Part shown: piece by piece, positions 1 through 64,000 of the stretch
How positions within the stretch are numbered: position 1 is the first letter of the stretch
Layout: each line of letters opens with the position of its first letter
Source of the DNA: Archangium sp.
GTDB lineage: Bacteria > Myxococcota > Myxococcia > Myxococcales > Myxococcaceae
Assembly: GCA_030695565.1 (NCBI GenBank)
Contig: JAUYRZ010000098.1
Location: forward strand, 1 to 64,000
Direction: 5' to 3'
Length of the DNA stretch: 64,000 nt
Program-made: the position numbers and the translations under genes
The notes under the pieces: generated by a model
The model's input: the letters and a program-made list of their open reading frames with translations, nothing else
Database searches by the model: none
Told to the model about the DNA's origin: nothing

Positions 1-290
1 TTTACGCCGTCCGCCTTCGCCACGGCGCTTGGTGCTTCGGTTTTTCCGTCAGCGTGGAAATGGCCTCCTGAGCCACTCCAGATCCACTTACCTTCGTCAC
101 CCGCCGCGACCTGTCCGCGACGGGCTATTTCACCGCTCTCCTCCGGGGAGGGTTGGGGGCCGACCTGCTGACACCCACGCCGCATTCACCCCCTGCGCGC
201 GGATGCACCACCACCTCCTGATCGAGCGGGCAGGCATGGTCCGCCACTTGCTCACGCGAGCCCTCAGTTGGGGCCGGTGGGAGCAGTTCG
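1..290. other. Leading stretch, no recognised gene
   Basis: I recognise no coding product here on either strand. The open frame that begins near position 29 is Arg/His-rich and runs on as an off-frame shadow of the next gene. Around 135-162 there is a GC-rich run that resembles a decayed copy of the palindromic element found elsewhere in the window. The last 20 bases carry a GGGAG-like ribosome binding site for the lipoprotein gene at 291. The stretch may be a promoter and leader region. Confidence 0.4.
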
Positions 291-1973
291 ATGAAGTTCG
301 TTCACGGGGTGACCGCCGGCCTGGCCGCGGTCGCAGTGGTGTCGTGCAGCGCCAGCTCGGTGTACCGGGGCGGCGACATCCCCAACGGGGAGAACCTCGG
401 CGGCGGCGGCGGCTTCATCAGCGGCGCGGGCGGTGGCACCGGAGGCGGCGCAGGCTGCCTCAACACCGCTCAATGCGTGCCCGGCTTCACCTGCGACAAC
501 GGCACCTGCGTTCCCCCCGAGCAGGAGAGCAACCGCGGGCTGGGCGACGCGCCCCCGGTGGCCACCCCGCGCTACGTGTACGCGCTCAACCCCACCGCCG
601 CGTCGGTGGCGCGCATCGACCCGACCTCGTTGCAGATCGAAGCGGTGCCGGTGGGCCCGCGCCCGGTGGGGCTCGCCGCGTTGCCCGCGGAAGACGCCGC
701 GGTGGTGCTCTCGCTCGACGACGGCTCGCTCTCGGTGCTCGACAGCAGCACGCTGCCCACCAAGGTCACCCGCGTGGCGTTGCAGCGGCAGTACGCGAAG
801 CTGAGCGTCTCACCCGACGGCAAGTTCGCGGTGGCCTGGCCTGATCCTTCTTCCGCGCCGGCGTCGGGCGCCGAAGGCATCTTCGCGCTGGTCGACTTGA
901 GCAAGGTGCGCAGCAACACCGCCGGCGCCGTGCAGGAGCGCGCAGGCGGCTACCGCATCACCAACATCATCTTCCGCACGCAGGCTGGCGTGAGCACCGC
1001 GTTGCACGTGTTCGCGAAGTCGACGGTGTCCACGTTCGATCTCACCACCGGCGCCGCGTTGCCCGCCCGCCTGGCCCTGCCCGCTTCGATGTCGGCCGAC
1101 GTGTCGAGCCGTGAAGTGGTGGCCAGCGCCGACGGGCGGATCATCATGCTGCGCAGCACGGTGGCCCCCGAGCTCGCGTCGTTCGACGGCACGCGCATCG
1201 ACACGGTGCCGCTGCCGGAGATCGCCACCGATCTCGATCTGATCGCCGACGGGACCGCCGCGGTGGCTGCCCTGCGCAGCAGCAGCAGCGTGGCGTACAT
1301 CGAAGTGCCGGCCGACCTGATCAGCCCCGCGGGCATCGACACCATCGTGCTCGATGGAGGCGTGGTGGGGCAGATCGCGCTCCCGCCCGAGGTGCCGGGC
1401 AGCGGCATGTTCGCGCTGGTCTATTCGACCGTCACCGACGCCGAGTCCTTCGCGCGCATCGAGCTGCCCTCGGGCGTGGTGACGCACTACGCGCTGGAGA
1501 AGAAGGTCGACGAGATCGCGCTGTCGCCCGATGGACGGTCGGCGTTGATCATTCACAAGGCCAACCCCGCCACCACCGCGACGGATCCCTACGAAGCGGC
1601 CGTCGACAAGGACCAGGGCTTCTCGGTCTTCGACGTGGGCAGCGGCTTCTGGCAGCTCCAGCGCACGGGCACGACGAAGCCCACCCGCTTCGCGTTCTCC
1701 CCCGCGGGTGGTTTCGTGGGGGTGGCGCTGCGTGACGACGCGCTCAAACGCTTTTCGTTGATGGCGGTGAACCTGACCTCGTTGGTCTCGACCACCTTGC
1801 CGCTCGCGTCGACGCCGTTGTTCATGGGCACGGTGCCGCAGGCCAGTGGGGTGACGCCGCATCGGGTGTTCGTCAGCCAGGATCATCCCGCGGGAAGAAT
1901 CAGCGTCATCCAGCTCGACACCGGCCAGGTGCGTACGGCGACCGGCTTCACCCTCAACGGGGAGATCGACTGA
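291..1973 (+). CDS. Lipoprotein with Cys-rich N-terminus and propeller-like repeats
   Basis: 560 residues. The N-terminus is a short basic and hydrophobic signal ending in a lipobox (VVSC, Cys19), so the product is probably a lipoprotein. After a Gly-rich linker comes a small disulfide-type knot (CLNTAQC...CDNGTC, about residues 57-75). The rest shows repeated blade-like segments such as YVYALNPTAASVARID and LSVSPDGKFAVAWPD, which recall YncE/WD-type beta-propellers. It overlaps the next gene as TGATG, so it heads a translationally coupled unit with a second propeller lipoprotein and a barrel protein. The role is unknown; a surface or periplasmic assembly is an inference from this context. 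Confidence 0.8.
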   Translation: MKFVHGVTAGLAAVAVVSCSASSVYRGGDIPNGENLGGGGGFISGAGGGTGGGAGCLNTAQCVPGFTCDNGTCVPPEQESNRGLGDAPPVATPRYVYALNPTAASVARIDPTSLQIEAVPVGPRPVGLAALPAEDAAVVLSLDDGSLSVLDSSTLPTKVTRVALQRQYAKLSVSPDGKFAVAWPDPSSAPASGAEGIFALVDLSKVRSNTAGAVQERAGGYRITNIIFRTQAGVSTALHVFAKSTVSTFDLTTGAALPARLALPASMSADVSSREVVASADGRIIMLRSTVAPELASFDGTRIDTVPLPEIATDLDLIADGTAAVAALRSSSSVAYIEVPADLISPAGIDTIVLDGGVVGQIALPPEVPGSGMFALVYSTVTDAESFARIELPSGVVTHYALEKKVDEIALSPDGRSALIIHKANPATTATDPYEAAVDKDQGFSVFDVGSGFWQLQRTGTTKPTRFAFSPAGGFVGVALRDDALKRFSLMAVNLTSLVSTTLPLASTPLFMGTVPQASGVTPHRVFVSQDHPAGRISVIQLDTGQVRTATGFTLNGEID

Positions 1974-3517
1974 TGCGAAACGAACTCAAGTCTCTCCCTC
2001 TCCCTTCGGGAGAGGGTCGGGGTGAGGCCCTGGTGCTGTTGTCGCTGCTCACCCTCACCGCCTGCGGAAGCCGAGGCACGCTCTTCACCGCGCCGCTCAA
2101 GCCCCTGCCCATCATCGCCACCTCGACGGCGATGGTGAGCGTGGTCCCGCAGACCAACCGGGCCATCATCCTGAAGCCAGACGTGGGCACCCCGACCGCG
2201 CTCCGCCTCACCCCGGGAGCCCGCCTGGCCAAACGAATCCCCCACGCCGACGCCCTCGTGGTGCTCACCGGCACGCCCCGCGCCTCCACGGTCGACCTGG
2301 TCGACCTCACCACCAACGAAGTGCAGGCGCTCGAGCTGCCCGGCTTCTTCGACGGCGTCACCTTCAGCGAAGACGGCCGCTTCGGCGTCTTCACCTACGA
2401 CGGCGCCTCCACCGCGGGGCCGCTCATCGCGAGGAACCTGAACGAAGTGGGCCTGCTCACCGTGGGCGCGCGCACCCTGCACCGCCTGCAGCTCGACACC
2501 GAATCACTCGCCCCCCGGGGTGTGCTCTTCGGGCCGCTCGAGCCGAACCGGCAGCTGGTCTCGGTCGCGCTCGAACGCGGCGTGGCGATCTTCGATGCGC
2601 TGCACCCCGAAGTGCCCGCGCGGCGCATCACCATCCGTCCGCCCGGCACCAGCTCGGAGTCCTCCGTGGTGGAGGCTGTCTTCTCCCGCGACGCGCACTG
2701 GCTGTTCCTGCGCGCGACCGCGCTCGACGACGTCATCGCCATCGAGCTGGGCCCCGAAGTGGGCCAGCCCGTCGCCGCGTCGATCAACTTCGTTTCAGGC
2801 GGCCGGGGGCTGACGGATCTCGAGACGGCCCCTGCTGCGTTCCCCGACTCCGTGCTGGCGGTGTACGCGACCTCGCAAGAGCTCTGGTTGCTCGACGCGC
2901 GCGGCATCGCCGACAACGCGAAGAAGCTCATTTCACCTGAAGCCATCTCGACCATCTCGGTGCTGGGAGGCAGCCGCGTGCTCGCGTGGGATTCGCGCGG
3001 CAGCAAAGGCGTGGTGGCGTGGGATCTCGCCGACGGGCGCAGCGGCAGCTCGGTGCTCGACGGCGCGACCGGCTCGGCGACGCTGGTACCCGCGATGGGC
3101 AAGGCGCTCTTCTTCCACGCGACCACGCAGAGTGGAGGCCCTTCGCTCTCCACGGTGACGCTCACGGAAGAGACCAACCGGCTGCGGCTGCGACTGCAGA
3201 GCATTCAGCTCTCACGCACGGTGCAAGCCTCGGCGGTCGACGACGCGAGCCAGCGGTTGTTCTTCGCGGTCAACAACTCGAACTCGGTGGTGACGTTGGA
3301 GCTCGCCACCTTGCGCCTGGCGGAGATGCCGTTGGACACCGCCTCCACCACCCTGCACTACCTGCCGGAGCTCGACGTGCTCGCGTCGGTGAACGGCAGC
3401 TCGGATCGCCTGGGTGACGTGACCCTCTGGCCCGCGGGCGACGTGGAGCGCACCCACGCCATCCGTTTCACCGACTTCTTGTTCACCGGCGATCTCGATC
3501 GCGCGGAGGCCCCATGA
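1973..3517 (+). CDS. Lipoprotein, propeller-like, palindromic element inside signal peptide
   Basis: 514 residues. The start ATG overlaps the stop of the upstream gene (TGATG) and the end overlaps the next start (ATGA), so this is the middle cistron of a coupled trio. The signal peptide is odd: after MRNELKS comes a 12-residue insert (LPLPSGEGRGEA) encoded by a copy of the GC-rich palindrome at 1992-2030, followed by the hydrophobic stretch LVLLSLLTLTAC with the lipobox Cys. The mature part is rich in beta-propeller-like segments (SEDGRFGVFTYDG, FSRDAHWLFLRA). Function is unknown. A later start inside the hydrophobic region would leave no basic N-region, so I keep the coupled ATG. Confidence 0.8.
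   Translation: MRNELKSLPLPSGEGRGEALVLLSLLTLTACGSRGTLFTAPLKPLPIIATSTAMVSVVPQTNRAIILKPDVGTPTALRLTPGARLAKRIPHADALVVLTGTPRASTVDLVDLTTNEVQALELPGFFDGVTFSEDGRFGVFTYDGASTAGPLIARNLNEVGLLTVGARTLHRLQLDTESLAPRGVLFGPLEPNRQLVSVALERGVAIFDALHPEVPARRITIRPPGTSSESSVVEAVFSRDAHWLFLRATALDDVIAIELGPEVGQPVAASINFVSGGRGLTDLETAPAAFPDSVLAVYATSQELWLLDARGIADNAKKLISPEAISTISVLGGSRVLAWDSRGSKGVVAWDLADGRSGSSVLDGATGSATLVPAMGKALFFHATTQSGGPSLSTVTLTEETNRLRLRLQSIQLSRTVQASAVDDASQRLFFAVNNSNSVVTLELATLRLAEMPLDTASTTLHYLPELDVLASVNGSSDRLGDVTLWPAGDVERTHAIRFTDFLFTGDLDRAEAP
1992..2030. repeat. Palindromic element copy 1 (in frame inside a gene)
   Basis: The core CCCTCTCCC-TTC-GGGAGAGGG (1996-2016) is a perfect 9-bp hairpin, followed by the typical tail TCGGGGTGAGG. 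It lies within the signal-peptide codons of the lipoprotein gene starting at 1973. Confidence 0.85.
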
Positions 3518-4173
3518 AGATCTTCTCCTGTCTGCTGCTCGCCTCCACGGTGGCTGCGGCCGAGGTACCTACGCTCGCGATGAGCGCGGGGTACTCCACC
3601 CAGGTGTTCGCCGCGCGCGGGTACGATCTCATCGGCTTCGACGACGCCCTGCATCAGGGCCGACTCGCGGTGGGGAGCGGGTTCACGCTGCCTTTCGGAG
3701 CGCTCGATCTCGAGGCCGCCTTCGCCACGGGCGGCACCAGCAGCGCCTCGCACGGAACGGTGCCGGTGATGTTCGCGCTCAAGGGTGTGCAGCTGGGCGT
3801 GACGTACCGCGTGCCGGTGAAGAGCTGGTTTCACCCGTACGCGCAGCTCACCGGTGGCTACGACTGGGCGACGCTCACGTTGGTGAACACGTCGCGGCTC
3901 ACCCAGACGGTGGGCAGCTTCTCGGGCTCGGGGTTGTTGGGCGTGCAGTTCGCGATTCGCATGGGCGGCAAGAATGAGGCGCGGGTGCCGCATCTCATCT
4001 TCGATCTCGGGGCGGGGGCGGTGTTGCGGCAGGTCAGCCGGTTCGACGCGATGGCGCCCGAGGCTCCGCAGCAGGCGCCCAGCGAACCGCCCTTGTCGCA
4101 AGGCAGCGTGAACCTCGGCAGCGTGCCGCTGAGCGGCTTCACCGCGCGCGTGTTGGTGGGCGTCAGGTACTGA
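3514..4173 (+). CDS. Predicted outer-membrane beta-barrel protein
   Basis: 219 residues. A Sec signal (MKIFSCLLLASTVAAAE) is followed by alternating hydrophobic/polar strands rich in Gly, Tyr and Trp, for example LQLGVTYRVPVKSWFHPYAQ-like segments. The C-terminus ends in VGVRY, an aromatic terminal residue as in many outer-membrane barrels. It is the third member of the overlapping unit beginning at 291 (ATGA overlap at 3514). It could provide the membrane partner of the two propeller lipoproteins. No specific porin family is recognised. Confidence 0.75.
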   Translation: MKIFSCLLLASTVAAAEVPTLAMSAGYSTQVFAARGYDLIGFDDALHQGRLAVGSGFTLPFGALDLEAAFATGGTSSASHGTVPVMFALKGVQLGVTYRVPVKSWFHPYAQLTGGYDWATLTLVNTSRLTQTVGSFSGSGLLGVQFAIRMGGKNEARVPHLIFDLGAGAVLRQVSRFDAMAPEAPQQAPSEPPLSQGSVNLGSVPLSGFTARVLVGVRY

Positions 4174-4179
4174 TGTGTG

Positions 4180-4297
4180 CTCCCTCTCCCTGCGCGAGCG
4201 GGGGCGAGGGTTGGGGTGAGGGTCCCTGCGGGCAACGGAGACGGCCCCTCTCCCCGACCCTCTCCCCGCTGTCGCACGCTGTCGCAGGGAGAGGGAG
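4180..4297. repeat. Palindromic element copies 2 and 3, head-to-head pair
   Basis: One copy reads TCCCTCTCCCTGCG...GGGGTGAGGG from 4180. A second copy in opposite orientation runs from about 4245 (CCCCTCTCCCCGACCC...) to 4297. A short tandem duplication (CGCTGTCGCA twice, 4267-4286) sits in the loop of the second copy. The pair fills most of the gap between the barrel gene and the MATE gene and could fold into a large hairpin. Confidence 0.8.
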
Positions 4298-4342
4298 ACC
4301 AGAGGGGGCAGACATGCTTGAAGCTCGCGTCGGAACGCCCCC

Positions 4343-5710
4343 GTGGACACCCCCGAAAAAACGCGCCCCGCAACGCTCGGCACGCTGCTCGCCCTGGCCG
4401 GCCCCATCATCATCAGCCGGGCCAGCCAGACGGTGGTCGGCCTCTCCGACGCGTTGATGGTCGCGCACCTCGGCGCCGCGGCCCTGGCCTCCACCGCCAC
4501 CGGAGGCCTTAACGCCTACACCGTGCTCATCCTCCCGATGGGGATCACCTTCATCGTCTCGAGCTTCGCCAGTCAGCTCTTCGGCAAAGGTGATCTCGCC
4601 GGGGCCCGCCGCTATGGCTGGTACGGCCTGCTGGTCGCGCTGGCCACGTTGGTGCTTTCGCTCATCGTGCAGCCCTTCATCGAGCCGGTGCTCTCGCTCC
4701 TCTCGTACAGTCAAGAAGTGCAGACGCTGATGGCCGGGTACATCCGCGTTCGCCTCCTCTCGGCAGGCGCGGCGATCGGCATCGAGGCACTCGCGAACTA
4801 CTACGGCGGCCTGGGCCGCACCTGGCCCGGCATGGTGGCCAACCTCATCGCCATGGTCTTCAACGTGCTGGGCAACTGGCTGCTCATCGACGGCCACTGG
4901 GGCCTGCCGGGCCTGGGCGTTGCGGGCGCAGCGTGGGCGAGCACGATCGCCACCTGCATCGGCTGCCTGGCCTTCATCGGGTACTTCTGGCTCGACGGCC
5001 GCCCAGAGGCCCGCGCCCGGCTTCGGCTCGCGGAGTTCGGGCGCATGCTCAAGTTCGGCCTTCCGTCGGGCTTCAACTGGCTCTTCGAGTTCGGCGCCTT
5101 CGTCTTCTTCGCCAACGTGGTGGTGGGCGGCCTCGGCACCGCCGCGCTGGCCGCGATGAACTCGGTGATGAGCATCAACTCGGTCAGCTTCATGCCCGCC
5201 TTCGGGCTGGCCAGCGCCGGCGCGATCCTGGTGGGACAGGCCATCGGCGCAGGAAAGAAGGACGAGGTCCCCGGCATCGTGAAGCTCACCGCGTTCACCG
5301 CGTTGGCCTGGCAGTGCAGCGTGGGCCTCGTCTGCGTGCTGATCCCCTCGTTGCTCATCTCGTTCTTCGCCAAGGGTGAAGGGGCGGTCGACGTGGCGAC
5401 GATTGGCGCGCGCATGTTGATGATCTCGGCGGCGTGGCAGATCTTCGACGCCATCGGCATGAGCGTGGCGGAGTCGCTGCGTGGCGCGGGCGACACGTTC
5501 TTCCCGATGATCGCCCGCATCGCCATCGCGTGGATCGTCTTCGTGCCCGGCAGCTACATCACGGTGCGCTTCTTCGGCTGGGGCGACGTCGGCGCCACCT
5601 TGTGGCTGGTGGCCTATCTGGCGCTGCTCGCCATCACCCTGTTCCTGCGCTTCCGGGCGGGAAGCTGGCGGCACATCGTGATGGTCGAAGGCGGCGTACC
5701 GGCGCACTGA
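4343..5710 (+). CDS. MATE-family efflux transporter (NorM-like)
   Basis: 455 residues, the normal length for a multidrug and toxic-compound extrusion antiporter with twelve membrane helices. The N-terminal helix region (PIIISRASQTVVGLSDALMV) and its repeat after about residue 235 (FGLPSGFNWLFEFGAFVFF) match the two pseudo-symmetric halves of MATE proteins. These exchange Na+ or H+ for cationic drugs at the inner membrane. The start is GTG; no in-frame ATG lies upstream before the palindromic repeat pair. It stands alone between the barrel operon and thioredoxin. The substrate cannot be told from sequence. Confidence 0.92.
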   Translation: MDTPEKTRPATLGTLLALAGPIIISRASQTVVGLSDALMVAHLGAAALASTATGGLNAYTVLILPMGITFIVSSFASQLFGKGDLAGARRYGWYGLLVALATLVLSLIVQPFIEPVLSLLSYSQEVQTLMAGYIRVRLLSAGAAIGIEALANYYGGLGRTWPGMVANLIAMVFNVLGNWLLIDGHWGLPGLGVAGAAWASTIATCIGCLAFIGYFWLDGRPEARARLRLAEFGRMLKFGLPSGFNWLFEFGAFVFFANVVVGGLGTAALAAMNSVMSINSVSFMPAFGLASAGAILVGQAIGAGKKDEVPGIVKLTAFTALAWQCSVGLVCVLIPSLLISFFAKGEGAVDVATIGARMLMISAAWQIFDAIGMSVAESLRGAGDTFFPMIARIAIAWIVFVPGSYITVRFFGWGDVGATLWLVAYLALLAITLFLRFRAGSWRHIVMVEGGVPAH

Positions 5711-5783
5711 AAGCCGCGGCTGGCTCCGAGCGCGATCAGTGGTTACATGAAGTACTCACCTCGCCGGACAGGAGAACCCCCCC

Positions 5784-6167
5784 ATGGGCGCGACCACGCT
5801 CGAGCTGACTGAAGCCAACTTCGAAGACACGCTGAAGAAGGGTGGGATTCTCCTCATCGACTTCTGGGCTGACTGGTGTGGTCCCTGCCGCGCGTTCGCC
5901 CCGACCTTCGAGGCCGCCGCCGGCAAACACACCGACATCACCTTCGCCAAGGTCGACACCGAGAAGGAGAAGGGGCTCGCCGCCGCCTTCGAGATTCGCG
6001 GCATCCCCACGCTGGCCATCTTCCGCGACGGCATCATGCTCGGGCAGAACGCAGGTGCGCTGCCCGCCGACGCCCTGGAAAAGACCATTCAGCAGATCCG
6101 CGCCATCGACATGGAGAAGGTGAAGAACGAAGTGGCCGCCGCGCACGCGAAGCAGGCCACCAAGTGA
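5784..6167 (+). CDS. trxA: Thioredoxin
   Basis: 127 residues, slightly longer than canonical thioredoxin because of a charged C-terminal tail. The active site is WCGPC (Cys32 and Cys35), preceded by LIDFWADW and followed by the cis-Pro segment IRGIPTLAIF. There is no signal peptide, so it acts in the cytoplasm reducing protein disulfides with thioredoxin reductase. An AGGAG-type site lies 8-9 bases before the ATG. The C-terminal extension (VKNEVAAAHAKQATK) is not part of the fold. It may be one of several paralogues, so the trxA symbol is by family only. Confidence 0.93.
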   Translation: MGATTLELTEANFEDTLKKGGILLIDFWADWCGPCRAFAPTFEAAAGKHTDITFAKVDTEKEKGLAAAFEIRGIPTLAIFRDGIMLGQNAGALPADALEKTIQQIRAIDMEKVKNEVAAAHAKQATK

Positions 6168-6212
6168 GGCTGACGAAGGCGCCTCATTCGGAAAACGGCT
6201 AAAGAGAGGGGC

Positions 6213-6986
6213 ATGCGTCGCTCACTGATCGCTGCCCTCCTCTGTTGTTCGTCTCTCGCGCTCGCCGACCTCTCACTCGTGAATGAGGCGGTCGCGGGGG
6301 GAAAGACCCGTCTCGTCACGCTCTCTGCCAAAGGCAGCAAGGCGTTCTTCGAGATGAAAGAAGCCGACGGCCCCGCGCGCACCATGTTGCGCGATGCCGA
6401 CGCGAAGAAGCTCTTCATCATCGATCACGATCGCAAGATGGTGATGGTGATCACCGATCAGGACAGCAAGCAGCTCGAGGCGAAGCAGGCCGAGCTCAAG
6501 GCGCAGCTCGCCGCCCAGCTGGCCAAGATGCCGCCCGAACAACGCGCGCGCATGGAGCAGGGCCTGCTCAACCAGGTCGACGGTAAGCCCGTCGTGTTCG
6601 CCTACGAGAAGAAGAAGACGCCGGCGCGCAAGGTGAACGGCTTCTCCTGCCAGGACTACGCGATCAAACGCGAAGGCCAGCCCGCGGGTGAAGGCTGCTT
6701 CGCCACGTGGAAAGACGTCGGCATCACCGCCGACGAGTTCAAGGCGATCATGGTGAAGGTGATGCCCACCACGCCGGGCGGCCCGATGTCGCAGGGCTTC
6801 GACTCGGCTGACGGCGCGCCGGGTTTCCCGGTGTTCCGCTCGCACATGAACGCGGATGGCGTGGTGACGGTGGAGACCACGGTGAAGTCGATCTCCCGCG
6901 CGACGATCCCGGCAGAGAAGTTCGAGCTGCCCAAAGACTATGCGCAGAAGACGATGGCCGATGGAATGAACCGCCCGACGAAGTGA
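6213..6986 (+). CDS. Exported DUF4412-type protein
   Basis: 257 residues. It has a Sec signal (MRRSLIAALLCCSSLALAD) and a good GAGAGGGG site before the ATG. The mature protein matches the pattern of DUF4412: beta strands with a bound-type phrase (KLFIIDHDRKMVMVIT), then a long helical insert of Gln/Lys/Glu (residues about 90-120), then the second half with paired Cys (FSCQDY...GEGCFATW). DUF4412 proteins are periplasmic and uncharacterised. Family assignment is from memory of the fold pattern. It follows thioredoxin by 45 bases and may be co-transcribed. Confidence 0.75.
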   Translation: MRRSLIAALLCCSSLALADLSLVNEAVAGGKTRLVTLSAKGSKAFFEMKEADGPARTMLRDADAKKLFIIDHDRKMVMVITDQDSKQLEAKQAELKAQLAAQLAKMPPEQRARMEQGLLNQVDGKPVVFAYEKKKTPARKVNGFSCQDYAIKREGQPAGEGCFATWKDVGITADEFKAIMVKVMPTTPGGPMSQGFDSADGAPGFPVFRSHMNADGVVTVETTVKSISRATIPAEKFELPKDYAQKTMADGMNRPTK

Positions 6987-7049
6987 GCATGTCGCTCGCG
7001 TCGATTCGCAAGAGTCGGGCTGTTCGTCACACCGGCGGCGTGCCATCGC

Positions 7050-9740
7050 TCAGGGGTCCACCCGAATGATCTTCGCCGCCGTCGTCCCGTTGCCCGCGGC
7101 GACGTAGAGGAAGTCACTCCCGGCGAAGGGCAGCACCACCGAGGAATAGACGCGGCTCGCTCCGACCCCCAGGCCCGAGGTCCCGTAGCCGTCGCAACTC
7201 AGCGGGTACTGCGTCGCCGCGCAGTCGCCCCGACCGGTGAAGTCGGCGCGCGTCTGCGGCGAGAGCGAGACGCTGCGGAAGGTCACCACGCCGCGCACGG
7301 TATTGTTGAAGCCCACGAAGAGATGGCTGGCCGTCGCCTGCAGCAGCGTGATGCGCGTGTTCCCCACGTCGTTGAATTGGGTCAGCTGGGTATCGCCGAC
7401 CGTATTGGGCGCGACCAAGGTCCAGTCGCCTGGGTCGCAGTCGGTCGCGCTTCCAGAGGTCGCCGGGTCGCAGCCCCAGAGCTGGGGGCCCAGCGTGGTG
7501 TTTCTCGCCACGTAGAGCCGGCCGGCGTAGGTCGCGAACGCTGGAATGGCGCGATCTGCCGGTTCGAGGTCGGCTCGTTTGGTCGTGGTGGTCGAGGTCT
7601 TCGCCGCGTAGGCCGCGTCGGTGGGGGTGCACGCCGCCCAGTCGCTGGCGTTCAACGCGAAAGACCTCGGCGTCGCGACGGTCGACCGAACCCACCCGCC
7701 ATACGCCCCCAGGTACAGCCGGTCGTTCAGCACACCCATCGCGTCGACCATGATGTCGTTGCCGGCGCCGCCTCCGTTGGCGATGCCCGGCATCTTGTCG
7801 GCGTCGAGGTCGACCAGTTGTGCCGAGGTGGGGTCGAGGCCGGGGCTCGGCGGCGCCGCGCTCAGCGCAAGGAGCCCCGGGCGCCTGCCGCCCGAGCTGC
7901 CGCCCAGCCCCAGATAGAGTCGGCCTGCGAGGGTCGTCGCTGATGACAGGATGCAGGTGCCACCGCCCACCGACGACGACACATCGACGTAGCGGAAGTC
8001 GAGCACCGCGTCGGAGTCTGGCGTCAGGTAGACGTAGCTGAAGTTCTGGCCTGTCTTCGCGCCTGCCACTCCCAGCCAACCCGCGTCGGCGACCTCTGCT
8101 GCAAAGAACAGGGCACGACCGTTCTCGTTGTCAGGCCCACAGCCTGCCGAGTTTGCGGTGCACCCTGTGGCGCCGATGCTCGGGTAGGGCGAACTCGAGG
8201 TGTTGGCAGAGCTGTTCCCGATCGAGTCGCGCTGGAAGGCGAAGGAGATCGATTCGGGCGAAGTACCATCGGGGTCGAAGCGAATCGCACCAGCGCCGGT
8301 CTTGTTGGGCCCGACGTAGACCTTCGAACGGTAGCCGACCACGAAGGTCGCGGTCGTACCGTCACCAAAAGGGTCTGCGAACAACGTGCGCGCCTCAGCG
8401 CCCGCATCGACAGCGCCCGCATCGACGGCGCCCGCATCGACGGCGCCCGCATCGACGGCGCCCGCATCGACGGCGCCCGCATCGGCAGCGCCCGCATCGA
8501 CGGCGCCCGCATCGGCAGCGCCCGCATCGACGGCGCCCGCATCGGCAGCGCCCGCATCTTCAGCGCTCCCTGCGTCGGCAGCGCCCGCATCGTCAATGCT
8601 CCCTGCGTCGACAGCGCCCGCATCCTCAGTGCTCCCTGCGTCGACAGCCCCGGCATCGGCTCCTCCATCCGGGCTGCCCGTGGGGTTGCGGATCTCTACC
8701 GACACCGACGCCACGGCGACGTTGGTCGGTTGCGCCGAGTTCTCGTCGAACCCACCCGCCGCGACAGTGAGCACCACGGTGCCTGCGCTCACGGCCTGAT
8801 ATTGCCATTCAAAAAGGACGGGCGCGGCGCCGACGTCGGAGTCGTTGGGCGACAGAAGCGCGGTCAGGCCATCACCGTCGAGCCTCACCACAGGGCTGAC
8901 GGCCAGCGCGGCGGCCTGCCCGGTGTTCAGCACCGTCGCTCGGAGCGTGAGGGCTTGCCCCACTTCCAGCTGCGGCGCGCTGGCCTCGAGTTGAAGCGAG
9001 AGCTGCGCCGTGGTGACGATGGTGAGGGTCTGGCGCTGCGGCGAGGTGACGACGGGTGACGCGGTGAGCGCCTCGACGCCGCGGGCACTGACGTCGATGG
9101 TGAGCGATCCGGGCGCGAGGGCCTCGAGGACGAGGGGGAAGTTCTCCGTCGCGCCACCCGCAAGGTCGCGCGGCGGCGTCTCTGTCAGAGGTGCCACCAG
9201 CGTCATCGGTGAAACCACGAGCACCGGGGCCACCCCTCGCACCAGCGTGGGGCCCGCATTGTGTGCCTGCACCTCGACCTTGATGGGCTGGCCGACGCTG
9301 TAGACCCGACGGTCCCAGGTCGAGGTGGCGCTGAGCGTGCTGGGCGGCGCGCGCACCTCGAAGGCCCCTGTCAGAGCGGCTTCGACCCCATAGGGGTCCA
9401 CCAAACGAACGTCATACCTGCCCGGCGGCAGACCGGCCGGCACCACCGCGCGCAGCGCGCTCGGGTCGACCCAGGTCACCTCGTCCAGGCGCTGCTCCCC
9501 CAGAAAGACCACGAAGCGCGCGTCGACCGAAACATCATCGACGACGCTCCCCAGCCGCAGCGTGGGGCGCAACATGAAGGCCGCGCCGCGGAGCTCTATC
9601 GACGTCGTCTGGGTGGTGAAGGCCCACGCGGGCTCGACGCCGTCGAGCTGAGGCGGCACGTCGGGCTTGCCGCCCGAGGTGCACCCCATCATCAGCACCC
9701 AGGAGGCCAACAGCGCTGCGCTGCACTTAGAACACGTCAA
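7050..9740 (-). CDS. Large lipoprotein with DAGA-repeat linker
   Basis: 896 residues from a TTG that overlaps the end of the upstream barrel gene by 14 bases; the signal ends at a lipobox-like MMGC. The N-terminal third resembles IPT/TIG and CARDB-like beta-sandwich domains (FMLRPTLRLGSVVDD; VGQPIKVEVQAHNAG). A linker at about residues 360-448 is almost pure DAGAV/DAGA repeats. The C-terminal half looks like a propeller (LYLGLGGSSGG, LYLGAYGGW, LYVARNTT). Such linkers are common in myxobacterial lipoproteins. It is probably translated by coupling to the gene at 9727-11622. Function is unknown; a large surface-exposed sensor or adhesin is possible. Confidence 0.75.
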   Translation of the reverse strand: MTCSKCSAALLASWVLMMGCTSGGKPDVPPQLDGVEPAWAFTTQTTSIELRGAAFMLRPTLRLGSVVDDVSVDARFVVFLGEQRLDEVTWVDPSALRAVVPAGLPPGRYDVRLVDPYGVEAALTGAFEVRAPPSTLSATSTWDRRVYSVGQPIKVEVQAHNAGPTLVRGVAPVLVVSPMTLVAPLTETPPRDLAGGATENFPLVLEALAPGSLTIDVSARGVEALTASPVVTSPQRQTLTIVTTAQLSLQLEASAPQLEVGQALTLRATVLNTGQAAALAVSPVVRLDGDGLTALLSPNDSDVGAAPVLFEWQYQAVSAGTVVLTVAAGGFDENSAQPTNVAVASVSVEIRNPTGSPDGGADAGAVDAGSTEDAGAVDAGSIDDAGAADAGSAEDAGAADAGAVDAGAADAGAVDAGAADAGAVDAGAVDAGAVDAGAVDAGAVDAGAEARTLFADPFGDGTTATFVVGYRSKVYVGPNKTGAGAIRFDPDGTSPESISFAFQRDSIGNSSANTSSSPYPSIGATGCTANSAGCGPDNENGRALFFAAEVADAGWLGVAGAKTGQNFSYVYLTPDSDAVLDFRYVDVSSSVGGGTCILSSATTLAGRLYLGLGGSSGGRRPGLLALSAAPPSPGLDPTSAQLVDLDADKMPGIANGGGAGNDIMVDAMGVLNDRLYLGAYGGWVRSTVATPRSFALNASDWAACTPTDAAYAAKTSTTTTKRADLEPADRAIPAFATYAGRLYVARNTTLGPQLWGCDPATSGSATDCDPGDWTLVAPNTVGDTQLTQFNDVGNTRITLLQATASHLFVGFNNTVRGVVTFRSVSLSPQTRADFTGRGDCAATQYPLSCDGYGTSGLGVGASRVYSSVVLPFAGSDFLYVAAGNGTTAAKIIRVDP
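8396..8660. repeat. 15-bp tandem repeat in coding sequence
   Basis: The unit GGCGCCCGCATCGAC recurs nearly perfectly in the core (about 8398-8560) and more loosely to 8660. On the minus strand it encodes VDAGA/ADAGA pentapeptides in the linker of the lipoprotein at 7050-9740. Because the unit is a multiple of three, copy-number change alters linker length without breaking the frame. Confidence 0.9.
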
Positions 9741-11622
9741 AGGAGTACCCCACGCTCGAGCCCAACCAGACCAGCGGTCCCGTCACCGTCTTCGTGCCCA
9801 ACGCCCCGGCCCAGCCCCCCGCAAGCTCCAGAAAGAGCACGCCTCGCCCCGCCTGCATGCCGAGGCTCACCGCCAGTCGCGCGGTCGGGGCCGCCGTGAG
9901 TTCGTTCACCTGCGGCTGATCCTGGAGCGCGAGCTGGGCGGCGCTGAGCGCCACGCCGCCCGACGCCGTCGCCCGCAACCGAACCGCTCCGAGCGCCGAT
10001 CGCCATGACGTCGACGCGAGCAGCGGCACGGCCTGCACCGTGAGGTGGGCGGTCGACCCCGCGAAGTCGGCCCCCGCCACCTGCCCGCGGCGAGCCAGGA
10101 AGAAGAAGCCCGCCTCGGCCCCCACGCCGACGTGAGCCCCAGGCCAGACCATGAGCTCCACGCCGAGCAGCGGCGCCACGACGTTGCCGAAGTTGGTCAG
10201 CACCCCCACTCTCGGTGCGAGCGTCAAGATGGCGGGCGCAGGTGTCAGCGCGACTGGCAGCTCCGCGCGCAGTTCTCCCGAGACCAACGCCAACGTCGTG
10301 GCCCCCGATCGTCGTGGCGAGCGGTAGAGGTAGCGGGGGGTCGCGCCCGGAAGGCGCGTCAGCTCACCCTCGCCGCTGGTCGCCACCACCTCGCCTCCCG
10401 TCGGGTTTCCCCACGCGTCGACGAGCTGGAGCTGGACCTCAACGAGCGCCGACCCGTCACCCACCACGGCCAGGCGCTCAGGGCTCGAGCGAATCGACTT
10501 CGCCGGTCCCGCCTTCAACCTGACGCTCACCTCGGCGTCGGGCGCGCCGGCGAGGTGCGCGCGAAGGGGGGCGGCGGTGGCGCCTCCCAACTCGGTCGGC
10601 AACTGAACCCGGGCGCTCCACTTCCCCAGGCCTGCTTCCGTGAGCGGGCCAACGCGGCCCAGCCCGGTGGTGAACTCCGGGACCCCCTGGGTGAGAAAGC
10701 CGTTGGCGTCGCGGACCTCTGCGCTGAGCTTCACCTCGCCGGGATCACCCGCGGTGTATTCGGATGGCTCGACGCTCAGCGCAAGGCTCGCCGGAGGTCC
10801 ACCCGGGACCAGCAGGCGCGCCGTGGTGACGGCCTCCGCCTCGGTGGTCGACCACGCCGACAGCTCGACCTCACCAGGAGGTGTGGCGGGAATCGTCCAC
10901 TGCGAGACGTAGACGCCTTCGCTGACGGCAGAGAACTCGCCCACCGTACCGCGCCCCGCGCGCGCCTTCAGCCGCAAGCCTCCGCGCGGGCGCCCGTCTT
11001 CGGTGATGGCGTACAGCCGAACCCCCAGGCGCGGCGGGCGATCGCCGGCCTGCTCGGGCTCTTCGAGCACCAGCAACGTCAGCGCCGTGCGCGGCAGGCC
11101 CAGGTTCAGCACCCGGCGGCCGAAGTGGGCCTCTCTGATGCCAGGAGGGATGAGCACGGGGATGACGGCGCTCCCTTTCGCGTCGGCTTGCACCGGCCCG
11201 AAGGTGCGTTGGCCGATCTGAATGCTGACCTGCTGGTGTGGGCCGGTCTTCACCGCGGCCTCCGCGCTTCCCCACAGGGGCAGCGTCGTCCAACCATGCA
11301 GCGGGTGGCTCGCCGACGTCGCCCTGGCGGCGATGATCGCCACTCGGGGAAAGGTCTGATCAGGCGGAAGGTAGTCGACGACGAAATGACCCGGCGAAAG
11401 CTGCCGGGCCGGCCCGACCCGCCCGTGACTGACCGTGACCTGCAGACGCGAGAGATCCGACGGGCCCTCGATTTCGATCACAGCGCCCGGGTCGGCGCCG
11501 AGTTGATGGTGGGAGGGAGAGACGCGCACCGACAGGTCGGCGCCTGCGGCGGCCGTGCCCACAGTGACCAGAACGACGAGCCATTTCCAGGCGCCTGCTG
11601 CTGACACGTTTCTGACTCGCAC
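9727..11622 (-). CDS. Exported Ig-like protein with C-terminal barrel
   Basis: 631 residues from GTG. It has a signal peptide (WKWLVVLVTVGTAAAGAD) and several Ig-like or BIG-type beta-sandwich domains between residues 30 and 460 (for example SLALSVEPSEYTAGDPGEV and VEVQLQLVDAWGNPTGG). The last ~160 residues have alternating strands ending in SSVGYSFDVF with a terminal Phe, the classic outer-membrane insertion signature. It lies upstream of, and overlaps, the DAGA-repeat lipoprotein at 7050-9740, suggesting a two-protein surface complex in which this member is the membrane anchor. No enzymatic motif is seen. Confidence 0.75.
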   Translation of the reverse strand: MRVRNVSAAGAWKWLVVLVTVGTAAAGADLSVRVSPSHHQLGADPGAVIEIEGPSDLSRLQVTVSHGRVGPARQLSPGHFVVDYLPPDQTFPRVAIIAARATSASHPLHGWTTLPLWGSAEAAVKTGPHQQVSIQIGQRTFGPVQADAKGSAVIPVLIPPGIREAHFGRRVLNLGLPRTALTLLVLEEPEQAGDRPPRLGVRLYAITEDGRPRGGLRLKARAGRGTVGEFSAVSEGVYVSQWTIPATPPGEVELSAWSTTEAEAVTTARLLVPGGPPASLALSVEPSEYTAGDPGEVKLSAEVRDANGFLTQGVPEFTTGLGRVGPLTEAGLGKWSARVQLPTELGGATAAPLRAHLAGAPDAEVSVRLKAGPAKSIRSSPERLAVVGDGSALVEVQLQLVDAWGNPTGGEVVATSGEGELTRLPGATPRYLYRSPRRSGATTLALVSGELRAELPVALTPAPAILTLAPRVGVLTNFGNVVAPLLGVELMVWPGAHVGVGAEAGFFFLARRGQVAGADFAGSTAHLTVQAVPLLASTSWRSALGAVRLRATASGGVALSAAQLALQDQPQVNELTAAPTARLAVSLGMQAGRGVLFLELAGGWAGALGTKTVTGPLVWLGSSVGYSFDVF

Positions 11623-11760
11623 GTCGTCGTCCTTGACCCCACTGCGTCGCCGTTGACCTCTCGGGAAGTACAGCGGCGGCCCTGATCACCCGCTTACTGT
11701 TCTGATTATGGATGCTGAGCGCGCCGCCCGAAATCCACTCAAAGCAGGGGAGCCGTCTCG

Positions 11761-13563
<1,803 letters not shown>

Positions 13564-13611
13564 TGCCATGAACCTCGATTTGTCTGTCTGCGGCGCACCG
13601 GGTGAAACGCG

Positions 13612-14583
13612 ATGAAGGCGCTGCGACCTGGCGTGGTGGTGCTGTTGGGCGCGATCGCCATCGTGCTGGTGATCAGCGCCGCCGGCGTCTTCGCGTTCGA
13701 CCGTCTGTTCACCACCACAACGGTACCGGTGACGGCGCCGCAGGCGGCGTCGGTGGGGCTCCCGCCCGCGGTCGAGGAGCCGACGCTGCACTTTCGGGTG
13801 CTGTCCACGCGAGGCGTCGCCGAAAAGCACCGAACGAGCGGGGCCTGGGCGCCGCTCGCGGTGGGTGACGAACTCGGGGCCGATGATGAGGTGCGCACCG
13901 AGGCCACGGGGCAGGTTGAGCTGTCGCTCGGCGTCGGCTCGGTGATCACCGTGGCCGCTTCGACCGAGCTGAGGGTGGCCGAGCTGCGCCCGGCGCTGCA
14001 CCAACTCCAGCTCAAACGCGGTCGCTTGGCGGCGACGTACGACCCCGATGGGAAGCGGGTGCTCCAGATCGAAGATGACAGCGGGAAGACGGTGGTGGTG
14101 ACGCGAGGCGCGGCGTTCTCGGTTCTCGCCAGCGGCCAGGCGCTCGCCGTCGTGACCCAGACTGGCAGCGTGAGCCTGCAAGCTGCCGGTGCAGCGACAG
14201 AGGTCGGCCCGGGGCAGCAGGCGCACACCTACGGAGGGAGCGCGCCGTCGCCGGTGACCCCGATTCGCGCTGAGGTGCTGTTGAAGATCGCGCGCGCCGG
14301 TCGCCCAGCGTCGACGCTGTGCACCGAAGTGAAGGGTACCGTCGAAGTGGGCACCGAAGTTCAGGTCGACGGCCAGGCGGTCGGGGTCGACGGCGCGGGT
14401 CGCTTCAGCGTGAAGGTCCCCCGGAGAGAGGGCCAGGTCTCGGCGCGCGTCGCGGTGCGTGACGTCAGTGGCCGGCCCCGCGAAACGCTGGTGCCCTGCG
14501 CAGCCCCGGCGGCGGTCGAGTCCCACCTCGAGGTCGAGCTCCGCTGGGGCTCGCCGGCGGCTGCTACTGCACCAGGGAGGTGA
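13612..14583 (+). CDS. Membrane-anchored FecR-domain protein
   Basis: 323 residues. One N-terminal membrane helix (VVVLLGAIAIVLVISAAGVF) is followed by a FecR-type beta-helix domain: GAWAPLAVGDELGADDEVRT, VELSLGVGSVITVAAST and a block rich in LKRGRLAA. FecR domains sit in the periplasm and relay signals to sigma factors or bind envelope polymers. Here no sigma gene is adjacent; instead it follows a sensor kinase by 48 bases. The C-terminal ~90 residues (after PSPVTPIRAEVLLKI) form an extra beta-rich domain with two Cys. Its 3' end overlaps the convergent response-regulator gene by 20 bases. Confidence 0.8.
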   Translation: MKALRPGVVVLLGAIAIVLVISAAGVFAFDRLFTTTTVPVTAPQAASVGLPPAVEEPTLHFRVLSTRGVAEKHRTSGAWAPLAVGDELGADDEVRTEATGQVELSLGVGSVITVAASTELRVAELRPALHQLQLKRGRLAATYDPDGKRVLQIEDDSGKTVVVTRGAAFSVLASGQALAVVTQTGSVSLQAAGAATEVGPGQQAHTYGGSAPSPVTPIRAEVLLKIARAGRPASTLCTEVKGTVEVGTEVQVDGQAVGVDGAGRFSVKVPRREGQVSARVAVRDVSGRPRETLVPCAAPAAVESHLEVELRWGSPAAATAPGR

Positions 14584-15358
14584 GCGCGGCGAGCAGGTCG
14601 GCTGGTGGCAGGTTCCGCGAGAGGCGCTGGTGGGCCGAGACGCCGATCGCGGCGAGGGTGGCCTCGAGCGAGCTGGGCTCTCCCACCACGGCGATGCGCA
14701 GCGCCGGGGCGCGGACCCGCATCACGAACAGCTCGCGACGCACCTGTGCATCGAGTTGCCCTGGCATGGCGATCACCACCTCGGGGGCGGGGGTGGCCTG
14801 CAGGCCTTCGAGCAGCGAGGTCGCCGTACGCGGCTGGCACCCGAGGGTCATCAGCACGCCCTCGATCCGCGCGCCGAACGCGGGGTCGAGCGCGCCCACC
14901 AGCACCTGTCGTCGAGCCACAGCGGGCGCAGTCGCCGCGAGCCGCCGCAGCGCTCGCGCCTTCTTGATGCGCTCGAGCAGGTCGAGGAGCTCGAAGGGCT
15001 TGGTCACGTAGTCGTCGACCCCCAACTTGAACAACGCGTCGGCCGAGTCGGCCGATGCGAAGCCCGTCATCATCACCACCGGGAGGTCGGGGTCGAGCTT
15101 TCGCGCCGCGACCGCGAGGTCGACCCCGCTCTCGTTCACGCCGAGGTTCTTGTCAGTCAGCAACAAGTCGAAGCGCCGCTCGCGCAGCTGGGCGAGGGCC
15201 TCCGCGACCCCGGAGACCGCCACGCTTTCGATGGCCGCCTTGGAAAAGAGCCGACCCAGAATCAGGCGCGTCACCGGCTCGTCGTCGACGATGAGGACCC
15301 GGTTGAGGGGTGCAGCTGTCAGTGAGGGCGAGTCGGCTCCCGGGGAATCGATCTTCAT
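14564..15358 (-). CDS. Response regulator, REC plus degenerate second domain
   Basis: 264 residues, taking the ATG at 15358 because the receiver domain begins shortly after (LNRVLIVDDEP) and upstream codons look non-coding. The receiver has Asp25/Asp26, phospho-acceptor Asp69 (LLLTDKNLG), Thr98 and Lys120 (VTKPF). The C-terminal half (RQVLVGALDPAFGARIEGV onward) resembles a second receiver-like fold without the acidic triad and has no DNA-binding or enzymatic domain. It may act by protein contact. It is convergent with, and overlaps, the FecR gene, and is a plausible partner of the kinase at 11761. Confidence 0.85.
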   Translation of the reverse strand: MKIDSPGADSPSLTAAPLNRVLIVDDEPVTRLILGRLFSKAAIESVAVSGVAEALAQLRERRFDLLLTDKNLGVNESGVDLAVAARKLDPDLPVVMMTGFASADSADALFKLGVDDYVTKPFELLDLLERIKKARALRRLAATAPAVARRQVLVGALDPAFGARIEGVLMTLGCQPRTATSLLEGLQATPAPEVVIAMPGQLDAQVRRELFVMRVRAPALRIAVVGEPSSLEATLAAIGVSAHQRLSRNLPPADLLAALTSLVQ

Positions 15359-15575
15359 GACGCACCACACTACTCCCCGAAGGAGGCTGCGAGCCTTCTC
15401 GACTCTCGAGATGGAGCGCCTCGCGCGACGACCTGGGGTTGTCCAGCGGTGACCTCGTTTCGCCTTCAGCGGCTCGCCACCGGGCTGGAGATGTGGGCGC
15501 AGGTCGGCCTTTCGCGACGATCGAGGTGGGCAAGCCAGAAAAGTCACCCGTTTGGCATAGGCAGCGGGAGAGACA
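15359..15575. promoter_or_regulatory. Divergent intergenic region
   Basis: This 217-base gap separates the leftward response regulator from the rightward BIG2 lipoprotein and must carry both promoters. A GGGAG site lies five bases before the GTG at 15576. I can identify no operator or -35/-10 pair with confidence. Confidence 0.4.
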
Positions 15576-18500
15576 GTGGGTCAGATTGCGCACTCCATGC
15601 GCCGTCTCCTGCTCGTCTGTGGTGGTGTTCTTTCTCTGTTCAGCTGCCGGCCCGAGACGGTGCCCGAACGCATCGAGCTGTCCCCCGACACGCTCTCCTT
15701 GCAGTTCGGCGAATCGCAGACGGCTTCGGCGCGCGTGTTGAAGGGGACGAAGGAGCTGGGGCTTGAAGGCCTCACGTGGACCTCGAGCGATCCTTCACTG
15801 GTGAGCGTGACGGAGACCGAGCCCGGCGTCGTCACCCTGCACGCCTTGAATTCGGGCACCGTCGCGGTGACTGCGTCGGTGCGGCAGGCGAGCGCGAGTC
15901 TGTCGGTGACGGTGGCCCCGCGGGTGATCGTGCTCGAACGAATCGAGGTCACCGCGCCCGAGCTCACCTTGCCCCGGGGGCTGCGCCAGCAGCTGACCGC
16001 GACGGGCTTCTACAACGATGGCTCCAGGCGCGACCTCACCAGCAGCGTCGCGTGGGCCTCCGGCAACAGCGCGCGCGCGACGGTCAGCTCCACCGGGCTG
16101 AGCAGCGCGGTGGGCCTGGGCGAGGTCGAGCTGCGCGCTCTCAAAGACGGCATCGTGGGGCGGCTGAGCATCACCGTCACCATGGCCACCCTGGTGGGTC
16201 TGGACGTTCGGCCCTCGCAAGCCACGCTCGCCAACGGCACCACCCAGCAGTTCTCGGCCACCGCACGTTTCTCCGACGCCACCACCCGGGTCGTCACCTC
16301 ACAGGTGACGTGGACGACCTCCGACGCGAGCATCGCCACCGCTGACGCCGCCGGCAGGTTGACCGCCACGGGCGTGGGCGACGGCACGCTCACCGCGGCG
16401 ATGGGCGAAGTCTCCGGCACGGCGGAGGTGACGGTCACCACCGCGCTGCTCCTGCGCATGGAGCTGACGCCCGCCGCGGCGTCGTTGCCGCTGGGCTCGA
16501 CCCAGCAGCTCGAGGTGACGGGCCACTTTTCCGACGGCACCCTGCAGTCGCTCACCTCTCAGGCGTCATGGCGCTCGGGCACGCCCGCGGTCGCCAGCGT
16601 GACCACCAGTGGGTTGGTCACCTCAGCGGGGCTCGGCCTGTCCGTCATCACCGCCACCATCGACAGCATCTCGGCGAGCGCGTCGGTCACCTGCACCGCT
16701 GCGCAGCTCTCGACCATCGCCGTGGCGCCGCAGGGGCTGATGCTGGCGCGAGGGCTCAGGCGGGAGTTCACCGCCACCGGCATCTACACCGACGCCACCA
16801 CGCGCGATCTCACCCAGACCCTGGTCTGGAGCAGCAGCGATGGCGGCGTCGCAACCGTCGGCAATACGGGCACCGAGATCGGCAAGGTGAACGCGGTGGC
16901 TGAAGGCACTGCGACCATCTCTGCCACCAACGGGGCGCTCACCGGGACCGCGCTGCTCAACGTGGTGCCGGCGTTGCTGGTCTCGTTGCAGGTCAGTCCC
17001 CTCACGGTCAGCGTCCCCGCGGGGCTGACGCGCCAGCTCACGGCGCAGGGCACGTTCTCCGACGGGTCGACGCGCGACGTCACCGCGAGCGTCACCTGGG
17101 CGTCCGACGCGCAGTCGTTCGCGATGGTCTCGAACGCGCTCGGCTCCCAGGGGCTGCTCACCGCCCTCGCGCAGGGCACCTCGAACGTCACGGCCACCGC
17201 GGGCGCAGCCTCCGCAGCGCTCGTCGTCACGGTCACCCCGCCCGTGCTGCAGCGCCTCGACGTCACCGCCCCGAGCGCCTCCTTGGCGGTCGGTCGCACG
17301 CAGCAGCTGACGGCGACGGGTGTGTACTCCGATGGGTCGACGCAGAACCTCACCAGCACCGCGACGTGGACGCCCTCGACGGGCCCGGTGCTGCGCGTCT
17401 CGAGCGCTGGCGTGATGACGGCGGTGGGCGTCGGCACCACGAACGCCACGGCCACCGTCGGCTTGGTGAGCGGCTCCTCGAGCTTGAGCGTGACGCCAGC
17501 GGTGCTCGACGCGATCACCATCGCGCCGGTCAACCCGTCGCTGGGGTTGGGCCAGAGCGTGACCCTGGTGGCCACGGGGCGCTGGTCTGACAACACCACC
17601 ACGACGCTCACCGGCGTGACCTGGACCTCTGAGACGCCCGCAGTCGCGACCATCGACGCCAACGGGCTGGTGGCTTCGGTGACCGAGGGCACTTCGCTGG
17701 TGACCGCGGCGGTCGGAGCGATCGTCGACACCACGAGGGTGACGGTGACGCCGCCCGTGCTCACGTCCATCACCCTCACGCCCGCGAACCCCGCGCTCGA
17801 GAAATCCCAGACGGTGCAGCTGGGGGCGCAGGGGTTGTACTCCGATGGTTCGACCGCGCCGGTGACGAGCCAGGTCACCTGGAGCAGCAGCACGGCCGCG
17901 GTGGCGACGGTGTCGAGCACGGGCGAGGTGTGGGCGATGACGCCGGGCACCACCACCGTCAGCGCGTCGCTGCAAGGCGTGACGGGCACCACGACCATCA
18001 GCGTGAATCGGCCCGCGTTGTCGAGCCTCGACGTCTCTCCGGTGACGGCGACGGTGGGGGCGGGCGCGACGGTGTCATTCGTGGCCACTGCCACCTACGT
18101 CGACGCGTCGACCGAGGTGGTGACTGCGCTGGTCACCTGGTCGAGCAGTGATGTGAACGTGGCGACCATTTCGGCGAGTGGAGTGGCGCGAGGTGTTGCC
18201 GTGGGGACGGTGACCATCACGGCGTCGTGGGGGGCGTTCAGCAACACCGCGCAGCTCACGGTGAGCGCGCCGACGGTGCAGTCGATCGTGGTGAGCGGGC
18301 GCTCGAAGGTGGCGGTGGGCTCGGCGGTGCAGTTGGTCGCGATGGGCACCTTCGTCGACGGTGGTACCGCTGACGTGACGGGCCAGGCGACGTGGGGCAG
18401 TGATGTGCCGGCGACGGCGAGCTTCACCAATGTCGATGGCGTGCGCGGCGTGCTGCAGGGCGCGGCCGTGGGCACCGTGGCGGTGACGGCGAGCGTAGGT

Positions 18501-19532
18501 GCGGTCACCAGCGCGGCGTTCTCGGCGCAGGTGCTCGCCATCAACGCGCCGTACTCGGGGCGGTGCGGACCGGGGCTGGTGATCAGCCAGGTGTACGGAG
18601 GCGGTGGCAATGCGGGCGCCACCTGGCGCAACGACTTCGTCGAGCTGCACAACCCGACCTCGAGCGGCCTGAGCCTCAATGGTCTCTCGTTGCAGTACGG
18701 CGCAGCGGCCAACACGAATTGGAGCGCGCTGGCCCTGTCGAACGTGACCGTTCCGGCCGGTGGCTACTACCTGGTGCAGCTCGCCAGCGGGGGAACCGCG
18801 GGCGCGGTGCTGCCCGCGGTGGATCAGGCGTCGGGGGTGATCAACCTGTCCGCCACCACGGGCAAGGTCGCGCTCATCAACGGCACCGCTGCGGTCTCGG
18901 GGGCGTGTGGCATGAACGTGATCGACTTCGTCGGTTTTGGCAGCGCGAACTGCGTCGAGGGTGCAGCGGCCGCGCCTGCACCTTCCGCGACGACCTGGCT
19001 CACGCGTGGCGTGAGCGGGTGCCGCGATGGAAATCAGAACGGCACCGACTTCACGGCCGGCACCGTCGCCCCGCGCCCGAGCGGCACGGCGCCGCTGCTG
19101 TGCAGCTGCTCTGCGAACGGCACGGGCCTCACCGAGGAGCTCAGCTCGTGCGTGTTGCAGTCGGCGGCCAACCTGAGCGTGGCCGCAGGTGCGGTGAGCC
19201 CGGCGGTCGCGGCAGAGGTGACGCAGCCCGGCGTGACGGACTCTGCCGGCTTCAACGCTTCGCTCCAGGTGCAGGTCGGCCATGGACCCAATGGCGTCAA
19301 TCCCACGACGAGCTCGGGGTGGCTTTGGTGGCCGACCGTCGCTCGGACCGCGGGGACGACCAGCGACACCTACGACGGCGTCTTCGTCGGGCCTGCTTCA
19401 GCGACGTACGGCTTCACCGCGCGCGCGAGCGCTGATGGCGTCAACTGGACGGCGTGCGACTTGAACGGTGCAGGGCGCGGCGCGGGCCTCGCGTTCGAAA
19501 TGGGTCAGCTTGGCGTGCTGACGGTGCCGTAA
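15576..19532 (+). CDS. Lipoprotein with eleven BIG2 domains and a lamin-tail domain
   Basis: 1,318 residues from GTG 15576, chosen because GGGAG sits five bases upstream; an in-frame ATG at 15597 would also give a lipoprotein signal (MRRLLLVCGGVLSLFSC). I count eleven bacterial Ig-like group 2 domains of about 85-90 residues between residues 28 and 985, each with the phrase pattern LTATGxYSDGSTxxLT and ending in a VTV strand. A lamin-tail domain follows from about residue 997 (GLVISQVYGGGGNAG, NDFVELHNPT). The final ~200 residues are a Cys-containing beta domain. BIG2 proteins are typically adhesins or cell-surface stalks; this one is tethered by lipid. It converges on a MopE/lamin-tail gene. 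Confidence 0.88.
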   Translation: MGQIAHSMRRLLLVCGGVLSLFSCRPETVPERIELSPDTLSLQFGESQTASARVLKGTKELGLEGLTWTSSDPSLVSVTETEPGVVTLHALNSGTVAVTASVRQASASLSVTVAPRVIVLERIEVTAPELTLPRGLRQQLTATGFYNDGSRRDLTSSVAWASGNSARATVSSTGLSSAVGLGEVELRALKDGIVGRLSITVTMATLVGLDVRPSQATLANGTTQQFSATARFSDATTRVVTSQVTWTTSDASIATADAAGRLTATGVGDGTLTAAMGEVSGTAEVTVTTALLLRMELTPAAASLPLGSTQQLEVTGHFSDGTLQSLTSQASWRSGTPAVASVTTSGLVTSAGLGLSVITATIDSISASASVTCTAAQLSTIAVAPQGLMLARGLRREFTATGIYTDATTRDLTQTLVWSSSDGGVATVGNTGTEIGKVNAVAEGTATISATNGALTGTALLNVVPALLVSLQVSPLTVSVPAGLTRQLTAQGTFSDGSTRDVTASVTWASDAQSFAMVSNALGSQGLLTALAQGTSNVTATAGAASAALVVTVTPPVLQRLDVTAPSASLAVGRTQQLTATGVYSDGSTQNLTSTATWTPSTGPVLRVSSAGVMTAVGVGTTNATATVGLVSGSSSLSVTPAVLDAITIAPVNPSLGLGQSVTLVATGRWSDNTTTTLTGVTWTSETPAVATIDANGLVASVTEGTSLVTAAVGAIVDTTRVTVTPPVLTSITLTPANPALEKSQTVQLGAQGLYSDGSTAPVTSQVTWSSSTAAVATVSSTGEVWAMTPGTTTVSASLQGVTGTTTISVNRPALSSLDVSPVTATVGAGATVSFVATATYVDASTEVVTALVTWSSSDVNVATISASGVARGVAVGTVTITASWGAFSNTAQLTVSAPTVQSIVVSGRSKVAVGSAVQLVAMGTFVDGGTADVTGQATWGSDVPATASFTNVDGVRGVLQGAAVGTVAVTASVGAVTSAAFSAQVLAINAPYSGRCGPGLVISQVYGGGGNAGATWRNDFVELHNPTSSGLSLNGLSLQYGAAANTNWSALALSNVTVPAGGYYLVQLASGGTAGAVLPAVDQASGVINLSATTGKVALINGTAAVSGACGMNVIDFVGFGSANCVEGAAAAPAPSATTWLTRGVSGCRDGNQNGTDFTAGTVAPRPSGTAPLLCSCSANGTGLTEELSSCVLQSAANLSVAAGAVSPAVAAEVTQPGVTDSAGFNASLQVQVGHGPNGVNPTTSSGWLWWPTVARTAGTTSDTYDGVFVGPASATYGFTARASADGVNWTACDLNGAGRGAGLAFEMGQLGVLTVP

Positions 19533-19560
19533 GCCCAAACCCTCTGGCCCGGGCAGCGGC

Positions 19561-21711
<2,151 letters not shown>

Positions 21712-21869
21712 CGAGGCCCGAGCATCCGCTGGAAGCGCGCCCAGAACAACCAGCGCGGGCTTCGACGCGCCCAGCACGACCTCTTCGCGGGGCCCGGGCC
21801 GGTGCGCAGCATCGGCACCTGACCGATGAGCCGCGTGCGCTTCAGTTCTCAGAGGTGAAAGCGGGCTGC

Positions 21870-23222
21870 TCAGTCCGTCGGCAGCCAGCGGGCCAGTACC
21901 CGGGCAAGGGAGTTGAGGGTCACCGGCTTGGCGACGTGGTCGTTCATTCCTGCGAAGAGGCAGGTCTCACGGTCGCCCTGCAGCGCGTTCGCCGTCACCG
22001 CGATGATCGGCAGCGTGAGCCCCATGCGCCGCAGTGATTGCGTTGCCTCCAACCCGTCGAGCCGGGGCATCTGGCAGTCCATCAAGATGAGGTCGTAGGG
22101 TGCTGACCCTGCTTTCTCCACGGCCAGACACCCATCGGCGACGACGTCGATGGCGCTGAAGCCCAATTTCTTCAGCAGGCTCAAGGTGAGGAGCTGGTTG
22201 ACGGGGTTGTCTTCGGCCACGAGCACCCGATGCTTGCTCCGCGGCCATTCGAGGGCGCGCAGCCCGCTCGCAGTGGTGGCGCCCGTGCGCCGGGGCTCCG
22301 GTGCCGCCGCCGGCAGCCAGGCGGTGAACCAGAACGTCGTGCCCACCTGTTGGCCGCGCTCGATCCCGATGGTCCCGCCCATCAGGCTCGTCAGGTCGCG
22401 GGAGATCGCCAGACCCAGCCCCGTACCGCCGTACTTGCGGCTGGTGGAGCTGTCTCCTTGCGAAAAGGGCTGAAACAACGACCGCTCCTGGTCGGGCGAG
22501 ATGCCGATGCCGGTATCGGTGACGTTGAAGCGCACCAGCCCGGGGCCTCCGGCTTCGACGCGAAGCTGCACCGAGCCCTGCTCGGTGAACTTCAGGGCGT
22601 TGCTCAGGAGATTGTTCAGGACCTGGCGAACCCGGGTCGGGTCACCACGGGTATAAGCCGGAACCCCGGCGCCGATCTCCAGCGTGAGGGACAGCTTTCG
22701 CTCTCGGGCTACGGGCTCGAAGAGACGAACGGCCTCTTCCACCAGCGCGCCCAGCTCGAAGTCGATCATCTCGAGCTCGATCCGCCGGGCTTCGATCTTG
22801 GAGTAGTCCAGAATGTCGTTGAGGACGACCAGCAGGCCTTCGCCCGCAGAGCGGAGGCTGTTCGCGTACTTCAGCTGCTCGGCGTCGAGCGGCGTGTCGA
22901 GCAGCAAGCCGGTCATGCCGAGGATGCCATTCATCGGCGTCCGGATTTCGTGACTCATGGTGGCGAGAAACTCGCTCTTGGCCCGATTGGCCGCCTCGGC
23001 CAGGTCGCGCGCGCGCGCGAGCTCGACGTTGCTGTCGCGCAGCACCTTGTTGCTCGCCATCAGCTCTTTCGACATCAGCTCGAGCGAGCGCTCCAGCAGC
23101 AGGCGGTCTGCGTCGCCCTGAGCGTAGTCGTCGCTGATCGCTCGCAACAAACCCTCGAGCCACTCTGGAACCGTCTGCGCCCCGAGGTGTTTCCTCAGTC
23201 TGCGCTGCAGCACACCATGCAC
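21870..23222 (-). CDS. Soluble hybrid histidine kinase
   Basis: 450 residues from GTG. There is no membrane helix. A ~65-residue helical N-terminus ([10 protein letters not shown]...[14 protein letters not shown]) leads through a coiled coil to HisKA with His91 ([14 protein letters not shown]), an ATPase domain ([23 protein letters not shown]) and a receiver domain with Asp382 ([13 protein letters not shown]) and Lys in VAKP. The His91-to-Asp382 layout is that of BarA-type hybrid kinases. It starts five bases after the FIST gene, so both are one operon; the FIST protein probably supplies the sensory input. The downstream phosphotransfer partner is not in this window. Confidence 0.93.
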
Positions 23223-23227
23223 GTCAG

Positions 23228-24355
23228 TCAGACCTCGGACAGGGTGGTGATGGTCATCGTCTGGTTGTGGAGTTCACACCGCGCGTCGGGCGTGAACGGC
23301 GAGATCTCGCCGTACGAGTAGAAGCCCGTGAGCGGCACGAGGTCACCGAGGGCTTCACTGGCGGCCTCGACTTCTTCTTCCACCCGCCCTCTGAGCACGA
23401 GCTTGCGGCCCACGCAGGAGATGAGGATGCCCAGCTGAGGCGGTGAGCCCGGGGAGCGCACGCGGGTGGCCAGCGCGGCCCGGTGTGAGCCGTCGATCAA
23501 CCGGTCGAAGTTCGCCTTCATCAGCCGAACGAACGCCCCCTGCCTGATGTCTCCAGCGAAGGTCAGCGAGCCGGCGGCGTCATCGACGGCGAGGATGGTG
23601 CGAACGACACCTGAGGTCTCGTCGTGGCGCATGCTCAAGGGGAAGAGCAGGCCGCTGGCCGGCAGCCCGAGCGCGTGCTCGCCCAGATACTCCTTGTACA
23701 GCTCCAGCGCTGAGCGGCCATCCAGCTCGTAGAGGACATTGCCGCTGGAGCGGGTGACCTCCCGTTCGGGGCCGAACGCGTCCCACCCGCCGAGTGAAGC
23801 GCAGCCGATGCGGAGCTGCGCACCATACAACCCGACCGCGACCACCACTCCGGACTCCGCGACAGCCCCCAGGGAAACCAGGGTGCGTTGAAAGCTTGCC
23901 CCGTCCCCGGCCAGCCCACCGGTGATCTCCACGCCCACCGGGATCGCCGCGGCGAGGCCCCGCACCAGCTCGCTGCCGTTGACGTTCAGCCCGTCGGACA
24001 GCACGAAGAGATGCCGAAGCTCCGGGGCAGCCAGCTCGCGGCCCACCCGGTACCCCACCTCGTAACTGTCGCCGTTGCCCAGCTTCGCGCGGGCGGCCCG
24101 CACGGTGGTGTCAGCTTCGAAGGTGAGCGCGGTGGTGGTGACGGTCTGGTCGAGCACCGTTCTGCCGTGGATCTCGCCCGACGTGCTGCAGCCCATCACC
24201 ACCCCCTGGGGGAACGCGGCCGCGACCTCCTTCAGCCGTTCGCCGCTCTCGAGGAGCTCACGCGCTCCGAACACGAGCACGAGGTCGGCGGGGCTCGGTG
24301 CCTGTGCACCACTCCAGCCGACGCCCGGGCTCCAGACGCTCTGATCGATTCGCAT
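23228..24355 (-). CDS. FIST-domain sensory protein
   Basis: 375 residues from ATG 24355; upstream in-frame sequence to 24487 is Pro/Arg-rich and unlike the family. It contains the FIST N domain ([52 protein letters not shown]) and FIST C domain ([40 protein letters not shown]). FIST domains are proposed to bind small ligands such as amino acids and are found with signalling proteins. It is the first gene of a two-gene operon with the hybrid kinase, the usual genomic pairing for this family. Confidence 0.93.
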
Positions 24356-24534
24356 GCCCCGGGCGTCGCAAGAGTCGATCCGGCGCTGCGGCGTGTCGAT
24401 CCAGGGTGATGCAGTGCGCGGGGGTGGGTCATGGGGCCCTGGCTGGGTCGAACCCAACCTGTGGGTCGCGATGCTCCAACGGGACATGAGGCAAGCTTCA
24501 TGACTTGCCAGCGGCGTCTGCGATACTTGGCCCC
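24356..24534. promoter_or_regulatory. Divergent intergenic region
   Basis: A 179-base gap between the leftward FIST operon and the rightward giant Ig-repeat gene. Both promoters must lie here. I see no clear palindrome or canonical promoter hexamers. Confidence 0.35.
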
Positions 24535-27500
24535 ATGCGTTTCACCCTGGCCCTCGCGCTCTGCCTCCCGTCCCTCGCCTTCGCCGCCCAGACGGTCCGC
24601 TACAGCGTCGACCAGCGAGGTGACGTCACGCTCATCGGCAACAGCGGGAGCTACGACTGCGGCAACGGCCCCATCGCCCCGGTGGTGGGCACCGTGGGCG
24701 CCTGCGGCACCAACACCGGCGACACCAGCGGCGACGTGCTGTGGCGCTCCGACTCGCCAGCCGTCAATCAAGCTGAAGCCAACAACGGCATCACGGTCGC
24801 CAACGCGAGGACGACCGCGCAGCTGGTGCTGCCCGTGGGCGCCACCATCACCTACGCGCGGCTCTATTGGTCGGCGAAGACCGGCGGCACCACGATCGAC
24901 ACCGACGTGGTGCTCGACCGGCAGGGCGGCTTCACCGCCGCGGTCACGGCCGACGTCACCTACCCTTCGGTCAACTCGAGCTACCAGGCGTCGGCAGACG
25001 TGACCACGCTCTTGCAGGCCAACGGGGAGGGCGCCTACCGGGTGGGCGGCATCAACATGCTCAACCCGGTCAACCAGAACGACTCCACCTTCTACGTGGG
25101 CTGGTCGATGGTGGTCATCTACCGCCTCGACTCGTTGCCGCCGCGCAACATCACCCTGTTCGACGGCTTCGACCTGGTGAACACCACGCAGTCGGCGAAC
25201 GTGACCCTCTCGGGCTTCGTGGTGCCTGACGCAGGCTTCGACGGGAAGCTGGGCATCATCGCCTACGAAGGCGACCCCGGGCTCACCGGCGAGACCTTCA
25301 CCTTCGGCGGGGTGGCGGCCAGCGACGCGCTCAACCCCAACAACAACGCGCTCAACGGCACCAGGACCTACCTGGGCGCGGCGGTCTCGAACGCCGGCGA
25401 CCTGCCCCGGTTGACCGGCGCCCAGGGGTCCGTCACCGGCATGGATCTCGACATCTTCAACGTCACCGCCGCGCTGAGCCCCAACCAGACCTCCGCCAAC
25501 TTGAGCGCCACCTCCACCGGCGACGTCTTCATTCACGGCGCGTTCATCACCTCGGTCTCCACCCTCAAGCCCATCTTCGTCGACGTGCAGAAGACGGTGA
25601 CCGACTTGAACGGCGGCGATGTGGTGCCAGGCGATGTGCTCGAATACGTGGCGACCGGCACCAACAGCGGCACCGACACGGCCATCGGGTTGGTGCTCAC
25701 CGACGCGCTGCCCGCGGGCATGACCTTCGTCCCGGGCTCCATCAACCTGGTCAGCGGCGGGGTCACGGGGCTCAAGACCGACGCCACCGGCGACGATCAG
25801 GGTGACTACAACGCGGGCAGCCGCACCGTCACGGTGCGCCTGGGCACCGGCGCGAACGCCACCACAGGTGGGAGCCTCCCCGTGGGGGGAAGCTTCGAGG
25901 TGCGCCTGCGCGTCACCGTCGACCCCGGCGCGCCGGGCACCATCAACAACCAGGTCGATCTCTCGGTGCAGGGCTCGGTGGGCCTGTCGTTGGGCCTCAC
26001 CACGCCCATCGTCTACCAGTCAGACAACGCGGGCACCGGCCTGCGGCGCCCCACCCCCATCACCATCCAGGGCGACACCACCATCGTCACCGGGCCCCCG
26101 CTCATCACCAACGCGGCCACCGCCACCTTCACCTTCGCCAGCAACATCAGCGGGGCCACCTTCGAGTGCAGCCTCGACGGCGCGCCCTTCGTGGCCTGCC
26201 CCACGCCTTCCACCTTCGTCGCCCTCACCGAGGCCAGTCACACGCTCCAGGTGCGCTACCGCTCGGGCGCCACGGTCGACGCCACGCCCGCCTCGTACAC
26301 CTGGGTGGTCGATCGCACGGCCCCCGTCGCGCCGGTGGTGCAGACGCCGGCCGACAACACCTTCATCACCAACCGCCGGCCGGTCATCTCGGGCACGGCC
26401 GAAGCGGGCAGCACGGTGCGCGTCTTCATCGACGGGGTGCAGATCGGCACCACCGTGGCCACCGCCGGAGGCACCTTCTCGTTCACCCCCACCAGCGATC
26501 TGGCCACGGGCCTGCGCCAGGTGCGCGTCACCGCCACGGACCCTGCGGGCAACACCTCGCCCAACTCCAACACCAACACCTTCACCATCGACCTCACCGC
26601 GCCCGACACGGCCATCGTGACCGGCCCGCCCGTCAACTCGAACTCCACCAGCGCGACGTTCACCTTCAGCGCCACCGAGGCGGTGCAGCGCTACGAGTGC
26701 AGCCTCGACGGCGCGGCCTTCACCACCTGCACCACGCCCCAGACCTTCACCGGGCTGGCGGCGGGGCCCCACTCGCTGGCGGTGCGCGCCGTCGACCTGG
26801 CTGGCAACACCGACGCGACGCCGGCCACGGCCACGTGGACCATCGACTTGACGGCGCCAGCCGCGCCGGTGGTGAGCGCCCCTGCCAACGGGAGCAGCAC
26901 CAACAACAACCGCCCGCCGATCACCGGCAGCGCCGAGGCCAACAGCACCGTCACCGTCTTCATCGACGGGGTGGCCGTGGGCACCACCACCGCCACCGCG
27001 GGCGGCACCTTCAGCTTCACCCCCACCTCCAACCTGAGCCAGGCCAGCCACACGGTGCGTGTCACCGCCACCGACGCGTCCGGCAACGTCTCGCCCACTT
27101 CCAACACCAACACCTTCACGGTGGACACCCCGGCCCCGAGTGCGCCGGTGGTGAGCGCCCCGGCCAACGGGAGCCGCACCAACAACACCCAGCCGCCCGT
27201 CACCGGAACGGCTGAAGCCAACAGCACCGTCACCGTCTTCCTCGACGGCGTCTCGGTGGGCACCACCACCGCCACCGCGGGCGGCACCTTCAGCTTCACC
27301 CCGCCCACGGCGCTGACGCAGGGCAGCCACACGGTGCGGGTGACCGCGCGCGACGCGGCCGGCAACACCTCGCCCAACTCGAACACCAACACCTACACGG
27401 TGGACACCACGCCGCCCGCAGCGCCCGTGGTGACCGCGCCTTCGAACGGCAGCGCCACCACCAACACCCGGCCCGCCATCACCGGCACCGCCGAGGCCAA

Positions 27501-30500
27501 CAGCACCGTCACCGTGTCCATCGACGGCGCGGTGGTGGGCACCACCACGGCCACCGCCGGGGGCGCGTGGACCTTCACGCCGCCCACCGCGCTCGCCGAC
27601 GGCTCGCACACGGTCAACGCCACCGCCACCGACGTCGCCGGCAACACCGGGCCCGTGTCCAACACCAACACCTTCACGGTGGACACCACCGCCCCCGCGG
27701 CGCCCGTCGTCTCTGCGCCCGCAGACGGGAGCGCCACCAACACCAACCGCCCGGCCATCACCGGCACGGCCGAGGCCGGCAGCACCGTCACCATCTTCAT
27801 CGACGGCGTGTCGGCGGGCACCACCACCGCCACCGCCGGGGGCACCTTCAGCTTCACGCCGACGACGAACCTGGCCCAGGGCAGCCACACGGCGCGGGTG
27901 ACGGCCACCGACGCTGCGGGCAACACCTCGCCCAGCTCCAACACCAACACCTTCACGGTGGACACCGCCGCCCCGGCGGCCCCGGTGGTGAGCGCCCCCG
28001 CTGACGGCGCCTTCATCGCCACGCGCACCCCCACCATCACGGGCACCGCCGAAGCGAACAGCACCGTCACCGTCTTCATCGACGGGGTCTCCGTGGGCAC
28101 CACCACCACCAGCGCCTCGGGGGCCTGGAGCTTCGCGACCACCGCCTCCCTGGCCGACGGCCCGCACACCGTGCGCGCCACCGCCACCGACGCCGCGGGC
28201 AACACCTCGGCGCCCTCGAGCACCAACACCTTCACCGTGCAGGGCGGCCCGCCCGAGACGACGCTGGTCTCGGGCCCCACGGGCACGGTGAGCAGCACCA
28301 CCGCCACCTTCGTGGTCTCGAGCGAGCCGGGCGCCACCTTCGAGTGCAACCTCGACGGCGCCGGCTTCACCGCCTGCCCCGCCACTTCGAGCTACATGGG
28401 GCTGAGCGACGGCCCGCACACCCTCGAGATCCGCGCCCTCAACGGCGCCGGTACGCCAGACCCCACGCCGGTCAGCCAGACCTGGACGGTGGACAGCAGC
28501 GTGCCCGACACCACCATCACGGTGCAGCCGCCGGCGCTCACCAGCAGCACCACGGCGCGCTTCGAGTTCACCGCCACCAAGGCCGACGCCACCTTCGAGT
28601 GCAGCCTCGACAGCGGCGCCTGGGTGGCCTGCACCTCGCCCTTCGTCACCGCGGGGACTCTCGCCGACGGCGTGCACGTGCTGCTGGTGCGCGCCATCGA
28701 CGGGGCGGGCCGCACCGACGCGACGCCAGCGCGCGCCACCTGGCAGGTCGACACCACCGCCCCGAACGCGCCCGTCATCACCGAGCCGGTCGCCGGCGCC
28801 ACCACCGGGCCGCTGCCGAACTTCGGCGGCCTGGGGGAACCGGGCAGCACCGTCACCATCACCATCAACGGGCAGCCGGTGTGCAGCGGCGTCGCGGCCG
28901 CTGACGGCCGGTGGACCTGCGCTGCCACCACGCCGCTCCCCGCCGGGCCCCAGACGGCCACCGCCACCGCGAAGGATCCCGCGGGCAACACCTCGATGCC
29001 CTCGATGCCCCGCCCCTTCGTGGTGGACGCTTCGACGCCCGACACCGTCATCCTCACCGGCCCCAGCGGCCTGACCAACCAGAGCATGGCCGCCTTCACG
29101 GTCACCTCCAATCGCACCGGCGCCACCTACGAGTGCAGCCTCGACGGCGCGGCCTTCATGCCCTGCAGCGCGTCGCCCAGCTTCACCGGCCTGATGGACG
29201 GCCTGCACACCCTCGAGGTGCGCGCGGTGGAAAACGGCATGACCGACCCCACCCCCGCGTCGCGCATGTGGACGCAAGACACCACGCCGCCGGTCACCCC
29301 GGGCATCACCTCGCCCGCGCCCAACGGCACCACCTCGCCCACGCCCACCTTCACGGGCACCGGCGAGCCGGGCAGCACCATCGTGGTGCGGGTGGACGGC
29401 CAGCCGGTGTGCACCACCACCGCCGACGCCACCGGCGCCTTCTCGTGCGCGGGGCCCGGCACCCTGACTCCGGGGCCGCACACCGTCACCGCGACGTCGA
29501 CCGACCCCGCGGGCAACAGCTCGCCGCCCAGCACCACCGTCGACTTCACGGTCGCCGCGGGCGCGCTGGACACCGCCATCATCGCGGGGCCCAGCGGCAC
29601 GGTCTCGTCGACCTCCGCCACCTTCTCCTTCGTGGCCACCGTGGTGGGCGCCACCTACGAGTGCAGCCTCGACGGCGCGGCCTTCACCCCGTGCACCACC
29701 CCGGTCACCTTCTCGTCGCTCAGCGACGGCAGCCACACCCTCGAGGTTCGCGCGGTCGACGGCGCCACGGTCGACAGCACGCCGGCCAGCCGCACCTGGG
29801 TCATCGACTCCAGCGCCCCGATGGCGCCGGTCATCTCGACGCCGGCTGACATGAGCACCGTCACCACGCGGCTGCCCACCTTCAGCGGCACGGCCGAGCC
29901 CGGCAGCACCGTGCGCGTCTCGGTCGACGACGCGCTGGTGTGCACCGCGGTGGCCAACGCCAGCGGCGCCTGGAGCTGCACCCCCATGGCCCCGCTCACC
30001 GACGGCGCGCACCGGGTGTCTGCCGTGGCGAAGGACGCCGCAGGCAATTTGAGCCCCGTCTCGATGACGAATCTCTTCACGGTGAGCGTGCCGGCCGTCA
30101 CCGTCGCCATCACGCTGCCCGTCAACGACGCCCTGACCAACGACGCCACGCCTGACCTCGCCGGCACCGCGACGCCGGGCTCGACCGTCACCATCTCCAT
30201 CGACGGCCTGGTGGTGGGCACGGCGCTGGCTGATGCCAACGGCCGGTGGACCTTCACCCCCACCACGGCCCTGACCGATGGCAGCCACGTCATCACCGCC
30301 ACCGCGGCGCTGGCAGGCACCACCTCGCCGGTCTCGAACCAGGTGACGGTGCGCATCGACACCACGCCGCCCACCGTCACCGTGGTGGTGACCAGAGACC
30401 CCAACGGCTTCCCGGTCATCACCATCACCCCGGGCGAGATGCCCGTCACCACCACCTGCAGCCTCGACGGCGGCGGCTTCGGCCCCTGCACCAACCCGCT

Positions 30501-32460
30501 GGACATCACCGGGCTCTCACCGGGCACGCACACCCTGGTGACGCGGGTGACCGACTCCGCGGGCAACGTCACCGAGACCACCACCACCTTCGAGATCCCC
30601 GAGCCGCTGGTCAGCTCGCCGGACCTCGGCATGCGCGGCGGAGGCTGCGGCTGCGGGAGCACCGACGGCTCGGCGGGCCTGGTCCTCTCGGCCCTGGCGA
30701 TGCTGGCCTTCGCCGCCCGAAGGCGCAGCCGCTGGGTGATGCGTGCCGCCGCCCCCCTGGCGCTGGTGGCGCTGGTGGCGGGCTCCACGCCGGCGGTGGC
30801 CCAGGCTCAGGTGGCGGGCTTCGATCTCGAGCGCATCGACCTGAACCCCGGGGCTTCGGCCAGCTTGATCACCGGCACCGGCGATCTGATGCGCAAAGGC
30901 GCCTGGCGGGCCTCGCTGGTGCTGCACTACCAGCACGACCCGCTGGTGCTCTATCGCACGGACACCGGCGATCGCCTCGGCGCGGTGGTGGGCAGCCGCT
31001 TCACCACCCACCTCGTCGGTGGGTGGACGCCGCTCGACTGGCTCGAGGTGGGCGTGCAGGTGCCCATCGTCGTCTGGCAGGGCGGCGACGATCTCACCCA
31101 GTGGAGGGTGCCGGCCCCGGTGGCCACCGCCCTGGGCACGCCGTGGATCACCGGCCGCTTCGGGCTGCTGCGTGAGCGCGCCGGCGCACCGCTCGACGTG
31201 TCGCTGCAGCTGGGCATCGGCCTGCCGTTCGGCAACGCGGCCGCCTACACCAACGCCACCCCGGTGGCCGTCGCGCCCCGGCTGGGCGCGGGCAAGACGC
31301 TTCTCCCCTGGCTGAGGCTCGGCGGTGAGCTGGGCTTCGTGCTCCGCGGGAGCCCGGGCGCGAGCACCGTGACGGTCAACGGCACGGCCTCCACCTTCAC
31401 CGCGGCGATGTCGGCCACCACCATCGGGCCGAAGCTGCGCGGCGAGCTGACGTTGCGCGGGGCGATCGGCCTCGACCAGGCGCAGGCGGGCGGCGAGCTG
31501 CTGCTGGGCCTGCGCTACCCGCTGGGCAAGTGGGTCGAGGTGTTCGCCCTGGGCGGCCCGGGCCTGGGGGCCCTGCCGGGCAACCCCGCCTTCCGGTTGA
31601 TGGCGGGCCTCGCCGTGGCGCCGCCGCTGGAGACCGAGCCGTCGCTGCCGGCCCAGGCCGCCCAGCCCGCGCAGCCCGTGTGCGACGCGAGCGTGTCTGA
31701 CGAGGTGCTGCGAAGCGACTGCCCCACCCTCGACCTCGACGGCGACGGCATCACCAACGCGGCCGACCGCTGCGTGCGCGTGCCCGGCGTGGCGAAGGCC
31801 CAGGGCTGCCCGCTGGTCGACACCGATCGCGACGGCCTCACCGACGACGTCGACGCGTGCCCGAAAGAAGCAGGCCCGAAGGAGCGCAAGGGCTGCCCCC
31901 TCAAGGACACCGACAAGGACGGGGTGGCAGACGAAGTCGACGCCTGCCCGGCCGAACCCGGCCCCGTGGAGCGCAAGGGCTGCCCCCTCAAGGACCAGGA
32001 CGGCGACACGGTCGAAGACGCGCTCGACAACTGCCCCACGGTCACGGGCACGGTGGAGAACTCCGGCTGCCCGGCCAAGCAGCGCCAGCTGGTGGTGATC
32101 ACCGCTGACAAGCTGGTCATCCGCGAGTCGGTGTACTTCGCCACCGGCAAGTCGGTGGTGCTGCCCCGCTCGAACAAGCTGCTCGACAACGTGGCCGAGG
32201 TGCTCAACGCGCACCCCGAGGTCCCGCTGATCCGCATCGAGGGGCACACCGACTCGCAGGGCAAGCGAGAGAACAACGTGAAGCTCTCGCAGGCCCGCGC
32301 CGACGCGGTGAAGGCCGCGCTGGTCAAGCGCAAGGTCGGCCCCGAGCGGCTCAAGGCGGTGGGCTTCGGGCCCGATCAACCCAAGGAGTCGAACGACACG
32401 GCGGCCGGCCGAGAGCAGAACCGGCGCGTGGAGTTCAACTTCGAGGCGGTCAAGCCGTAG
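24535..32460 (+). CDS. Giant Ig-repeat / MYXO-CTERM / OmpA-family fusion protein
   Basis: 2,641 residues from ATG 24535 (signal MRFTLALALCLPSLAFA). An N-terminal unique domain is followed by a DUF11-type domain from about residue 343 (VDVQKTVTD...LPAGMTFVPGSINL). Then come about ten Ig-like repeats of one kind (GTAEANSTVTVFIDGV; AGNTSPNSNTNTFTVD) mixed with about seven of another (ATYECSLDGAAFTPC; HTLEVRAVD), to near residue 2022. A MYXO-CTERM-like segment (GGGCGCGSTDG, hydrophobic helix, RRRSR) ends at 2068, exactly where a second signal peptide begins (MRAAAPLALVALVAG, ATG 30739). The last 573 residues are a barrel-like domain, thrombospondin-3 Ca2+ repeats (DTDRDGLTDDVDAC) and an OmpA peptidoglycan-binding domain (IEGHTDSQG, NRRVEF). 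It probably represents two ancestral genes. Layout recalls myxobacterial proteins annotated AgmC, from memory only. Confidence 0.85.
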   Translation: MRFTLALALCLPSLAFAAQTVRYSVDQRGDVTLIGNSGSYDCGNGPIAPVVGTVGACGTNTGDTSGDVLWRSDSPAVNQAEANNGITVANARTTAQLVLPVGATITYARLYWSAKTGGTTIDTDVVLDRQGGFTAAVTADVTYPSVNSSYQASADVTTLLQANGEGAYRVGGINMLNPVNQNDSTFYVGWSMVVIYRLDSLPPRNITLFDGFDLVNTTQSANVTLSGFVVPDAGFDGKLGIIAYEGDPGLTGETFTFGGVAASDALNPNNNALNGTRTYLGAAVSNAGDLPRLTGAQGSVTGMDLDIFNVTAALSPNQTSANLSATSTGDVFIHGAFITSVSTLKPIFVDVQKTVTDLNGGDVVPGDVLEYVATGTNSGTDTAIGLVLTDALPAGMTFVPGSINLVSGGVTGLKTDATGDDQGDYNAGSRTVTVRLGTGANATTGGSLPVGGSFEVRLRVTVDPGAPGTINNQVDLSVQGSVGLSLGLTTPIVYQSDNAGTGLRRPTPITIQGDTTIVTGPPLITNAATATFTFASNISGATFECSLDGAPFVACPTPSTFVALTEASHTLQVRYRSGATVDATPASYTWVVDRTAPVAPVVQTPADNTFITNRRPVISGTAEAGSTVRVFIDGVQIGTTVATAGGTFSFTPTSDLATGLRQVRVTATDPAGNTSPNSNTNTFTIDLTAPDTAIVTGPPVNSNSTSATFTFSATEAVQRYECSLDGAAFTTCTTPQTFTGLAAGPHSLAVRAVDLAGNTDATPATATWTIDLTAPAAPVVSAPANGSSTNNNRPPITGSAEANSTVTVFIDGVAVGTTTATAGGTFSFTPTSNLSQASHTVRVTATDASGNVSPTSNTNTFTVDTPAPSAPVVSAPANGSRTNNTQPPVTGTAEANSTVTVFLDGVSVGTTTATAGGTFSFTPPTALTQGSHTVRVTARDAAGNTSPNSNTNTYTVDTTPPAAPVVTAPSNGSATTNTRPAITGTAEANSTVTVSIDGAVVGTTTATAGGAWTFTPPTALADGSHTVNATATDVAGNTGPVSNTNTFTVDTTAPAAPVVSAPADGSATNTNRPAITGTAEAGSTVTIFIDGVSAGTTTATAGGTFSFTPTTNLAQGSHTARVTATDAAGNTSPSSNTNTFTVDTAAPAAPVVSAPADGAFIATRTPTITGTAEANSTVTVFIDGVSVGTTTTSASGAWSFATTASLADGPHTVRATATDAAGNTSAPSSTNTFTVQGGPPETTLVSGPTGTVSSTTATFVVSSEPGATFECNLDGAGFTACPATSSYMGLSDGPHTLEIRALNGAGTPDPTPVSQTWTVDSSVPDTTITVQPPALTSSTTARFEFTATKADATFECSLDSGAWVACTSPFVTAGTLADGVHVLLVRAIDGAGRTDATPARATWQVDTTAPNAPVITEPVAGATTGPLPNFGGLGEPGSTVTITINGQPVCSGVAAADGRWTCAATTPLPAGPQTATATAKDPAGNTSMPSMPRPFVVDASTPDTVILTGPSGLTNQSMAAFTVTSNRTGATYECSLDGAAFMPCSASPSFTGLMDGLHTLEVRAVENGMTDPTPASRMWTQDTTPPVTPGITSPAPNGTTSPTPTFTGTGEPGSTIVVRVDGQPVCTTTADATGAFSCAGPGTLTPGPHTVTATSTDPAGNSSPPSTTVDFTVAAGALDTAIIAGPSGTVSSTSATFSFVATVVGATYECSLDGAAFTPCTTPVTFSSLSDGSHTLEVRAVDGATVDSTPASRTWVIDSSAPMAPVISTPADMSTVTTRLPTFSGTAEPGSTVRVSVDDALVCTAVANASGAWSCTPMAPLTDGAHRVSAVAKDAAGNLSPVSMTNLFTVSVPAVTVAITLPVNDALTNDATPDLAGTATPGSTVTISIDGLVVGTALADANGRWTFTPTTALTDGSHVITATAALAGTTSPVSNQVTVRIDTTPPTVTVVVTRDPNGFPVITITPGEMPVTTTCSLDGGGFGPCTNPLDITGLSPGTHTLVTRVTDSAGNVTETTTTFEIPEPLVSSPDLGMRGGGCGCGSTDGSAGLVLSALAMLAFAARRRSRWVMRAAAPLALVALVAGSTPAVAQAQVAGFDLERIDLNPGASASLITGTGDLMRKGAWRASLVLHYQHDPLVLYRTDTGDRLGAVVGSRFTTHLVGGWTPLDWLEVGVQVPIVVWQGGDDLTQWRVPAPVATALGTPWITGRFGLLRERAGAPLDVSLQLGIGLPFGNAAAYTNATPVAVAPRLGAGKTLLPWLRLGGELGFVLRGSPGASTVTVNGTASTFTAAMSATTIGPKLRGELTLRGAIGLDQAQAGGELLLGLRYPLGKWVEVFALGGPGLGALPGNPAFRLMAGLAVAPPLETEPSLPAQAAQPAQPVCDASVSDEVLRSDCPTLDLDGDGITNAADRCVRVPGVAKAQGCPLVDTDRDGLTDDVDACPKEAGPKERKGCPLKDTDKDGVADEVDACPAEPGPVERKGCPLKDQDGDTVEDALDNCPTVTGTVENSGCPAKQRQLVVITADKLVIRESVYFATGKSVVLPRSNKLLDNVAEVLNAHPEVPLIRIEGHTDSQGKRENNVKLSQARADAVKAALVKRKVGPERLKAVGFGPDQPKESNDTAAGREQNRRVEFNFEAVKP

Positions 32461-32643
32461 CTCGCCGCGCTCCCCTTTCACCGCGGCGCTGGGGTCGAAC
32501 CTCAGCGGGCTCCCGGGGTCGAGGCAACGCGACGAACCGCGTCTCCTCCAAGGCTCAACGGGGCATGGGCCGCCCTTTTGACCCGCTGCGCGTGGCGCCG
32601 TACTCGAACACCTCGCGCACCTCTTCGCCGCCGGCGCTCGTGC
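32461..32643. other. Convergent intergenic gap
   Basis: 183 bases between the stop of the OmpA-ended fusion gene and the stop of the leftward lipoprotein. I see no gene and no strong hairpin with a T-tract. Confidence 0.4.
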
Positions 32644-33915
32644 TCACGGCGTCTCGACGGTGACGGTCACCGTCTCCGAACGCGAGCAGCGGACCTTCGG
32701 TGAGGGGAACACCGGGTTCATCGCCTGCACGGTGATGAACATCGACGCCGGCGCGTCGGGCGCGACGAACTGAGCCCGGTCGTTGGCGACCATCGGGAAC
32801 TGGGCCCCTGAAATCGCGTTGAACAGGCTGGCGTCGCCCGCGGCCCGCACCCACGACACGTCGAAGGTCGCGCCGGTCTGCACGCGCATCGGCGCTGTGA
32901 CGGAGAAGGCCGGAGGGACGACGCCCGTCTCCGCCCACACGGCCCGGCCCGGCATCGCCACGCGCACCACGTTCGGGCCGTCGAGAATCACTGCGCGGGT
33001 CGCCTCGAAGAGAAAGAAGGCGGTTCCATTCCACGTCAGAGGCTGCCCGTTCACCGTGACGCCAGCGTCAGCCGCACCGGGGATCACCTCGAAGCCTCCG
33101 TCGGCGTCCAGCCCACCGAGGGTGATGAAGGCCGAGGCCGTCGACCCGCTGACATAGAGGCTCGCGGTCACCGGCAGCGGCGCGCCGGCCCCGCTGGTGA
33201 TGCCGCACGCCCCCGCACCGACGGAGGGCGAGGCGAGGCGGGCATAGAAGTCGGAGCAGGCCAGCAGGTTGAGCAACGGGGCGGCGGTCAGCTCGAGCGC
33301 CAGCGACGCCGTCGAGAGGCTGCGCCAGGTCTGGGTCACGCCCCCGTCCACGAAGACGGTCGAGACGAGGTTGTAGCCGGTGGTCGCGCCTGCCGGGGCG
33401 TCGGGGGGCAGCGACTCCACGTAGATCAGGTACCCCTGCGCTCGAACCCCGGGCTCGAGCAGGTTCACCAGCCCGCTCGCCGAGGCCCCCAACACCCGAT
33501 CGACGACCGGGCCACCCGTCGACACGGTGAGCTCGCCATCGCCGTTGAGATCTTCGTAAGCGAGCAAGACGCCGACGGCACCGCGCACCCCGTTGGCGTC
33601 GACGGTGATGGCGTCTTGCGGGGGCAACGACGTGAGCGCGAGGGTGTAGGCCTGGGGGAAGGTGCCCGTGTACGTGACCTCGTCGGTCACCACGCTGCGC
33701 GGCGGCGCGGAGGGCACCCCGGCCTGCGGAAAGTTCGAGAACCACGCGAGCGCCAACCGCACGGGGTGGGTCAGCACGAGCTCTTCCTGCGCGGTCATGG
33801 TGCCGCGCAGCGTGGCGAGCGGCTCGCCCTCGTAGGTGTGGTTGGTGGCCGGGGCGCAGGCCGCGGTGAGCGCGGCGAGAAGTGCGACGGGGAAGCCGAA
33901 GCGAAGTGCAGTCAC
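32644..33915 (-). CDS. Lipoprotein of the caspase operon, unknown function
   Basis: 423 residues from GTG 33915, preferred over the ATG at 33945 because AAGGAAG lies six bases upstream and the product then starts as a clean lipoprotein (VTALRFGFPVALLAALTAAC). The mature region is beta-rich; it has a DxDGD-type loop (YEDLNGDGELTVSTGG) that may bind Ca2+, and late repeats resembling carboxypeptidase-regulatory or Ig folds (VIPGAADAGVTVNGQPL). It starts 58 bases after the caspase-like gene on the same strand, so it may be the last gene of the sigma-led operon. No known family is recognised. Confidence 0.72.
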   Translation of the reverse strand: MTALRFGFPVALLAALTAACAPATNHTYEGEPLATLRGTMTAQEELVLTHPVRLALAWFSNFPQAGVPSAPPRSVVTDEVTYTGTFPQAYTLALTSLPPQDAITVDANGVRGAVGVLLAYEDLNGDGELTVSTGGPVVDRVLGASASGLVNLLEPGVRAQGYLIYVESLPPDAPAGATTGYNLVSTVFVDGGVTQTWRSLSTASLALELTAAPLLNLLACSDFYARLASPSVGAGACGITSGAGAPLPVTASLYVSGSTASAFITLGGLDADGGFEVIPGAADAGVTVNGQPLTWNGTAFFLFEATRAVILDGPNVVRVAMPGRAVWAETGVVPPAFSVTAPMRVQTGATFDVSWVRAAGDASLFNAISGAQFPMVANDRAQFVAPDAPASMFITVQAMNPVFPSPKVRCSRSETVTVTVETP

Positions 33916-33973
33916 GGGTGTCTTCCTTGTGAGAGGTGCGCCCATGACTCGACTGGGCTCGAAAAATGGGAAC

Positions 33974-35551
33974 TCAAAAGCGCACCCCCAGGCTCAGCTT
34001 GCCTTCGAGGCCGGCGCTCACCGGGGGCTGCCCCTCGGCGGGAAGCCAGCGCAGCAGCGCGTCGAGCTCGGCGGCCGCGAAGAAGCGCTCTGCCAGCGGC
34101 ACCTCCAACCCGAGCAGCGCCCCGCCGGTGAGGCCGAGGCTGGTGCGCGGCGCGATCGGCCCGACCCCGAAGACCTGCGCGAGGCGGGCCTCGTCAGGGC
34201 GCTGGTAGCGCTGGCTGAGCACGCGGCCTTCGATCAGGAGCCCCGCGAAGGGGATGACGGGCCACTGCAGGTAGCGCCAGCCCGCCGACAGACGCACCCC
34301 ACCCTGCCACTCACCCGTCGTGACCTTCGCCCCCACCGTCTGGCCGCCGGTCAAGCTCACCGCGCCGCGCAGCCAGAGCGCCCCGAACGTCGCGCGAAGC
34401 CCCGCGCCCCCCCGCCACCGCGCCGCGGCCCCCACGAGCTGCTCGCTCTCCACGCTGCCCTCGAGGAAGAACGCGAGGGGCCGCTGCTCGAAGCTCGAGC
34501 CCTTGGCCACCACCTCGGCGAAGTGCAGCACCGTCAGCTCGCGCTCGTCGAGCGTGCGAACTCCGCCGAAGGGCAGCTCGAAGGTGACCAGGCCCACGCT
34601 CATGCCCAGGCGCTTGCGCAGCACGTAGCGGCCCGGCGTCACCGCCAGGCGCAGCGGGCGGCCGCGGGCCTTCGACACCTCGGCCACCAGGTCGGGGCGC
34701 GGCTGGCTCATCAGCACGAAGTTCCCTTCGACCTCCGGGGGGAAGACGATCGCGCTCCGGGCGGCGCCGGGCTGCGAGAGGATCACGTCGCCCGCGCCCG
34801 CCGCGTCGATGTCGAACACGGGGTGCTGCCCCGCCTGCGCGGCCCCGGCCACCGTGCGGCGAAAGGTGTAGCTGTACGACTCGCCCAGGCTCACCCGCCC
34901 GTCGCCGTCGACGTCGGCGTCACCGCGCAGGCCGGTCAGCCAGTGGTGGGTGAAGAGCGAGCCCTTGAGCGACGCGAACTCTTGCGACGCCTCGGCCGGC
35001 CCGCTCGAGCTCAGGTACACCGAGCCCTTCACTGCGGGCGGCTCGAGCGTGAGGGTGAACTCGGGCACGGCGCGCGCGCCCTTGGCGCGGGTGATGGCGC
35101 CGCTCTCACAGGCGTCGACCACCACCAGCTTGAAGCGCGCGCCCGAGTGCTCGACCAGGGCCCGCAGCTCAGCCATCGAGAGGTGGGTGCCCTTCAAGTG
35201 AAACGCGCCGTTTTTGCCGTGCGCCGAAACGAAGACGAACAGGCTCACCTCCTCGCCCGCATCCATCAGCTCTTTGACCCGGCCCAGGGTCTCGGCGATG
35301 CGCTCGCGAACCACGGGGGCCGTCTGGCCGAGCACGAGCTGAACGCGCGGCGGAGCGATCTGGCCCAGATCGAGAAACAACGTCGCCACCCGCTCCGCGT
35401 CGCGCTCGGCGTGCTCCAGCGGCTCATCGGAGGGATCTCCCACGTTGTTCCCGATGCTCAAGAGCAGCCGAACGTCGCCGGCTCGGCTGGGGGCCGCGCA
35501 GAGCAGGCAGGCGAGCAGCGCCCATCGGCACATCACCACGAGGCAGCTCAC
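33974..35551 (-). CDS. Exported caspase-like peptidase (C14) with C-terminal barrel
   Basis: 525 residues from GTG 35551, which overlaps the anti-sigma stop (GTGA) behind an AAGGGGG site; the longer open frame upstream is a shadow. A Sec signal (about residues 7-24) precedes a caspase-fold domain with His111 (FVSAHGKNG) and Cys148 (VVVDACESG), the expected catalytic dyad. An EF-hand-type Ca2+ loop is visible at residues 213-224 (DVDGDGRVSLGE). After about residue 265 the protein turns into strand-rich sequence ending KLSLGVRF with terminal Phe, as in outer-membrane barrels. It follows sigma and anti-sigma genes with 4-base overlaps. Bacterial caspase homologues cleave after Arg/Lys or Asp; the target here is unknown. 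Confidence 0.86.
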   Translation of the reverse strand: MSCLVVMCRWALLACLLCAAPSRAGDVRLLLSIGNNVGDPSDEPLEHAERDAERVATLFLDLGQIAPPRVQLVLGQTAPVVRERIAETLGRVKELMDAGEEVSLFVFVSAHGKNGAFHLKGTHLSMAELRALVEHSGARFKLVVVDACESGAITRAKGARAVPEFTLTLEPPAVKGSVYLSSSGPAEASQEFASLKGSLFTHHWLTGLRGDADVDGDGRVSLGESYSYTFRRTVAGAAQAGQHPVFDIDAAGAGDVILSQPGAARSAIVFPPEVEGNFVLMSQPRPDLVAEVSKARGRPLRLAVTPGRYVLRKRLGMSVGLVTFELPFGGVRTLDERELTVLHFAEVVAKGSSFEQRPLAFFLEGSVESEQLVGAAARWRGGAGLRATFGALWLRGAVSLTGGQTVGAKVTTGEWQGGVRLSAGWRYLQWPVIPFAGLLIEGRVLSQRYQRPDEARLAQVFGVGPIAPRTSLGLTGGALLGLEVPLAERFFAAAELDALLRWLPAEGQPPVSAGLEGKLSLGVRF

Positions 35552-36285
35552 GGGGCCCCCTTCACCACGCGCACCGCTTCGACCTTGCATTGACCGCACT
35601 GCAGCTTCAGCCGGGGGGTCCTGGCCTGACCCCGCAGTTGCGCTGCGAGCCCCTCGACGTCGAGCGGCGTGGTGGCGAAGACGGCGACGAACCACTCCGG
35701 CCCAGCCGAGTCGTCGAGGGCGATCGCCCCCGGCAAGACCGCAGCGCCCGCGCTCACCTCGGCCGAAGCGCGCACCTCGACCCGCTCGGTGCCATCGAGT
35801 TCGAACACCGCCAGCCAACCCGCGACGGGCGCGCGGTAGGAGAACCGGAGCTGATCTCCGGGTTCGACCGACTGATCCATTCGCACCGGGGTGGGTTCAG
35901 CGGCCCCGCGCTTGAGGAAGACCTGAAAGGCATCGCCCTTGAGCCTCGAGTCCGGCACGGGCTCGCGAACGAGCACCACCGCCACCACCGCCGCAGCGAC
36001 GCCGACGGCCAGCACGCCAGCCCACCAGCGCCTCGCCCCGCCCACGAGCCGACCAGCCTCCTCAGTGGCCTGGTTGCGCCGCGAGAGCTGGCCCAGAAAC
36101 AGCTCGGGCGGGTGCGCCTTCACGTACGCCCCGGTGTTGGCCCGAAGGGATGCGACGTAGGGCCCGCAGTGAGCGCACAGGCCGACGTGAGCGCCGAGGG
36201 TGGGCTCTTCCCCCGCGCTGTGGGCCTCGAGACGAACCCGAGAAGGGCAGCCGTCACCACGAATTGGAATGAGCTCTGGGTTCAT
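35548..36285 (-). CDS. Zinc anti-sigma factor with periplasmic DUF4384-like domain
   Basis: 245 residues. The cytoplasmic N-terminus has the zinc anti-sigma signature Hx3Cx2C (His33, Cys37, Cys40; HVGLCAHC) with another Cys13. A single membrane helix (WWAGVLAVGVAAAVVAVVLV, about 87-106) leads to a periplasmic domain with VEPGDQLRFSYRAPVAGWLA, which resembles DUF4384-type domains often linked to caspase-like proteins. It overlaps the sigma gene by ATGA at 36282 and the caspase gene by GTGA at 35548, so the three are coupled. It should hold the ECF sigma inactive until an envelope or redox signal. Confidence 0.86.
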   Translation of the reverse strand: MNPELIPIRGDGCPSRVRLEAHSAGEEPTLGAHVGLCAHCGPYVASLRANTGAYVKAHPPELFLGQLSRRNQATEEAGRLVGGARRWWAGVLAVGVAAAVVAVVLVREPVPDSRLKGDAFQVFLKRGAAEPTPVRMDQSVEPGDQLRFSYRAPVAGWLAVFELDGTERVEVRASAEVSAGAAVLPGAIALDDSAGPEWFVAVFATTPLDVEGLAAQLRGQARTPRLKLQCGQCKVEAVRVVKGAP

Positions 36286-36782
36286 GAGGTGACTCCGTTG
36301 GCCTTGTTCCAGTGCTTCTTGAAGGCCTGCTCGAACAGCGCGAGCTTCTTGCCGACGGTCTTGCGCGAGAAGCCGGTCTGCGCGGCGATCTCTTCCTGGG
36401 TCATGCCATCGAGGTGATGAAGCACCCCCATCTCGCGCGTCTGGGCGTCGAACTGCCCGAGAATGGCGCCCACCACGGCGCGGCGATCTCCATCGCCCGC
36501 GGCGCCCACGTGAGCGCCCGGCGCCCGGGCCAACACCTCTTCTGCCTGCGGCCTCTCGCGGTTGCGCTTGCGCGCGCCGTCAAAGCAGCAGTTGCTCGCG
36601 ACCGAGTAGAGCCAGGCCAGCGTCGAGTTCACCCCGGGGGGCTTGCCGTACTTCTGCACCCTGCAGAACGTGTCCTGCAGGGCGTCGGCGGCGTCGGCGT
36701 CGTTTCGCAAGAGGGCCGAGCAGCGCTGGTGAACGAGGTACCCATAGCGCGTGTACAGCTCTGCCAGTTCAGACCGTTCCAC
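36282..36782 (-). CDS. ECF-family RNA polymerase sigma factor
   Basis: 166 residues from GTG. Region 2 spans about 1-70 (ELYTRYGYLVHQRCSALLRN, DAADALQDTFCRVQKYG) and region 4 about 110-160 (HLDGMTQEEIAAQTGFSRKT), the two domains of an extracytoplasmic-function sigma. It is the first gene of an overlapping operon sigma, anti-sigma, caspase-like protein, and perhaps the lipoprotein at 32644. A palindrome with GGAAC on both strands lies 41-55 bases upstream and fits the -35 consensus of many ECF sigmas, suggesting autoregulation. Confidence 0.92.
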   Translation of the reverse strand: MERSELAELYTRYGYLVHQRCSALLRNDADAADALQDTFCRVQKYGKPPGVNSTLAWLYSVASNCCFDGARKRNRERPQAEEVLARAPGAHVGAAGDGDRRAVVGAILGQFDAQTREMGVLHHLDGMTQEEIAAQTGFSRKTVGKKLALFEQAFKKHWNKANGVTS

Positions 36783-36822
36783 GGGCTCTCATTCGCACAA
36801 GACTCCCCGAGATGTCTTTTTG

Positions 36823-36837
36823 GGGAACGTGGTTCCC
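36823..36837. promoter_or_regulatory. GGGAAC-GTG-GTTCCC palindrome, putative divergent ECF promoter
   Basis: Perfect 6-bp arms around a 3-base spacer. Each arm contains GGAAC, a common ECF -35 element, pointing outward to the sigma operon on the left and to the membrane-protein gene on the right. In each direction the start codon lies 32-50 bases downstream, leaving room for a -10 about 16 bases away. A T-run follows on one side. Promoter function is inferred. Confidence 0.5.
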
Positions 36838-36868
36838 ATTTTTTCTCAGCTCGGCGGTCTGGGGACCC

Positions 36869-37408
36869 ATGACCGCTCTCGTGCTTGCCTTGTTCGTCTC
36901 TCAAGTGCCACCCGCCGCCGCCGAGCCGCCCGAGGTGGGCGTCTTTGCCCAGTGGGTTCAACGACACCTCCTCACGCTCCACTTCGCTGGGAACGCAGCC
37001 GAGGTGCACCAGCGAGAGCGGGCGTTTCGGCTGCAAGACGACACCTTCGCCGACGCCTTCACCCTCGTGCCAGAAGCCCGGGAGCTGGCGGTCAGTGCCA
37101 CCGCCGCCTTCCGCACCGGGACTGCGCTGCAGAGCACCGGGCTGGTCTCGGTGGGGGCCGGTGTCGGCCTCACCCTGGTGGCGACGCTCATTCCGTCGCT
37201 GCTGCTGCCGCTCCTCGTGGTGGCCCTCGTGATGTCGGGGGCGGCGCTGGTGCTGACGGTGATCGCCCTTCCCTTTCTGCTCAACGCCCAGTCGAAGTTT
37301 CTCTCGTCGGTCGCCACCTACAACCGGGGGTTGCTCGACCTGAGGCCGCCAGCGCAGCCGCAGACGAGCAGCGCAGACGGCAGCGGCGGCCTCACGCTCA
37401 CCCTGTGA
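36869..37408 (+). CDS. Exported/membrane protein divergent from the sigma operon
   Basis: 179 residues from ATG 36869, chosen because it gives a clean signal (MTALVLALFVSQVPPAAA) and lies downstream of the palindromic promoter; the frame is open back to an ATG at 36812, which would be upstream of that promoter. After the signal comes a helical region (QWVQRHLLTLHFAGN), then two long hydrophobic segments around residues 85-130 (GLVSVGAGVGLTLVATLIPS, LLVVALVMSGAALVLTVIAL). No family is recognised. Being divergent from and possibly co-regulated with the sigma/caspase operon, it may be part of the same response. Confidence 0.65.
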   Translation: MTALVLALFVSQVPPAAAEPPEVGVFAQWVQRHLLTLHFAGNAAEVHQRERAFRLQDDTFADAFTLVPEARELAVSATAAFRTGTALQSTGLVSVGAGVGLTLVATLIPSLLLPLLVVALVMSGAALVLTVIALPFLLNAQSKFLSSVATYNRGLLDLRPPAQPQTSSADGSGGLTLTL

Positions 37409-37558
37409 CGAGCCGGCGCTCCATTTCGGAGCCTCCGCTCCACCCGAGCGCAGACCGAGGCCTTCAGCGCAGCAGTCTGCGTCAGGGCAGGGTGCGGACC
37501 ATCGCCCGGGCATCGGACATGAGGTCCTTCGCGTTGACTTCCGCCTCGAGCTGAGGCG

Positions 37559-39322
37559 TCAGCTCGGCTCGACCGACAAGGTGTAGGGCTGGTTCCAGTC
37601 TGCTGGCACGACGACCGTGGGGCTGCTGATCAACGACCACTGGCTGACGAACGGCGTGACCCGGACGAACCACGTGCCCGCGCCGAGCGCGACCTGGTCT
37701 GAACGCAGCTCGGTGTTGGGTGCCCCGACGGGGTCGATGGCGGTCTGCACGACCCCCGCAGCGTCGATGAGGTCGACCGACAACGCGACGTCGCCGGGTT
37801 TGCGCGCCATCAGCCGCACCGTCGTCGGCGCGGAGAGGACCACCTTGTAGAAGTCGGCGAGGCTCGGGCCCACGATGCCGCTGTCACCTGCGATGACGCC
37901 AGCGTGGCTGAACGCGGTGATGGGCCGCCCGAGCGGAATGCGACGGGCCTCGGCGAGGGTGTCGTTGCGCTCGTAGCAGTCGACCACCGGCTCGTAGGTC
38001 CAGCTCACCTGGTAGGTGATGACATCGCTGGCCGCGAGCGTGACGAAGGGGTTGAGCACCAGCTCGTAGCGCTCGAAGCCCTGCGCGCGAAAGACGATGG
38101 TGTGAGTCGAGGTGGTGCCGAAGTCGGTGATGAGCTGGCCGCTGCCGTGCTCTTCACCGGCCGGCGCCCCGCGGCGACGCACCACCGAATCGAGGGGCCC
38201 GTTGGCGGTGATGACGAGGCGAAACAAGCCGCCCCCGAGGTCATCGGCGCCGAACGGAACGCGGCGCTCGGTGCGCGTCTGGGTGAAGGTGTCGCTGAGC
38301 TGCCCCTGCACGGCGTCAGGCACATACCTCACGCACTCGTCATCGCGGGTGGCGGGCCCGGGCACCGTCGGCAGGCAGACAGCCTTCCCCCCCGAAGACT
38401 CCGCGCCGGCGGCCACGACCACGCCCACCCGCTCGACGGTGAGGGTGTACGGCCGGGCCCAGTAGGCAGGTGCGGGCACGTCGTCGAAGGCCGTCGAGTG
38501 CTGGTGGACGAAGGGGCTCACGCGCACGTACCAGGTGCCCGCTGCGAGCTCGACCTCGGCTGACTTCGAGACCACGCCGGGCACCGCGAAGAGGTCGGTG
38601 GAGGCCAGCGGCGTCGAGGTGGTGCCGTCCCACAGCTCGAAGACGAGAAACTCGTCGGTGGGCTGGTCGACCGCGAGCCGCACGGTGGTCTGCGCCGTCA
38701 GCTCGAAGCGGTAGAAGTCGAGGAGCCCGCGGCCCACCAGCAGGCCGTCACCCTCGATGATGCCGGGGTGCGCGAAGGCGGTGATGGGCACGTCGAGCGG
38801 AATGCGCCGGGCCTGGGCCTGGGTGTCGTTGGGCTCGTAGCAGTCGGCCAGCGGCGTGTAGCGCCACGACACCGACCACGCACCGCTCTCACCCACGGCA
38901 GGCGTGACGAAGGCGGCGACGTCGAGCTCGTAGGTCTTCTGCCCCTGCGCGCGAAAGGTGAATTGCCGCGTCTTGCGCGGGGGCTGCTGGTCGACGAGCG
39001 CCAGCACGCCGTAGTGCACCTCTTCGATGGGGCGGCCCTGGAGAAAGACGTTCACCTCGCCGGGTACGTCGGTCACCGTCAGCGTCACTTCGACGAGGCC
39101 TCCGCTGGGGTCGCTGATGGCCACCGGCACGCGCGTGCGCAACGCGCCGGGGGCCCACGCGCCGGTCTGTTGGCCGCTGGAGGGCTGCGGTGGGTCGGCG
39201 CTGCACTCGCCCTTGTCCGTCACAGGCGCGGTGGCCGCGGGGCACTGGGGCGGCGCCAGCTGCGAAGGGGAACAAGCGGTGACGGCGACCAGGTGGACGA
39301 GGAGCGACAGCCGGAAGGACAT
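37559..39322 (-). CDS. Lipoprotein with tandem PPC-type repeats
   Basis: 587 residues from ATG 39322 (signal MSFRLSLLVHLVAVTAC); a GTG at 39343 with GAGG upstream is a possible alternative. The mature protein is an internal duplication: each half has a beta domain ending FRAQGxxxYEL and then a bacterial pre-peptidase C-terminal (PPC)-like domain starting CYExNDTxAxARRIPL and ending GTWxVRVxPFV...PYTLxVE. PPC domains are usually tails of secreted proteases; here no protease domain is present, so it may bind carbohydrate or protein at the surface. It lies 33 bases after a LuxR-type regulator on the same strand. Confidence 0.82.
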   Translation of the reverse strand: MSFRLSLLVHLVAVTACSPSQLAPPQCPAATAPVTDKGECSADPPQPSSGQQTGAWAPGALRTRVPVAISDPSGGLVEVTLTVTDVPGEVNVFLQGRPIEEVHYGVLALVDQQPPRKTRQFTFRAQGQKTYELDVAAFVTPAVGESGAWSVSWRYTPLADCYEPNDTQAQARRIPLDVPITAFAHPGIIEGDGLLVGRGLLDFYRFELTAQTTVRLAVDQPTDEFLVFELWDGTTSTPLASTDLFAVPGVVSKSAEVELAAGTWYVRVSPFVHQHSTAFDDVPAPAYWARPYTLTVERVGVVVAAGAESSGGKAVCLPTVPGPATRDDECVRYVPDAVQGQLSDTFTQTRTERRVPFGADDLGGGLFRLVITANGPLDSVVRRRGAPAGEEHGSGQLITDFGTTSTHTIVFRAQGFERYELVLNPFVTLAASDVITYQVSWTYEPVVDCYERNDTLAEARRIPLGRPITAFSHAGVIAGDSGIVGPSLADFYKVVLSAPTTVRLMARKPGDVALSVDLIDAAGVVQTAIDPVGAPNTELRSDQVALGAGTWFVRVTPFVSQWSLISSPTVVVPADWNQPYTLSVEPS

Positions 39323-39355
39323 GGGCGACGAGTAGCGCAGCACCCACGCCTCGAA

Positions 39356-40471
39356 TCACCCCCTCGAGGGGGGGCTGGGGCGGTGTCGCGAGAGGTCGAA
39401 GGAGACGGCGCGGGCCTGGCGATCGAGGAGCGCCTTGAGCTCTTCCACGCTCGTGACGTCGAGCCGCGTGTAGAGCTCCTTGCGGTACGACTTGAAGGTC
39501 TCGACGCTCAGCTCGAGCTCGGTGGCGATCTGCCTGGAATCGCGGCCCTGCCAGAAGCGAAACGCGAGGCGCTTGAGCTGCGGCGCGAGGCGCTGGCCTT
39601 CGAGGGCGTGGAGCACCCGCAGCGCCTGACTGAGCTCGAGCGAAAGATGAATACCGACCTGGCCTCGTTCTCCCGGGGCGCCGATCGCGTAGCCCCGCAG
39701 CCGCAGCCGGCCGCCCGGCACGGGCAGACTCACCGTCGGTACTTCTGCGGCGGCCTTCGAGCCACGCGCCAGCTGCTGACACAGGAAGCGGCACGCCGCG
39801 GGCAGCAGCTCGCCGTCGCGCAGCAGGGCGCGCTCAGGGCCACCGCTCCCGTCTTCGAGCCAGCGCAGGGCGACCTCGGAAGCCCAGAGAATGCGACCCT
39901 CGAGGGAGGCCGTCAGCATGCCACTCTGGGTCTCTTCGAACGGGCTCTCGGCCGCGGGGTGGGCCAGCGCGTGCACCAGCCACGGGTACAGGGTGCGGGC
40001 GAGGGCCACGTCTTTCGCCGAGAAGGGGCGTGCGTCCTTCTCGCGAAAGATCCCCAGAATGCCCAGCGGGCAATCACCGTCGCGCAGCGCGAGATCGAGG
40101 CAGTGGTGAATGCCATTGCGCTTGAAGAGGTGCTGGTAGGTGTCGCCGGCCAGGTACGCGGGGCGGCCGTCGACGAGCGTGCCCACGGGGTCGGCGTTGC
40201 GCAACAACGAGCCGAACGAAGCGGGGTCTCCCGGGTTCCCCGCCAGGAGATGACCGCTGGTCGAGAAGAGGTGATGACTGAAGTCGTCGAAGTGCTCGCT
40301 GTAGTGGTGCTGCGGCGCACACCGCTCGTCGACGCGAATCATCGAGAGGCTGAACGCGGGGATGACGCGGCGAAGGTGCTCCGCGGTCACCGGCATCTGG
40401 GTCATCACGTCGACCCCCGACGTCAGCAGGGCACGCAGCGACGACAACGACTGAGAATTCCGCTTCGACAC
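39356..40471 (-). CDS. LuxR-type transcriptional regulator
   Basis: 371 residues from GTG. The C-terminal region 295-350 is a helix-turn-helix of the LuxR/GerE type (LAFRFWQGRDSRQIATELEL, then SVETFKSYRKELYTRLDV and SVEELKALL). The N-terminal ~280 residues look like a GAF-like sensing domain (LGILGIFREKDARPFSAKD, LYPWLVHALA) followed by a PAS-like segment (LEGRILWASEVALRWLED). There is no receiver domain, so it probably responds to a small molecule. It is immediately upstream of the PPC lipoprotein and may control it. Confidence 0.85.
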   Translation of the reverse strand: MSKRNSQSLSSLRALLTSGVDVMTQMPVTAEHLRRVIPAFSLSMIRVDERCAPQHHYSEHFDDFSHHLFSTSGHLLAGNPGDPASFGSLLRNADPVGTLVDGRPAYLAGDTYQHLFKRNGIHHCLDLALRDGDCPLGILGIFREKDARPFSAKDVALARTLYPWLVHALAHPAAESPFEETQSGMLTASLEGRILWASEVALRWLEDGSGGPERALLRDGELLPAACRFLCQQLARGSKAAAEVPTVSLPVPGGRLRLRGYAIGAPGERGQVGIHLSLELSQALRVLHALEGQRLAPQLKRLAFRFWQGRDSRQIATELELSVETFKSYRKELYTRLDVTSVEELKALLDRQARAVSFDLSRHRPSPPSRG

Positions 40472-40606
40472 GGGTGACGCTTTTCCCTCACCTCGACTTC
40501 CGCTGGCAGAGAATTCAGCGCTGGTCTGTCAGGTCGACGCTCCGCAGCGCAAGACTCGAGGTCTGCGGGCTGCCGGGTCGACAGAGACGGCGCTAAGAAG
40601 GCGCTC

Positions 40607-41200
40607 ATGCGAATCCTCCCTCTGCTCACGCTCCTCGCCGTGCCCGCCTTCGCGGGTGCGGAGCTCGGCAAGCCCGCGCCTGACTTCACCCTCAAGGACG
40701 TCGACGGCAAAGACGTCTCGCTCGCCTCGTTCAAGGGCAAGACCGTGGTGCTCGAGTGGTTCAACCCCGAGTGCCCCTACGTGAAGGCCGCGCACACCAA
40801 AGGCTCGCTGACCGACTCGGCGAAGCGTCAGCAAAAGAAGGGCATCGTGTGGCTGTCGATCAACTCGGGCGCTGCGGGCAAGCAGGGCGCAGGCGTGGAG
40901 AAGAGCAAGGCCGGCGCGAAGGGCTTCAACATGGAGAACCCCGTGCTCGTCGATGAAGCCGGCACGGTGGGCAAGGCCTACGGCGCCACCAACACGCCGC
41001 ACCTCTTCGTGATCGACCCGAAGGGCAACGTCGCCTACCGCGGCGCGATCGACAACTCGCCTGACGGTGAAGGCCTCTCGCCTCAGGGCGGCAAGCTCAT
41101 CAACTACGTCGACGCCGCGCTCGATGACGTCGCGGCCAACCGCGCTGTGAAAACCCCTGACACCAAGGCCTACGGATGCTCCGTCAAATACGCCAACTGA
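40607..41200 (+). CDS. Exported redoxin, peroxiredoxin-like 1 type
   Basis: 197 residues with a Sec signal (MRILPLLTLLAVPAFAG). The fold begins GKPAPDFTLKDVDGKDVSLA, and the active-site loop is EWFNPECPYVKAAH, matching the NHCPYVK pattern of the PRX_like1 group of AhpC/TSA proteins with one Cys and no CxxC. A late Cys sits near the C-terminus (YGCSVKYAN) and could be a resolving residue. It acts in the periplasm. Its end overlaps the start of a lipoprotein with two CxxxxC-like Cys pairs by 25 bases, suggesting a redox pair. Confidence 0.85.
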   Translation: MRILPLLTLLAVPAFAGAELGKPAPDFTLKDVDGKDVSLASFKGKTVVLEWFNPECPYVKAAHTKGSLTDSAKRQQKKGIVWLSINSGAAGKQGAGVEKSKAGAKGFNMENPVLVDEAGTVGKAYGATNTPHLFVIDPKGNVAYRGAIDNSPDGEGLSPQGGKLINYVDAALDDVAANRAVKTPDTKAYGCSVKYAN

Positions 41201-41643
41201 GTCTGGTCGCGCTGGCGCTGGCCGCGTGCACGAAGGATCCCGCACCGGCGCCGAAGGCCGAGAAGAAGGCCGACGACGCTCCCGCGTACGAGCTGAACCT
41301 CGCGGCGAGTGGACCGTGGGCCGCGGGCCAGGCGTCGAACGCGGCGGTCACCGTCACCGCCAAACCCGGCTTCCACGTGAACCCCGAGTACCCCGTCACC
41401 TTCAAGCCCGAAGGCTCCGAGGCGGTGAAGTTCGAAGGTGAACGCGTGGCGCTCACCCCGGGCACCAGAACGCCCTGCGCCGACAAAGCCGAAGACGCCT
41501 GCAAGGTGGAGTTCCCGCTCCCCGTGACGCCCGAGAAGCCAGGCCCCGCGAAGGTCGCCGGCATCGTCGCCTTCAGCGTGTGCAGCGCCGACAAGTGCCT
41601 CATCGAGAAGGTGCCGGTCACCCTGGCCATCTCGGTGCAGTGA
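41176..41643 (+). CDS. Lipoprotein resembling the DsbD N-terminal (alpha) domain
   Basis: 155 residues with a lipobox (LALAAC, Cys18). The mature part is Ig-like with two Cys pairs (TPCADKAEDACKVEF and FSVCSADKCLIEKVPV). The second pair sits where DsbD-alpha-like domains keep their thiol pair, followed by a typical final strand VTLAIS. DsbD-alpha passes electrons to periplasmic acceptors. Coupled to the redoxin upstream, it may recycle that protein or share its substrates. The DsbD link is a structural guess from motif layout, not a firm family call. Confidence 0.68.
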   Translation: MLRQIRQLSLVALALAACTKDPAPAPKAEKKADDAPAYELNLAASGPWAAGQASNAAVTVTAKPGFHVNPEYPVTFKPEGSEAVKFEGERVALTPGTRTPCADKAEDACKVEFPLPVTPEKPGPAKVAGIVAFSVCSADKCLIEKVPVTLAISVQ

Positions 41644-41801
41644 GCGCAGGAACCTGGCGGCAGGCCACGCGGAATGTGCGCGAAGACGTGCTCCCGATGG
41701 GGGCCCGGACTCTGGTGACGCCCCGCCCGTGAAGCCAGTGCGGCCACTTGTGGGTTGCGCGCGAACGGGAGCAGCGTGAAGCCAACACCCAGGGGGTTTG
41801 C

Positions 41802-42242
41802 ATGAAGCTCATTCGAGAAGTGTTCGAGGCGAAGTCTCTCAAGGAGTTGATCACCGTCAGCCCAGACGCACCCGTGGTGGAAGCGGCGCGGTTGATGGCG
41901 TTGTGGAGCGTCGGTGCGCTGCTGGTGCTCCAGAATGATCAGCTCGTCGGGCTGGTCTCTGAACGCGACTACGTGCGCGCGGTCGCCGTGGGCGAGCCGA
42001 TGGAGGGGCGCCGCGTGGAAGACATCATGGTGCGCGAGGTGCGCCTGGTGCCCGCCGACCTCACCACCGACGAGTGCATGATGTTGATGACGCACCTGCG
42101 GCTGCGCCACGTACCGGTCACCGATGGCCGCGACGTGCTCGGCATCATCTCGCTGGGCGACCTGGTGAAGGACGTGGTGAGCGAGCAGGCGTTCGTGATC
42201 GAACAGCTCGAGCTCTACATCCGGCGCGCCGCCAACGCCTGA
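41802..42242 (+). CDS. Tandem CBS-domain protein
   Basis: 146 residues from ATG 41802, set by an AGGGGG site six bases before. Two CBS motifs fill the protein: ITVSPDAPVVEAARLMALWS...LVGLVSERDYVRAV and VEDIMVREVRLVPADLTTDE...VTDGRDVLGIISLGDLV. Such stand-alone CBS pairs bind adenosyl nucleotides or NAD and act as energy sensors by contacting partner proteins. The C-terminal helix (FVIEQLELYIRR) matches this subfamily. No partner is evident in the neighbourhood. Confidence 0.92.
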   Translation: MKLIREVFEAKSLKELITVSPDAPVVEAARLMALWSVGALLVLQNDQLVGLVSERDYVRAVAVGEPMEGRRVEDIMVREVRLVPADLTTDECMMLMTHLRLRHVPVTDGRDVLGIISLGDLVKDVVSEQAFVIEQLELYIRRAANA

Positions 42243-42249
42243 CAGGAGT

Positions 42250-42285
42250 TCCCTCTCCCTCTGGGAAAGGGTTCAGGGTGAGGGC
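42250..42285. repeat. Palindromic element copy 4
   Basis: CCCTCTCCCTCTGGGAAAGGG followed by TTCAGGGTGAGGGC, lying in the 80-base gap between the CBS gene and the next gene. Confidence 0.8.
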
Positions 42286-42322
42286 GGTTGCACATCGCCG
42301 AAAACTCGACTCGTCTCGGCAC

Positions 42323-43126
42323 ATGCCGAAGCGAGAACCGCCGCTCAGCCCCGCGAAGCGCCTGGCCAAACACCTCCCAAAACTCTCGCCACTTCTCCGC
42401 GAGGGTTTCCGCTCGATGTGGTCGGACAAACAATGCGACGCCTGGGCCCGCCGCACCAAAGCGATCGACGTGCTGCACCAGGCGCACCAGTGGCTCCTCG
42501 TGGCCAACGGCGCGCTCGCGCGCGAGCAGAACGAAGACGTGCCGTACTCGAAGCAACGCCTCGCCTGGCTGGCGGAGCTGACGGTGAACCTGGAAGACGA
42601 GCTCGCCGGCAGCCCGAAGGCCGCCCTCGTCGCCGCGCGGCAGAAGCGAGACGAAGCGCTCGGAGAATCGAACCAGCTCCGGGCGCGCCTGCGCAGCCGG
42701 ATGGTGTTGCTCGTCGGTGGTGATGAAGAGCGCGGCGCGGCGCTGGCCATCGCGAACAAGGGCAGCCGCACGCCCGCTGAAGTGACGGGCGCGTTGACTC
42801 ATCTGGCCGAGCTGCTCACCCGCTGGAGGCGGGATGCACGGCTGCGCGTGCTGGCAGACGAGCTCGGACTCGACGAAGCCTTCCTGGGGCGGGTGGAAGC
42901 CTCGGCGAGGTTGCTGCGTGAGGCAGAGATGCAGGCGCTGAGCATGCCTTCGGAGCGCGGCGATGCGCCCGGGGTGAACCGGGTGGAGGGCCGGGTGCTG
43001 CGCGAGTTGCGTGCACTGCAACTGGCGTTCAGCGCGGCGAAAGAAGAGGGCCTGAATGTGCCGTCACTCAAGGTGCGGCCGGCCATGAAGTCGATGTTGT
43101 CCTCGAGAAACGAATCAAGAGACTGA
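42323..43126 (+). CDS. Conserved-looking helical protein, unknown function
   Basis: 267 residues from ATG 42323; the open frame runs further upstream but through the CBS gene in another phase. The sequence is almost wholly helical and charged: KRLAKHLPKLSPLLREGFRS, a Trp/Gln-rich segment (LHQAHQWLLVANG), and long amphipathic helices with Leu/Arg/Glu heptads (ALTHLAELLTRWRRDARLRV). No membrane segment or signal is seen. No family is recognised. It sits between two palindromic repeat copies. Confidence 0.65.
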   Translation: MPKREPPLSPAKRLAKHLPKLSPLLREGFRSMWSDKQCDAWARRTKAIDVLHQAHQWLLVANGALAREQNEDVPYSKQRLAWLAELTVNLEDELAGSPKAALVAARQKRDEALGESNQLRARLRSRMVLLVGGDEERGAALAIANKGSRTPAEVTGALTHLAELLTRWRRDARLRVLADELGLDEAFLGRVEASARLLREAEMQALSMPSERGDAPGVNRVEGRVLRELRALQLAFSAAKEEGLNVPSLKVRPAMKSMLSSRNESRD

Positions 43127-43162
43127 GCCCCCTCGCCCCATCGGGGAGCGGGTTGGGGCTGG
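43127..43162. repeat. Palindromic element copy 5 (diverged)
   Basis: CCCCCTCGCCCCATCGGGGAGCGGGTTGGGG, a shorter and less regular version of the element, immediately after the stop codon of the helical-protein gene. Confidence 0.65.
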
Positions 43163-43165
43163 CCA

Positions 43166-43334
43166 ACGCGCAGCCACCGCGCCTGCGACGCGCATCACGC
43201 CGGGGGCAACGAGCACCAGGTGCGGCGCAACGCGCAACTCCTCCGGAACGACGCGCACACTCGCCGGCCCGACGCGCAGCCTCCTCGCCACGACGCGCAC
43301 CCAGCTCGGCACGACGCGCAGTGGCCAAGGAGCG
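43166..43334. repeat. 21-bp phased repeat array (eight units)
   Basis: The heptamer ACGCGCA recurs at 43166, 43188, 43230, 43251, 43272, 43293 and 43314, with a one-base variant (ACGAGCA) at 43209. The spacing is 22 bases once and then exactly 21 bases six times. Bases between heptamers are looser, with a shared Cys-rich-codon bias and CG at the unit end. The array ends 22 bases before the ATG of the zinc-ribbon membrane protein. In either strand it also reads as heptapeptide repeats (RVVPSWV-like on minus), but no gene with signals contains it. Confidence 0.85.
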
Positions 43335-43355
43335 CCGGCAAGATACTCTCGGCGC

Positions 43356-44003
43356 ATGGCGACGGAGGCGTGGGCCATCAACGGGCATCGCATCGAGCGG
43401 CACACCGAGTTCCTCGGGCCAGGCCGACTGGTCGTCCTCGACGCGGCAGGAGTGCAGCAGACCACCCTGCCCCTCACCCGCGGCAACGAGTGGGAGCTGC
43501 CCATCGGCGCCCGCACCTGGCAGGTCTTTCGGCTTCGCCTGAAAGACGCCCTCGGTCGCTCGGTCGAGCGGTTCAACATCCTCTCCGAGAGGGGCGCGCT
43601 GGTGCCCCCGGGCGCGGCCACGCTTGCGCAGCCCATCGACGCCGCCCCAGACAGTCGCTGTGCGACTCACGCCGAGGTGGCCGCGGTGCGAGTGTGCGTA
43701 CGCTGCGGCAGCTTCATGTGTGAGCCGTGCCTCGCGGCGGATGCGGTTCATTGCGCCCCGTGCTTCGCGCCGGTCGTCGAGAGGCACGGCCGGGAACAGT
43801 CAGCGGCGTTCTGGGCGGCTCCCGCATTGGTCTTCGTGTATTTCGGATTGATCGGAGTGGTTTTCGGCTCGCTCGCGGCAGGCGCGTCGATGGCCTACGC
43901 GCGGCGGGTTCCGAAAGAGAAATTCTCCGCGTGGGTTCCTGCCGGCTTCTACGGGGCGGCGATCCTGGCGGGGCTCGGCACGCTCCACCTCCTGCGCAGG
44001 TGA
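43356..44003 (+). CDS. Zinc-ribbon/B-box-like membrane protein
   Basis: 215 residues. The N-terminal ~95 residues are a beta-rich domain (NGHRIERHTEFLGPGRLVVL, WQVFRLRLKDALG). A Cys/His cluster at about 100-130 (CATHAEVAAVRVCVRCGSFM then CEPC and CAPC) matches B-box-like zinc-binding segments found N-terminal to membrane domains in myxobacteria. The C-terminus has two membrane helices (ALVFVYFGLIGVVFGSLAAG and WVPAGFYGAAILAGLGTLHL). Function is unknown; it may be a membrane regulator. A phased 21-bp array lies just upstream. Confidence 0.78.
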   Translation: MATEAWAINGHRIERHTEFLGPGRLVVLDAAGVQQTTLPLTRGNEWELPIGARTWQVFRLRLKDALGRSVERFNILSERGALVPPGAATLAQPIDAAPDSRCATHAEVAAVRVCVRCGSFMCEPCLAADAVHCAPCFAPVVERHGREQSAAFWAAPALVFVYFGLIGVVFGSLAAGASMAYARRVPKEKFSAWVPAGFYGAAILAGLGTLHLLRR

Positions 44004-44050
44004 CTGCCGACCCTCTCGCGCGGGCAGGGGGACGGAGTACCCTCCGCACG

Positions 44051-45745
44051 ATGTCGTGGTTGTTGCCAGCTGACGCTCGCGCCGGACTCGGCTGCATGCG
44101 GCTGTCCACCAGCCCGGATCGTGACGAAGCCCGCGCGCGCGCCACCGTGCACGCTGCGCTCGACGCGGGCTTCACGCTCTTCGACACCGCACACGCCTAC
44201 GGCCGCGACGAGACCGAGTACGGCCACAACGAGAAGTGGATGGCCAGGTTCCTCGCTGAACACGCGAAGGGTGCGGGCGCGCGCGTCATCACCAAGGGCG
44301 GCATGCGGCGCGCGGGGCCGAAGTGGATCCCCGACGGCAAGGCCACCACCCTCCGCGCGCAGTGTGAGGCGAGCCTGGTCGCGCTCGGTGGGAGAGCGAT
44401 CGACCTGTACCTGCTCCATGCGCCGGATCCGCGCGTGCCGCTGGCGACTTCGGTGCGTGCTTTGGAGGCGCTTCGCGCTGAAGGACTGGTGAAGGCCGTC
44501 GGCATCTGCAACGTCAACCGCGCGCAGCTCGAGGAAGCGATGGAGCACGCTGAGATCTCCGCGGTGCAGCTGGGCGTCAGCCTGGTGGATGACTCGGCGT
44601 TGGCGGGCGGCGTGGTGGCGCGCGCGGTCGAACGCGGCGTGACGGTGATCTGCCACTCGCCGCTGGGTGGGCCTCGCAAGTTCGCTGAGCTCAGCCGGCA
44701 ACGCTGGCTCGCGGAGCGCGCCCAGGTCGATGGGTGCACGCTGCATGAGTGGGCGCTCGCGGCGCTGATGGCGATCGATCCCAACGTCGTGGTGATTCCC
44801 GGCGCGCGCCGGCCTGAGACGGTGGCGTCGTGCCGGCGTGCCGTCGATGTGAAGCTGCCAGATGAAGCGGCGATGGTGCTGCGCCGCTTCGTGCGGCCCC
44901 TCACCCCACCCCCCCAGACCCCGCTTCCGCAGGGAGAGGGAGCTCCAGAGATCGTGCTGCTGATGGGGCTCCAGGGTTCGGGAAAGACCTCTCGCGTCAG
45001 TGAGTCAGTGGCTCGTGGGTACTCGCGCCTCAATCGCGATGAAGCCGGCGGCACCCTCGCCCAGCTGCACGACAAGCTGGGGCTGCTGCTCCGCTCGGGC
45101 GTGCAGCGCGCCGTGCTCGACAACACCTACGTCACCCGTCAACAACGCCGCGGTGCGATCGAGGTGGCGACTCGCTCAGGCATTCCGGTGCGCGGCGTGT
45201 GGCACGAGATCGACGTTGCCCAGGCGCAGATCAACGTGGTGCTGCGCATGCTCGAGGTGCATGGCCGCCTGCTCGGCCCCGCGGAGTTGAAGGGCCGCAC
45301 GCCTGACACGATTGGTCCGATGGTGATTCCTCGCACCGTGAAGACGCTCGAGGTCCCGGCGGATGACGAGGGGTTCAGCTCGTTGACCCGCGTGCCCTTC
45401 GTTCGCCGGCCCTGGCCTGATGGGGTGCCGGCGCTGTTTCTGGGCCTCGATCAGCTGAAGAACGGAGCGTGGCTCCCTGAAGCAGCCGCGGCGATGGCGC
45501 AGCGTCCTGCGGCGGTTCGAGTGTTGCTCGGGTGGAGCGAAGGGGGCGTGAGCGCACCTGATGGCTTCGTGAATGCTGTCTGCCCTCATGGCGGCGGACC
45601 TCCCAGTTGTTGGTGCCGGCCTCCCCTGCCGGGGCTCGTGCTGGCTCACGCTCGTTCGTTCGGGATTTGTCTCTCGAAGAGCCGGGTGGTGAGCGGTTCT
45701 CCTTCTTTGTTGAGCCTGTCTGCCTCTCTCGGAATGCAGGGGTAG
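44051..45745 (+). CDS. Aldo/keto reductase fused to P-loop kinase and HAD-like tail
   Basis: 564 residues from ATG 44051. Domain 1 (1-290) is an aldo/keto reductase with the full tetrad Asp45, Tyr50 (FDTAHAYG), Lys82 (ITKGG) and His123 (LLHAPDP), an NADPH-dependent reductase. A Pro-rich linker encoded by a palindromic element copy follows. Domain 2 starts EIVLLMGLQGSGKTSR (Walker A 306-313) and resembles polynucleotide-kinase-type P-loop proteins (LNRDEAGGTL, VLDNTYVTRQQRR). Domain 3 carries CPHGGGPPSCWCRPPLPGL (Cys511, His513, Cys520, Cys522), the Zn-binding layout of HisB/GmhB-type HAD phosphatases, but the DxD nucleophile appears as GLD. The product may link a metabolite reductase with nucleic-acid end processing; that is speculative. 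Confidence 0.82.
   Translation: MSWLLPADARAGLGCMRLSTSPDRDEARARATVHAALDAGFTLFDTAHAYGRDETEYGHNEKWMARFLAEHAKGAGARVITKGGMRRAGPKWIPDGKATTLRAQCEASLVALGGRAIDLYLLHAPDPRVPLATSVRALEALRAEGLVKAVGICNVNRAQLEEAMEHAEISAVQLGVSLVDDSALAGGVVARAVERGVTVICHSPLGGPRKFAELSRQRWLAERAQVDGCTLHEWALAALMAIDPNVVVIPGARRPETVASCRRAVDVKLPDEAAMVLRRFVRPLTPPPQTPLPQGEGAPEIVLLMGLQGSGKTSRVSESVARGYSRLNRDEAGGTLAQLHDKLGLLLRSGVQRAVLDNTYVTRQQRRGAIEVATRSGIPVRGVWHEIDVAQAQINVVLRMLEVHGRLLGPAELKGRTPDTIGPMVIPRTVKTLEVPADDEGFSSLTRVPFVRRPWPDGVPALFLGLDQLKNGAWLPEAAAAMAQRPAAVRVLLGWSEGGVSAPDGFVNAVCPHGGGPPSCWCRPPLPGLVLAHARSFGICLSKSRVVSGSPSLLSLSASLGMQG
44895..44943. repeat. Palindromic element copy 6 (in frame, inter-domain linker)
   Basis: GGCCCCTCACCCCACC...CGCAGGGAGAGGGAG, in inverted orientation relative to copy 1. 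It encodes the linker PLTPPPQTPLPQGEGAPE between the aldo/keto reductase and kinase domains. Confidence 0.8.
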
Positions 45746-45747
45746 CG

Positions 45748-45793
45748 CGGCCCCTCACCCCGGCCCTCTCCCCGCCCCTGGCAGGGAGAGGGA
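45748..45793. repeat. Palindromic element copy 7
   Basis: CGGCCCCTCACCCCGGCCCT...GGCAGGGAGAGGGAGATC, lying right after the fusion gene and upstream of the FeS oxidoreductase, whose ribosome binding site follows. Confidence 0.85.
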
Positions 45794-45833
45794 GATCTCG
45801 ATTCGAGCGCGTTTCCTGCTAGTTGAGGAGGGG

Positions 45834-48016
<2,183 letters not shown>

Positions 48017-48017
<1 letters not shown>

Positions 48018-48472
48018 TGCTGCAACGCGGCGACATCGCTCCTGACTTCGACGCGGTCGACTGCCGCGGCGAACGGGTCACCATCGGCGAGTACCGAGGG
48101 AAGCGGAAGGTGGTGCTGTTCTTCTTCCCCCGCGCGTTCACGCCGGCCTGCACGCTGGAGGTGCGCAACTTTCGCGACAACCACGATCGCATCTCCACCG
48201 CCGGCGCCGAGCTGATCGGCGTGTCGGTCGATCGCGCCGAACGGAACTGCAAGTTCGCCGAGGCCGAAGGGCTGCAGTTCAGGTTGGTCGGTGACGAGAG
48301 CAAGATGATCAGTGAGCTCTACGGCGTGGTGTGGCCGGTGCTGCGCATCGATCGGCGCGCGACCTTCGTCATCGACGAGCAGGGTGTGATCATCGAAGTG
48401 ATTCACCACGAGGTGCAGGTGTACCGGCACCTCGAAGACGTGCTCGAGCGCCTCGGCGCTTCGAAGACCTGA
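48017..48472 (+). CDS. Peroxiredoxin, BCP/PrxQ-like
   Basis: 151 residues from ATG 48017, which overlaps the upstream stop (TGATG). It has GDIAPDFDAVDCRGERV, the peroxidatic motif FFPRAFTPACTLEVRNFRD, and INVDEQGVIIEVIHHE-like strands. The resolving Cys of typical PrxQ (five residues after the peroxidatic Cys) is absent, so a one-Cys or partner-dependent mechanism is likely. No signal peptide. Coupling to the FeS oxidoreductase suggests protection against peroxide made at the flavin/quinone branch. Confidence 0.9.
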
Positions 48473-48535
48473 AACGTCGGTCGCTGACTGAGGTGCTACA
48501 TTGGGCGCGCTGGTTGAGGGCGAGGAGAGGATCCC

Positions 48536-49675
48536 ATGAATCGATGGTTGTGTTGTGTGCTGCTCGGAGCCTGTGCCCCCCCTTCTCCTGAGCCGCTCCT
48601 CGAGATCACCCTCGCGCCCTCTCAGCTCGACGCCCTGGGCCGCACCGGCAAGGTCCGCATCGTCGCGACCAACGGCGACGGAACGATCGGCATGGGCTCG
48701 GTCAAACTCGAAGCCGACCCCGGCGAGTTGGACGAGACCCAGTTCGAGCTCGATCGGTTCGGCACCGCGACGACGACGCTCGCCTGCCTCGCCACCGATC
48801 CGCGTTGCACCGAGGCCGCGCGAATCGACCTTCGAGCGACGTGGGTCCAGCCTGAAGGCAGCATCACGCGCACCACGAAGGCAGTCACCATTGGGCAGAT
48901 CGGCGTCGGGGCGCAGGGCTCGACGTGGAGCCGCGCGAACTGCCCCCCCGAGGCGAAGCTCGTCTACGTCTTCACCGACACCCAGACGCTGTTCAGCTTC
49001 TACCCGCCGACGAAGGCACTCGTGGGGCTGGGTCGCCTGCAATGCCCGGCAGTCAGCGGGGCGCGACCCAACTCGATGGCCGTGGGCCAGGACGCGGTGG
49101 CGTGGGTCGGCTTCAGCGATGGTTCGATGTTCAGGGTCAACCTGCGCACGTTGAGCTGCACTGCGACGGGCTTCACCCCGCCAGCGGGGTGGTCGAGCTA
49201 CGGAATGGGCTTCGTGCCCGACTCGGAGACCTCGCCCACGGAGGCGCTCTTCATCGCCAGCGAAAAGGGCCTGGCGCGGGTCGACATCCTCACCATGAAG
49301 CCCACGGTGGTCGGTTCGTTCAGTGGCGCGTTCGCGGGGCGAGGTGCCGAGCTGACGGGAACGCCCGGCGGCGATCTGTTCGGGTTCTTCCTGCCGCCTG
49401 CGACAGGCGCCGGCATGCAGCTCGCTCACCTCACCAAGGGCAATGCCGAGACCGTGCTGACGAAGGACTTTCCGACCATCACGCTCTCGGCGATGTCCTT
49501 CGCCTACGCCTTCTCGAGCTGGGGCTCGGACTTCTACCTCTACACCTCGTCAGATGGCGCAGCCACGAAGGTGACGAAGTACAGCCCCGCGACCGACGGG
49601 GTGGAGACGTACCTCACTGCGCCCGCCGGCGTGCGGATCCTGGGCGCGGGCGTCTCGCGGTGCGGCGGCGACTGA
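48536..49675 (+). CDS. Lipoprotein, Ig-like plus propeller-like
   Basis: 379 residues behind a GAGGAGAGG site. A short lipoprotein signal (MNRWLCCVLLGAC) precedes an Ig-like domain (residues 20-130; ITLAPSQLDALGRTGKVRIV) and then blade-like repeats with LVYVFTDTQTLFSFYPPTKA, AVAWVGFSDGSMFRVN and ALFIASEKGLARVD, suggesting a beta-propeller. Eight Cys occur in the middle. Similar lipoproteins are frequent in this genome (see the genes at 291 and 1973). Function unknown. Confidence 0.78.
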   Translation: MNRWLCCVLLGACAPPSPEPLLEITLAPSQLDALGRTGKVRIVATNGDGTIGMGSVKLEADPGELDETQFELDRFGTATTTLACLATDPRCTEAARIDLRATWVQPEGSITRTTKAVTIGQIGVGAQGSTWSRANCPPEAKLVYVFTDTQTLFSFYPPTKALVGLGRLQCPAVSGARPNSMAVGQDAVAWVGFSDGSMFRVNLRTLSCTATGFTPPAGWSSYGMGFVPDSETSPTEALFIASEKGLARVDILTMKPTVVGSFSGAFAGRGAELTGTPGGDLFGFFLPPATGAGMQLAHLTKGNAETVLTKDFPTITLSAMSFAYAFSSWGSDFYLYTSSDGAATKVTKYSPATDGVETYLTAPAGVRILGAGVSRCGGD

Positions 49676-49724
49676 GCGTTCGCCTGTCGCCGGGTCGTCG
49701 TGGTGAGCCTTCGCTCTCCAGGGG

Positions 49725-50127
49725 ATGATCGCGCCAGCGGGGCCTGAGGGCGAGACCTACGCCATGGCCGGAGGCACTGTTTCGCATGCCCAGTTGGGTG
49801 CGAAGATCATCTCGCTGTGCAGCGTGGTTTGCCCGCGGGTGTCGAGACCGCCGACCTCGCGACCGTCCCCGACGCGTCGTCGAGGTGACGAACTCATCCA
49901 CCGAGAACTACGACCGAACTGAGAAACTTCGCAGTTACCAGCAGCTCGCGTCGTTGAGCGCCGTTCTCATCGTCTCGCATCGCGCGCGTCGCGTGACTCT
50001 CTTCCAGCGGAGCGAAGCCGGATGTGAAGAGGTCGACTTCCGCGGCGGCGAGACGGTCGGGGTCGCCACGCCGAACGTGAAGTTCAGCGTCGACGAGCTC
50101 TACGAAGGCGTCGCGCTCGAGGCGTGA
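49725..50127 (+). pseudogene. Remnant of a Uma2-family (DUF820) nuclease-fold gene
   Basis: Pieces of a Uma2 protein lie in different frames. The N-terminal part GETYAMAGGTVSHAQLGAKI is in one frame from 49725. A middle piece resembling GVETADLATVPDAS is in another. The C-terminal part VVEVTNSSTENYDRTEKLRS is in a third frame to the stop at 50127, including the conserved EVxSxST, YDRxEKL and DELYEGV phrases. The usual N-terminal start and ~40 internal residues are missing. Uma2 genes are very abundant in myxobacteria and of unclear function; this copy is inactive. A palindromic element follows 18 bases later. Confidence 0.7.
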
Positions 50128-50144
50128 AGGTCTTTCTCCGGCGG

Positions 50145-50165
50145 CCCTCTCCCGAAGGGAGAGGG
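50145..50165. repeat. Palindromic element copy 8 (perfect hairpin)
   Basis: CCCTCTCCC-GAA-GGGAGAGGG, the same 9-bp stem as copy 1 in the opposite orientation. It lies between convergent gene ends (Uma2 remnant and coiled-coil gene) and could act as a bidirectional terminator hairpin, although no T-tract follows. Confidence 0.85.
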
Positions 50166-50171
50166 AAAGAA

Positions 50172-51533
50172 CTACCTCAAGCCGAAACGCTGCTTGATGG
50201 TGTCCAGCTCGCGCCGCGCTTCGTCGCGCTGGTCGAGGATGGTGAGCATCTCGCGGTGCAGCTGCTCGTACTGGCGATCGGTGTGACGCCACTCGTTGGT
50301 GGCCGTCTCGAGCTGCGTGGTGAGCTCGGCCACGCGTGAGGTCAGCGATGCGGTCGCTTCGGTGTGGGCCTTCGCCGTGGCGGACAGCTCCGCGGCATGT
50401 GCTGCGACCAGGCTTTCGAGGCGGGCGACCAGCTCGACGTTCTGCGCGTTGGCGCCCGAGAGCTTCTCGTCGGTCTCCTTGCCCTTGCCCCGCGCCTCCA
50501 GCAGCCGCTGCGCGGTGATCTGGTGCTTCTCTTTTTCCTTCGAGAGCTGCTGCTCCAGCTCCGACCTTTTGGCGCGCTCGGCTTCGGCCTCGACCGCGTG
50601 CGCGGCGTTGAGCTGCTCGCGCACCTGCTGGGTGGCGTGCTCCAGCTCGGTGGCCCGGGCGCGCGCGGCGTTGCGATCGTTCTCCACCTTGCCGAGCTCG
50701 ATGTTGAGCTCGTCGCGCCGGCCCTTGAGGCCAGACACTTCCATCTCCAGCTGCGCGATGCGTGAGGTGGCCTCGAACAGCCGCTTCTGCTCGTCGCTCG
50801 AGCCCTGCTCCAACGACTTGAGCTGCTCCTCCATCGCCTGGGTGCGCGCGCGTTCGGTGGTCAGCTCGGTCTCGACCTGGCTCAGCTGCCCTGCCAGCTG
50901 CTCGAGCTGCGCGTGCTCTTCGTCACCGGCCGTGCGGCTGCTGGCCAAGGACTGCTCCAGCTCCTGGCTGCGCGCTTCCCACGCCTGCAAGCGGGTCAGC
51001 AGATCCGCCCCGCGTGCCTGCTCGACGATCAGCTGCTGGCGCGTGTTGGAGAGCTCGTGCTCCAGCTCGCCGCTCTTCTTCGCGGCCGCCGGGTTGGTGA
51101 GCTCACCTTCGAGCACCTTCACCCGCTCCTTGAGCAGCTTGCGCTCGGTCTCCAGGCCTTGAAGCTCGTCCTGCAGGCCTTTGACGCGATCCCCCATCAG
51201 GTTGAGGTCTTCGCCGCTCGAGCCGACGCTGGTCTTCTCGTCGCGCGGGCGCACCGCGTCGCTGCCGTCGGGGGTGCGGTGGAGCGAGACGGTCTTGCTG
51301 GTGAACTCCGAGCGCAGGGTGTTCGGGGGCAGCGTGGTGCTCCCCAGGTCCATCAGCTCGTCGCTCAACTGCCGGCGCTGGCGGCGCTCTTCTTCGAGCG
51401 AGACCTCGGCCACGGCGAGCTTCTCTTGAAGGCGCGCCACCTCGGCCTGGGCGGCCTTGAGCTCTTCCGCTGCACGTTGCAGCAGCTCGAGCAGGTGCTT
51501 CGCATCGGGGTGCGGCGCCATGGGGCCAGACAT
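50172..51533 (-). CDS. Long coiled-coil protein
   Basis: 453 residues. Almost the whole chain is a coiled coil with Leu/Glu/Gln/Arg heptads from about residue 12 to the end (ELLQRAAEELKAAQAEVARL, ARLESLVAAHAAELSATAKA, LHREMLTILDQRDEARREL). A break at about 65-115 is Ser/Thr-rich (TVSLHRTPDGSDAVRPRD). No signal or membrane helix. Such proteins in myxobacteria often scaffold polarity, motility or cytoskeletal complexes, but nothing here proves that. The start ATG is at 51533. Confidence 0.82.
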   Translation of the reverse strand: MSGPMAPHPDAKHLLELLQRAAEELKAAQAEVARLQEKLAVAEVSLEEERRQRRQLSDELMDLGSTTLPPNTLRSEFTSKTVSLHRTPDGSDAVRPRDEKTSVGSSGEDLNLMGDRVKGLQDELQGLETERKLLKERVKVLEGELTNPAAAKKSGELEHELSNTRQQLIVEQARGADLLTRLQAWEARSQELEQSLASSRTAGDEEHAQLEQLAGQLSQVETELTTERARTQAMEEQLKSLEQGSSDEQKRLFEATSRIAQLEMEVSGLKGRRDELNIELGKVENDRNAARARATELEHATQQVREQLNAAHAVEAEAERAKRSELEQQLSKEKEKHQITAQRLLEARGKGKETDEKLSGANAQNVELVARLESLVAAHAAELSATAKAHTEATASLTSRVAELTTQLETATNEWRHTDRQYEQLHREMLTILDQRDEARRELDTIKQRFGLR

Positions 51534-51563
51534 TTACACCAGAACCCCCAATTCCCCTCGGGG

Positions 51564-51914
51564 ATGCTACCTCTGTCGCCCGTGAGGCTCGTGTGTCTGC
51601 TCCTGCTGGTCGCGAGCCCGGTGCTCGCCCAGGCTGATTTGCCCGATGCCGGGCTGCCCGACGCGTCGGTCGGGGGCACGGGCGCCGAGCGGGCGTCGGA
51701 AGAAGAAGAAGACGCCACCTCCAACCCCTGCCTCTCGGAGAAGGATTGTGATCGCGGCTTTGCCTGCGTGAACAACAAGTGCACCTGGCGGCGCTACCGC
51801 GAAGCCACCTTCGATGGCTGCGGCGCACAGAGCGTCACGGGGCTGTCCGTCTTCGCAGCGCTCTTGCTGCTGCGAAGGCGGGGGCCTTACTTCTTGGCGA
51901 AGTTCACGAAGTAG
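51564..51914 (+). CDS. Small exported protein with MYXO-CTERM-like tail
   Basis: 116 residues from ATG 51564 (signal RLVCLLLLVASPVLAQ). An Asp/Glu-rich spacer leads to a disulfide knot (CLSEKDCDRGFACVNNKC), like the one in the gene at 291. The C-terminus has the three-part sorting layout: Cys-containing start (DGCGAQ), hydrophobic helix (SVTGLSVFAALLLL) and RRR. Such tails are cleaved and lipid-anchored at the cell surface in myxobacteria. A few residues (GPYFLAKFTK) follow the Arg cluster, which is unusual. Its 3' end overlaps the convergent AAA gene by 28 bases. Confidence 0.72.
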   Translation: MLPLSPVRLVCLLLLVASPVLAQADLPDAGLPDASVGGTGAERASEEEEDATSNPCLSEKDCDRGFACVNNKCTWRRYREATFDGCGAQSVTGLSVFAALLLLRRRGPYFLAKFTK

Positions 51915-53425
51915 TTCTTCGCCGCGGCGTCGAGCAGCTCGGGCGTGAGCGCCGGCGTCTCACCGCGGTAGTGCGCGATGTCGATCACCTGCCCCAACAA
52001 GTCACGCGGCTGACAGGCCGCGAAGGGGCGCTTGGTGGGCCGGTAGTGCGTGTCGACCAGCCACTCCACCGCGTCGCCGTCGTAGGGAACGCGCTGCTTG
52101 TTACAGACGGTCGCCCAGATGTCGTGAAACTGCTGCTCATCGGGCGGCTGCACCGCGAGCTTGTAGCGAACGCGGCGCAAGAACGCGTCGTCGACGAGGT
52201 CTGCGGGATCGAGGTTGGTGGAGAACGCCACGAACACGTCGAAGGGGATCTGCAGCTTCTTGCCCGTGTGCAGGGTGAGGAAGTCGATCTCGCTCTCCAG
52301 CGGGACGATCCACCGGTTGAGCAGATCTTTCGGGCTCACGCGCTGGCGGCCGAAGTCGTCGATCAACAACATGCCGTTGGTGGCCTTCAGCTGAAACGGC
52401 GCCTCGTAGAACTTCACGTCGGGCGAGTAGATGAGGTCGAGCGTCTGGAGCGTCAGCTCACCACCGACCACCACCAGCGGCCTGCGCACGCGCACCCAGC
52501 GTTGATCGTTGGCGGGCGCGTTGGGATCTTCGGGCATCGGCACGTGCAGGTTGTTGTCGAAGACGCGAATGATGAAGTCGTCGACCAACAACGCGTGCGG
52601 AACCCAGATGTCGCCTTCGTAACAACTGACCAGCGCCTGGCAGAGCGCGGTCTTGCCGTTGCCCGGAGGGCCGTAGAAGAAGATGGCCTTGCCCGAGTTC
52701 ATCGCGGGACCCAGGCCGTCGAAGATGGAGTCCTTCACCACGAGCTGGGTGCCGAACTTCTCCTTCATGCGCTCTTTGTTGATGCGCATGCCGCGCACCG
52801 TTTGAGCGGCGACCGCTTCGAACCAGTCTTCCAGGCGCACGGGCGCCGGGCCGTTGTAGCGGTTGCGATCGAGGATCTGCCGGAGCACGTCGGTGGCGAA
52901 CGTGGTCAGCGTGTAGATCATCGACGACTTGCCGACGCCCAGGCCCGCGCCGCCCTTCAAGTCGACGAACTTCTGCTTGCGCAGACCTTCGATGATCTCG
53001 TCGACGATGAGCTGGGGCAGCTTGATGCGATTGCAGATGTCGGCGCCGCGCAGCTCACCGGCGAAGAAGAGGGCCTTGAGCACCAGCTCTTCACCCATCG
53101 TCTGGGAGATACCGGCTTCCTGCAGCGAACGCGGCTGCGGCGGGAAGAAGCGGGCCTGCGATGCGGGCCTGCCACCACCCGGAGCCGGGGGACGGGAAGG
53201 TTGGCTCATCGGCGGCCGGGAGCCCGCCATCGGCCGGCTGGGCAGGGCGCCCGAAGCCGACGGAGGCCGGGTACCCGCGGGACCACCAAAACCAGAAGAG
53301 ACCTGGCCGGTGCCGCGACGTTGGGGAATGCCGGTGGTCACGGGCATCGACGGCCGGGGCCCTGCGGGGCGAATCTCTTCGTCCTCATCTGGAGGCGACC
53401 CGACGTGCGTATTTTCCTTCACCAT
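51887..53425 (-). CDS. AAA ATPase with winged-helix domain and Pro-rich N-terminus
   Basis: 512 residues from ATG 53425; the longer frame upstream is a shadow of the opposite-strand gene. Residues 1-100 are Pro/Arg/Gly-rich and disordered. A winged-helix-like domain (about 105-185) has the pattern ISQTMGEELVLKALFFAGEL and KLPQLIVDEIIEGLRKQKFV. The AAA core has Walker A (GPPGNGKTAL, 252-261), Walker B (MLLIDDFGR) and an arginine-finger-like DDAFLRRVRYK. It resembles MoxR-like/DnaA-type AAA proteins of unknown role. The combination suggests a remodelling ATPase acting on a partner complex. Confidence 0.85.
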   Translation of the reverse strand: MVKENTHVGSPPDEDEEIRPAGPRPSMPVTTGIPQRRGTGQVSSGFGGPAGTRPPSASGALPSRPMAGSRPPMSQPSRPPAPGGGRPASQARFFPPQPRSLQEAGISQTMGEELVLKALFFAGELRGADICNRIKLPQLIVDEIIEGLRKQKFVDLKGGAGLGVGKSSMIYTLTTFATDVLRQILDRNRYNGPAPVRLEDWFEAVAAQTVRGMRINKERMKEKFGTQLVVKDSIFDGLGPAMNSGKAIFFYGPPGNGKTALCQALVSCYEGDIWVPHALLVDDFIIRVFDNNLHVPMPEDPNAPANDQRWVRVRRPLVVVGGELTLQTLDLIYSPDVKFYEAPFQLKATNGMLLIDDFGRQRVSPKDLLNRWIVPLESEIDFLTLHTGKKLQIPFDVFVAFSTNLDPADLVDDAFLRRVRYKLAVQPPDEQQFHDIWATVCNKQRVPYDGDAVEWLVDTHYRPTKRPFAACQPRDLLGQVIDIAHYRGETPALTPELLDAAAKNYFVNFAKK

Positions 53426-53506
53426 GGCCGCGGAGCGTAGCCGCTTTGTCCCAGGCCGGGGTGTCTGGACATTCCCCGCCCGACCGGCGTGGGCGATAGT
53501 GGCGGG

Positions 53507-54130
53507 GTGCTGTCGTTCGTCGTGTTCATCGCCCTCGCCCAACCCCTGCCCTCGGCGCTCTACCGCGCCTCGCAAGAGGCCTCGGCCCTGGTGGAGCTCG
53601 AGCTGCCGTTGATCACCACCGAACGAAGGGACCTGCGCTGGCAGCGGGCCATCAAGCAGCCCAAGGTGAAGGCGATGCTCGCCTCCCGCGCGCCGATGGA
53701 TGCGCCCGAGTCGGTGGAGCTGGCGCCTTTCGAGGTGATGCGCAGTTGTCTGCGGAAGACGGATCACCGGCTGACGGTGAAGGTGCTCGTGTTCATGACG
53801 GGCACTCCGCTCGAGCCGACGTGGTTGCCGCAGATGAGCTTCGGGTTGGGGCTGGAGACCACGCCTGGCTACGAGCAGCTCAAGTCGGCCCTGGTGGAGT
53901 CGTTCGACTGGGTGGAAGAGCGCATGCGAGCGGTCGGCGCGCAGCAGCTCTGGCAGCCTCAGCGAAGAGCACTCGCGTCTGACAACGGGTACCTGCGGCA
54001 CCTCGCCGCGGAGTTCTTGATTGCGCATGGCGCGGCCGACGTGGTCGATGAAGTCTGGGGCGCGCCGGGGAGCGAGACGCGAACGAAGAATGAAGCGACG
54101 GCCCGGGTCGCTCCGGATTGCAAAGGGTGA
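53507..54130 (+). CDS. Exported protein, unknown function
   Basis: 207 residues from GTG 53507, which gives a signal-like start (VLSFVVFIALAQPLPSALY). The rest is mixed helix/strand with VELELPLITTERRDLRWQRA and a late repeat-like helical region (LASDNGYLRHLAAEFLIAHG). No family is recognised. It lies divergent from the AAA gene and upstream of the Gly-rich lipoprotein, whose TTG start is 5 bases after its stop. Confidence 0.6.
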   Translation: MLSFVVFIALAQPLPSALYRASQEASALVELELPLITTERRDLRWQRAIKQPKVKAMLASRAPMDAPESVELAPFEVMRSCLRKTDHRLTVKVLVFMTGTPLEPTWLPQMSFGLGLETTPGYEQLKSALVESFDWVEERMRAVGAQQLWQPQRRALASDNGYLRHLAAEFLIAHGAADVVDEVWGAPGSETRTKNEATARVAPDCKG

Positions 54131-54134
54131 GCAA

Positions 54135-55295
54135 TTGAAAACCAAGATCTCCCTCTCTCTGCGACGAAACGGGGTGAGGGGCCTCACGGCACTGGTGCTC
54201 GCGCTGGCCGCCTGTGGTCCCCTGACGCCCCCAAAGACAGACGCAGGCGCACTCACCACCGGAGGAGGCACCGCGACGGGAGGAGGCACCGCAACGGGAG
54301 GAGGCACGGCGACGGGAGGAGGCACCGCGACCGGAGGAGGAACGACCGACCCGCTCCCGAACTACGGCACCGCGCTCGGAGCCGCCAACGCCTGGACACT
54401 CACCGACCAATTCCCCCCCGGCCAACGCCCCTACTACTACAACGCCATCCGAGGCCGAGACGCCACGCACCTCTGGGTCACCGGCCCCTTCGGCGACGTC
54501 TGGTTCTTCAACGGCACCACCACCTGGACGCTCGTCTACGACGACTCCGTCGGCAGTCTGGTGCTCGAAGATCTCGCCGTGAGCTCGGCCGGAGTGGTCG
54601 CCGTCGCGGGGCCCGAGCGCCTGCTCACCTGCGCGTCCAACTGCGATCAAGCGATGAGCTTCGACGGCCCGCCCCGCCCGAACAAACACATGAAGGGCCT
54701 GTGCACCCGCGGCACCTCGATCTTCGCCGTGGGCAGGGACTCCATGCTCTCGAAAGGCGTGCTCTACGAGTTCTCAAACAATGCGTGGACTGAGCTCACC
54801 CTCACCTCACCGCCTCCGAGCCTCGAGTCCTGCCATGTGTTGAGTGACGGCACGCTGCTGCTGGGTGGCAGTTCGCTCTGGCACCGCGATGGCACCGGCG
54901 CGCTCACGGAAGAAGTGGTGCAGCCCGCGTTCGCGTTGGCGCCGCTGGTGTGGACCCGGTTCGTCGAGAGTGACGACCGCGTCTTCGCGATGGGCACCTT
55001 CTCGCGCATTGCCCAGCGGCGCCCCAATGCGACGTGGAAAGCGGTCTACGAACCGGCCAACGGCGGCAGCGGTTTCTTCGACGCGTGGCCGCTCGGGAAT
55101 CAGGAGATTCTTTTTGCCGGAGGCCCACCGAGCACTCGCGTGGTGCTGACTGGAACGACGTTCACCCGCCTGCCGGATCCGATCGACTTCATTGCGAACG
55201 GCGTGTGGGCGGCCGATGCGAACACGCACTGGTTGGGTGGCTCTCGGCAGATCAACACGAGCTCTTCGGCGTTCGTGATCAAGGCGACTCGCTGA
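54135..55295 (+). CDS. Lipoprotein with palindromic element in signal peptide and Gly-rich linker
   Basis: 386 residues from TTG 54135 with AAAGGG seven bases upstream; an in-frame ATG at 54090 is less likely. The signal peptide has an insert encoded by a palindromic element copy (ISLSLRRNGVRGL) before the hydrophobic stretch and lipobox (LALAAC), the same arrangement as the gene at 1973. A hexapeptide GGGTAT repeat linker (residues about 43-70) precedes blade-like segments (YNAIRGRDATHLWVTGPFGD, IFAVGRDSMLSKGVLYEF). Function unknown. Its stop abuts the convergent EcsC gene's stop as TGATCA. Confidence 0.72.
   Translation: MKTKISLSLRRNGVRGLTALVLALAACGPLTPPKTDAGALTTGGGTATGGGTATGGGTATGGGTATGGGTTDPLPNYGTALGAANAWTLTDQFPPGQRPYYYNAIRGRDATHLWVTGPFGDVWFFNGTTTWTLVYDDSVGSLVLEDLAVSSAGVVAVAGPERLLTCASNCDQAMSFDGPPRPNKHMKGLCTRGTSIFAVGRDSMLSKGVLYEFSNNAWTELTLTSPPPSLESCHVLSDGTLLLGGSSLWHRDGTGALTEEVVQPAFALAPLVWTRFVESDDRVFAMGTFSRIAQRRPNATWKAVYEPANGGSGFFDAWPLGNQEILFAGGPPSTRVVLTGTTFTRLPDPIDFIANGVWAADANTHWLGGSRQINTSSSAFVIKATR
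54149..54187. repeat. Palindromic element copy 9 (in frame, inside signal peptide)
   Basis: CTCCCTCTCTCTGCGACGAA followed by ACGGGGTGAGGGGCCTCAC, somewhat diverged in the stem, within the signal codons of the lipoprotein at 54135. Confidence 0.8.
54261..54345. repeat. 18-bp tandem repeat in coding sequence
   Basis: Four units of GGAGGAGGCACCGCGACG, starting at 54261, 54279, 54297 and 54315, plus a partial fifth, encode GGGTAT linker repeats in the lipoprotein at 54135. Confidence 0.85.
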
Positions 55296-55919
55296 TCAGC
55301 TCTGGCCGGTCGCCTTCTGCGACTTCTCGTGCGCGTGCACCCAGCCGTCGTAGTGCCGCACGGCCGACTCACCCACCTGCTGAATGTGCTGATTGTTGAG
55401 GTACGCCGAGATGGGCGCCGCCACGAGCGGCATCGCGCGTGAGAGCACCTTGAGTCCACCCTTGGCCAGCAGGATGGACGCGACGGTGCCGACCACCTTG
55501 GGGCCCGAACGCTGCAGTGGACCAATGCCGTTCGAATAGCCGAGCAGGTCGATCAGCTCCTGCCGTTCACGCTCGCTCTTGAGCGACAGCTTGAAGACGG
55601 TCGCCACCTCGGTGAGCAACGAGAGCTGCAGGTACACCATGCCGATGAGATCGATCGGCACGGTCACCGCGCCGAACACGCCGGTCATACCGCCCACCAT
55701 CGACGCGAGGCTCTTCTTCGAATCGATCAACCGCTGGCTGAGCTCGCGAGGCCCCGCGGTCGGGTAGCGCTGATGGAGCTCATCCACCTTCACCCGCGCC
55801 CGCACGGCTTCTTTCTCGATCAGGTCGGACAGCTGGGTATTGCCCAGCCTCTTGAGATTGCCTGGGCTGAGTTGACGAACGGCCTTCATCTGCTCGAGCA
55901 GTGGATCGAAGAAGCCCAT
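55296..55919 (-). CDS. EcsC-family protein
   Basis: 207 residues from ATG 55919. The central segment FGAVTVPIDLIGMVYLQLSL and the following LTEVATVFKLSLKSERERQEL match the EcsC (DUF697-like) family, which has two short hydrophobic hairpins and is named after an ABC-transporter-associated gene of Bacillus. Role unknown; it probably sits at or in the membrane. The start is set by GFFDPLLEQMKAVRQ at the normal beginning of the family. It is convergent, stop to stop, with the Gly-rich lipoprotein. Confidence 0.8.
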   Translation of the reverse strand: MGFFDPLLEQMKAVRQLSPGNLKRLGNTQLSDLIEKEAVRARVKVDELHQRYPTAGPRELSQRLIDSKKSLASMVGGMTGVFGAVTVPIDLIGMVYLQLSLLTEVATVFKLSLKSERERQELIDLLGYSNGIGPLQRSGPKVVGTVASILLAKGGLKVLSRAMPLVAAPISAYLNNQHIQQVGESAVRHYDGWVHAHEKSQKATGQS

Positions 55920-55962
55920 GGGTTGAGTATGTCGCGAGCGAGGCGAAAAGTTCCATCGGGGC

Positions 55963-55985
55963 GCCTCACCCCAGATGGGGAGGTG
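55963..55985. repeat. Partial palindromic element
   Basis: CGCCTCACCCCAGATGGGGA, a short remnant with the CCTCACCCC end of the element, upstream of the metzincin lipoprotein. Confidence 0.45.
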
Positions 55986-55997
55986 TAGCGTGCGGCT

Positions 55998-56360
55998 GTG
56001 CGCTCGCTCCGATGGTGGGTGTTGACCTGCATCTTTCAAGGCTGTGTGAGCAGCCATGAAGTCGGTGGTTCCGTGGAAGGCTACGACCCGGCGCAGGGGC
56101 CACTGTCGGTCTCGCTCAACGGCGGCGAGCCTCTGAACCTGACCGCCGATGGGCCCTTCACGTTTCCTGTGAAGGTCCAGGCGAAGCGCCCATTCGCAGT
56201 CACGTTCGCCGCCACACCGCTCGAGCAGGCCTGCACGCTGGAGGGCGCGGAAGGCATCATCGAGGCCTCCGCGGTCGATTCGACCCGCGTGCGCTGCATC
56301 ACGCGCAGCTACTCCCTCGGAGGATCCGCGCAGGGCCTCGACCTGACGGGCTCGCCCTGA
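55998..56360 (+). CDS. N-terminal fragment of a metzincin lipoprotein (frameshifted)
   Basis: 120 residues from GTG. A lipoprotein signal (WWVLTCIFQGC) leads into one full repeat domain of about 85 residues (VGGSVEGYDPAQG...GPFTFPVK...QACTLEGAEG) and the start of a second (YSLGGSAQGLDLTG), where the frame ends at a TGA. The same repeat family continues in the +2 frame at once (LALNERFSAQRATV). Adding one G to the GGG at 56348-56350 would join the two frames, so this and the next entry are one gene broken by a single-base loss or a sequencing error. Confidence 0.75.
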   Translation: MRSLRWWVLTCIFQGCVSSHEVGGSVEGYDPAQGPLSVSLNGGEPLNLTADGPFTFPVKVQAKRPFAVTFAATPLEQACTLEGAEGIIEASAVDSTRVRCITRSYSLGGSAQGLDLTGSP

Positions 56361-56428
56361 ACGAGCGCTTCAGCGCGCAGCGCGCCACCGTCGCGGCAGA
56401 CGCCGGCGCCTTCAGCTTCCCCAACCCC

Positions 56429-58978
56429 GTGCCCTTCGGCCAGGCGTACGCGGTGTCGCTCGACACGATGCCGGTGGGTCGGGAGTGCAGCCTCGCCGCG
56501 GCCACAGGCGTGGTGGCCGGCCCCGTCACGAGCCTCGCGGTGACCTGTGCGCCGCGGCGGGTGGTGCTCGGCCTCGACCTCGCCGGAGTCGACGCCGATG
56601 GCCTCGCCCTCGAGGAGACCCGCAGCGGTCAGGTACTCACCCTCGCGTCCGGTGCTTCGACGGCCGAATTTCCTGCGCCCCTCGCATGGGAGTCCACCTA
56701 CGACGTGCGCGTCACCACGGCTCCGCTCGGGCGGGCGTGCGCGGTCGACGGCGGCGTGGGCGTCGTGCTGGGCACCACGACGCGCCCCCAGGTGGCCTGT
56801 ACTCGCCAACGCTTCACCGTCGGCGGCAGCGTGTCTGGCCTGGATGGAGGTGGCCTCGTGCTCTTCGAGGCGGCCACGCAGCAACAGACCGCTCCCGCGT
56901 CAGGCGCCACGGGCTTCCAGTTTCCAGCCCCCATCGAGTGGGACACGGCGATCTCGGTGGGCATCACCGGACAGCCGACGATGCAGTTCTGCACACTCGA
57001 CGGTGGCGCGCGCCTGGTGCGTTCGAACATCACCGACCTCGACATCGCCTGCCGCCGCGGCGCCCCGGTGTCGGGCCTGGTTCGCAACCTGCGGGGCACG
57101 GGCCTGCTGCTGGCCGAACGCGGCACCAACCAGACGGTGTCGATCTCACCCGATGGTGGCGTGGTGGGCTTCCAGTTTCCCTTCGTCGTGCCCGAAGGAG
57201 ACCTGCTCGAGCTCGTGGTGACCACGCAGCCTGCGGGCCAGACCTGCCGGGTCGAGGCCCCTTCGGCTCCCGTCGCCGGCCCGGTGGGGAGCGTGCTGCT
57301 CACCTGCGGGCCATCGACGAACGACCTGGTCATCAACGAAGTGGGCAGCGTGGCGGCGGCGACCGCGCCGCTCTGGGTCGAGCTCTACAACGGCACCCCG
57401 GCGCCCATCGCCCTGGGTGACTACGCGCTGCGCTCCGCGAGCCGGGTCGTCGCGGATGGCGGGGCGGGGCCCCTGGTCGACTTCAATCTCCCCGATGCGT
57501 CGATTCCATCGGGCTCGTACCTGGTCGTCTCGGGCAAGCCCTTCGCCGATTTGTACGACGCCCCGCAGCAGCGCTTCCTCGAACAGGCAGGCCTGACACC
57601 CGTGCCGGGCGCGAACCTCGAGCTGCGCGCCCGTGACGCAGGCGTCGACGCGCTGGTCTTCGACGGAGGCCCGCTCACGGGCCCGATGGACTTCGGGCGA
57701 AGCCTCGCCCGGGTGCAGGCGCCCGACAGCGACACTGCCAACGACTTCGCGGCCTGCGACTTCCCCACGCCTGCCGGGCTCAACGACGTGTGCAACTCAC
57801 CCGACGTCGACCTGGACGGGCTGCCCGACGTCGCTGAGGTTTCGGGGGGCACCTGGAACGAGCAGCCCCTCTTCGATTGGGGCGCACGCACCGGTCAACG
57901 AGATCTCTTCGTCGAGCTCGACTGGCTCGACCCCACTGGGTACAGCGGCGCTTTCGACCCCGGTGTGCTCCCGCGTCGCGAGGCGCTCGAGCGAATCGAG
58001 CAGGTCTATCGGGCTCACGGCCTCCACGTGCACTTCGACAGCGGAGCGCTCTTTCACCCAGCAGCGGGTCTGAGCCCTTCAGACTTCGACCTGGGCGGCG
58101 GCAACCAGGCGCCCTGGGCCTGCACCATCACCTTGAGCAACGTGCCGGGCGCGACGTCTCTCTATCGGGTCAAGGCGGCCCACAACGATCTGCGACGGCG
58201 CCTCTCGTTTCACTACGCGCTCTTCGCCGGCGCGCTGGCTGACGTGACGTGCGCCAACGCAGGCCAGGGCGGCAGCGGCAACGCCGAGCTGGGGGGCAAC
58301 GATCTGGTGGTCGCGCTGGGCAGGCTCAACCTCACCCTCACCCCGCAGCAGAACCTCAACCGCACCATCAACTTCCAGTCCTCCACCCTGATGCACGAGC
58401 TGGGGCACAACCTCGGCTTGCGTCACGGAGGCTTCGAAGACGCAAACTACAAGCCGAACTACCTCTCCATCATGAACTACTACTACCAGTTCGATGGTTT
58501 GCCGGTGCTGGGCATGAACGAGGGTGACCGCTACTTCCGCGAGTACGTGCTCTACGGCGCCTGCAGTGGCGCCCCGGGCATCACCTCGAGTGCCGGGCTC
58601 AACCGGAACCGCTTCAGTGCGCCTTCGCTCTTCGCGCTCGACTACTCCGACGGCAGCAGCGTCGCGCTCGACGAGACGTCACTGGTCGAGGCCAACGGCT
58701 TTGGCCGCCCCGGCTCAGGCCCGGTGGACTTCAACTGGAACACGGTCATCGATGCCGCGCCGGTGTCGGCGAACCTGAACGCGCTCAACACGATTCCCCG
58801 GGCGTGCCCGCGCGTGTCGCCTGGGAACGAGGTGCTCCTCGACCACGATGACTGGGCTGCGCTGAGCCTGCCGTTCTCGCGGACCCAGCGAGGCTCGAGC
58901 GGAAAGATGCGGGCGCCGCTGAAGGACTTTTTCGACGACCACCAACCGATCGCCGAAGAGACCCCGCTGCCTCAGTAA
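56429..58978 (+). CDS. Secreted metzincin protease part of the frameshifted lipoprotein
   Basis: 849 residues counted from the first in-frame GTG; the homologous reading actually continues from 56360. It contains the remaining repeat domains (each with Cys pairs such as GRECSLAAATGVVAG and GQTCRVEAPS), a lamin-tail domain from about residue 298 (NDLVINEVG, WVELYNGTPAPI) and a metalloprotease domain with HELGHNLGLRHGG (zinc HExxHxxGxxH) and a Met-turn (SIMNYYY). It should be a surface-anchored Zn protease when intact. Without the upstream signal peptide it would not be exported, so the function depends on whether the frameshift is real. Confidence 0.85.
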   Translation: MPFGQAYAVSLDTMPVGRECSLAAATGVVAGPVTSLAVTCAPRRVVLGLDLAGVDADGLALEETRSGQVLTLASGASTAEFPAPLAWESTYDVRVTTAPLGRACAVDGGVGVVLGTTTRPQVACTRQRFTVGGSVSGLDGGGLVLFEAATQQQTAPASGATGFQFPAPIEWDTAISVGITGQPTMQFCTLDGGARLVRSNITDLDIACRRGAPVSGLVRNLRGTGLLLAERGTNQTVSISPDGGVVGFQFPFVVPEGDLLELVVTTQPAGQTCRVEAPSAPVAGPVGSVLLTCGPSTNDLVINEVGSVAAATAPLWVELYNGTPAPIALGDYALRSASRVVADGGAGPLVDFNLPDASIPSGSYLVVSGKPFADLYDAPQQRFLEQAGLTPVPGANLELRARDAGVDALVFDGGPLTGPMDFGRSLARVQAPDSDTANDFAACDFPTPAGLNDVCNSPDVDLDGLPDVAEVSGGTWNEQPLFDWGARTGQRDLFVELDWLDPTGYSGAFDPGVLPRREALERIEQVYRAHGLHVHFDSGALFHPAAGLSPSDFDLGGGNQAPWACTITLSNVPGATSLYRVKAAHNDLRRRLSFHYALFAGALADVTCANAGQGGSGNAELGGNDLVVALGRLNLTLTPQQNLNRTINFQSSTLMHELGHNLGLRHGGFEDANYKPNYLSIMNYYYQFDGLPVLGMNEGDRYFREYVLYGACSGAPGITSSAGLNRNRFSAPSLFALDYSDGSSVALDETSLVEANGFGRPGSGPVDFNWNTVIDAAPVSANLNALNTIPRACPRVSPGNEVLLDHDDWAALSLPFSRTQRGSSGKMRAPLKDFFDDHQPIAEETPLPQ

Positions 58979-59391
58979 CCGTGTTCAGCGACGTAGAGGT
59001 CGACGAGCGCGCCCTCTTCGAACCAGAACTGCGACTGCTCGTGCTTGAACCACTTCGACTCGGGCCGCACGTTGCGCACCTCGACCAGCACCCGGTTGGT
59101 CGCCGTATCCACGATGGTCGCGCGGGCCTGGCAGGCCGAGGTGGGCTCGTCACCGAAGCCGCCTTCGAGGCAGACCTCGTCGCCGGTGGCGAGCTTTCGC
59201 ACGTACACCTCGCCCAGGTACTTCGCCTCGGCACACTGCGCCGCCGGAGCGCCGCCCGCCTTGAACTTCGCGCAGCGCAGCACCTCGGGCGTCTTGTACG
59301 TCGCCGCGCGCCCCGACCAATCAGCCGCGCCGCGATCACGCGTCGCAATGCAACCGGAGAGCACCACACCCAACACGACCGCGACCCTCAT
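58972..59391 (-). CDS. Small lipoprotein
   Basis: 139 residues. A very short signal (MRVAVVLGVVLSGC) gives lipid attachment at Cys14. The mature part has five Cys and a beta-rich region ending IVDTATNRVLVEVRNVRPES. No family recognised. Its start overlaps the PilZ gene stop (ATGA at 59388), so it is coupled to that gene, and its 3' end overlaps the metzincin gene by 7 bases. Confidence 0.75.
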   Translation of the reverse strand: MRVAVVLGVVLSGCIATRDRGAADWSGRAATYKTPEVLRCAKFKAGGAPAAQCAEAKYLGEVYVRKLATGDEVCLEGGFGDEPTSACQARATIVDTATNRVLVEVRNVRPESKWFKHEQSQFWFEEGALVDLYVAEHGY

Positions 59392-59714
59392 GCGCCCTCC
59401 GCCAGTTCTTTCGCAAAGCTCTCGATCTGCTCGGCGTCTTGCCGGGAGATGTCGAGAAACTGAATTCCCATTCCGTAGCCGCGCTTGTCGGGCACGTTGA
59501 CGACCTCGCCGTCACATCGAATCGACTTCGTCTCGCCCGGCAGCGTGAACGCGAGCTGCACCCGCGCGCCCACCGAGTGCGGAATCGCGCGATCGAAATA
59601 GAGACCACCACTCGAGATGTCGCGGGTCGAGTGCAGCGAGAACCCGTGCGCGTCACGCACCTCGACGGCAATCACGACGTTGGCGCGGAAGTTCTGGCGG
59701 CGTTCGAAAGACAT
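59388..59714 (-). CDS. PilZ-domain protein (1)
   Basis: 108 residues, a stand-alone PilZ domain. RRQNFRAN at the start and DISSGGLYFD are the two c-di-GMP-binding motifs (RxxxR-like and DxSxxG). PilZ proteins bind cyclic di-GMP and relay it to motility or envelope processes. It lies 24 bases after a second PilZ gene, so two c-di-GMP receptors are adjacent, and is coupled to the small lipoprotein downstream. The stem of the first motif is RR..FR, close to consensus. Confidence 0.88.
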   Translation of the reverse strand: MSFERRQNFRANVVIAVEVRDAHGFSLHSTRDISSGGLYFDRAIPHSVGARVQLAFTLPGETKSIRCDGEVVNVPDKRGYGMGIQFLDISRQDAEQIESFAKELAEGA

Positions 59715-59738
59715 GGCGCGGTGACAGTACCCGAAGGC

Positions 59739-60206
59739 TCACTTCACCAGCTTGTGAATGCGGCGCACGGCCTCGAGGTCGGGCTTGAGGAACCGCATGC
59801 GCACACCGTCTTCGCGACCGAGCGGTCCCAACACCTCGGCCTCCAGCACCAGGGGGGTGGCCGGCTCGTCGGGCAAGAACAGCTTCAAGGTGAGCCGGGT
59901 GCCCTTCTTCGGCGTCTTGCCGCCGCTGATCGACAAGCCGAAGGTCGACAGGTCGTTGGTGATGAGCCGCATGGTCTCTTCACCGGAGCCCGCTTCCAAC
60001 GCGAGGCCGACGTTCACGCGCGGGGTGGCCCTGCGATCGCGAAAGTTCCGCCGTTCGCTCTCACCCTGCTTGATGCGATCGAACAGCTTCACCATCGCCT
60101 CGCCGGTGTTCGTTCGGCGATCGAGGGTCTGGGGCAGCCTCGGCGTGAGCAGCGGCAACAACGCCTCGGGCTGCGACCGGGTACGGGGGCGTTTCGCGGA
60201 GGACAC
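59739..60206 (-). CDS. PilZ-domain protein (2)
   Basis: 155 residues from GTG 60206; an ATG at 60095 would drop a basic N-terminal extension. The PilZ motifs are RRATPRVNVGLAL and DLSTFGLSISGG, so the domain spans about 60-150. The N-terminal ~40 residues are unique. It lies 11 bases after the Gre-like gene and 24 bases before PilZ (1), making a compact leftward unit. Confidence 0.83.
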   Translation of the reverse strand: MSSAKRPRTRSQPEALLPLLTPRLPQTLDRRTNTGEAMVKLFDRIKQGESERRNFRDRRATPRVNVGLALEAGSGEETMRLITNDLSTFGLSISGGKTPKKGTRLTLKLFLPDEPATPLVLEAEVLGPLGREDGVRMRFLKPDLEAVRRIHKLVK

Positions 60207-60217
60207 GGCCGGGTACC

Positions 60218-60661
60218 CTACTCCACCCGCACCAACCGTGCGCTCGCCACGCCGCGGGGCCGGACGACCTCGACTTCGTCGCCTTCTTTCTGCTCGAGCA
60301 GGGTGCGCGCGAGGGGTGCTTCGACGCTGATGTTCTGGCCCCCGGCTTCATCCACCCCGACCAGGCGCACCACCTGGGAACGGCCGTCATCCCAGGCCAG
60401 GGTGACCGTGCTCCCGAACCGCACCGTGCCGTCGGGGGGTGGCGGGGTGACGACGCGCACGCTCTCCAACGTGGCCTTCACCAGGGCCAGCTTGTGTTTG
60501 AGCTCGTCTGATTGCGCACCGAGCAGCCGGTCGCGTTCGGCCAGCAGCGCCTGGTAGCCCTCGGGCGTCATGGGCCGTTCTTGACCGGGGGCGGCGCGTT
60601 GCACCGGGCGGCCGAGCACCGGCTCGTCGGGCGTCTCTTCACTGGTGAAGGCCTTGGACAC
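60218..60661 (-). CDS. GreA/GreB-family protein with short N-terminus
   Basis: 147 residues from GTG 60661, which restores the family start SKAFTSEETPDEP; an ATG near 60571 is an alternative. The C-terminal half (VRFGSTVTLAWDDGRSQVVR, VEAPLARTLLEQKEGDEVEV) is the Gre C-terminal fold that contacts RNA polymerase. The N-terminal coiled coil, which in GreA inserts acidic residues into the polymerase channel, is much shorter than usual (~45 residues), so it may be a Gre-like regulator rather than a cleavage factor. Confidence 0.8.
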   Translation of the reverse strand: MSKAFTSEETPDEPVLGRPVQRAAPGQERPMTPEGYQALLAERDRLLGAQSDELKHKLALVKATLESVRVVTPPPPDGTVRFGSTVTLAWDDGRSQVVRLVGVDEAGGQNISVEAPLARTLLEQKEGDEVEVVRPRGVASARLVRVE

Positions 60662-60679
60662 GGGGGTAAGTGTAACGGG

Positions 60680-61351
60680 ATGAGGCACCTGACCGCGCTC
60701 GTGGTGACACTCCTGATGAGCGCCTGCGTGAAGACGGTCCCTGGAGGAAAGAGCATGCAGACGAACCCCATCGTGCAGACGGGTGACCCGGTGCTTCGGG
60801 CGGCCGCGCAGGACGTTCCCGTCGAACGCATCGGCACGCCCGAGTTCAACGCGCTCATCACGCGCATGGTCGACACCATGCGCGCGGCGCCCGGGGTCGG
60901 TCTCGCCGCGCCGCAGATCGGCGTGCCCTGGCGCGTGCTGGTGCTGGAGGATCGGGAAGAGCTGATGACCGCGCTCACCCCGGAGGAGCGGGCCGAACGC
61001 GAGCGCCTGCCCGTGCCGGTGCGCGTGTTCATCAACCCCACGCTCACGCCCATCGGGGAAGACAAGGTCACCTTCTTCGAAGGCTGCCTGTCCGTCGCCG
61101 GCTTCGCTGGCCTGGTGGAGCGTCACCACGAGGTGGAGGTGTCCGGCCTCGACGAGAAGGGCCAGCCGCAGACGTGGCGGGTGAAGGGGTGGCCTGCGCG
61201 CATTCTTCAGCACGAGGTCGACCACCTGCTGGGCACGCTCTACATCGACCGCATGTTGACCCGCAGCTTCGGCACCGCCGCGCAGGTGAAGGCGCGCTTC
61301 GCCGGAAAGTCCATCGCCCAGGTCAAACAGGAGCTGGGGTTCACGAAATGA
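60680..61351 (+). CDS. def: Peptide deformylase, possibly exported lipoprotein
   Basis: 223 residues from ATG 60680. All three deformylase motifs are present: GVGLAAPQIG, EGCLS and HEVDH, giving the Cys and two His metal ligands. The first 16 residues (MRHLTALVVTLLMSAC) look like a lipoprotein signal, which is odd for a cytoplasmic enzyme. However, a strong GGAGG site lies seven bases before an in-frame ATG at 60755 (MQTNPIVQTGDPVLR), which would give a normal 198-residue cytosolic enzyme. Either start, or both, may be used. It removes formyl groups from nascent N-termini, or if exported might act on formyl peptides outside. Confidence 0.88.
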   Translation: MRHLTALVVTLLMSACVKTVPGGKSMQTNPIVQTGDPVLRAAAQDVPVERIGTPEFNALITRMVDTMRAAPGVGLAAPQIGVPWRVLVLEDREELMTALTPEERAERERLPVPVRVFINPTLTPIGEDKVTFFEGCLSVAGFAGLVERHHEVEVSGLDEKGQPQTWRVKGWPARILQHEVDHLLGTLYIDRMLTRSFGTAAQVKARFAGKSIAQVKQELGFTK

Positions 61352-61394
61352 CCCGAAAAAACACGGTCATGCGTCAGACTCGGTAGGCGTTCCC

Positions 61395-62087
61395 ATGAAT
61401 CGGCGACTCAGCGACCTTCAGCTCGAGAAGTACCTGGCCGAGGCGGTCTCTCCGGAAGAGCGGGCGGCCCTCGACGCGGTGCTCGCGCAGTCGGTTCCCG
61501 ATGCGGACGCGCTGCAGCAGCTGCGGGCGTCGACGGCGGCGTTGTTCGTGACTGCGCCTCCGGCTGCGTTCGTGGAGAAGGTGATGCCCACTCATCGCTC
61601 GCCATGGCGGGGGTGGTTGGGTGCGCTCAGTGCGCTCGCGGCGGCGGCGGCGTTGCTGCTGGTCGTTCGCAGTCAGCAGGACGATGACGAGACGCGGGTG
61701 AAGGGCGGCATCGGGTGGCATGTCACCGTCACGGGTCAGACGGGCACCCACACGCTGATGGAGAGCGCGCAGGTCGTTCCGGGCGACACGCTGACGTTCC
61801 AGGTCGCCACTGAGAAGCCCGCGTTCGTGGCGGTCATCTCGCACGCGCCCGATGGGTGGTGGGTCTACGCGCCTGCGGCCGGGAGCAATGCGGTGCGGGT
61901 CGAGCGCGGGTTGACCGTGATTCCCGATGCGGCGCGGCTGGATGAAACGGAAGGCGCTGAGACGATTTACCTGGTCTCGAGTGAGCAGCCTTTCGATCCA
62001 GAGAAGCTGCGCGAGAGCATGAAGAGCAACGTGATTCCCGAGGCGATCTCGGTCGAGCCGATCGGCATCGTGAAGCGCCGAAAATAG
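61395..62087 (+). CDS. Anti-sigma-like membrane protein without zinc motif
   Basis: 230 residues. The cytoplasmic N-terminus (DLQLEKYLAEAVSPEERAAL) resembles anti-sigma domains but has no Hx3Cx2C and no Cys. One membrane helix (WLGALSALAAAAALLLVV, about 74-91) is followed by a periplasmic domain with VVPGDTLTFQVATEKPAFVA, the same DUF4384-like pattern as the anti-sigma at 35548-36285. No sigma gene is adjacent, so its partner, if any, is elsewhere. It starts 43 bases after deformylase. Confidence 0.75.
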   Translation: MNRRLSDLQLEKYLAEAVSPEERAALDAVLAQSVPDADALQQLRASTAALFVTAPPAAFVEKVMPTHRSPWRGWLGALSALAAAAALLLVVRSQQDDDETRVKGGIGWHVTVTGQTGTHTLMESAQVVPGDTLTFQVATEKPAFVAVISHAPDGWWVYAPAAGSNAVRVERGLTVIPDAARLDETEGAETIYLVSSEQPFDPEKLRESMKSNVIPEAISVEPIGIVKRRK

Positions 62088-62133
62088 TCCCCCTCGCCCT
62101 GCGCCAGCGGGGAGAGGGTCGGGGTGAGGGGCC
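62088..62133. repeat. Palindromic element copy 10
   Basis: CCCCCTCGCCCTGCGCCAGC then GGGGAGAGGGTCGGGGTGAG, immediately after the anti-sigma-like gene and just before the large inverted repeat. Confidence 0.85.
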
Positions 62134-62143
62134 TTTACGGCCT

Positions 62144-62427
62144 GGCCCTGAAGAACGTCGTGTGGAAGGCCTTCGTTGGTTGCGCGTCGCGCGCAGGCAT
62201 CTCGACTTCTGGCGCAGATGTTCATCTGACCTGCTCTGTTACAGATCAGCAATCAACCTCGCTTCTCACGACCTGCCGTACGGTGCGTCGGCAAAATCGA
62301 CGTCGATTGCGAGTTGCGTAACAGCAAGGTGCGCGACCTGGTCGCCTGAACATCTTCGGCAGAAGTCGAGAGGCCTGACCGCGACGCGCAACCAACGACG
62401 ACCTTCCACACCACGCTCTTCAGGGCC
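62144..62427. repeat. Large imperfect inverted repeat
   Basis: Left arm from 62144 (GGCCCTGAAGAACGTCGTGT) and right arm ending at 62427 are reverse complements with 12 mismatches over the first 88 aligned bases by my hand count; similarity continues more loosely to a centre near 62279 (CCGTACGG). Each arm carries a short open frame (plus 62124-62321; minus 62253-62459) encoding related peptides (ALKNVVWKAFVGCASRAGIS versus ALKSVVWKVVVGCASRSGLS). A weaker third similarity (CAATCAAC) appears near 62459. It is a candidate structured RNA, mobile-element remnant or decayed gene pair. Confidence 0.8.
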
Positions 62428-62535
62428 GGTCGGTCTCGGACTTGTTGCAGAACAGACAATCAACGAGGCAATCGGCCGCCCACCGCACGGCACATCGTGG
62501 AAAGCGGCTTCGATTGAACAATCCGCAACACGTCC
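62428..62535. other. Gap before sulfatase-fold gene
   Basis: This stretch contains a weak third copy of the inverted-repeat sequence (around 62441-62500) and no recognised gene. It lies at the 3' end of the leftward hydrolase gene. Confidence 0.4.
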
Positions 62536-64000
62536 TCACGGATGCCTCGCCCGGCAATCAGGAGCCCGCAGCAACTCGACCAACTGCCCCTCGACAGCCA
62601 GTCCCGTGCCCGCGAGATCGTGAAGCTGCTGCGGGTCGGCCAGCACGTCGTACAGCCGGCGAATCGGCCGCGTCTTCCCGGGGATCTCGATCAACTTCCA
62701 CCGCGTGGTCCGCACCATCCGGTCCTTCGCGTTGATTACCGCTTCCCGATACGCGGGCCGCAGCACCAGGTTGTGTCTGAACTCAGGATCGACCTCGAGC
62801 GTGTCAGCCGCCCCCGAGAGTTCCACGACCTCGGCGCGTTCAGCCTCGGTCAACCCGCTCATCGCCTGCGCCTTGGGAAAGAACAGGTAGCAGGTCTCGG
62901 CGAACGAGATGAGGTCGGGCTCGTTGCGTTCACCGCGGAGTACCGGCGCGAGATCCACGCCTTCCATCGAAGCCGGCACAGGCAGGTTCAGCACCGACAG
63001 CAGGGTCGGAGCGAGATCCACGGTTCTGGTCAATGAACTCACCGTCGAGGCAGCGCTCTGCCCCGGCAACCGAAGAAAGAACGGAATGTGCGTGCTCTGA
63101 TCACCGCCGAAGAAGTTCGTGCCGTGACCGAGCGTCGAGCCCGGATCATAAAGATCCTCACCGTGATCCGTCGTGATGATGATCACCGTGTTCGAATCGA
63201 GACCGCGCGCATCCAACTCACGCAGCACCTGGCCCACGCTGTCATCGAAGTCGCTCACCGCGTCGTCGTAGAGATCCTGCACGTGAGCGATCGCCTCGGG
63301 TGGCAGCGTCGGTGAGAACCCCGTGGTGATCAGCTCATGCGCGTTCACCTCGACGCGCAGCCGATGTGGCCCGGAGTACGCGGGATCTCCGTACTTCGCG
63401 TTGAACGGAGAGCGCGAGTTGTACGGAAGGTGCGTGGGGCTCAGGAACAACATCCCGAAGAAGGGCTTCTGCGCGGCCACGCTCGCGTCCACGTCGACGA
63501 AGAGCTGATCCACCAACGCCCCCGGCCGCACCAACGAGGCGAGCGACGCCCGGCCCGGCACGAGCAACTCACCGAGCTTCCCCGGCACGCTCCCGAAGAA
63601 GAGCGGCACGAGTGGATGCGCCTGCACCGTGGCCTCGCGCAACAACGCCTCGAAGTTCTGCACGGGAGCGACCCGTCGCTTCGTGAAGCCGAGGTCGACG
63701 AGATCGAAGCAGTTCCCCACCCAGTCCGACGAGACGAACGTGTCGTAGCCGGCTGTCTTCAGAATCCGAGGCAGGGTGGAGGCCAGCTGGTCGACCGCCT
63801 GGGCCTCTTCGCGGCTCGGGTACATGCTGCGAATGCCGTGCGTCGAAGGGAGCTGGCCCGAGAAGAAGGTGACCCACGACTCCAACGTGCTCGCCGTGGC
63901 GACGTGCAGGTTGGTGAAGTCAGTCGCCCGCTTCGCGAACGCGTCGACGTTCGGCGTGATGTCCGCGTGTTTCGCGCCGTGAACTCCGACGCGATCGAAG
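62536..64000 (-). CDS. Sulfatase-fold hydrolase, 5' end beyond the window
   Basis: About 488 residues are visible; the frame is open to the window edge, so the N-terminus is missing. The alkaline-phosphatase/sulfatase fold is shown by the metal site IIITTDHGEDL, the sequence FFSGQLPSTHGIRSMYP, and the late LAPTLLSVLNLPVP and LYDVLADPQQLHDLAG. The formylglycine motif CxPSR of true sulfatases is absent: at that place the sequence is VATASTLESW, so the nucleophile is probably Thr or Ser, as in phosphoethanolamine or phosphoglycerol transferases. The substrate is unknown. Confidence 0.85.
   Translation of the reverse strand, partial: FDRVGVHGAKHADITPNVDAFAKRATDFTNLHVATASTLESWVTFFSGQLPSTHGIRSMYPSREEAQAVDQLASTLPRILKTAGYDTFVSSDWVGNCFDLVDLGFTKRRVAPVQNFEALLREATVQAHPLVPLFFGSVPGKLGELLVPGRASLASLVRPGALVDQLFVDVDASVAAQKPFFGMLFLSPTHLPYNSRSPFNAKYGDPAYSGPHRLRVEVNAHELITTGFSPTLPPEAIAHVQDLYDDAVSDFDDSVGQVLRELDARGLDSNTVIIITTDHGEDLYDPGSTLGHGTNFFGGDQSTHIPFFLRLPGQSAASTVSSLTRTVDLAPTLLSVLNLPVPASMEGVDLAPVLRGERNEPDLISFAETCYLFFPKAQAMSGLTEAERAEVVELSGAADTLEVDPEFRHNLVLRPAYREAVINAKDRMVRTTRWKLIEIPGKTRPIRRLYDVLADPQQLHDLAGTGLAVEGQLVELLRAPDCRARHP

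Follow-up and report, generated by a model that had tools for sequence, protein, structure and literature searches.

Why should a caspase-like protease with an outer-membrane barrel be encoded in one operon with an ECF sigma factor and an anti-sigma factor, and is it an output of that circuit or part of its switch? In the window, by which we mean the whole 64,000-nucleotide stretch of Archangium sp. DNA that was analysed, genes for an ECF sigma factor, a zinc-type membrane anti-sigma factor, a caspase-barrel protein and a lipoprotein lie consecutively on the minus strand between positions 32644 and 36782; all features of these genes given below are on that strand. The genes were found where the original prediction had placed them, and the sequence confirmed the 4-nt overlaps that it had reported, ATGA between the sigma and anti-sigma genes and GTGA between the anti-sigma and caspase genes, with the lipoprotein gene next downstream. 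The system extends beyond this interval to a divergent gene at 36869-37408 (plus strand), which carries the same promoter motif as the lipoprotein gene. Convergent with the operon, positions 24535-32460 (plus strand) encode a protein of ~2640 aa that contains numerous Ig-like repeats together with TSP3-like calcium repeats, and whose end is OmpA-like.

In a scan of contigs for close relatives, an 11-row ortholog alignment gave matches and the single protein none. The caspase gene was present in 53 of 60 relatives, at up to 13 copies per genome, and in 162 of 195 genomes across Myxococcota; the 8.5 Mb genome studied here carries seven copies. Genes for sigma, anti-sigma and caspase stood in a row in 36 of the 42 loci from the order Myxococcales. 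Wider searches placed both partners near the caspase gene in 55 of 59 loci, a set that partly comprises the same genes as the earlier one and includes 30 loci from outside the order, where the three genes occurred together in 27. At least two of the loci without both partners (L123 and L154) resemble contig ends. The gene order, for which a neighbourhood analysis in Myxococcota had been proposed as a check, is conserved both within and beyond the order. The sigma/anti-sigma overlap was exactly 4 nt in 35 of 36 complete cassettes, and the sole exception (L038), whose chosen start lies 91 nt downstream, depends on that choice of start. Tree distances of caspases and anti-sigmas were correlated (r = 0.82; permuted maximum, 0.13), a correlation to which shared ancestry contributes. 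We are nearly certain of the identity of the locus as a copy of a signalling cassette that occurs throughout the phylum Myxococcota, and we conclude that the sigma/anti-sigma/caspase circuit is real and ancient. Six further loci of the same genome (L049-L054) hold caspase-barrel-type genes; two of them (L051 and L053) have a caspase gene with no adjacent same-strand anti-sigma gene, and in L054 the sigma and anti-sigma genes are on the strand opposite to the caspase gene.

The sigma gene (36282-36782, GTG start) encodes a short protein of 166 aa with regions 2 and 4 only; Sigma70_r2 (1.7e-9) and Sigma70_r4_2 (3.4e-6) were both above the Pfam cut-offs, and the protein matched the sigma70-ECF family TIGR02937 at 1.3e-16. 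PADLOC matched none of the caspase, anti-sigma and lipoprotein; its two very weak matches to the sigma factor were taken as chance. The anti-sigma gene (35548-36285, ATG start) encodes 245 aa comprising a zinc-binding N-terminus, one transmembrane helix and an Ig-like, DUF4384-type periplasmic domain. It is the predicted inhibitor of the adjacent sigma factor, whose gene it overlaps by a nearly constant 4 nt across cassettes. The zinc anti-sigma motif HVGLCAHC was present as originally described (residues 33-40; 36166-36189), and HxxxCxxC recurred in 35 of 36 cassettes; across the phylum, 78-79 of 93 anti-sigmas retain the zinc ligands. Neither the window's anti-sigma nor its lipoprotein gave a match in the Pfam scan. 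The DUF4384-like assignment of the anti-sigma's domain comes from its relatives: DUF4384 (PF14326) was matched by 23 of 35 anti-sigma relatives (best, 2.4e-8) and zf-HC2 by 14 of 35, and when seven cassette relatives were scanned singly, one exceeded the DUF4384 cut-off. In the model of the anti-sigma (pLDDT 87.4), helices at the N-terminus are followed by one long helix at residues 60-106 and, from about residue 118, by an Ig-like domain. The best PDB match of that domain, the Ig-like AGS-C domain (9ard) at Z 9.2, was near the background of the tool and was not used. Elsewhere in the window, an orphan anti-sigma-like protein (61395-62087, plus strand) has one membrane helix, a DUF4384 match of 3.2e-4 and an R-V-K-G-G motif; it lacks zinc cysteines, and neither a sigma gene nor a caspase gene adjoins it. 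Since its homologues in L231, L232 and L237 adjoin orthologues of C73, a different caspase encoded by this genome (in L051), the orphan may be the separated partner of that caspase.

The caspase-barrel gene (33974-35551, GTG start) encodes 525 aa, with a signal peptide followed by a caspase domain (residues ~23-264), a beta domain (~267-343) and the barrel (359-525). The protein matched PF00656 (Peptidase_C14) with 28.4 bits against a cut-off of 21.4; its 47 bits to the EACC1-associated caspase family (NF047832) fall below the curated cut-off of 140. In a model built from 36 relatives (mean pLDDT 87.7; pTM 0.65), residues 23-264 matched caspases and metacaspase 4 at Z 22-23 (best Z 22.7, rmsd 2.1 over 196 residues), in support of the predicted caspase fold, and AtMC4 was among the top structural matches (Z 22.6). 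The dyad that had been read from the sequence, His111 (35219-35221) and Cys148 (35108-35110), is conserved in 96 of 96 relatives, as is D146 of the D146-x-C148 motif; the dyad of this predicted protease is intact. The EF-hand-type loop likewise stands as described: the 12 residues DVDGDGRVSLGE (residues 213-224; 34880-34915) fit D-x-D-x-D-G...E and form a candidate calcium site, with D213 and E224 kept in 96 of 96 caspases and D217 in 93 of 96. Given the conservation of H111, C148, D213 and E224 in every relative and of the 4-nt overlap in nearly every cassette, these features are not due to chance. In DegS, an inner-membrane protease, a trypsin-like domain is joined to a PDZ domain. No such combination was found here, the only Pfam peptidase matches being of the caspase/C13 type and the fold being that of a caspase, and the same scan revealed no TPR or CHAT domain of the Csx29 type among the four genes. 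Two residues of the putative pocket, D146 (two before the Cys) and S109 (two before the His), correspond to Asp137 and Ser84 in AtMC4, the residues that hold Lys225, where that enzyme cleaves itself in a Ca2+-dependent manner (PMC7206013).

The C-terminal part of the protein (33977-34477) was predicted to be an outer-membrane barrel, and the DSSP strands of the model support this, with eight antiparallel strands at about residues 359-525 that match OmpA and NspA. NspA was the best Foldseek match of the whole caspase-barrel model (E 9.6e-8), and the others, mostly small barrels, included OmpA, OprF, OmpX, Ail and OmpW. Strands 2-3, 4-5 and 6-7 are joined by turns of 2, 6 and 4 residues; the other loops have 9, 4, 18 and 8 residues. 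In the OmpA pattern, both ends of the barrel are periplasmic. Because the barrel is C-terminal, eight-stranded and of OmpA/NspA type, its strands being joined by short turns at one end and by loops that are mostly longer at the opposite end, the N-terminal caspase domain would face the periplasm and not the cell surface, which argues against the surface display that had been proposed. We found no evidence for a role in cell death or predation. The caspase fold, the barrel and the conserved gene order were all found, so that none of the outcomes named beforehand as refuting the proposal occurred; the envelope ECF circuit and, through relatives, the DUF4384-like anti-sigma domain are also supported.

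What a periplasmic caspase might cut is suggested by the conservation of Lys-Gly pairs, which we counted over 96 caspases and 93 anti-sigmas. K157 and K350 are the only caspase lysines conserved in >90% of sequences, and each precedes a Gly. The first pair, K157-G158 (35078-35083; K in 94, R in 2, and G in 96 of 96), is a putative self-cleavage site at the p20/p10 junction, which is where caspases and metacaspases are processed. The second, K350-G351 (34499-34504; K in 86, R in 9, and G in 93 of 95), is a putative cleavage site in the linker between the soluble part and the barrel. The loops that hold these lysines, 157-170 and 346-355, are the only two segments of the model with pLDDT <50. 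A third pair, K116-G117 of the anti-sigma (35935-35940; K in 88 and R in 4 of 92, G in 91 of 92), is conserved above the zinc ligands and would provide a cleavage site just outside the inner membrane; in the model, K116 directly follows a low-confidence linker (residues 106-115) after the membrane helix. One further conserved lysine of the anti-sigma, K242 (94%), is close to the C-terminus and lacks a conserved Gly after it. The sequence R-x-K-G-G/A is common both at caspase 157 and at anti-sigma 116, so that the two contexts are alike, and substitutions at the Lys of the pairs are almost exclusively K to R. A [KR]G after the transmembrane helix was present in 92 of 92 caspase-linked anti-sigmas, compared to none of the 13 other transmembrane zinc anti-sigma-like proteins of this genome. 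Only two caspases have R157, and both also have R350 and an anti-sigma Arg (Fisher p 0.0015 for position 157 against the anti-sigma); the two loci are on long neighbouring branches, so the triple replacement may be a single event and lends weak support. Orthocaspases are described as cutting after basic residues in the available text of PMC6426788. The most likely specificity of the enzyme encoded here is therefore cleavage between Lys or Arg and a following Gly, both in itself and in the anti-sigma.

The promoter region of the lipoprotein gene bears on the outputs of the circuit. Homologues of this gene (32644-33915, 423 aa) are found downstream of most orthologous caspase genes. Translation probably begins at GTG 33915, which has an SD-like AAGGAAG, rather than at ATG 33945 as first proposed, since a sigma-type promoter motif, GTTCCCATTTT-N14-GTC, occupies 33946-33973. 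The motif is perfect here and at one other place in the 8.5 Mb of the genome, against ~0.01 perfect copies expected by chance as estimated from base composition. The other copy (36832-36859, plus strand) is 10 nt upstream of the divergent gene, which encodes a predicted secreted or membrane protein of 179 aa for which we found no family and no homologue among the loci compared. Most orthologous sigma genes have the motif or a close variant upstream, and the same motif precedes many lipoprotein genes; the sigma factor is predicted to direct transcription from it. The window's own sigma gene is preceded by the variant GTTCCCCAAAAAGACATCTCGGGGAGTC (36801-36828), a weaker form (GTTCCCCAAAAA...GTC) that keeps TTCCC-N19-GTC, so autoregulation of this copy is likely but less certain.

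Across 11 genomes with orthologues, the motif had 21 matches at ≤1 mismatch, compared to 6 for the reversed pattern. Eleven of the 21 are in this locus, and four remote matches (L091, L094, L096 and L099) precede lipoprotein genes of several families. The remaining six (L090, L098, L105 and L108-L110) were discarded, as they have no called gene after them and equal the reversed-pattern control in number (6 vs. 6). Copies also precede a lipoprotein-like gene of 916-920 aa just upstream of the sigma gene (L046 and L048) and a divergent gene for a 137 aa lipoprotein (L044), and the lipoproteins encoded on either side of paralogue cassettes belong to other families. Lipoproteins therefore look like the usual companions and outputs of the circuit, and GTTCCCATTTT-N14-GTC appears to mark a small, lipoprotein-rich regulon. 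In L055, L057, L059, L063-L065, L068 and L072-L076, lipoproteins of ~300-340 aa are encoded before the sigma gene and after the caspase gene; the search used detected no relationship of these to the window's lipoprotein. The motif was absent before the sigma gene in paralogue cassettes. The best-sampled paralogue clade has another promoter-like motif, read by eye as approximately CTTTCTGTTTT-N11/12-GTGTCC and lying upstream in L049, L063-L065, L068 and L073-L076, which suggests that the paralogues form insulated parallel circuits. Lipoproteins were also considered as conserved substrates of the caspase and were rejected in that role, because a conserved basic-Gly column was found in neither the LIPO nor the UP family.

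We think it somewhat more probable than otherwise that the caspase-fold protease controls the ECF sigma factor by cutting the anti-sigma, after its own release. The caspase domain would be a zymogen, tethered by its barrel and hanging into the periplasm, until a signal at the envelope, perhaps together with Ca2+ in the EF-hand-type loop, led it to cut itself after K157. A further self-cut after K350 would free it from the barrel, and the freed caspase would then cut the anti-sigma after K116, beside the inner membrane. Additional proteolysis of the anti-sigma would release the sigma factor, which would turn on its own operon, the lipoprotein gene and the divergent gene. A protease that cuts the anti-sigma and is also encoded in the sigma factor's operon would be both the switch of the circuit and, through autoregulation, one of its products. 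The conserved Lys-Gly pairs in its own linkers and in the anti-sigma linker suggest that it is unlikely to be a mere output, as first described, and is probably an upstream switch. The caspase is best read as a periplasmic switch, not as a surface weapon. The broader proposal, in which an outer-membrane-tethered caspase acts as a site-1 protease that releases itself at Lys/Arg|Gly and crosses the periplasm, in several parallel Myxococcota circuits of which at least some have distinct promoter codes, we advance tentatively, at a little below even confidence.

The caspase could instead be an effector only, trimming lipoproteins or misfolded envelope proteins after the sigma factor had been activated conventionally, by zinc or redox chemistry at HxxxCxxC or by another protease. 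The zinc motif, the translation of the caspase from the same operon and the shared promoter motif of the lipoprotein genes all accord with such a role, which we nevertheless regard as unlikely: the zinc ligands are less conserved than K116-G117, the lipoprotein family lacks a conserved basic-Gly site, and the Lys-Gly pattern would be left unexplained. Conservation by itself does not distinguish binding from cleavage, and the Lys-Gly pairs could be structural or docking elements, the caspase being a co-sensor that binds the anti-sigma and leaves it uncut; we regard this as improbable. Only a few residues separate K116 from the first strand of the anti-sigma domain that follows, and the orphan protein, which lacks the zinc motif, keeps Lys-Gly with no adjoining caspase (although its homologues adjoin one); both observations count against the cleavage model, as does the weaker form of the promoter motif before the window's sigma gene, and the pair may be a structural or docking site. 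Against docking, the catalytic dyad is universal, Lys is exchanged almost only for Arg, as expected at P1, and the same dipeptide occurs in three unrelated linkers. The original proposal, a Ca2+-dependent protease that is displayed on the surface and serves in cell death, predation or surface processing, would suit the signal peptide, barrel and EF-hand-type loop and recalls the speculation on autolysis in Myxococcus in the available text of PMC3501461; it is very improbable given the OmpA-type topology, the presence of the family in small-genome members of the phylum and its near-universal coupling to an anti-sigma.

Part of this arrangement was already known. According to the available text of Asplund-Samuelsson et al. 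(2012, PMC3501461), four of five metacaspase genes of M. xanthus are in operons with sigma-70 factors, and similar operons occur in Anaeromyxobacter, Haliangium, Sorangium, Ralstonia and Fibrobacter; these very probably belong to the same family as our cassette. That text names the sigma factor only, with no mention of an anti-sigma, barrel, lipoproteins, promoter motif, Lys-Gly sites or a regulatory mechanism. In the open-access literature we found no report of the cassette's anti-sigma, barrel, motif or cleavage logic, and no paper on an outer-membrane caspase that cuts an anti-sigma; the new element is the Lys-Gly signature with the cleavage logic that it implies. A parallel in logic is the Csx29-Csx30-CASP-sigma system, in which a caspase-type protease relieves an anti-sigma holding an ECF-type sigma factor that autoregulates its locus (PMC10028731). 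That protease, however, is an RNA-activated TPR-CHAT protein of a CRISPR complex, with no outer-membrane barrel and no zinc anti-sigma. DegS-RseA-RpoE, outlined in the same paper, shares the envelope signal, the periplasmic cut of a membrane anti-sigma and the release of an ECF sigma factor, whereas here the protease would be a caspase fold on an outer-membrane barrel. AtMC4 resembles our protein in its caspase core, Asp-x-Cys and Ser-x-His pocket and Lys self-cleavage site (PMC7206013), but it comes from a plant, carries a long linker domain that is inhibitory and another acidic Ca2+ region, and has no barrel or sigma link. Orthocaspases, as described in the available text of PMC6426788, share the p20 domain, His-Cys dyad and basic specificity; the barrel and anti-sigma partner belong to the cassette described here. 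Proteolytic enzymes, including CHAT domains, have also been proposed, according to a review, to control group ECF54 with no anti-sigma involved (PMC8999054).

Bacterial caspase homologues are usually discussed in connection with cell death, and little is known of their usual functions and substrates. A phylum-wide clade of caspases now has a predicted substrate, cut site, compartment and regulon, all of which can be tested in Myxococcus. If the cleavage model is true, the caspase would be a signalling protease of the bacterial envelope, parallel to DegS/RseA and to CRISPR Csx29/Csx30. A bacterial relative of the caspases would thereby have an unexpected role in regulation, and the function of myxobacterial caspases would become a directly testable question.
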